IMG/VR virus record: IMGVR_UViG_3300028925_003641
Coordinates: 1 to 27,180 of that record
Source of the DNA: a virus
DNA: 27,180 bases
Direction: 5' to 3' (one strand)
The position numbers and the translations under genes are program-made. Under the pieces are notes generated by a model. That model saw nothing but the letters and a program-made list of their open reading frames with translations. It did not search any database and was not told the DNA's origin. Shown piece after piece: positions 1-27,180 of this stretch (position 1 is the stretch's first letter; every line of letters starts with the position of its first letter).

Positions 1-15
1 CACATTAATTTAATA

Positions 16-35
16 CAAAATTTAATTAAATTTTG
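16..35. repeat. 20-bp perfect AT-rich palindrome
   Basis: The 10-base arm CAAAATTTAA is followed directly by its reverse complement TTAAATTTTG. It lies about 12-30 bases downstream of the -10 box at 48-53, so it would be in the early 5' leader of a leftward transcript. It could be a DNA operator or an RNA hairpin. It is AT-only apart from the outer C/G pair, so chance is a real alternative. Confidence 0.5.
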
Positions 36-47
36 ATTGTTGTTTAT

Positions 48-76
48 ATTATACCAAGTTATTGCTGGATTGTCAA
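48..76 (-). promoter_or_regulatory. Leftward sigma70-type early promoter P1
   Basis: On the minus strand TTGACA (76..71) is separated by exactly 17 bp from TATAAT (53..48). Both hexamers match the bacterial consensus perfectly. The promoter points out of the left edge and would serve the next gene beyond the window. Confidence 0.85.
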
Positions 77-135
77 GAGTTATTCTGAAATAATTTGAAG
101 TTTTTCAAAAGTTCTATCACAGGATTCATTGTATA

Positions 136-164
136 ATTGTACTGCCCTTTGGGGTAAATGTCAA
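136..164 (-). promoter_or_regulatory. Leftward sigma70-type early promoter P2
   Basis: TTGACA (164..159) with a 17-bp spacer and TACAAT (141..136), one mismatch in the -10. The -35 overlaps the last codons of the 84-aa gene. With P1 it forms a tandem pair about 88 bp apart, both directed leftward. Confidence 0.75.
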
Positions 165-415
165 GACTTTATTTGATCGTTATATGTTTCACCAAGAGTT
201 TGAGTTTTTGGTACTATGGGAAACTCTTTGTCTAAAGTTTCAAGATGATCTCTTGCAACTGCAAGATTAATTATTTCCCTATGAACAGCATCTACTACAT
301 TACTACTCATACCGACAGGAGCATTGCCATCTTTATAAAGTTCAATATTAGTTTTACTAACAGCTATTTCGTATTCGTATTTTTTTCTTAGTACATCAAT
401 TATCATTCGCTTCAT
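161..415 (-). CDS. Conserved-looking hypothetical protein, 84 aa
   Basis: I do not recognise a named family. The 84-aa product is charged and mostly helical in character, with a run of I/L/V and acidic residues from about residue 4 to 60 that suggests a helical hairpin or short coiled coil, and no membrane segment or signal peptide. The ATG at 415 has a clear AAGGA Shine-Dalgarno sequence six bases upstream, which supports it as a real gene. It lies 13 bases downstream of the RimK-like gene and is probably the last gene of the replisome operon. Short proteins of this look are common next to replication genes in marine T4-like phages, but no function can be given. Confidence 0.75.
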   Translation of the reverse strand: MKRMIIDVLRKKYEYEIAVSKTNIELYKDGNAPVGMSSNVVDAVHREIINLAVARDHLETLDKEFPIVPKTQTLGETYNDQIKS

Positions 416-428
416 TTTTTTTCCTTAA

Positions 429-1868
429 TTAAATAGTATTTGTATCTTTGTCGTTTTTATCGTATCGGTCAATCCAATCAGACAAAACAAACTTCCTATT
501 GGGATTTATATTAACTTTAAATCTAGTCAATAACTCCCTATTAATAAGAAAGGTACTTTTAGAATCTTTTGTTGTCAATCCTATTGGAACTTCCTTATAT
601 AATTTATTGTTGAAAGTAATATTAACAAAGACAATTGGTCTTTCATCAATTTTATCAACATGTTCTGGGTAAGACATACCTTGTAATTTACTTGTAAACT
701 TCTTGCCGTCTTTTTCCCATCTAACACTTTTACCAGAAACATCAATTTTGTCTACAACAAACATAGACGCATTAGTTCCATTTCCTGTATCAAATTTTCC
801 TCTAATTGGGCCGTACCCATGAACATCAATTCTTTCAGCGTAACCAGATTCTTTTATAAATGAGTGTCTTCTGTGGTTATCTTGGGTAATATAATCAAAC
901 AAACTTTTCATTATGTTTTCTGATTTAACCTTACCAATATAGGTTTCATCTCTTTTAGTTATATCATAAAGTCCAAAGTTTGAACCGAGGCCGGGGCTAC
1001 CATTACATTCTAGGACATAAATTTGACCATCAACTATCGCATGATCTACACCTACCATGTAAGCACCAACAGAACGAGCTGCGTTTAAAACTATCTTATG
1101 TTCTTCTTTTGATAGTTTGTAACCTTCAGTGGTTGCACCTCTGTGTCTATTAGAACGAAAGTCTTCCTTTGATTGAGTTCTTTTGGTTGATGCCAAAACT
1201 TTACCATCAATTACTATTGTACGAACATCAAAATCAAATTTTAAGAATTCTTGAAGCAAAAGTGATGCGCCAAACTTCCAAAGTGATTGTGCAACAGAAA
1301 CCATACTTTTTTCAGATTCAACAATTGAAACACCAATACCCTGTGTTCCTGTAATTGTTTTCATAATCGCAGGAAAATTACCACCTAGTCTTTCGTGTGC
1401 GGCAAGCAATCCCTTTTCATTTGAAATAAGAGCAGTTCTTGGTGTTGGAATATTATCTCTTTCAAAAGAAATATATGCAGACATTTTGTTATCACAAGTC
1501 AACATACTATCTCTAGTGTTTATCATAAATGCACCGGCATTTTGGAATGTAGATAATATTGCTAATCCGGTTTCGTCTTTTAGAGCTCCTGCACGAACAA
1601 AACAAATGGTTTTTGAAAGTTCAAGTTTAGCTTCGGTATCTTCACCATCAATGTTTGATATGTGCAAAGTACCTTTATCTAAGTCATTTTTTGAAACCCA
1701 AGCATCTTCAATGTTAATAATATGACAAGTAATGTTTCTTTTTGCACATTCTTTGTCAATCATATTACTAACATTAGTTTTGTTGTCAGCATCAACCTTT
1801 GTTAGAACAACAACTTGAATTTCACTTCTTGTTACTTGTTCTGTAATAAATGTCTTAAATTGTTCCAA
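429..1868 (-). CDS. RimK-like ATP-grasp ligase fused to a RimB-like retropepsin domain
   Basis: The 479-aa protein has two domains. Residues about 15-330 look like the RimK family of ATP-grasp amino-acid ligases: the glycine-rich ATP loop GTQGIGV (174-180), DFDVRTIVIDGKV (212-224), RSNRHRGA (238-245) and the metal-binding stretch near LECNGSPG (286-293). RimK adds glutamates to the C-terminus of ribosomal protein S6. Residues about 340-479 resemble the RimB/COG4067 retropepsin-like proteins, with an aspartic-protease-type D360-T-G motif and a C-terminal strand pattern around INRELLTRF. In Pseudomonas, RimB is separate and trims polyglutamate tails, so writer and eraser would be joined here. 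The start is TTG (1868), two bases beyond the regA stop, with a GAG-rich Shine-Dalgarno sequence and no suitable nearby ATG. The substrate could be host S6 or a phage protein. Domain identity is fairly sure; the role is inference. Confidence 0.85.
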   Translation of the reverse strand: MEQFKTFITEQVTRSEIQVVVLTKVDADNKTNVSNMIDKECAKRNITCHIINIEDAWVSKNDLDKGTLHISNIDGEDTEAKLELSKTICFVRAGALKDETGLAILSTFQNAGAFMINTRDSMLTCDNKMSAYISFERDNIPTPRTALISNEKGLLAAHERLGGNFPAIMKTITGTQGIGVSIVESEKSMVSVAQSLWKFGASLLLQEFLKFDFDVRTIVIDGKVLASTKRTQSKEDFRSNRHRGATTEGYKLSKEEHKIVLNAARSVGAYMVGVDHAIVDGQIYVLECNGSPGLGSNFGLYDITKRDETYIGKVKSENIMKSLFDYITQDNHRRHSFIKESGYAERIDVHGYGPIRGKFDTGNGTNASMFVVDKIDVSGKSVRWEKDGKKFTSKLQGMSYPEHVDKIDERPIVFVNITFNNKLYKEVPIGLTTKDSKSTFLINRELLTRFKVNINPNRKFVLSDWIDRYDKNDKDTNTI

Positions 1869-1869
1869 G

Positions 1870-2244
1870 TTAACTCTCTCTCTTTTTGCCTATATTGTAT
1901 TTAGTTTCAAGAGTCCATTCATCTTTTTCTTTGAATGAAATAATTTTAATTTGACTAAGAGGAGCAATAGGTTCTAAATCTCCCTTAATGTCTACCAATC
2001 CCCAATCCCCCAATAACTTTGAGATTGTGTTACGCCTTGCAATATCATTTTCTGATAAATTAGTTTCTTTGCCGTCCAATGCAAACAATTCTTTAAAGTG
2101 TACAATAAAGTATTTACCTTGTTTGTGTAGGATATGACAGGATTGATATAGTATTTTTTCTTTTCTTGAAGCAACGCCAATACGAGATAGAGTCTCTCGT
2201 ACTTTTAAAAAATCGTCTGGTTCTTTCAGTACGACTTCAAGCAT
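1870..2244 (-). CDS. regA: RegA translational repressor
   Basis: This is RegA, the RNA-binding protein that in T4 represses translation of many early mRNAs, including its own, gp44, gp45 and gp62, by covering their ribosome-binding sites. The T4-family patterns are plain: EPDDFLKVRETLSRIG near the N-terminus, LYQSCHIL, YFIVHFKELF, and ISFKEKDEWTLETKYNIG at the C-terminus. I place the start at ATG 2244 (124 aa, against 122 in T4). There MLEVVLKEP aligns with the T4 N-terminus MIEITLKKP, and AGGAG lies just upstream, though closer than usual. An upstream GTG at 2283 in the same frame would add 13 residues overlapping gp62 that RegA does not normally have. The gene follows gp62 by 16 bases. Confidence 0.95.
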   Translation of the reverse strand: MLEVVLKEPDDFLKVRETLSRIGVASRKEKILYQSCHILHKQGKYFIVHFKELFALDGKETNLSENDIARRNTISKLLGDWGLVDIKGDLEPIAPLSQIKIISFKEKDEWTLETKYNIGKKRES

Positions 2245-2260
2245 ATGCTCCTGTTTCCAG

Positions 2261-2659
2261 TTAATGCTTTCCATTTCTTCCACCTTTATTCAAACTATCT
2301 TTGATAGCCTTTATCTGTTCATCATTAAGTATTTTAAGAGCAGACTTTGCCTTTTCATTATTATAACCATAATACTCTTTAACATACTCTAGATCGTCTA
2401 TTTTACTCGCCTTCAGCCAAGGAGTAAATCTTTTCCTTGCTCTTAGACTATTTAGAAGAAAATCAAATTGAAGTTTATGGTCAAGGTGGCAGTTAACATT
2501 CATTTCATTAACAAGATGAATGGTGTCTAGAAATGGAGCCAGACATTTATTTACAATGTATGGGGGATATTTCTTTTCCCACATTTCATCTTCTGAATCC
2601 ATCAGAGGTGTTTTATCTGTATTGATTTCTTTGAGGTAATCTTTTAAATCGTATGTCAT
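2261..2659 (-). CDS. 62: Clamp loader small subunit gp62
   Basis: This is the small subunit of the T4-type clamp loader, which with gp44 loads the gp45 clamp at primer-template junctions. At 132 aa it is shorter than T4 gp62 (187 aa). The call rests on position immediately before regA in the invariant 45-44-62-regA order, and on the N-terminal pattern YDLKDYLKEIN followed by the KKYPPYIVNKCLA and LQFDFLLNSLRARKRF segments that recur in this family. The ATG at 2659 has a strong GGAGG Shine-Dalgarno sequence and overlaps the upstream stop as ATGA, indicating coupling. Unusually, a 2OG/Fe(II) oxygenase gene separates it from gp44. Confidence 0.9.
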   Translation of the reverse strand: MTYDLKDYLKEINTDKTPLMDSEDEMWEKKYPPYIVNKCLAPFLDTIHLVNEMNVNCHLDHKLQFDFLLNSLRARKRFTPWLKASKIDDLEYVKEYYGYNNEKAKSALKILNDEQIKAIKDSLNKGGRNGKH

Positions 2660-3291
2660 TTTTTACCTCCAAATCTTGCGCTTAATAATTCATTTGCTGA
2701 TGCAGACCATGTTTCTGTAAATGATGGTGTAAATGCAAATTCTCTTTCTGGCAAGTAAAAGTAATTGCCTGCAATGACTATTCGTTCTTCGTCAATAGTG
2801 CTTTTAGGAACACTATGAGTAGTATCTGATGTAAAAACTATCAGCTGCCCATCTTTAGGGTGTATACAAAAAGGTTTATTTTTAGAGTTTTTTTTCTTTT
2901 TGTCGTATTCAAACGCATTATCAAAAACTAACGGACTACTTCCTTTCGGTGTTTTTACACAATAGACAAAGCTCAGTGAACAGGGCAAATGAAAGTGTGG
3001 TATAGCATGTTCACCTTTACGATAAACAGCACCCCAGCAATCTAGCAATACATGTTTAAAGGGTTTCGTATCTTCATTTATTATTTCTGTGATTACATCA
3101 GTTAGCTTTACTATTAATTCATTTTCCTTATGAAACGACCAAGAAGTCATATCACATTTCAGATTTGTTTTATGATCTTGTAAATCGCCAGATGATTTAA
3201 TCAGTTCTGCTATCTTGTCGTTTGGCACATTTTTTAAATTGTAAGTATCTAAAGAAGTTATTTCCCTAGTTGAAAGCTTAGTTCTAATCAT
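2656..3291 (-). CDS. Putative 2OG/Fe(II) oxygenase inserted between gp44 and gp62
   Basis: The 211-aa product has the double-stranded beta-helix signature of the phage 2OG-Fe(II) oxygenase family resembling PF13759. An HFHLP segment (H99, H101) is followed by SLSFVY, then the distal H159 in THSVP and R170, the usual 2OG carboxylate-binding position. Such enzymes couple oxidation of a substrate to conversion of 2-oxoglutarate and O2 into succinate and CO2; phage substrates are generally unknown. The gene overlaps both neighbours as ATGA, so it is translationally coupled within the clamp-loader operon and likely made at the same time. This splits a gene pair that is adjacent in T4. Family confidence is good; substrate unknown. 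Confidence 0.85.
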   Translation of the reverse strand: MIRTKLSTREITSLDTYNLKNVPNDKIAELIKSSGDLQDHKTNLKCDMTSWSFHKENELIVKLTDVITEIINEDTKPFKHVLLDCWGAVYRKGEHAIPHFHLPCSLSFVYCVKTPKGSSPLVFDNAFEYDKKKKNSKNKPFCIHPKDGQLIVFTSDTTHSVPKSTIDEERIVIAGNYFYLPEREFAFTPSFTETWSASANELLSARFGGKK

Positions 3292-4223
3292 TTAAACTTA
3301 ACCTGACCCATCAACTCTGTCATGCAAGCAAGTAGATTGATTTCTTGGTCAGCAACAAAAGCAGCCTTGTATTGATAGTCAGCAATGATAACAACCGCAT
3401 GAGGAATAGTACTAGCATCTAAGTGGTCATATAGACTATCGTAGATACTTCTATAAACACGCACAGCATCATTGTCTAAGCTCTGAACAATCCACTCACG
3501 AACCTTTGTAAACTCTTTGTTTTTAAGAGATGTCATCAGTTCATTAATATTTGATTCAGATAGATTTACCAGAACACCAGCATCAATCTTACCAGATACA
3601 GAGTATCGTTGTAGTTCATTCAACACTCTACGCCAGTCGGGGAAGAACTTATATACAAGTTCTGCAACAGGTTTAGGTTCAAACTCTACCTTTTCTTGAG
3701 TCAGAATTTCTTGCACTCTTGCAAAGAAATTGTTTGCAAGTTTAGGTTTCTGTTCGTTAGGAAGAAGAAATTCAATAACACTACAACGAGAATGTAGTGG
3801 TGGTATTAATCTGTTCTTGTAGTTACAAGTAAGAATGAATCCACAGTTCTTGTGAAATTCTTCCATGAAACCACGCAAAGCGGGTTGAGTAGATTGTGAA
3901 TTTAGATAGTCTGCCTCATCTATAATGAGATACTTTCTTCCACCTTCAAGGGATACAGTAGAAGCAAAGTTCTTGATTTTTGTTCTCAGGACATCAATAC
4001 CAGATTCTTCTGAACCGTTAATCATCATATAGGTCGCACCAATTTCTTCAAGCATTGCCTTTGCGACAGTAGTTTTACCTACGCCCGGCCCGCCTGATAA
4101 TATTAGATTTGGTATATGTTTATCTTTAACAAACTCAGAAAATGTAGACTTTAATTCATCTGGTAAAACGCAATCACTTATTCTAGCTGGGCGGTATTTC
4201 TCCACCCATAAATATGTTTCCAT
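3288..4223 (-). CDS. 44: Clamp loader ATPase subunit gp44
   Basis: This is the AAA+ ATPase subunit of the clamp loader (311 aa; T4 gp44 is 319). Visible motifs are Walker A GGPGVGKT (44-51), Walker B YLIIDEAD (98-105), a sensor-1 TCNYKNR stretch (132-138) and the SRC motif (145-147) carrying the arginine finger typical of RFC-like loaders. N-terminal VEKYRPAR is the RFC box seen in clamp loaders. It follows gp45 by 17 bases with only a distant AGGG, suggesting weak independent initiation. It is expected to assemble with gp62 and act on gp45. Confidence 0.97.
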   Translation of the reverse strand: METYLWVEKYRPARISDCVLPDELKSTFSEFVKDKHIPNLILSGGPGVGKTTVAKAMLEEIGATYMMINGSEESGIDVLRTKIKNFASTVSLEGGRKYLIIDEADYLNSQSTQPALRGFMEEFHKNCGFILTCNYKNRLIPPLHSRCSVIEFLLPNEQKPKLANNFFARVQEILTQEKVEFEPKPVAELVYKFFPDWRRVLNELQRYSVSGKIDAGVLVNLSESNINELMTSLKNKEFTKVREWIVQSLDNDAVRVYRSIYDSLYDHLDASTIPHAVVIIADYQYKAAFVADQEINLLACMTELMGQVKFK

Positions 4224-4240
4224 TATGTAATATCCCTAAC

Positions 4241-4915
4241 TTATGCTTTGTAAGTTGATTCGGGTTCAAGTGCAATCCAATATTCAACATCAGTATTGTT
4301 ATTTTTGTAGTGACTAATATTCTTAGCTGAGATTTCTACATCATAAGTACCATCAAGAAGTTTCATGTTTTCTACTTTAAAGTAGAAGTTAAACTCTCCT
4401 TCACTGTCAGTATCAATATCAAGTGAATAGTTATTCGCAGTATCATTCTTCTTATCTTTTACAGTAAGAGATGAAACAGAACTATCTTTTTCCAAAACCA
4501 TGTCAGGTGCGCCAATGGCTGCAGCTGCACGCTTTAGTTTAGACAAGTCATCATTGCTCATAGTAAACTTGACTTCATTAGAAGGCATAGTAATCATTTT
4601 AGTTGGAGTTGTAACAACAGAAGGGTCAGAATAAAAATACTTCATTTTAGTTGAAGGTTTAGTTTCTTCACTAATCATAACATAGCTGTCATCAAAATCT
4701 AAGATAGGACTTGAAAATAAAGACAGAGCGCCTAGAAATTCATTTAAGTCATAAATCGCGATTTGTTGGGGAAAGGTTTCTTCCACTTCAGCCTTGGCAA
4801 TAATATTCTTCATTGCAGACATTGTTGTAATTGTATTTCCTTCCTTAATCACTAAATTTTGATTAATGGTTGAAAAGTTCTTCAACACAGAAGTTGTATG
4901 GTTACTTAATTTCAT
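4241..4915 (-). CDS. 45: Sliding clamp gp45
   Basis: This is the DNA polymerase processivity clamp, 224 aa (T4 gp45 is 228), which in T4 also serves as the mobile enhancer that activates late transcription with gp55 and gp33. The N-terminus MKLSNHTTSVLKNFSTIN matches the family start, and the AIYDLNEFLGALSLF and FYSDPSVV stretches fit clamp domain 1. The ATG has an AGGAG Shine-Dalgarno sequence. Its own consensus sigma70 promoter with an internal inverted repeat lies upstream (4958-4986), making it the first gene of the replisome operon 45-44-2OG-62-regA-rimK-like. Confidence 0.97.
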   Translation of the reverse strand: MKLSNHTTSVLKNFSTINQNLVIKEGNTITTMSAMKNIIAKAEVEETFPQQIAIYDLNEFLGALSLFSSPILDFDDSYVMISEETKPSTKMKYFYSDPSVVTTPTKMITMPSNEVKFTMSNDDLSKLKRAAAAIGAPDMVLEKDSSVSSLTVKDKKNDTANNYSLDIDTDSEGEFNFYFKVENMKLLDGTYDVEISAKNISHYKNNNTDVEYWIALEPESTYKA

Positions 4916-4957
4916 TATTTAAATTCTCCTAGAATTTTCACGTTTAATGTAAGATAC

Positions 4958-4986
4958 ATTATAACACAAAGAAGTCTTTGTGTCAA
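4958..4986 (-). promoter_or_regulatory. Early promoter P3 for the gp45 replisome operon
   Basis: TTGACA (4986..4981), a 17-bp spacer and TATAAT (4963..4958), both hexamers perfect. The start would fall near 4951, giving a leader of about 35 bases to the gp45 ATG. A 9-2-9 inverted repeat fills the spacer (listed separately). Confidence 0.9.
4964..4983. repeat. Operator-like inverted repeat inside the gp45 promoter
   Basis: Perfect 9-base arms (ACACAAAGA and TCTTTGTGT) flank a 2-base centre. The repeat fills the whole -35/-10 spacer, overlaps three bases of the -35 and abuts the -10. This is the geometry of a repressor site for a dimer, although a cruciform or chance origin cannot be excluded. 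Confidence 0.7.
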
Positions 4987-5003
4987 TATAAAAAGTTGAT
5001 AAA

Positions 5004-5327
5004 TCATTTAGGTAGATCGCCCATGATTTTACGAACTGATTTTTTTCTTTGGTCACTAACATTGCATTCCATATCATTGACATGTAGGGCGATAATTCCA
5101 TAATGAATTACCTTCAATAAATCTGCTCTGTTCTTACCGTTCTTTTTTCCATAGCGTTGTGCATACTTGAGTATGTTGCCGATACAGAAACCTTCACCAT
5201 GACCACCATCAATGATGAATTCTGTAGCTTGGAACTTATCCTTACTATAGTGTGCATCATAAGTAGAGTCAATGTACTGTTTCAGTTCATCTAAAACAGC
5301 AAGTTCATTATATTTGTAATCAATCAT
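5004..5327 (-). CDS. DUF3310 (SaV-like) family protein, 107 aa
   Basis: The 107-aa protein has the DUF3310 pattern: an N-terminal helix, a central GFCIGNILKYAQRYGKKNG segment and a following RADLLKVIHYGI helix. DUF3310 is a widespread small phage protein often found near nucleotide-metabolism or replication genes; its biochemistry is unsettled. Its ATG overlaps the stop of the upstream oxygenase as ATGA, so the pair forms a two-gene unit driven by P4. It is separated from gp45 by the P3 promoter. Confidence 0.8.
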   Translation of the reverse strand: MIDYKYNELAVLDELKQYIDSTYDAHYSKDKFQATEFIIDGGHGEGFCIGNILKYAQRYGKKNGKNRADLLKVIHYGIIALHVNDMECNVSDQRKKSVRKIMGDLPK

Positions 5328-6397
5328 TTAATAACCTTCTTCTTTTTATCTACATTAAGATTAGCAGATAAAGTTCTGCGTTCGCCTTCTCCAAAAAATG
5401 GATTGACAGAATGTCTTAACCATGATGGAAATATCAACATAGTTCCAACTTCTGGTTTGACATATTCTTCTGTCACTGGCCGTAACATATTTGCATCACG
5501 CATACCATGAGCACCCCAACAGAAATATGTAAATCCATCGAAACAACCACTTGCACCATTTAATCCTTTACAAAAATAATCTTCAGCGGGATTGGGGAGT
5601 GCTTCAATTTGTTCTGGTACTTTTAGATATAGAATACAAGATAGTCCTATTTCTGTTTCAGTGCCATGATCGTGTAAAGGGTTGTAATCTCCCGCATAAC
5701 TATGGACTGTCCACATACTACTTATTCTTGTTTTGTATTCTTCATCATCTTTTAGTTTTGTCCAATGACTATTACCATCCAAAGCATTTTGTAAATACGC
5801 ATTACCCAGATTTTCAATTAAACCACCTAACATCTGACCAACACTTTCATCTTTATGGTCAAACTCTAATTGTTTTGATTTATCGGTGCGATTGATTTGT
5901 CCAACTAAAGAATTAGATAAATCTTTATCATTAGGAATTAATGTATCATCAACAAAACCATTGATGTCACCAATTACATTTTCTGGAAGTTCAACCTTCA
6001 TCATATGAAAAGCATTTCGTGGTCGCATTACAATTTGCATGGAAGCAGGATTTGACGCAGATGTGCCAACAGCTGGTTTTGCATGAGGATTAAACATGTT
6101 ATCTTTTGGAAGTTTGTCTAGTGTGCCATCTTTTTCGTGTTGTTCAAATACATCGCGATGCCGTTGAGCAAAGTTTTTTCTATATCGTTTGGTTTTGGCT
6201 TGAAACAAGATTTCGTCTTCATCACACATATCTGGAAATGCATTTTTTACATTTTTAATATCATTTTCAGTTGGTTCAATAGTTTCCCATTCTTCTGGAG
6301 AGCAGGGAGGTATCTCATATTTTCTATCTTTTGATGGTTCTGCGACTACACCGTCTTTTAATTCGCCAGTTTCTAAGTCATGAACTTTTAGTCCCAT
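5324..6397 (-). CDS. Putative 2OG/Fe(II) oxygenase with a long N-terminal extension
   Basis: The 357-aa protein carries a C-terminal oxygenase domain from about residue 125 onward. It has an LHDHG site (H242, H244) followed by a SCILYLKVP strand, then the distal H329 in LRHSV and R340/R341 in GERRTLSANLNV. This is the PF13759-like pattern of phage 2OG-Fe(II) oxygenases. The first ~120 residues are charged, without a fold I recognise, and include a Lys/Arg-rich helix near 68-85 that might bind nucleic acid or a partner. It is the largest of the four oxygenases here and leads a two-gene unit with the DUF3310 gene, behind promoter P4. The substrate is unknown. Confidence 0.85.
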   Translation of the reverse strand: MGLKVHDLETGELKDGVVAEPSKDRKYEIPPCSPEEWETIEPTENDIKNVKNAFPDMCDEDEILFQAKTKRYRKNFAQRHRDVFEQHEKDGTLDKLPKDNMFNPHAKPAVGTSASNPASMQIVMRPRNAFHMMKVELPENVIGDINGFVDDTLIPNDKDLSNSLVGQINRTDKSKQLEFDHKDESVGQMLGGLIENLGNAYLQNALDGNSHWTKLKDDEEYKTRISSMWTVHSYAGDYNPLHDHGTETEIGLSCILYLKVPEQIEALPNPAEDYFCKGLNGASGCFDGFTYFCWGAHGMRDANMLRPVTEEYVKPEVGTMLIFPSWLRHSVNPFFGEGERRTLSANLNVDKKKKVIK

Positions 6398-6422
6398 AAT
6401 ATAATTCTCTTTTTTAAATGTT

Positions 6423-6439
6423 GTTACTACTATAGTAAC
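6423..6439. repeat. Inverted repeat over the -10 of promoter P4
   Basis: Seven-base perfect arms (GTTACTA and TAGTAAC) with a 3-base centre cover the -10 region of P4. This could be an operator for a dimeric regulator. Confidence 0.5.
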
Positions 6440-6461
6440 ACAAGAATGGGGCTGTTGTCAA
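6432..6461 (-). promoter_or_regulatory. Leftward promoter P4 for the 2OG/DUF3310 pair
   Basis: TTGACA (6461..6456) with an 18-bp spacer and TACTAT (6437..6432). The -10 is weaker than in the sibling promoters. The -35 sits in the loop of an 11-bp hairpin (6441-6472), and the -10 lies within a second inverted repeat. Confidence 0.65.
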
Positions 6462-6472
6462 CCCCATTCTTG
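6441..6472. terminator. Strong hairpin after hsp20, with a T tract on the plus strand
   Basis: The stem is 11 perfect base pairs (CAAGAATGGGG with CCCCATTCTTG) around a 10-base loop. On the plus strand it is followed by A and seven Ts (6474-6480), the form of an intrinsic terminator. On the minus strand it follows the hsp20 stop by about seven bases, but the trailing sequence is only weakly T-rich. It may end leftward hsp20 messages inefficiently while blocking rightward transcription. The loop contains the P4 -35. Confidence 0.65.
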
Positions 6473-6478
6473 ATTTTT

Positions 6479-6937
6479 TTACTTTATCTTAATAAGTCTT
6501 GGTTTCTTTTCCTCTGGAACAATTTGTTCCAAAGTAACTGTCAAAAGACCATTTTCTATTAGAGCTTCATTCACCACAATATCATCAGCAAGTGTAAACT
6601 TACGATTAAACTTTCTGTAAGATATGCCATGATGAAGTAACCCATCTGTAACTTCCGAATTTGCTTCAGTTTCTTTTACAGAACGAATAGTAAGTATTCC
6701 ATCAGCGATTTCAACTTCGACATCATCTTTACCGAAACCGGCGATTGCCATTTCGATAACATGAGTAAAGTCATCTGTTTTACGAATGTTATAGGGTGGA
6801 TATCCTGTAGACTTTTGTTGGGTATACTCGTTGCTGTTTAGACGATTGAGTTGCCTTTCAAAACCTACGGCATATGGATTGAGTTGATTGATACTCTCAA
6901 GTAGACTCATAGTAATATTTTTGCTTGTAGTAACCAT
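6479..6937 (-). CDS. hsp20: Small heat-shock protein Hsp20
   Basis: The 152-aa protein is an IbpA-type small heat-shock protein, an ATP-independent chaperone that holds unfolding proteins. The alpha-crystallin domain spans about residues 45-140, including the IAGFGKDDVEVEIADGILTI strands, the GISYRKFNRKF segment and ENGLLTVTLEQ. The C-terminal I-x-I anchor is present in RLIKIK. Hsp20 genes are common in marine T4-like phages, where they may help capsid assembly. A perfect late box (7002-7009) lies upstream, so unlike the early genes around it this gene should be expressed late with the virion genes. The start ATG 6937 has an AAGGAG Shine-Dalgarno sequence. Confidence 0.95.
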   Translation of the reverse strand: MVTTSKNITMSLLESINQLNPYAVGFERQLNRLNSNEYTQQKSTGYPPYNIRKTDDFTHVIEMAIAGFGKDDVEVEIADGILTIRSVKETEANSEVTDGLLHHGISYRKFNRKFTLADDIVVNEALIENGLLTVTLEQIVPEEKKPRLIKIK

Positions 6938-7001
6938 AATAGTTATCTCCTTTTTAATTTAAGCAAGATTTATGTGTGTGACCCTTGCGGCATCACAACT
7001 A

Positions 7002-7009
7002 TATTTATA
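7002..7009 (-). promoter_or_regulatory. T4-type late promoter for hsp20
   Basis: TATAAATA on the minus strand (7009..7002), an exact match to the T4 late -10 recognised by gp55-type sigma. The start would fall near 6996, giving a leader of about 60 bases. A TTGTAA/TTACAA inverted repeat with a 7-base centre (7014-7032) lies just upstream. Confidence 0.8.
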
Positions 7010-7048
7010 ACGATTGTAACATTACATTACAACCGAATAAACATTTTT

Positions 7049-8200
7049 TTAGAACAAAGTTTCTAGATCACTATTTTCTTCATCATCAGTTGATTCTTCT
7101 AATGGATTTATACCCGCATCAATTTTGCTATACAAATCCATGAATGAATCTTTTGTGTCTTCATCAAAGCGAGCAACACAAAGTTCAATTGATTTAGATT
7201 TATCACCAAAGATTGCATATGCTTTTGCAATATGGTCAAGTCGGCGAGTTGAAATAACTTCATCAATACCACCATCATAAAAAGTCTTTCTGATAACCTC
7301 AGCCCAAGTGACTAAGTTATCTGCGAAATTTTCATCAACTGAACCATATTTTTTCATAGAACCCATGATGATTTTTTTCTCAATCGCGGCACTAGCGTAT
7401 GGTTGTTCAATAGTGATTGCAAATCTTTCAAGAAATGCTTCGTTTAGAATGTTAGTTCCAATAAAGCGTCCATCTTCAGAACCTTTACCTTTAGTGTTGG
7501 CAGTTGCCATCACATTGAAACCATCTTTAGGAGTGACCCACTTGTTAACTTTTTTCAAGTAAACACCTTTACCTTCAAGAACCGGCTGGAGGCACATCAA
7601 TTTGTTAGAACCAAGATCACACTCGTCAAGAAGTAAAGTGCAACCGCGTTCCATTGCCTCAATTACTGGGCCGGGCACGAACTTAGTTTCGCCATTTACT
7701 AGACGAAAACCACCGAGCAAATCATCTTCATCAGTTTCGATTGTGATGTTCACACGAATAAGTTCTTTTTTCATATCAGAGTGAATTTGTTCAATCATCA
7801 ATGTTTTACCATTACCAGATAATCCGGTAACAAAAGAAGGATAAAACAGACCAGATTTAGTAATCTGCTTTAGTGTTTTGAAATGACCCCACGGCACGAA
7901 ACCTTCAAAGGGAACAGGAACTAAATTTTGTTTTTCCATATTAGTTGCAATCAATGATACTGATGTTTGTTCAAGAACATCAGCAGATTTTCCATCTACA
8001 ATAGTAGTTGGAGAACTTTCAGTCGGTAACTTAAATTTGTTATAACCAACTTTAAATTTTTTCTTAAACCAACCAGCCTTTGGAACACCAGCAGACTTAG
8101 ACGCCTGAACCACTTCTTGGTTAGAAATAATTGAACCAGCGCCAAACATTTGGTTTGCTCGATCAATAAACTTTTGTTTTTGTGGTGTAAATACCATCAT
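7049..8200 (-). CDS. cobS: CobS/MoxR-like AAA+ ATPase
   Basis: The 383-aa AAA+ ATPase resembles CobS, the ATPase of aerobic cobaltochelatase, and MoxR ATPases. Motifs: a short N-terminal helical domain (1-55), Walker A GLSGNGKT (126-133), the family stretch NITIETDEDDLLGGF (151-165), Walker B TLLLDECD (188-195), sensor-1 MATANTKG (231-238) and an arginine in LERFAI near 259. In bacteria CobS works with a VWA-domain CobT partner, and the next gene upstream here encodes such a protein, so they probably form one machine. Phage versions have long been annotated as cobalamin genes, but cobaltochelatase also needs CobN, which is not seen here; a chaperone-like or remodelling role is equally possible. 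It starts with tandem ATGs (8200, 8197) behind a consensus early promoter. Confidence 0.88.
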   Translation of the reverse strand: MMVFTPQKQKFIDRANQMFGAGSIISNQEVVQASKSAGVPKAGWFKKKFKVGYNKFKLPTESSPTTIVDGKSADVLEQTSVSLIATNMEKQNLVPVPFEGFVPWGHFKTLKQITKSGLFYPSFVTGLSGNGKTLMIEQIHSDMKKELIRVNITIETDEDDLLGGFRLVNGETKFVPGPVIEAMERGCTLLLDECDLGSNKLMCLQPVLEGKGVYLKKVNKWVTPKDGFNVMATANTKGKGSEDGRFIGTNILNEAFLERFAITIEQPYASAAIEKKIIMGSMKKYGSVDENFADNLVTWAEVIRKTFYDGGIDEVISTRRLDHIAKAYAIFGDKSKSIELCVARFDEDTKDSFMDLYSKIDAGINPLEESTDDEENSDLETLF

Positions 8201-8251
8201 AATATACTCTCTCTATCTCAAATTTAAAAACTTTTTTTATCTTATGTAGCC

Positions 8252-8280
8252 ATTATACTACACTTTTAATGTAATGTCAA
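8252..8280 (-). promoter_or_regulatory. Early promoter P5 for the cobS-like gene
   Basis: TTGACA (8280..8275), a 17-bp spacer and TATAAT (8257..8252), a perfect sigma70 match, followed by GGCTAC. The start would be near 8245, with a leader of about 45 bases to the ATG. The -35 lies just beyond the stop of the cobT-like gene. Confidence 0.9.
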
Positions 8281-8283
8281 GGG

Positions 8284-10545
8284 CTAAGCAATCATTTTTA
8301 TGAAATTATTTAGCATTGGTCGAACACTTATCTTGTCTTTTGACATTTTACCAAATGCTTTTTTCAGTTGTGATTTGCTTGCACCGAATTCAACTTCAAG
8401 TTCTAATTCAGCATCTAGATCATTCAAGCCGGGCAAAAGATATAAACTATCGAATCCTAGACCTTTAGGAATAATCAAGCAGTTATCTTTTCTCAAAGTT
8501 TTCATTGCTTTCTTAATATATTCACAAGCAGCTGCGGTATCATATGATATATCCTGAGTCATATCTAAAACTGTAGATTTACTAACTCTACCATTAGTAC
8601 CGCCAGCGACAAAGAAATTCACAACATTCATATCAGGCAGTCTTTTCTTTAGAAGTGATAACAACATTGTAGTTTGTAACTCTTGTCTTCCTGCACCTTT
8701 AAAATCACCACTCATTACTTTATTTCTAGTAACAGGATCAGTAATAATAGTTTGTTCAGCATTAGCACCTGAGTAATAACTGTAACCGTTCCCAAAGAAT
8801 TGTTTTGACTGAAAGTCCTCACCATCTTGATTAGTTTTGAGAACATATTTGTGTGTCAATGAATTAGAAGCACCATCAGTCAAGAAAATAGTATTAACCT
8901 TTTGAACGCCAGATTGTTTTTGGAACATAGGAATTATGTCCATTGCAGCAATAATTGTAGAATTTAATGGAGTACTACATAAACTGAATCTGCTGGGTGA
9001 AGCGTAAGGATAACCATGTGTATCCCAATCAGAATGGCTCCATCTAGCAGCCATCATGTAAAGATTGTGCATCATTTTATTCTGGTCGGGTAAAGATAAT
9101 TTACTTGAAAAGAACTGAAGAAGATTTAATTTTTCAACATCAATATCATCAGGTTTAAATTTTTGTATTTCTTCATATTTTCTGTCTTGAAGTTTTTCAA
9201 GAATATTTCCCCTGTCAGAAAAGGCAAAAACTTCAAATGGAATTTTTGTTCTATTACAAAACCAAATAATAGTATAAAGTTGATTCAGAGTACCAACTAA
9301 GTTTTTCGCCATAGAACCAGACCAATCAAGGAATAGAACCAAACCATGATTGGTGGCGCCAGGCAAAGTAGTAACTTTTGCAAATAAATCATCATTATAC
9401 TTGTAAGTGTGTAACTTACTCATATCAAGAGTGCCTGTTTTTGAAGAAGAAGAACGCGCATAAAGATCAGCTGACTTTTTCATTTCAAACTCTTTAACCA
9501 TATAGGATACAGTTTTCTTATTATCTTTTTTAACCTTTTCAAATTCAGCAAGTGTATAATCGTAATATAAATCACTACCAGACTCAATTCTTTGATTTGA
9601 ATAGTGTTCATCAAATCCTTTTAGTATGTCTTTAGTCGGAACAATTATATTTTTAAGTATCAATTTTGGAGTATACGCATAACTAAATGTAGTTGTATCA
9701 TCAGATAACATTTTATCAGCTATGCGTTTTGACGCAGTATCAGTAGTAGCAGTAATTATTATCTCTTTGTCAGAATTTTTACCACCCTGAGATTGATTTT
9801 TAGCAGTAACTTCTTCTTCAGAATCACCATCAGTTTCTTTTTCTTTGGGTTTATCTTCATTAGATTGAACCCCATTTTCTTTAGAAACCGCCTCAGATTT
9901 GTCAGAATCATTGTTTTTTTCATCTTCATCTTGTGACTCTGGGGTAGAGTCTTGCGTGTCCTCAGCCCCCTTCATATCGTCCTCAGAGGGTAGTTTAGAC
10001 TGACTCTCTGGGGTGTTTTCTATATATTCAACTAGTTCTTTTGCAAGTGTAATTACATCATCAGCAGTTACCGTTTGATTTGCTTTTTTAACCCAAACAT
10101 TTTCATTGTCAGAAAAAAGAACATTTGAATGATGTTTGTAGTGTAGATTGATTCTGTCGATAAGATTGAGTTCATCGACATTAAGTTCATTAGTTCCAAA
10201 GAAATTCATGGCGATCAGTTCTTTATAACCTTTTTTGAAAATACGAACTGAGCCGGGATATTTCTTTTGGACAGATTTTTCAATACGAACATCTTCAAGA
10301 ACATTCACCACCGAAAAATCTAGGTTTTGTTTTTCTGAGTCTTTTATCAAAGATAATGGTGTGTCCAGAGCATGACCTACTTCGTGTATAGTCATTAACT
10401 CTTGAATTGGTTTAGACATTTCCTTCCAGATTGGAAGCGAAAGTATTCTATTTTTAACATCAAAACATGCTGTTTTTTGGTTCATATGTTGAACCAAAAT
10501 GTCTTCTTCAGCAAGTAGTTTTGCAATGGTGGATAAGTCTCTCAT
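8284..10545 (-). CDS. cobT: CobT-like protein with HExxH metallopeptidase site and VWA domain
   Basis: The 753-aa protein has three parts. The N-terminal ~150 residues contain H54-E-V-G-H58 and a downstream NVLEDVRIEK segment (81-90) whose E84 is well placed as the third zinc ligand, so this looks like an intact metallopeptidase-type site. Residues about 185-275 are a low-complexity acidic Ser/Glu/Asp/Lys linker. The C-terminal half is a von Willebrand A domain with a MIDAS motif D407-W-S-G-S411 and a later LTDGAS segment. CobT subunits of cobaltochelatase and related VWA proteins share the linker-plus-VWA layout and pair with CobS/MoxR ATPases, as the adjacent gene suggests. Whether the HExxH site cleaves protein is unknown. 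It has its own early promoter (10576-10604). Confidence 0.85.
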   Translation of the reverse strand: MRDLSTIAKLLAEEDILVQHMNQKTACFDVKNRILSLPIWKEMSKPIQELMTIHEVGHALDTPLSLIKDSEKQNLDFSVVNVLEDVRIEKSVQKKYPGSVRIFKKGYKELIAMNFFGTNELNVDELNLIDRINLHYKHHSNVLFSDNENVWVKKANQTVTADDVITLAKELVEYIENTPESQSKLPSEDDMKGAEDTQDSTPESQDEDEKNNDSDKSEAVSKENGVQSNEDKPKEKETDGDSEEEVTAKNQSQGGKNSDKEIIITATTDTASKRIADKMLSDDTTTFSYAYTPKLILKNIIVPTKDILKGFDEHYSNQRIESGSDLYYDYTLAEFEKVKKDNKKTVSYMVKEFEMKKSADLYARSSSSKTGTLDMSKLHTYKYNDDLFAKVTTLPGATNHGLVLFLDWSGSMAKNLVGTLNQLYTIIWFCNRTKIPFEVFAFSDRGNILEKLQDRKYEEIQKFKPDDIDVEKLNLLQFFSSKLSLPDQNKMMHNLYMMAARWSHSDWDTHGYPYASPSRFSLCSTPLNSTIIAAMDIIPMFQKQSGVQKVNTIFLTDGASNSLTHKYVLKTNQDGEDFQSKQFFGNGYSYYSGANAEQTIITDPVTRNKVMSGDFKGAGRQELQTTMLLSLLKKRLPDMNVVNFFVAGGTNGRVSKSTVLDMTQDISYDTAAACEYIKKAMKTLRKDNCLIIPKGLGFDSLYLLPGLNDLDAELELEVEFGASKSQLKKAFGKMSKDKISVRPMLNNFIKMIA

Positions 10546-10575
10546 AACTCTTCTCTTTTTTTATTCTATGTTACC

Positions 10576-10604
10576 ATTATACATGATATACAAAGCAAAG
10601 TCAA
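10576..10604 (-). promoter_or_regulatory. Early promoter P6 for the cobT-like gene
   Basis: TTGACT (10604..10599), a 17-bp spacer and TATAAT (10581..10576), one mismatch in total, followed by GGTAAC. The start would be near 10569, giving a leader of about 24 bases to the ATG at 10545. Confidence 0.85.
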
Positions 10605-10616
10605 GGGCTTTTGAGC

Positions 10617-10632
10617 TTTATTTTAAAATAAA
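10617..10632. repeat. 16-bp AT-only palindrome upstream of P6
   Basis: TTTATTTT followed by its reverse complement AAAATAAA, lying 12 bp upstream of the P6 -35, where an UP-element or operator could sit. It is also just downstream of a 5-bp hairpin (10636-10649) overlapping the stop of the 52-aa gene, so it might instead belong to a weak terminator. Composition makes chance possible. Confidence 0.35.
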
Positions 10633-10645
10633 TTTGTGATTACTA

Positions 10646-10804
10646 TCACGATTTCACATGAAATCCATAAGTGGTGAAGTTATTTTTATCTTTCTCGCGA
10701 GATTCTTCATAATGAACTAATGCAATAAGAGAGTCATGGTCAAGCATGGTTCGCATTAATTTCATCTTTTCCAGTAACTCATAAAATCTTTTACTTTGTT
10801 TCAC
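10646..10804 (-). CDS. Small hypothetical protein, 52 aa, GTG start
   Basis: A 52-codon frame from GTG 10804 to TGA 10646 lies directly after gp46. Its start is three bases past the gp46 stop and carries an AAGGA Shine-Dalgarno sequence seven bases upstream, inside the last codons of gp46, the arrangement of a coupled gene. The product begins VKQSKRFYELLEKMKLMRTM and looks amphipathic-helical for the first ~30 residues, then charged. I do not recognise a family. It fills otherwise empty space in a tightly packed operon, which argues that it is real. T4 also has short ORFs after gene 46, but I cannot claim homology. Confidence 0.7.
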   Translation of the reverse strand: MKQSKRFYELLEKMKLMRTMLDHDSLIALVHYEESREKDKNNFTTYGFHVKS

Positions 10805-10807
10805 AAT

Positions 10808-12517
10808 CTAATCCTTTATATGACTGAAGTTATTTTCCTTAGCGAAACGAATAGTGCTTCGGAATTTATCAGCAAGTGCATCTTGTTTGTGTGATATAAC
10901 AAAGACATTCTCGTTGTTCAGAGTTCCCAATATTTTTAGAAACTCATCTGTTCCTGTACCATCAAGTGAGCTATCAAATATTTCATCTAGGACAAGTAAA
11001 TTTGTATTCGTTGAATTTTTCATCTTTGCAATGGCTCTCCATGTAAAGAGTAGTGCAAGGTCAATTCTCATTTTCTCACCTTCACTAAATGATGCATAAG
11101 AAAACTCATCCCGATGGCGGGACTTAATTGTTTCTTCAAAATTTTCATCTAGTGTAAAGTTAACATAGAACTCCATTGAGGTGAGATACTTGTTAATTAA
11201 GTTATTCATAACTGGCAGATATTGTTTGATAATCTTAGTCTTGATACCAGAATCCATTAACATATTTCTTGAAGCTTCGTAGTATGTTTTATTTTCTCGT
11301 AACTTTGTTCTGTGTATACCAATCTCATCTACATTCTTTTTCAGTTCTTCAAGTTTAGTAATATCAGACCGACCTACACCGTCCTGTGTAAACTGTTCAA
11401 TCTCTGTCTGTAGTTTTGTGTTGAACTTTTCTAGTTCTACAATAGATTGTTGAATTGTTGCAAGTTTGATAGAGTTGTTTCTAATGTCACTAGTGATCGC
11501 TTTGATTTCATTTGTTCTATCAGTTGCTCTTGTCAGTTCTTTTCTGAGTTTACTCATTCCAATTTGTAGTTCTTCAATGTCAGACTTTTTAGAAACAACA
11601 ATGTCTTTCTTAAATACCTCATCAATGTGTTGTTGACAAGTAGGACAATCTTCATTTGTTTCAAAGAAGTCAATCATCTCTGAGTGTGATTTGTGTTTCT
11701 CATTCAGTGTAGCTCTAATCTCTTTTAGCTTGGATAGCTTAGTTTCAGCGATAGCTTTATCAGAAATTGTTTTTAATAATCTCTCGTCCAAGGCAGTCAA
11801 GTCAGTTCTTTCTTTTTTTCGTTTTTTAATTTCTTCTTTGTTGCTATCAATCAGAGATTGTTTCTGTTTAATGATTTTATCTTTATTATCTTTTAGATCA
11901 GATATAAGATTTTCCTGTAAACTAACCTTCTCTGTTTCTAAGTTGAACTTATATTCAATATCACGAATATCATCAAACACTGTTTTAAGTTTTTGTTTGA
12001 GAATCATATTCATAGTAGAGAAGATTTGTATGTCAAGGATTTCCTCAACAACCTCTCTACGATGTCTAGCCTTTAATTGCATAAAGGGTATGAATGTTGA
12101 ACTACCAAGAATAACAACCTGTGTGAAAGAACCATAGTTTAGTTTTAGAATTTGTTGTTCTAAAATCTTCTGGTAATCACGAGCATTTGCTTCTTGATTC
12201 ATCATTATGTTATTTTGATAAATCTCAAACTTATTTGGTTTAATACCACGAATAACTTTATATTGCACCGAACCAATAGAAAACTCAACCTCTACGATTG
12301 ATGTGCCAGTATTGATAGAGTTAACCAATTGATTCTTACTAATAGAACGAAATGGTTTACCAAATAATCCAAAACAAAGTGCGTCTAATACTGTAGATTT
12401 CCCAGCACCATTCTCACCTATGATGAGTGTTGTAGGATTTCTATCTAACTGTATCTCTGTAAATTGGTTTCCTGTGCTTAAAAAATTCTTCCATCTCACA
12501 TACTTAAAATTAATCAT
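10808..12517 (-). CDS. 46: Recombination endonuclease subunit gp46 (SbcC/Rad50-like)
   Basis: The 569-aa protein (T4 gp46 is 560) is the SMC-like ATPase of the gp46/gp47 complex, which resects DNA ends for recombination-dependent replication and degrades host DNA. It shows Walker A GENGAGKST (34-42), long coiled coils on either side of a zinc-hook C291-P-T-C294, the ABC signature in FSEGEKMRIDLALL, and Walker B LLVLDEIFD near the C-terminus. The start overlaps the gp47 stop by four bases, so the subunits are translationally coupled. There is no separate promoter; it is probably read from the gp55 promoter P7. Confidence 0.97.
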   Translation of the reverse strand: MINFKYVRWKNFLSTGNQFTEIQLDRNPTTLIIGENGAGKSTVLDALCFGLFGKPFRSISKNQLVNSINTGTSIVEVEFSIGSVQYKVIRGIKPNKFEIYQNNIMMNQEANARDYQKILEQQILKLNYGSFTQVVILGSSTFIPFMQLKARHRREVVEEILDIQIFSTMNMILKQKLKTVFDDIRDIEYKFNLETEKVSLQENLISDLKDNKDKIIKQKQSLIDSNKEEIKKRKKERTDLTALDERLLKTISDKAIAETKLSKLKEIRATLNEKHKSHSEMIDFFETNEDCPTCQQHIDEVFKKDIVVSKKSDIEELQIGMSKLRKELTRATDRTNEIKAITSDIRNNSIKLATIQQSIVELEKFNTKLQTEIEQFTQDGVGRSDITKLEELKKNVDEIGIHRTKLRENKTYYEASRNMLMDSGIKTKIIKQYLPVMNNLINKYLTSMEFYVNFTLDENFEETIKSRHRDEFSYASFSEGEKMRIDLALLFTWRAIAKMKNSTNTNLLVLDEIFDSSLDGTGTDEFLKILGTLNNENVFVISHKQDALADKFRSTIRFAKENNFSHIKD

Positions 12518-13575
12518 ATTGCTAGGTCTTGGGCTTCCATGTAGAGTTGTCTTTGTAGATTTTTGAGTCTTCCCTTATCTAAAGAGGTTTCTAACTCATC
12601 AATATACAGATTCAAAATTGTCATTGTATCTTGTGTGTTTGCAACAATATCATCGGATACTGTATTTGCATCTAAGTCTGAAAAGTCTTCTATGACTTTG
12701 ACTTCATGGCAATCTGCTTGTAATAATCTATCAACAAATTGGTCAAACTGATATAAATCTTTTTTATTTACAACAATGACTTTAACATAATTATGTTTGT
12801 ATTGAGAAATGTCGTGTTTTTTATAATCAGTATCGGTGTCGTCATAATATATTTTCTTGTGTATTGTCAGTGGATTTATAATACGATCTAGTTCTCGTGT
12901 CTGTGTATCAAATATATGAAATCCTTTTTTATCATCACAATCATTCCAATAAATTTCATATGGATTGCCGAGATAGAAAATATGACCATCATCAGATTTG
13001 ATGTGGAAATGACCACTAAAAACAGTATCAAACTTTCTAAACAAATTCTTATCATATCCATTTTGATTTTTTACTCCTTTAAGCATTTCAAAACCTTGAA
13101 CTTCAAGATGTCCCATTAAGATGTCTGCTTTTGATTTTTCCATAGCAGACATGGTTTCAGCTTGATTGGAAGCATTAATCCAAGGCACTAACATAATTGG
13201 TGTATCATCAAGTACAATCTCTTTTGCTTCTGGATAGATATGCACATTACCGTATCTTGTACCAATCAGTTCTGTTATTGAATTTACTTCGTTAGTATTT
13301 TTAAAATAAGTATCGTGATTACCAACAAGAATATGAAGCTCGATACCCAAATCTGAGAATGGTTTGATAAACCTTTCTCTGAAATTCTTTGCGGTTCTAT
13401 ACGAAACAAACTTACGCCTGTCCATAATGTCGCCTAAGTGAAGGCAGTGTGTAATATTATTATCTTTTAGATATGGAAAGAATTGTTCTTCATAAAACTT
13501 AAAAAAATATTCACTAAAATTTTGGTTGTCATTTCTAGCTCCAAAGTGTGTGTCGTTGATTATTGCAACCTTCAC
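12514..13575 (-). CDS. 47: Recombination endonuclease subunit gp47 (SbcD/Mre11-like)
   Basis: The 353-aa protein (T4 gp47 is 339) is the metallophosphoesterase nuclease subunit that works with gp46. The two-metal site is complete: D8 and H10 in NDTHFG, D49 in HLGDIMDRR, N86-H87-D88 in GNHDTY, H155 in MGHLE, and H189/H191 in SGHFH. The start overlaps the end of gp55 by four bases and the end overlaps gp46, giving a coupled 55-47-46 operon. Placing the nuclease directly behind the late sigma factor matches the order known in marine T4-like phages. Confidence 0.97.
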   Translation of the reverse strand: MKVAIINDTHFGARNDNQNFSEYFFKFYEEQFFPYLKDNNITHCLHLGDIMDRRKFVSYRTAKNFRERFIKPFSDLGIELHILVGNHDTYFKNTNEVNSITELIGTRYGNVHIYPEAKEIVLDDTPIMLVPWINASNQAETMSAMEKSKADILMGHLEVQGFEMLKGVKNQNGYDKNLFRKFDTVFSGHFHIKSDDGHIFYLGNPYEIYWNDCDDKKGFHIFDTQTRELDRIINPLTIHKKIYYDDTDTDYKKHDISQYKHNYVKVIVVNKKDLYQFDQFVDRLLQADCHEVKVIEDFSDLDANTVSDDIVANTQDTMTILNLYIDELETSLDKGRLKNLQRQLYMEAQDLAI

Positions 13576-14117
13576 TCATCGTCCTCCATAAAATTTTCTA
13601 ATCCTTTAGGTTTTGTTACTGATTCTTTCTTCTTCGGTTTATAAACAGCTTCGTCTGGCACCATTATGTGTGGATCAAATCCCCCAACAACATATACTGT
13701 ATCATCACCCTCGTTATTAACATGTTGCACAAATTCTTGTGATTGAATTAACATATGTTTTACATGAGTTTGTTTTTTTTCTTTTTGAATCCTACGGAGA
13801 AATGCATAGTAAATGATTTGCGTAAAGTAAGAAAATGGATTCTTAGATTTTTCTGGATCAAAATTATGAAGATATTGCAGACAGTTTTCAATACCATCTG
13901 AAATCATTTCTTGTCTATAAGTATAATTAATAAAGTTAGGTCTGTAAGATAGACCATTAGCAATCTTTAAAAAACACTCACCTATGTATTCTGTAACTCT
14001 GGGTTTGGGTTCACCCATTTCTTCGGCTTCACGACAGTCTTCTTTCCAATCAATCATCGCTTGATGAAAAACCTTATTATCAACATAGTGAGCACCCTTT
14101 ACTTTTTTGGCCGCCAT
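13572..14117 (-). CDS. 55: Late-transcription sigma factor gp55
   Basis: This is the T4-type late sigma factor (181 aa; T4 gp55 is 185). It binds host core RNA polymerase and recognises TATAAATA late promoters, activated by the gp45 clamp through a co-activator, gp33 in T4, which is not in this window. The sigma-region-2 portion is visible as RQEMISDGIENCLQYLHNFD followed by NPFSYFTQIIYYAFLRRI, and the C-terminal tail LENFMEDDE is acidic, like the clamp-binding tail of gp55. The ATG has an AAGGA Shine-Dalgarno sequence and promoter P7 lies directly upstream. Four or five matching late boxes in this window are its likely targets. Confidence 0.95.
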   Translation of the reverse strand: MAAKKVKGAHYVDNKVFHQAMIDWKEDCREAEEMGEPKPRVTEYIGECFLKIANGLSYRPNFINYTYRQEMISDGIENCLQYLHNFDPEKSKNPFSYFTQIIYYAFLRRIQKEKKQTHVKHMLIQSQEFVQHVNNEGDDTVYVVGGFDPHIMVPDEAVYKPKKKESVTKPKGLENFMEDDE

Positions 14118-14147
14118 AGTAAATTCCTTTTCATATTCTTAGTAACC

Positions 14148-14176
14148 ATTCTACATTAAAATTGGTCTAATGTCAA
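14148..14176 (-). promoter_or_regulatory. Early promoter P7 for the 55-47-46 operon
   Basis: TTGACA (14176..14171), a 17-bp spacer and TAGAAT (14153..14148), followed by GGTTAC. The start would fall near 14141, with a leader of about 24 bases. An 8-bp inverted repeat (14175-14201) touches the -35 from upstream. Confidence 0.85.
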
Positions 14177-14201
14177 GTAAATTATTGTTTTTTATTTACT
14201 T
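14175..14201. repeat. Inverted repeat between sdhB and the gp55 promoter
   Basis: Perfect 8-base arms (AAGTAAAT at 14175-14182 and ATTTACTT at 14194-14201) with an 11-base centre. It lies 30-60 bases after the sdhB stop and its inner arm overlaps the first two bases of the P7 -35. It could be an operator or an AT-rich weak terminator of the sdhB message; no T tract follows on the minus strand. Confidence 0.4.
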
Positions 14202-14230
14202 ATTTTAGACATAAAACTTTAATGATATAT

Positions 14231-14935
14231 CTAAGTAGCACTTCTCAACAACATGTTGCGAATGTGTCCAATTGCTCGAGTTGGATTTAATCCTTTAGGG
14301 CAAACTGCAACACAGTTTTGAATTCCATGACAACGAAATACACTAAATGGATCTTGTAAGTTGGATAATCTATTTTCAGTATCATTATCTCTTGTATCTG
14401 CCAAGAAGCGATAAGCCTGTAGTAGACCAGCAGGCCCAATAAACTTGTCTGGATTCCACCAGAATGAGGGGCAACTTGTTGAACAACAAGCGCAAAGTAT
14501 GCACTCGTAAAGTCCGTCTAGTTTTGCTCGATCTTCAGGTGACTGCAATCTTTCTATGTCTGGTGCAGGATTGTCATTGACGAGATAAGGTTGTATTTTT
14601 TCATACTGCGCGTAGAACTGACTCATATCTATAACAAGGTCACGAATTACAGGAAGGCCGGGCAATGGACGAATAACTAATTTATTGTTTTTTACACACT
14701 CGGACAGAGGAGTTATACAACCAAGTCCATTCTTTCCATTTATATTCATACCATCGGAACCGCATACTCCTTCACGACAGGATCTACGATAGGAGATAGA
14801 AGAATCTTTAGCCTTTAACATACCCAATACATCAAGAACCATAAGGTCTTTTCCTTGAGTATCAAAGTCATAATCCTGCATATAAGGCGATTCGTCTGTT
14901 TCAGGATTATATCGGTAAATACTTACTTTCAACAT
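14231..14935 (-). CDS. sdhB: Succinate dehydrogenase iron-sulfur subunit SdhB
   Basis: The 234-aa protein is a full-length SdhB (E. coli SdhB is 238), the electron-transfer subunit of respiratory complex II, which carries electrons from SdhA-bound FAD to quinone. All ligands appear intact: [2Fe-2S] C53, C58, D61 and C73 (aspartate at the third position as in E. coli); [4Fe-4S] C145, C148, C151 and C212; [3Fe-4S] C155, C202 and C208. Residues matching the E. coli quinone site (P156, W160) and H203 are kept. PLPGLPVIRDLVIDMSQFY and the NPTRAIGHIR ending resemble beta/gammaproteobacterial rather than alphaproteobacterial SdhB, which has CGSC in the first cluster and PLPHMPV. No sdhA, sdhC or sdhD is nearby, so it would have to enter the host complex. 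It lies between the small acidic unknown and gp55; the 82 bases upstream hold only a poor late-box match, so it is probably read through from upstream. The ATG has AAGGAT about ten bases away. Confidence 0.96.
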   Translation of the reverse strand: MLKVSIYRYNPETDESPYMQDYDFDTQGKDLMVLDVLGMLKAKDSSISYRRSCREGVCGSDGMNINGKNGLGCITPLSECVKNNKLVIRPLPGLPVIRDLVIDMSQFYAQYEKIQPYLVNDNPAPDIERLQSPEDRAKLDGLYECILCACCSTSCPSFWWNPDKFIGPAGLLQAYRFLADTRDNDTENRLSNLQDPFSVFRCHGIQNCVAVCPKGLNPTRAIGHIRNMLLRSAT

Positions 14936-14960
14936 AATACGATAAATCCTTATTTACCTA

Positions 14961-14989
14961 TTGACAATGGGGGGGAAAGTGGATATAAT
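14961..14989 (+). promoter_or_regulatory. Perfect sigma70 promoter facing rightward (antisense)
   Basis: On the plus strand TTGACA (14961-14966), a 17-bp spacer and TATAAT (14984-14989), a perfect consensus match. The spacer contains a run of seven Gs, unusual in this AT-rich DNA. No plus-strand gene follows: the first ATG (15021) opens an 11-codon frame only. It would transcribe antisense to the gene at 15018-15431 and on into uvsW. Confidence 0.65.
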
Positions 14990-15017
14990 AGAACTTGTAG
15001 GTTCTTCAGAATAATCT

Positions 15018-15431
15018 TTAATGTCTTGTTGCTATACTTATATCATATTCTTGTAGTTCTTCTTCTGCTTCATCATAAGATTGTTGGAACTCTTGTTCTT
15101 CAATAATTTCTAATTCTTCTTCGGAAGGTTCTAGCTTGACTAATTCCATTCTATGAATACTTCTAATAACATATTCATAATACCTAGACAGACCAATACT
15201 CGCAGGAGTCATAATTACAATGGAACTTTTTTCTATTTGGAAAGTTTCTTCGTCTGAGTATGGTTGCAACCATCTTCCTAAAGCTAATGATTCAGCTGCA
15301 CCGCTAGAAGTAACCTTACTGATAGTTTCCATTTTTAAAGGAGCAGAGATTTTAAGTTGTGTGACTTGATTTTCCACGACAGTACATATGATGTCTTCAC
15401 CATTAGAAAGTTTTACAACTTGATATATCAT
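15018..15431 (-). CDS. Small acidic protein with a possible Sm-like N-terminus
   Basis: The 137-aa product begins MIYQVVKLSNGEDIICTVVE, which has the look of an Sm-like or SH3-like small barrel (VKLxNGEDIICxV), and ends in a strongly acidic Glu-rich tail (about residues 105-132). I know of no assigned function; proteins of this kind occur near uvsW and gp55 in marine T4-like phages. I take ATG 15431 as the start because GAGGG lies seven bases before it; an upstream in-frame TTG (15437) has no such support. A one-mismatch late box (15455-15462) precedes it. It is followed after 82 bases by sdhB, with the antisense promoter in between. Confidence 0.75.
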   Translation of the reverse strand: MIYQVVKLSNGEDIICTVVENQVTQLKISAPLKMETISKVTSSGAAESLALGRWLQPYSDEETFQIEKSSIVIMTPASIGLSRYYEYVIRSIHRMELVKLEPSEEELEIIEEQEFQQSYDEAEEELQEYDISIATRH

Positions 15432-15454
15432 AAGCAATCCCTCATTTCTTCTTT

Positions 15455-15462
15455 TATTTATG
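15455..15462 (-). promoter_or_regulatory. Probable late promoter before the small acidic protein
   Basis: CATAAATA on the minus strand (15462..15455), one mismatch from TATAAATA. The start would be near 15449, leaving an 18-base leader containing GAGGG, the same spacing as at gp23. It could also supply sdhB by readthrough. Confidence 0.55.
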
Positions 15463-15474
15463 CGTTTGAGATAA

Positions 15475-16929
15475 TCACAACTTCACTTTATCAATCTTAT
15501 GTTTAAAGTCTTCTTCTTTATATATTTTTAATCTTGCTTTAAAGTGTCTTAGCGTAAAATTAGGTCTAGACTTATAAGAAAGATCGTCTGATAAATCATA
15601 GAGTTTAACTGTTTGTTTGCCTTCAAGCTGTCTTAGACCCCTACCGATTGACTGCAAGACTCGCACTCTACTTTTAGATGGAGAAGCGAATACGATGTTA
15701 TTAATATTACGAATATTGACACCTGTAGAAAATGTACCATAAGATGCAACAATAATAGCATTTGTTTCTTTTTCAGTAATTTCTCGAACCTGTTCTCTTG
15801 CTTCTGTAGTTGTTCCACCATGAACAAAGAAAACCTTTCTATCTAGTTTATTAATTTCACCATATAACAAAGCTCCATGTTTGCCAACTAGTTGAAAAAG
15901 ACACAGAGTATTTCCTGATATTGACTTGCAAAGTTTCTCTATAAATGCATTTCGTTTTGGGTGAGAAACAATATAATTTATTTCTTCTGCATAAGTATAG
16001 TTACGAACTCTTTTGGATTCTTCTTCTGTGTGTTTTAGTACAACACAGTTTATTTCTAAATCTGCTAGAGTCTTACTGTCCATTAATTTTTTTGTGGTTG
16101 TAACTTTCTTAACTTGACCAAACAAACCCTCTAAAACTAATCTGTGTGTTTCTGTTCCATCAAGTGTTCCTGTTAAACCAAATCTATACTTTACATCTCT
16201 ACTCTTAGCCATAATATCTGTTAGAGATTTTGCTTTAAATAAATGTGCCTCATCTCCAATGATACAACCAAACTGGGCAAAGTATGGAGAATGAAGTTTG
16301 TAGATTGATTGCCAAGTTGAAATAATAACAGGTTTGGTTTTATGATTCTTATCTCGTCCAGCATAAACACGATGAATGTGTTCGTCCTTCCATCCATAGT
16401 CAATAAAGTCAGAATATAATTGTTCAACAAGAGATGTGGTCGGAACCAGAATAAGCATCTTTAATCCCATCAGATGATAATATCTAACCAGCGTGTAAAT
16501 TATCAGTGACTTCCCCGAAGCCGTAGGAGATAAAAGAAGACAACGATTTGTTTTGATTGCGTGATGAATTGCTTCTAGTTGGTAATCACGAAACTGAATA
16601 GGTTTACCCCTAGAGGTTGGTCGCAATGACTCAGCAAATTCTTTTACATTTTCAATGTTAACATTCTTGTCGTCTTCTACACCTTCTTCAAGGGTATACT
16701 CAATTGAGTTTTTCTTACAATACTCCTTTATATAAGGTAAAAGTCCAACATAAATCCTACCATTGCGTGGAGAAAATAATCGTATCTTTCCGTCCCAAAT
16801 CCTATTCTTAAAACTGGGCATAAACTTGGCGCCCGGCACTTCAAAGGTAAAGTAACTACACAGCTCTCTTGCCAAGTCTTCCTCAACATCACACTCAAGA
16901 TAGACTTCGTTTATCTTTGATATTTTCAT
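15475..16929 (-). CDS. uvsW: UvsW helicase
   Basis: This is UvsW, a superfamily-2 RNA-DNA and branched-DNA helicase that in T4 unwinds R-loops and promotes fork regression and the shift from origin- to recombination-dependent replication. From ATG 16929 the product is 484 aa (T4 503). The N-terminal domain resembles the T4 start (CSYFTFEVPGAKFMPSF, NRIWDGKIRLF). Then come Walker A SPTASGKS (134-141), DEAH (226-229), FGLTGTLDG and the C-terminal QSIGRGLRQ motif VI. An upstream TTG (16944) would add five residues, but ATG 16929 overlaps the oxygenase stop as TAATG, indicating coupled translation. In T4 uvsW is late; here it sits in the unit that begins at the late box before the tube-like gene. 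Confidence 0.96.
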   Translation of the reverse strand: MKISKINEVYLECDVEEDLARELCSYFTFEVPGAKFMPSFKNRIWDGKIRLFSPRNGRIYVGLLPYIKEYCKKNSIEYTLEEGVEDDKNVNIENVKEFAESLRPTSRGKPIQFRDYQLEAIHHAIKTNRCLLLSPTASGKSLIIYTLVRYYHLMGLKMLILVPTTSLVEQLYSDFIDYGWKDEHIHRVYAGRDKNHKTKPVIISTWQSIYKLHSPYFAQFGCIIGDEAHLFKAKSLTDIMAKSRDVKYRFGLTGTLDGTETHRLVLEGLFGQVKKVTTTKKLMDSKTLADLEINCVVLKHTEEESKRVRNYTYAEEINYIVSHPKRNAFIEKLCKSISGNTLCLFQLVGKHGALLYGEINKLDRKVFFVHGGTTTEAREQVREITEKETNAIIVASYGTFSTGVNIRNINNIVFASPSKSRVRVLQSIGRGLRQLEGKQTVKLYDLSDDLSYKSRPNFTLRHFKARLKIYKEEDFKHKIDKVKL

Positions 16930-17471
16930 TACATTAACCAACAAGTGACACTGTATCGTTCACCCTCAGTAACTTGTAAAACTTCGTGGGGAAACATAAA
17001 GTTAGACGGAAACACAATTGCTGAACCTTTTGATGTCCAAAATCTTTTGTTAGCAATCACAATTTCACCCCCTTCATAATCATCGTTCATAAACAACAAC
17101 ACAGTAACTTGTGGGTATCCCCATTTTTGGCCATGACTGTGATGAATGTTGTCAGTGTGTTCTGACATAAATCCACCAACAGTATATTTACTAATACGAA
17201 AGTCTGTTAGATGTTGTACATTAAAATCTGGAAAATCTTCTCTATAGTGTTTGATTGATTCGTTGTAACAAGTATGGAGTGCTTGATAGAACTGGTGGTC
17301 TTTACGAATCCAAACATCTTCACTAGATACTCTGTTTTCTTTTACAATCTTACCACTGTCGTGTGTTGAATATGATGATGGTTCATATATAAAATTTTTA
17401 TTAACAATGCGTTCGCACAGGTCTGCCGGAACTATATTAGTATAGTACTTTATGTAACCTGTGATGTCCAT
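16929..17471 (-). CDS. Prolyl-4-hydroxylase-type 2OG/Fe(II) oxygenase
   Basis: The 180-aa protein is a compact 2OG/Fe(II) dioxygenase of the prolyl-4-hydroxylase-like type. The iron site is the classical H105-x-D107 in SEHTDNIH plus distal H162 in FPHEV, and R172 in GERYSV is in place to bind 2-oxoglutarate. The sequence between includes GGEIVI, a typical strand before the second histidine. It overlaps uvsW and the second oxygenase by a few bases at each end, so it is part of a uvsY-2OG-2OG-uvsW coupled run. The substrate may be a protein side chain or nucleic acid; nothing in the sequence decides it. Confidence 0.88.
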   Translation of the reverse strand: MDITGYIKYYTNIVPADLCERIVNKNFIYEPSSYSTHDSGKIVKENRVSSEDVWIRKDHQFYQALHTCYNESIKHYREDFPDFNVQHLTDFRISKYTVGGFMSEHTDNIHHSHGQKWGYPQVTVLLFMNDDYEGGEIVIANKRFWTSKGSAIVFPSNFMFPHEVLQVTEGERYSVTCWLM

Positions 17472-18022
17472 TACGATTCAACGCCAAAAGAAGGACGCCT
17501 TGGACGACCCTTGTTTTCATCAATCCTAACTACGGTTTTAAATACAACACAAGTTCTAAGCTGATAACACTCTCTACTTACTGGTTGTGCTTGATGTGGT
17601 AGGTAAGCAGGAAACTTAATTAATCTGTTACCCTTATAATTCACATGAGAGGTAATATCTTTTATCGCATTATCATATAATACCGTTCCACCACCCCACT
17701 CATTCTTCCAATCTAGTCTAGGATAATATATAAATGTTAAAGCTCCGTCATCTCGATGAATGTGTGGTTCTATTCCATGTGTGTGTGCATTGAGATAAGC
17801 GCGTTCCAGTTCTAGTTCTGGCCACTTTAGTTTGATTTGTTGCCAGATAGGCCAGATGTCATCACGCAGAGAACCTTCGCAATGTCCAGCAAAGACATGC
17901 CAGTGTTTATTAACACCGTTCTTTACAGAGTCATAATCAAACTTCCACGATACTTCTCTTAACTGCATATCAATTAATTGTGCAACATGTTCTTCTAAAA
18001 AACCATCATAAAAGTTCATCAT
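17471..18022 (-). CDS. Second 2OG/Fe(II) oxygenase of the uvsY-uvsW run
   Basis: The 183-aa protein has H89-x-D91 in PHIHRDDGALTF, the distal H143 in LPHQAQP and R156 in QLRTCV, the set expected for a 2OG/Fe(II) dioxygenase. GGGTVLYDN before the second histidine matches the family strand. It differs clearly from its neighbour (16929-17471), so this is not a recent tandem duplication but two distinct enzymes side by side. It starts with tandem ATGs (18022, 18019) overlapping the uvsY stop. The short tail after residue 165 is basic (GRPRRPSFGVES). Confidence 0.85.
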   Translation of the reverse strand: MMNFYDGFLEEHVAQLIDMQLREVSWKFDYDSVKNGVNKHWHVFAGHCEGSLRDDIWPIWQQIKLKWPELELERAYLNAHTHGIEPHIHRDDGALTFIYYPRLDWKNEWGGGTVLYDNAIKDITSHVNYKGNRLIKFPAYLPHQAQPVSRECYQLRTCVVFKTVVRIDENKGRPRRPSFGVES

Positions 18023-18453
18023 CAGTATGTTAGTCCTGCTTCAAATTTCTTCCATTCAATTGCGTTCTTAATATCCCACCCACGATTATCAACGGACTTG
18101 ATAACTCCTTTGATATAATCAACTACAGTTTCTAAGTATCCAACCTTATTTTCTGCATTGATAATATCTTCATCAGATGTGATGTATACTGCTAGGTCTG
18201 TTTTGAGAACTTTAAGGTCAAATGGTTTAGTTGCATAGATTTTTGCATCAGCTTTACCACCATAGTATTCCCACTTTTCCCGATACAAACGCTTGTAATC
18301 TCCTTTTGCTTTAAACAAAAGAAGTTCGTATCTAGATTTGTGGTCTAGGTATTTTGCTTTGATTTCTTGGTTTTTTAGTGATTCAGTATCTAAGTGTTCA
18401 TTATCTACTTGCAAGTCTTTTTGTACTTGCATTTTTAATTCATCAAGGTTCAT
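18022..18453 (-). CDS. uvsY: UvsY recombination mediator
   Basis: This is UvsY (143 aa; T4 137), the mediator that helps UvsX recombinase load onto ssDNA covered by gp32. The shared pattern is an N-terminal LDELKMQVQKDLQVD helix, a KYLDHKSRYELLLFKAK segment, KWEYYGGKAD in the middle and a C-terminal AIEWKKFEAGLTY corresponding to T4 DMRAFEAGK. The ATG has GGAG five bases upstream. UvsX itself is not in the window. The order gp23, structural gene, uvsY, uvsW matches marine T4-like phages except for the two oxygenases between uvsY and uvsW. Confidence 0.93.
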   Translation of the reverse strand: MNLDELKMQVQKDLQVDNEHLDTESLKNQEIKAKYLDHKSRYELLLFKAKGDYKRLYREKWEYYGGKADAKIYATKPFDLKVLKTDLAVYITSDEDIINAENKVGYLETVVDYIKGVIKSVDNRGWDIKNAIEWKKFEAGLTY

Positions 18454-18465
18454 TTTTACTCCATA

Positions 18466-19056
18466 TTACAAAGGAACTATCTCATATATTTTATAACGAA
18501 ATTCAATTGAGGCGGTAAGATACTCAACATCTGTTACATTTTGATTGTAATCCAGACCACTAAGTGATACAGGAAACATATCAGAAAATCGCACTTCCAA
18601 AAGTGGATTGTTTTTGTTAGAAAGGATTGTAAGGGTTGCATCTGAGTACATTGACTTATCTGCTGTAGTTTTTCCTACTACACCAATATCATTATTACCA
18701 CCCGCACCAGCGACTGATGTGTTAGACTTGTTAGAACGAAAGTCTGTAAACTGTTGTCTATTTTCTGGAAATCCAATACCAACTAACCAGTTGTGTAGTT
18801 CCGTATAGTTTTCTAGGTATTCATCTACGATAAACGAAACGGTCAAACTTTCATAAGTGAGTCTATCTCCAACAATAGGTATTTCCTTATATGGAGTTTG
18901 CATCTCTAATGAGCTTAAACTGAGGCCGGGAATGTTTGCGGCCGTAGTGAAAAACTGCACCTTTGGAAGTTGGTTAATCATAAACCGAAACTGGGTTGGA
19001 CTAGCGTAGTCTAACTTGTCTGGTTGTCTATTGAGTGGTGATGAGTCTGTTGTCAT
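18466..19056 (-). CDS. Tail-tube-like virion structural protein
   Basis: The 196-aa product has the look of the gp19-related tube/baseplate family of T4-like marine phages: an N-terminal PTQFRFMINQLPKVQFF strand pair, NIPGLSLSS, a DRLTYESLTVSFIVDE beta segment, ELHNWLVGIGFP and a C-terminal EFRYKIYEIVPL strand. It differs from the gp19 proper at 25053-25586. A Ser/Gly/Asn-rich insertion lies near 108-127. Some phages carry gp3 (tail completion) at this position after gp23, so that role is an alternative. The late box TATAAATA (19069..19062) is so close that transcription would begin at or near the ATG, and no Shine-Dalgarno sequence precedes it, suggesting leaderless translation. Confidence 0.65.
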   Translation of the reverse strand: MTTDSSPLNRQPDKLDYASPTQFRFMINQLPKVQFFTTAANIPGLSLSSLEMQTPYKEIPIVGDRLTYESLTVSFIVDEYLENYTELHNWLVGIGFPENRQQFTDFRSNKSNTSVAGAGGNNDIGVVGKTTADKSMYSDATLTILSNKNNPLLEVRFSDMFPVSLSGLDYNQNVTDVEYLTASIEFRYKIYEIVPL

Positions 19057-19061
19057 ACTTA

Positions 19062-19069
19062 TATTTATA
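19062..19069 (-). promoter_or_regulatory. T4-type late promoter for the tube-like gene
   Basis: TATAAATA on the minus strand (19069..19062), an exact match. It lies directly downstream of the gp23 terminator. Its predicted start is within a base or two of the ATG at 19056. Confidence 0.8.
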
Positions 19070-19083
19070 AAGAAAAAAAAGAC

Positions 19084-19108
19084 AAAAAAAAGGAACCCGA
19101 AGGTTCCT
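19084..19108 (-). terminator. Intrinsic terminator after gp23
   Basis: On the minus strand a 7-bp stem (AGGAACC with GGTTCCT) closes a TTCG tetraloop and is followed by seven Ts (19090..19084). It lies 25 bases after the gp23 stop. The UUCG loop and U tract make this a textbook rho-independent terminator, which would limit readthrough of the abundant capsid message. Confidence 0.92.
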
Positions 19109-19132
19109 CTTTAAGTACTTTAAAAACAAGTC

Positions 19133-20467
19133 TTACATCAAGTTTGAAACTTTTACTTTTCTGTAGTACTTGTTGGTTGCAGATGATATAGCAATCGCAC
19201 CATTTGAACCAGCAGCGACAGTACCAGTTGAGAAAGGATTTGCAGCCATTCCGTAACGAGTTTTGAAGCCGATTTTTGGTTGGAAAGTATTTTCACCAAC
19301 CGCACGAACCATTTGTAATGGAACATATGGGCAGTAGAACATACCAGCGTCATAAGGTGAAGTACCTTTATAACCAACAACATAGTACTGTGAACTAGAT
19401 ACGTTAGCAGAGTATGGATCAACATACACTTTATAACGACCATTCATAACACCAGCGAATGTAGTTGAAGTATCATCAACATTCAAGTTGTTGTTTAATG
19501 CAGGAGTGTAATCAAGTACACCAGCCATTTGAAGTGCAGAAGCAACATCAGCAGATACTAGTAACATATTACCTTTACCGCGGCGAGTTTGTTGACCGAT
19601 AGCGTTAGCATCTCGTTCAATTGCAAACATCAAACCTTTAAACTTCTCAACTGACCAACGACCATTTGAGTCGGTGTCCAAATCGAAAATACCAGCAGTA
19701 GTTGTGTTAACCTGAGCACCTTTAACAGCAGATACATAGATGTTACGAACAACTTCTCGGTTAATTTCAGCGAGGATTTCAGATGAAAGTATATTTGCAA
19801 GTTCGGTTTCTGCGTCAAGACCATGAATTGCTTTAAGGTCTTGTGCAAGTTCCATAGTGTACTCAGCTTTAAGGGCACGAGTTACAGCAGTAACAGTGTG
19901 CTTCTCAATTGAGAACGCCATTTCACCGAAAGCATTAGTTCCTGAATCACCAAGTGCTTCACCTTGAACTGTAGTCTGACCAGTAGCACTTGTGTAAGTA
20001 CCAGCTGAAGGACTGTCATTCAATGTAGCAGGGTTGGTTTCAGTTGCACCAATGTCTCCACCACCAATAGTACCGGCAGCGTTTTGGTTAGATATATCTG
20101 GGAATGCTTCATCGGCAAGTGCTTCAGCACCGTCCATTGATGCGAAACGAGCACGCATTGCAAAGATAAGTCCTGTGGGGCCTGTCATAGGTTGTACACC
20201 ACAGATGTCGTATGCGATAAGATTAGGCATAGAGCGTCTTACTAGAGAGATCAAAATGGGATCCCATGTATCTAGTGAAGCATTACCACCAACAAAGTTG
20301 GTAGATACTGTTTCGTTTAAGAAGTTCTTGTCTTCTCTTAGAGCTTTTTCTTGGTTTTCCAAGATGATTGTAGTGACGGCGCGCTTGTAGCTATCCTTGA
20401 TCTCAGGAAGATCAGGGTGCTGAAGGACTGGCTGCCACTTTTCTTGTAGATGTTCTGTCTGAAACAT
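19133..20467 (-). CDS. 23: Major capsid protein gp23
   Basis: This is the HK97-fold major capsid protein of T4-like phages (444 aa; T4 521). Family landmarks are DTWDPILISLVRRSMPNLIAYD near the N-terminus, the GVQPMTGPTGLIFAMRARF segment, and a C-terminal domain with DPYSANVSSSQYYVVGYKG and FKTRYGMAANPF. In T4 the gp21 protease removes a 65-residue propeptide after a (I/L)-x-E site; here L50-N-E52 before TVSTN is a plausible cleavage site (inference). It has its own late promoter (20493-20500), an AAGGAG Shine-Dalgarno sequence and a strong terminator, fitting very high late expression. Confidence 0.98.
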   Translation of the reverse strand: MFQTEHLQEKWQPVLQHPDLPEIKDSYKRAVTTIILENQEKALREDKNFLNETVSTNFVGGNASLDTWDPILISLVRRSMPNLIAYDICGVQPMTGPTGLIFAMRARFASMDGAEALADEAFPDISNQNAAGTIGGGDIGATETNPATLNDSPSAGTYTSATGQTTVQGEALGDSGTNAFGEMAFSIEKHTVTAVTRALKAEYTMELAQDLKAIHGLDAETELANILSSEILAEINREVVRNIYVSAVKGAQVNTTTAGIFDLDTDSNGRWSVEKFKGLMFAIERDANAIGQQTRRGKGNMLLVSADVASALQMAGVLDYTPALNNNLNVDDTSTTFAGVMNGRYKVYVDPYSANVSSSQYYVVGYKGTSPYDAGMFYCPYVPLQMVRAVGENTFQPKIGFKTRYGMAANPFSTGTVAAGSNGAIAISSATNKYYRKVKVSNLM

Positions 20468-20492
20468 TTTGTTTCTCCTTTTAGTATTCTAC

Positions 20493-20500
20493 TATTTATA
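20493..20500 (-). promoter_or_regulatory. T4-type late promoter for gp23
   Basis: TATAAATA on the minus strand (20500..20493), exact match. The start would be near 20487, giving a 19-20 base leader that contains AAGGAG. Confidence 0.88.
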
Positions 20501-20517
20501 AAATTGTTAATTTTGCA

Positions 20518-21816
20518 CTATTTAACAGTTCGACCAATTGCCGACATATAAGATGCCATTGATTGAGTTGTGTCAATGTCCTGTGCGATGCCAGAGTCTA
20601 CATCATCAAGTGTTTCTGTAGCTGTATCTGCATGAGGTGTTACACCATTAGGAAAATAACTTTCCTTCAATGTACCAAGTTTCTCACGATAAGATGTTTC
20701 GTTAACAAAGTCAACATCTTCGATAAGCGACTTAAACTTTTCAATTTCGGTATCAGCCAAGTCTGAGGAAACCTCTGACATGACAGACTCTTTCACTAGA
20801 GAGGCGTTTGCAGATTTAATTTCGATGTTGGATTCCATCATCTCATTAATCTTACCTTCTAATTCAGAAATCTTTTCTGACTGTGCTTCTAGCACATCGT
20901 ACTTTTCATCTGGAACATCAACGTAGTGGTCTTCAAACAATTGTTTCAAACCTGAGATAAAGTCTTCAGCGATTTCGCCTTTTAAGCCTCTTTCGATAGC
21001 CAACTCGTTCTCTTTCATCCATTCTTCAACAACATAATTAAGATAAGTGTCAACTTTTTCAGTTAACTCACCTTTAGTTGTGGTAATATTTTCTTCCAGT
21101 TCAGATTTGTATTCGTCTTCCATTCTTTCAACTTCAGAACGAACTTTGGATTTAACAGCAGCCTCAAAAACTGTTGCGGCTTTGCGTTTAAATTCTTCAG
21201 AAAGGTCACCCTCACCTGTCATTAAGGCTTCAACATGTTCAGAAACATCAATAGACTTCAGACGATTTTCGACTGATTCCTTTTTGACTTTTTCTTCTTC
21301 TGTTTCTTTTCCGTATGACATGCCCATTCCTGCTTTTAAGTAGGATGAAGCAAGTTGCTTTGCTTTCTCAGCAGGCATCTTTTCCATCTCAGCAATCTTT
21401 TCATACATTGCGTTGATAGCATCTTTCTTAGTTTTCATTGAAGGCATTTCGTCTTCCATTTTGTCCATTTCTGATATTACTTCTTCTCCCTCTGCTGAAA
21501 ATCCAGCAGCGAGTGGTTTAGCAACTTTCTTTTGTCCATCATTTGGTGTATCCATTTTATCTGGAGCACCTTGTGATTTTTGTTGAGCATCTCCGCTTAC
21601 TTGTTTCACTTTACTAGCGATCTTTTTAGCAGGAGAATCTTTTTGTGATGGACTAGTAACTGGTGCGCCCGTATCTTCGACCTCACCATCTACAGTATCC
21701 ATTTTATCGGCAGCAGCCGCTGATTTCATAGGGGCGTCTTGGCCATTAGCTTCTTCAAGCTCACCAATTACTTCTGCCTCTAATTCCTCAATGGTTTTGT
21801 CTAATTCATTTGCCAT
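20518..21816 (-). CDS. 22: Prohead core scaffolding protein gp22
   Basis: The 432-aa protein (larger than T4 gp22 at 269) occupies the gp22 place between protease gp21 and capsid gp23. It is highly charged, rich in Glu, Lys, Asp and Met, with long predicted helices and coiled coil from about residue 110 to 400, as expected of an internal scaffold that is degraded by gp21 during maturation. The N-terminal ~100 residues are low-complexity, with two repeats of a DKMDT motif. It has its own late promoter (21857-21864). Confidence 0.85.
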   Translation of the reverse strand: MANELDKTIEELEAEVIGELEEANGQDAPMKSAAAADKMDTVDGEVEDTGAPVTSPSQKDSPAKKIASKVKQVSGDAQQKSQGAPDKMDTPNDGQKKVAKPLAAGFSAEGEEVISEMDKMEDEMPSMKTKKDAINAMYEKIAEMEKMPAEKAKQLASSYLKAGMGMSYGKETEEEKVKKESVENRLKSIDVSEHVEALMTGEGDLSEEFKRKAATVFEAAVKSKVRSEVERMEDEYKSELEENITTTKGELTEKVDTYLNYVVEEWMKENELAIERGLKGEIAEDFISGLKQLFEDHYVDVPDEKYDVLEAQSEKISELEGKINEMMESNIEIKSANASLVKESVMSEVSSDLADTEIEKFKSLIEDVDFVNETSYREKLGTLKESYFPNGVTPHADTATETLDDVDSGIAQDIDTTQSMASYMSAIGRTVK

Positions 21817-21856
21817 GGGGATTAACTCCTTTTTGTCTATTACAATATGTTACAGT

Positions 21857-21864
21857 TATTTATA
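21857..21864 (-). promoter_or_regulatory. T4-type late promoter for gp22
   Basis: TATAAATA on the minus strand (21864..21857), exact match, located four bases past the gp21 stop. The start would be near 21851, about 35 bases before the gp22 ATG. Confidence 0.85.
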
Positions 21865-21867
21865 AAA

Positions 21868-22530
21868 CTAAAGTTTTTGAAGAAACTTAGCAAAGGCTAA
21901 CGCATCCGCGCCAGTGTTGCCTTTCCTGTGGTTCCTTTCAATGTCCTCTTTGATCTTGGCAACATCGGCTTCTAAAATCAAACCGTTGTTCCAGACCCAC
22001 TCTTTACCTTCCATAATACCCTCAACAAATGCGTTGGGAGCAGATGGGTCAGCAACAATATCTGCTGCTGTTGCTAGGTAAAAGTCACTTCTCACGATGT
22101 TAGCCCCATTTTTCTGGTCTAAACTACCCATACCCCTAGATGAAACACCTAGTTTTGCACCATCATCCATAAGCGATTTTACAATCTCACCCATTGGTGT
22201 GCTAAGAATCTTAGCCTCACCAATAAAGTTTTTACCGTCTGGATAAAGTGCAGTAATCATGTGTGATGCTCTCTCAAGATTAACCGTTGGCCCATCTGGA
22301 TGACCCAACTCTCCGAAAGCACGTTTTTCTTCGATATACTCTTTGTTATATCGTTTTACTTCTTTACTGAGAATGTTCATGGGATACAGACGACCATTAC
22401 GGTTCTTAATGTCTGCTTGCATGAAAATACCTTTTATCTTATAATCTTTCTTGCCGTTTTCTTTTTCTTCGATAAGATAGTCAGTATCAGACTCGACATG
22501 TTCTGAAATTAACTTCATTGTATATGCCAT
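21868..22530 (-). CDS. 21: Prohead maturation protease gp21
   Basis: The 220-aa protein is the T4-type prohead serine protease (T4 gp21 212 aa), which cleaves gp22, gp23 and other head proteins during maturation. The herpesvirus-assemblin-like catalytic elements are visible: H77 in FGELGHPD and S130/S131 in LGVSSRGMGS, plus the N-terminal NRNGRLYP segment common to the family. The ATG has AAGGA upstream. It is followed by gp22 with a late promoter between them. Confidence 0.96.
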   Translation of the reverse strand: MAYTMKLISEHVESDTDYLIEEKENGKKDYKIKGIFMQADIKNRNGRLYPMNILSKEVKRYNKEYIEEKRAFGELGHPDGPTVNLERASHMITALYPDGKNFIGEAKILSTPMGEIVKSLMDDGAKLGVSSRGMGSLDQKNGANIVRSDFYLATAADIVADPSAPNAFVEGIMEGKEWVWNNGLILEADVAKIKEDIERNHRKGNTGADALAFAKFLQKL

Positions 22531-22542
22531 AGTTCTGTTTCC

Positions 22543-22962
22543 TTATGTAGTATAGTTTTCATCTTTTCTAAACTCAATCAATACAAAACCTGATGTACCT
22601 TGACAAGATAGTTCCATATCACCAGAGGTTGCACCAGTATTTGTTGCAGCAGATTCAATCGCGCCAGCAGAACCATCATAATGGCCACTTCCAGCAAGGT
22701 CAATTAATGTTATATCTGAATCGCCTTGTTCAATAATTGCAGCATGACCTGTATCATCATCAGCAGATCCTTGTACTAAACCCCACCAAATTCTCAGAAT
22801 GTGTAATTTTGCACCATTGGCGTGTCCGTCTAATTCACTTGCATCTAAAATAGCATTGGTTGTAGTTGTATCATTATCAATATTAACTAAGATAGTAACT
22901 TTTCCGCCAGCGCCGGGAGCGTTGACAACTGTATCTCTTAATGTTCTTGTGGTAAATGCCAT
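22543..22962 (-). CDS. Beta-rich hypothetical protein in the head gene cluster, 139 aa
   Basis: I do not recognise the family. The product is rich in Thr, Ser, Gly, Ala and Asp with alternating hydrophobic residues (KVTILVNIDND, LHILRIWWGLVQ, SGFVLIEFRKDE), giving the look of an all-beta virion or decoration protein. It has an ideal AAGGAG Shine-Dalgarno sequence and lies between the gp68-position gene and gp21, where T4 has nothing. The location argues for a late head-associated role such as capsid decoration or a core component, but this is inference only. Confidence 0.8.
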   Translation of the reverse strand: MAFTTRTLRDTVVNAPGAGGKVTILVNIDNDTTTTNAILDASELDGHANGAKLHILRIWWGLVQGSADDDTGHAAIIEQGDSDITLIDLAGSGHYDGSAGAIESAATNTGATSGDMELSCQGTSGFVLIEFRKDENYTT

Positions 22963-22973
22963 TGTCTAACTCC

Positions 22974-23219
22974 TTAAAATGATAACATTTCTTTTTCAAA
23001 GTATCCCATAAGCACTCTTTCTGGCACTTTATATTTCTTGGATACTTGGTTAATAGTCTTTTCAAAAGTATTTAGGAAATCTGAAGGTTTAGCGTCCATT
23101 TTCTTAAAAATCTCGTCCACAGCACCCTTCATCTTTGGAGCTAATTTCTTATACTCCTTAGACTTTTTGTGTTCGTCTTTCTCTGGTAGAGATTTAATTA
23201 AGTTGCTAAACTGTTTCAT
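22974..23219 (-). CDS. Small basic protein at the gp68 position
   Basis: The 81-aa product is Lys-rich and helical (KMKGAVDEIFKKMD, TFEKTINQVSKKYKVPERVLMGYFEKE). It lies between gp67 and gp21, where T4 has prohead core protein gp68, so a core role is plausible, but I see no decisive similarity. I place the start at ATG 23219 because GAGG lies just upstream and the reading overlaps gp67 by 14 bases; a TTG at 23228 would add three residues without a Shine-Dalgarno sequence. It is followed by the beta-rich unknown after 11 bases. Confidence 0.7.
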   Translation of the reverse strand: MKQFSNLIKSLPEKDEHKKSKEYKKLAPKMKGAVDEIFKKMDAKPSDFLNTFEKTINQVSKKYKVPERVLMGYFEKEMLSF

Positions 23220-23385
23220 TTTCCTCAACTTCTGGTATGTGGTTCTTAATAAAAGAACCAGCTACTTCTTTTCTTTTGTCTTCTAGTGCGTCACCTATTT
23301 TTGATGACATTGCTGTTTTGAAAGCATCTTCTGCTCCCAGCATATCTTTTTGTTGTAGTGATCCTACAAAGTTATCTGCACTCAT
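23206..23385 (-). CDS. 67: Prohead core protein gp67-like, 59 aa
   Basis: A 59-codon frame from ATG 23385 to TAG 23206 directly follows gp20, with ATGA overlap of the gp20 stop and a GGAG Shine-Dalgarno sequence. The product FVGSLQQKDMLGAEDAFKTA, followed by a run of helix ending in KRKEVAGSFI and an acidic tail, resembles T4 gp67, which begins with LIEAIKSNDLVAARKLFAEA and likewise continues to a KxxxARNFL helix and acidic end. gp67 is a small prohead core protein cut into internal peptides by gp21. It is between gp20 and gp21 exactly as in T4. It is shorter than T4 gp67 (80 aa), lacking most of the acidic tail. Confidence 0.88.
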   Translation of the reverse strand: MSADNFVGSLQQKDMLGAEDAFKTAMSSKIGDALEDKRKEVAGSFIKNHIPEVEENETV

Positions 23386-25013
23386 TTTTCTTCTCCATTT
23401 TCTTTATTACCAATTGATGCTAACTTAGCTTTGTCGTCTGCGGTTTGCTGACCTTGAAACTTAGCAGCATCATCTGCCGGTAAAGGATTTCCGTCAACTG
23501 ATGGGTATCTTGTAATACCATCAGAACCAACTGGTAAATCAACTCCACCTTCTTCGGGGTCAAGTCCTGCTTCTCTATTAATCTGATCTTGCATATCTTC
23601 AATCTCTGCTTCAGTAAAGTTAAGGACATTTTTCTGTACCCACTCTTTACTAAAGAATGTACCGATATAAGACTCAATACTACCTAAAGAATTGATTGTG
23701 TTTTCTAACAACTCAGCTCTTTTAAGTTCTGCAAAATGACCATCTTGTAAGAAGTCATACTGAATGTGTTGTGAAATCTTTTTCCAATCTTCTAGTGTAA
23801 TTACACCTTTAAGAATAAGCTGTGTCTTTAGAATATCAGTGAAAAGGGGAGTAAACTTTTTTCGTAGTCTTTGTACGAACTTAGTAAACTTCAACTCATC
23901 TCTAGTAATTTCTGTAGAACGACCAAGACTAAATCCTGATTCTGCTTCTAAACGAGAAATAGGTACATTTAGTGATTGGAATAGTTTCTTTTTAAAGTAT
24001 GTAATGTCATCAATCTCGCCAAGATTAGAACCGCCAGCAAGAGTAGTTATCTCTGTACCACGACCACCTTCTCTACGAGGCAACCAGAAATCTTCTAGCA
24101 TTGACATTTGATTTCTGTCATCTCTGATTTCACCAGTAGATGCATCATATACCAATTTGTTGCGATACCTGTTCATAACATCTTTGAGGTATTGCTCTGC
24201 TTTAATCTTTGGAAGATTACCAACATCAATATAAAAGATGCGTCTTTCTGGAGCCCTTGATACCCGATAGATAACAAGAGAGTCCTCAATCATACGCAAC
24301 TGATTGACAGGTTTAATTGCTTTGTTTAGATAAGAAAGAACATGACCTTTGTTCTGGTCAATTAAACCAGATGGAACATAGGTAATACTGTCTGGAGATA
24401 TTTTTATTCCCTCAGTAGTTCCTGTTTTAAGTCCCTTGTCATTATAAAGATAATATTCATTTACATTTCTAATAAGTGTGACACTAGTGCCAGACTTTAT
24501 ATCTTTCTTTACTTCTTTAACCTTGCGAATCTTTTTAGGTTCAATGTATCTTACTTCTACAACACCTTTTTTTGGATTCTTCTGGTCAATAACCTTGTGA
24601 TAAAAAAGACGACCATCTACATACCATCTACGAAAGATGTCGTGTCCTTTTGTATCAAAATCAAGAAGCTCTAAAACCGTATCAAATTCTTCTCTGATAC
24701 GATCTTTAATCTTTTTAGGATATGCAAGTCTATCAAGAACAATTGCTATCGCTTGATCTTTTTCATTCGCAACAATACCTTCGTTGATAATGTCTTCAAT
24801 TGCACTATCGCACTCAGGTTGTTGTGCTATATCACGATATCTACGAATCAAGTCGTGCTCGGTTCGTTCTCTACCGTCTGTATCTAACAGTTGTCCATAA
24901 AACCCGCCACCGGCAGCCTCAAGAGTTCCGTCTTCTGAACTGGGTTCAGTAAACCTTTCTTGAGAGCCAGTGTCGGACACTTTTTCAAATTTAAAACCAA
25001 ATAATTCAGCCAT
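23382..25013 (-). CDS. 20: Portal vertex protein gp20
   Basis: The 543-aa protein (T4 gp20 524) is the dodecameric portal through which DNA is packaged and to which the neck attaches. Family landmarks include DLIRRYRDIAQQPECDSAIEDIINE near the N-terminus (a T4-like portal hallmark), the FDTKGHDIFRRWYVDGRLFYH segment, IYRVSRAPERRIFYIDVGNLPK and EDFWLPRREGGRGTEI in the centre. The C-terminal 60 residues are low-complexity. It follows gp19 by 39 bases; the intergenic sequence holds only a weak late-box-like stretch, so readthrough from gp18/19 is likely. Confidence 0.97.
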   Translation of the reverse strand: MAELFGFKFEKVSDTGSQERFTEPSSEDGTLEAAGGGFYGQLLDTDGRERTEHDLIRRYRDIAQQPECDSAIEDIINEGIVANEKDQAIAIVLDRLAYPKKIKDRIREEFDTVLELLDFDTKGHDIFRRWYVDGRLFYHKVIDQKNPKKGVVEVRYIEPKKIRKVKEVKKDIKSGTSVTLIRNVNEYYLYNDKGLKTGTTEGIKISPDSITYVPSGLIDQNKGHVLSYLNKAIKPVNQLRMIEDSLVIYRVSRAPERRIFYIDVGNLPKIKAEQYLKDVMNRYRNKLVYDASTGEIRDDRNQMSMLEDFWLPRREGGRGTEITTLAGGSNLGEIDDITYFKKKLFQSLNVPISRLEAESGFSLGRSTEITRDELKFTKFVQRLRKKFTPLFTDILKTQLILKGVITLEDWKKISQHIQYDFLQDGHFAELKRAELLENTINSLGSIESYIGTFFSKEWVQKNVLNFTEAEIEDMQDQINREAGLDPEEGGVDLPVGSDGITRYPSVDGNPLPADDAAKFQGQQTADDKAKLASIGNKENGEEK

Positions 25014-25052
25014 TATATGTTAATCTCCTACCTTGTGTTATATTTAGTAGGT

Positions 25053-25586
25053 TTAGAAACTCACACCTGAAGGTTCAAAGTGTTGATATCTGAAGTTTAT
25101 TTCAAATGTTTCAATCTCAGTTGCTTCTGCATTCGATAGTTCGATTGCAGCAATTGAAGTTGGAAACGCATTTCTGAAGATATAACTCTTTAGAACTGTA
25201 TCATCTCTGTCTAATTGTTCAACAGTTAAATCTGTTTGATAATCAGAAGGAGAAATTACACCAGTGTTATCAACATAACTGTTAATACCATTCTGCCATA
25301 ATTCCATCGCGTTTCTAATCATAAAATCAGTATCGTTGTATACAGTAACATTCCAAGTCTCAGGTGCTGGACGATCACCTGTGATGTAGATATTTCTACC
25401 TCTGAATGGAACTGGAATTTCAGTCAATGTAGATGCTGGTAATTGAGCAGCAGTTACGAGGAATGAAGTTCTACGAACATCTAATCCAATAGCGATACCA
25501 GAAGGTGGTGTCATTGTTACTCTGAATTGGTTGGCTCTAGCGCCACCACCAATCAGATTTGCTTTAAAGTCATCTATACTAGCCAT
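25053..25586 (-). CDS. 19: Tail tube protein gp19
   Basis: The 177-aa protein (T4 gp19 163) forms the inner tail tube. The beginning MASIDDFKANLIGGGARANQFRV and the segments AAQLPASTLTEIPVPFRGR, DRPAPETWNVTVYND, IRNAMELWQNGIN and the C-terminal EIETFEINFRYQHFEPSGV are all characteristic of gp19. It starts one base after the gp18 stop and precedes gp20, the T4 order 18-19-20. Confidence 0.97.
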   Translation of the reverse strand: MASIDDFKANLIGGGARANQFRVTMTPPSGIAIGLDVRRTSFLVTAAQLPASTLTEIPVPFRGRNIYITGDRPAPETWNVTVYNDTDFMIRNAMELWQNGINSYVDNTGVISPSDYQTDLTVEQLDRDDTVLKSYIFRNAFPTSIAAIELSNAEATEIETFEINFRYQHFEPSGVSF

Positions 25587-25587
25587 T

Positions 25588-27180
25588 TTAGCCTCCTACT
25601 TCAGTAAATGCTACGCCTGTTCTTACAGCGACAAAGTTAAGTGATATGAAGTTGATAGACCTAGCAGGTTTAATGAAGATGTCTGCAACAAACTCGTTTC
25701 GGTCAATGACCTCACCAGTATTGTTTGTTCCATCTGCAATAACACTAAAGTCTGTGATACCCCTTCTTCCTTGAATATCTCTCAAGAATGGTTCAACTAG
25801 ATTTCTAAATTGTGCTCTTGTGAACTCATCATTGAACTCAAAGAGTTGGAATTTAGCAGCAGTTGAAATTGCTTTTTCAAGAAGTAAGAACAAACGCCTT
25901 ACATTGATTCTATCAAATGCACTTGGTTTTGAAAGAGCAGTCTTGTCACCAAACAGAACCACGCCTTGGCCTGGGAAATTGACAACAGGATTTATTCTTG
26001 CCTTGTAAAGTTGATCTCGTTCTGCCTTAGTTGGGTTGAACGAAAGTTTTACCGCACCTCTAACATTTCCTCTATTGAAACCAGCAGGGGAAAAGAATGA
26101 ATCTGCAATTTGGTCTGTGAAAGCACAAAGACCAGCAGTATCACCATTCAAAGGTACGAAACGGAATACATCGTTGTACTTATCGTACATATACTTATAA
26201 CCACTATCGAAAACCATATAAGATGAACTTGGGCAAGTATTGAAACCATCTACAACATTTTTAGTTGCAGTAATTGAATTTGCGATTCCTACTGTAGCAC
26301 CACGATATGGAGAAACAAATCCTACACAATCTCTACGAGTTTCCACGAGAGCGGTAATCATTGTTACATGAGTGTCCATATTTGCTTCTGTATCAGCAGT
26401 AACACTTGAAGAACCACCTATAACTAAGTTAATATCTAATGATTCTGTATCTAGAAACTTATTATATGCAAGTTCAATTTCACCATTAGTTATTGCAAAG
26501 TCATCTGTTCCACCAGTTAATGTAGAAACATCAACACCACTTACTAGTGTATAGTCTGTACCAGATGCGATATCTGTTCCCCAGTTAGAACCAGCAGCTA
26601 AATGATCTGTCCAGTAAATAAACTGTGATTGTGCGAAGATAACATCTGAGTAATAGTTGTTAGAACCTTGTGCTGTTTTAGCATTTGGGTTCTTTGACAT
26701 ATTTGTAAATCTTTCTATTACTGAACTTGTTCTTTGTCCAGCAACACCTACTGCAAATCCTGTGATATCACCAACTGTGTCATAAACTAGAACATGAATT
26801 TCGTCCTTTTCTCCACGAGCATTTTCAGTAGACCATGCAGATGTGCCCGGCGCCTCATCAAATAAGTCAGAAAATCTCCAACGTCTTGTGATAAGTGAAT
26901 TGTCTGGAATGATTGTTTGTAAACCAGCACCAGCAGGGTCATCAAGTAAACGAATTGTTAAAGTTTCAGAAGAAACTGAACTTACTTCATATTCTTCACC
27001 TTTAGATTCTACTTGTGTATCTTTTGAAAATACAAGAGGGGCGTTATCTGCAACTGTGATTGCTTTATCAAGTACAAGGTTCTGTTGGTCGGTTATTGTT
27101 ACAACTTTAACAACTACATCTCCATCAGATATACCAGCACCGAGTACTCTATCTCCAACTACGATTGTACCAGAGTTTCC
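25588..27180 (-). CDS. 18: Contractile tail sheath protein gp18 (partial, N-terminus beyond the window)
   Basis: The frame is open from the right edge to the TAA at 25588: 530 codons are visible and the N-terminus is missing (T4 gp18 is 659 aa). An internal ATG at 26700 could be mistaken for the start, but the same frame continues upstream without a stop for 160 codons, including EIHVLVYDTVGDITGFAVG just before it, which is sheath-like. The C-terminal third carries the conserved sheath core NPVVNFPGQGVVLFGDKTA, SAFDRINVRRLFLLLEKAI, FRNLVEPFLRDIQGRRGI and FIKPARSINFISLNFVA. The sheath contracts to drive the tube (gp19, next gene) into the host. Confidence 0.97.
   Translation of the reverse strand, partial: GNSGTIVVGDRVLGAGISDGDVVVKVVTITDQQNLVLDKAITVADNAPLVFSKDTQVESKGEEYEVSSVSSETLTIRLLDDPAGAGLQTIIPDNSLITRRWRFSDLFDEAPGTSAWSTENARGEKDEIHVLVYDTVGDITGFAVGVAGQRTSSVIERFTNMSKNPNAKTAQGSNNYYSDVIFAQSQFIYWTDHLAAGSNWGTDIASGTDYTLVSGVDVSTLTGGTDDFAITNGEIELAYNKFLDTESLDINLVIGGSSSVTADTEANMDTHVTMITALVETRRDCVGFVSPYRGATVGIANSITATKNVVDGFNTCPSSSYMVFDSGYKYMYDKYNDVFRFVPLNGDTAGLCAFTDQIADSFFSPAGFNRGNVRGAVKLSFNPTKAERDQLYKARINPVVNFPGQGVVLFGDKTALSKPSAFDRINVRRLFLLLEKAISTAAKFQLFEFNDEFTRAQFRNLVEPFLRDIQGRRGITDFSVIADGTNNTGEVIDRNEFVADIFIKPARSINFISLNFVAVRTGVAFTEVGG

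Follow-up and report, generated by a model that had tools for sequence, protein, structure and literature searches.

In phage lambda, antisense promoters such as paQ oppose late or lytic regulators, and in this respect, that a late function is delayed by antisense transcription early on, paQ resembles the model developed here, although the likeness is one of description and not of sequence, and paQ, unlike our promoter, has the gene of an antiterminator as its target. T4-like myoviruses occur everywhere in the sea (PMC3037559, accessible portion), and antisense RNA has already been met in the family to which our virus belongs: cyanophage S-PM2 makes CfrI, an antisense RNA of the psbA-homing endonuclease locus (accessible portions of PMC2984593 and PMC5931967). 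CfrI differs from the case described below in its locus, in its length of about 225 nt and in having been shown by experiment, with confirmation confined, in the accessible portions of those papers, to S-PM2. Antisense transcription in Kyanoviridae is also mentioned, with reference to Stazic 2016, in the accessible text of PMC10976474. The T4 origin oriE offers another parallel: its early promoter is of the sigma70 type, and the RNA made there is believed to do something other than encode a protein (PMC3016281, accessible text), but oriE lies among other genes with iterons nearby, whereas our promoter bears no sign of an origin in its composition. Synthetic antisense promoters in E. coli likewise fire back against a gene and repress it, with repression that scales with promoter strength, but they are engineered and have a unidirectional terminator in front (PMC4731013, accessible text). 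What is known from before is the existence of antisense RNA in this phage family, through the CfrI locus and the Kyanoviridae mention; the promoter itself appears to be newly described here. We found no published report of it in the openly readable literature, though the Syn9 transcriptome may include its start site, and the accessible portions of PMC3037559 and PMC5082946 make no mention of it.

The promoter lies in a stretch of viral DNA of 27,180 nucleotides (IMG/VR record IMGVR_UViG_3300028925_003641, positions 1 to 27,180), the whole of which we call the window. The rightward promoter at 14961-14989 is named P_rev, and the own promoter of gp55 is named P55. In window coordinates, the features around them are:

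13572-14117, minus strand: gp55-like late sigma factor gene (phrog_234, E 1.5e-62)
14148-14176, minus strand: P55, the gp55 promoter, TTGACA-17-TAGAAT, 11/12
14231-14935, minus strand: sdhB (iron-sulfur subunit of succinate dehydrogenase), a cargo gene flanked by P_rev and P55
14951-14958, minus strand: late-promoter-like box GGTAAATA, 16-23 nt before sdhB, by consensus match only
14961-14989, plus strand: P_rev, sigma70-type promoter, -35 TTGACA at 14961-14966, 17-nt spacer, -10 TATAAT at 14984-14989, 12/12 consensus
14990-15005, plus strand: inverted repeat AGAAC-TTGTAG-GTTCT over the expected start at about 14996
15018-15437, minus strand: GC139 ('methylamine utilization', Sm-like; phrog_471, E 2.4e-12; PF16243, E 8.7e-5, below the curated cut-off)
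15475-16944, minus strand: uvsW helicase, second gene antisense to P_rev

The original prediction described a perfect rightward promoter with no gene ahead of it in a window of leftward genes, and in this it was right: all 12 hexamer bases match, and the hexamers stand 17 nt apart, within the 16-18 nt of a sigma70-type promoter (TTGACA-ATGGGGGGGAAAGTGGA-TATAAT, plus strand, 14961-14989), every window ORF longer than 148 aa lies on the minus strand, and the gap from the sdhB start at 14935 to the stop of the next gene at 15018 is indeed 82 bp. Its 'small acidic gene' matches the family named T4-GC139 in cyanophage records (phrog_471), and the direction of P_rev bears out that it is aimed into this gene and uvsW, respectively the first and second genes opposite the predicted P_rev RNA. 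To the left of sdhB stands gp55, so placed that the -35 boxes of P_rev and P55 are 785 bp apart, and the GGTAAATA box of sdhB is two bases away from the -35 of P_rev; no late-like box was seen before uvsW in the window. Perfect TTGACA-15/19-TATAAT sites number four in the window, where shuffles predict 0.09, and P_rev is the sole rightward one, the other three lying on the minus strand. One perfect minus-strand promoter, at 4958-4986, holds within its -35 and spacer a perfect 8-bp inverted repeat, ACACAAAG-ACTT-CTTTGTGT, which is possibly an operator. Elsewhere in the window, at 19062-19112 on the minus strand, a terminator-like hairpin of 11 pairs with a T-rich tail has a TATAAATA late-promoter box close behind it.

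Loci for comparison were taken from IMG/VR by uvsW (80 loci listed), sdhB and two gp55 alignments (80 loci listed for each), together with five named phages; the gp55 matches gave at least 241 loci, of which 238 had enough upstream sequence and 170 non-redundant ones were kept. Where sdhB is lacking the order is uvsW-GC139-gp55-gp47-gp46, and P_rev and P55 stand back to back between GC139 and gp55. The promoter is conserved in relatives with sdhB and in those without it, the comparison that the original prediction had named as a check: a reverse promoter of at least 11/12 occurs in the 260 bp before gp55 in 106 of the 170 non-redundant loci listed (12/12 in 39), a score reached in 0.56% of 3400 dinucleotide shuffles. 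Among these 106 the spacer measures 17 nt in 86, 16 in 13 and 18 in 7. The forward gp55 promoter reaches at least 11/12 in 95 of the 170 loci listed (12/12 in 11), so P_rev is at least as near to consensus as P55. Of the 64 loci listed that fall below 11/12, 25 score 9 or less within the 260 bp scanned, and some of these low scores arise because other genes occupy the scanned stretch; the window lineage, which scored 9 in the 260-bp scan, is itself outside the 106. Within four complete genomes (HTVC008M, Mosig, Syn1 and Melnitz), gaps of 50-400 bp between same-direction genes, called by a simple ORF rule, hold an antisense promoter of at least 11/12 in 3 of 150 cases, all of them P_rev, and a sense promoter of that score in 32 of the same 150.

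Conservation is concentrated in the hexamers. The 29-mer, including its G7 run, is identical in five loci of the window lineage on three other contigs (L001/L082, L047/L081 and L080); in the sister lineage (L083-L089), where sdhB is 93% identical, both hexamers and the 17-nt spacing are kept in 7/7 loci and the spacer agrees with that of the window at only 6 of 17 bases. Across 130 sister pairs, which are not independent and were each built around a first locus picked for its good promoter, 1.3% of -35 sites and 6.4% of -10 sites change, compared with 34% of sites within the spacer and 24% within the ten bases preceding the -35, the spacer figure having its range fixed by the limitation to pairs of 30-85% spacer identity. 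P_rev is accordingly conserved as a site in its own right, apart from coding sequence, and a chance match is ruled out by the shuffles, the family counts and the sister-pair conservation. The G7 run, which had also been remarked on as odd, is present in the spacer as described and shows no sign of meaning, the spacer being the freely changing part; it is absent from the sister lineage, and a run of at least six G or C is found in 1 of 106 spacers (L005, C7), so that a meaningful G7 run in this unconstrained stretch is ruled out. Taken by its sequence, P_rev is an early-type promoter that has been conserved in an orientation antisense to GC139 and uvsW.

The inverted repeat over the start site is often kept with changed letters, as AGGAC-TT-GTCCT in the sister lineage and AACGG-TGT-CCGTT in Mosig, and TGT often falls at about the expected start in relatives. 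Stems of at least six pairs, when G-U pairs on the P_rev strand are allowed, occur at 52/106 loci against 339/2120 simple shuffles, and at 15/106 loci when they are allowed on the other strand; in L265, L283 and L285 the repeat is broken, as judged by eye, with TGT and GTTCA retained. Since transcription would start some 7 nt after the -10, only the second half would be in the RNA, making an RNA hairpin doubtful, and the fold of the window RNA is no better than that of shuffles. Neither RNA pairing nor polymerase collision predicts such a repeat.

The same promoter can be followed through named phages, in which the first base of the -35 and the score are as follows, the predicted antisense start falling some 35 nt beyond that base on the strand opposite the genes:

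Syn9, NC_008296.2: 123733, 11/12
P-SSM2, NC_006883.2: 124840, 11/12
P-HM2, NC_015284.1: 120744, 10/12
S-RIM2, KX349270.1: 121155, 11/12
Syn1, NC_015288.1: 123000, 11/12
HTVC008M, KC465899.1: 80295, 12/12
Mosig, MT647606.1: 21318, 12/12
S-PM2, NC_006820.1: about 84474 (derived), 11/12

S-MbCM6 likewise scores 11/12, and in Syn9 and S-RIM2 the -35 boxes of P_rev and P55 are a few bases apart or overlapping. Sinorhizobium phage phiM12, whose record is not classed in Kyanoviridae, has P_rev at 12/12 with a 16-nt spacer and the order uvsY-uvsW-hypothetical-gp55, as in the others. About 210 bp separate its P_rev from the upstream gene, and in S-CRM01 the best candidate (10/12, with a TGT repeat) is found some 350 bp beyond the GC139 stop and 40 bp behind an extra small gene that itself contains an 11/12 site; these two positions break the close tie of P_rev to the stop of the upstream gene. 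P_rev is absent from Melnitz (the nearest named phage by gp55), from the T4-like RB33, which has another gene order, and from Stenotrophomonas phage Moby, where the gap is 12 bp. Other perfect promoters running against the main gene direction were seen in two of these genomes: a pair in HTVC008M (KC465899.1, 19462 and 23571, both minus strand) with alike spacers that both contain TATTTATCTG, and three in a row in Melnitz (MZ577097.1, 72881-73060, minus strand), with no same-strand ORF of at least 50 aa beginning within 250 nt in either group.

To which gene P_rev belongs is best read from loci where its neighbours have been moved apart. It lies opposite, and faces into, a gene, in the manner of a cis-antisense promoter, and its -10 adjoins the end of the sense-strand gene in 105/106 loci, at a distance of 10-79 bp in 104. 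GC139 was recognised in 157 of the 170 loci listed, and 16 of these have 360-985 bp with other genes between it and gp55. Although the 16 are not independent and represent a handful of cargo types, 13 of them keep a P_rev of at least 11/12 no more than 130 bp from the GC139 stop (12/12 in 9), and none of the 16 has a reverse promoter of at least 11/12 inside 150 bp of gp55; the forward promoter at gp55 is kept at 11/12 or better in 9. The exceptions at GC139 are L262 (score 8), whose extra gene resembles by eye a second GC139-like protein, L176 (10) and L204 (9). The other 141 loci have a reverse promoter of at least 11/12 near the GC139 end in 99 cases, and L173, a locus without a recognised GC139, has P_rev (11/12) at the end of uvsW itself. 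From 13 of 16 at GC139 and none of 16 at gp55 it follows that P_rev keeps to the uvsW-GC139 3' end, not to gp55, and a feature of the gp55 promoter alone is ruled out by the same 16 loci. The stretch between P_rev and P55, to judge from these arrangements, appears to act as an insertion slot for cargo, which comprises sdhB (window and sister lineage), genes resembling those for nucleoside-2-deoxyribosyltransferase, 2OG-Fe(II) oxygenase, HAD-phosphatase and ThiS, and unknown small proteins. Cargo between GC139 and gp55 varies among L175, L176, L179, L181, L183, L201 and L288.

On this footing sdhB takes a smaller part than the original prediction gave it. That early antisense transcription might silence sdhB is not borne out, because the gene sits behind P_rev, whose RNA cannot be antisense to it. 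A bond between the two fares no better: nearly all P_rev loci are without sdhB, which is one of several cargo genes, and P_rev as a feature of sdhB is ruled out by its presence in relatives lacking that gene. At most, a polymerase on P_rev could block the late-like box of sdhB, since that box almost touches the -35 and mutual exclusion is possible. The gene itself is carried by T4-like marine phages (the window and L090-L120), and 31 of 41 sdhB loci (L090-L120) have it in other neighbourhoods, with none of uvsW, GC139, gp55, gp47 and gp46 alongside.

Indirect support for P_rev as an active promoter comes from copies that would read, in the sense direction, into genes. At 16507 in Syn1 a second copy of promoter and start-site motif (89% over 47 nt) is oriented in sense ahead of several small genes in a row. 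At least 120 contigs carry the cyanophage form TTGACA-17-TANAAT-NACTCTGTNAGGGTTCA, and those listed comprise 98 cases at P_rev, 3 near gp55 and 19 elsewhere; the 19 reduce to 15 distinct places, 11 of which have a same-strand ORF of at least 60 aa starting within 250 nt. P_rev itself has no conserved same-strand gene downstream of the kind that marks a gene promoter: among the 106 loci no consistent ORF follows it (lengths 0-101 aa), which rules out the promoter of a hidden gene. In phiM12 (L449, 2113-2265, minus strand) a 50-aa ORF lies ahead of P_rev on the same strand, and a translated search of the phage collection finds it in 5 records, all of Sinorhizobium phages. Terminators are not enriched in the first 500 nt past P_rev (20/137 against 17 in simple shuffles). 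On the sense side, a late-like box precedes GC139 in 57/146 loci against 6/170 for gp55, as fits a late unit facing an early one; before uvsW itself such a box occurs in only 1/28 loci, so that the late timing of uvsW here rests on T4.

A near-perfect promoter that points backwards and has no gene of its own suggests an antisense switch built into the border between late and early genes, and the likely role of P_rev, judged from its position, would be antisense repression of the late uvsW-GC139 pair or transcript collision with it. That P_rev is a working early promoter of the host polymerase, firing back into this pair and repressing it, is a statement to which we would give about even chances. 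Were head-on polymerases at P_rev simply to end late transcripts before the early replication block (gp55, 47, 46), setting their 3' end with no repression of uvsW, the layout of Syn9 and P-HM2, in which P_rev separates the structural genes, uvsY, uvsW and GC139 from gp55-47-46, would be accounted for, as would the finding of sense terminator-like sites in only 10/140 gaps (0/140 in simple shuffles) and the fact that P_rev mostly stays at the GC139 3' end. We nevertheless consider such a boundary unlikely: cargo is mostly without a visible promoter, a late-like box being found before sdhB only (2/13 loci) and the best forward sigma70-like score being no higher than 10 in 13/13 cargo loci, so that some late transcription probably passes P_rev. 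Coupling to P55, whereby back-to-back promoters would compete for polymerase or share supercoiling and so time gp55, draws on the two -35 boxes, which often overlap or have just a few bases between them; it is against this coupling, among the alternatives, that the insertion data argue most clearly, as 13/16 slot loci keep P_rev at GC139, hundreds of bp away from gp55, and none has it at gp55, and we very much doubt it.

The neighbourhood of uvsW, whose product in T4 destroys origin R-loops, together with the lack of any gene for P_rev to drive, raises the thought that its RNA forms an R-loop and primes leading-strand synthesis, as is believed of T4 oriE. A shift in strand composition is reported for T4 oriE, oriF and oriG, not for oriA and oriC; in three complete genomes having P_rev the cumulative G-C curve (2.5-kb steps) makes no turn at the promoter and so lacks the shift seen at oriE, and an origin has no need to follow the GC139 stop, leaving this reading improbable. 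By pairing with late mRNA the RNA might alternatively shield it from host RNase E, as proposed in other cyanophages; the accessible text of PMC10976474, citing Stazic 2016, speaks for such shielding along with antisense transcription in Kyanoviridae, but P_rev is also found in phages of SAR11 and Sinorhizobium and none of the tests made favours protection, which we hold to be distinctly improbable. A small RNA or very small protein made from P_rev would find some encouragement in the start-site repeat, which is often retained, and in the 50-aa ORF of phiM12, and is very improbable indeed given that the 106 loci share no consistent ORF, that terminators are not enriched and that the 50-aa ORF is restricted to Sinorhizobium phages.

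Repression of the uvsW-GC139 pair from P_rev would proceed as follows. Early in infection, the host's RNA polymerase, carrying its main sigma factor, would read P_rev and yield a non-coding RNA antisense through GC139 and uvsW; polymerase traffic, RNA pairing or both would keep the pair down until gp55 is made, whereupon late transcription would take it over. T4 expresses UvsW from a late promoter, and the protein unwinds the origin R-loops by which origin-dependent replication begins (PMC3016281, accessible text). UvsW made early would probably unwind the RNA-DNA hybrids with which T4-type replication starts and thereby do harm, so there is sense in holding it back. The metabolic gene sdhB, for its part, would have come between P_rev and P55 with no disturbance to P_rev.

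Selection keeps the antisense promoter in phages that infect cyanobacteria, SAR11 and Sinorhizobium, most often at the uvsW-GC139 end, and cargo genes land in the slot beside it without breaking the control element. For P-HM2, sense and antisense reads have been counted in infection RNA-seq (PMC5082946, accessible portion), and strand-specific libraries are described for S-PM2d (PMC5931967, accessible portion), so that existing data with strand information are suited to the P_rev coordinates given above. For Syn9 and P-SSM2, too, infection RNA-seq sets are reported to exist. More broadly, and tentatively, we put forward the possibility that T4-like phages of the sea, together with at least one T4-like phage of Sinorhizobium, hold UvsW back until late infection by a conserved and dedicated antisense promoter, a switch written in the DNA that would need no repressor to time the passage between origin-started and recombination-started replication, with a slot for metabolic cargo such as sdhB adjacent to it. 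P_rev offers a precise place at which to study the timing of the late switch and the mode of replication in these phages.
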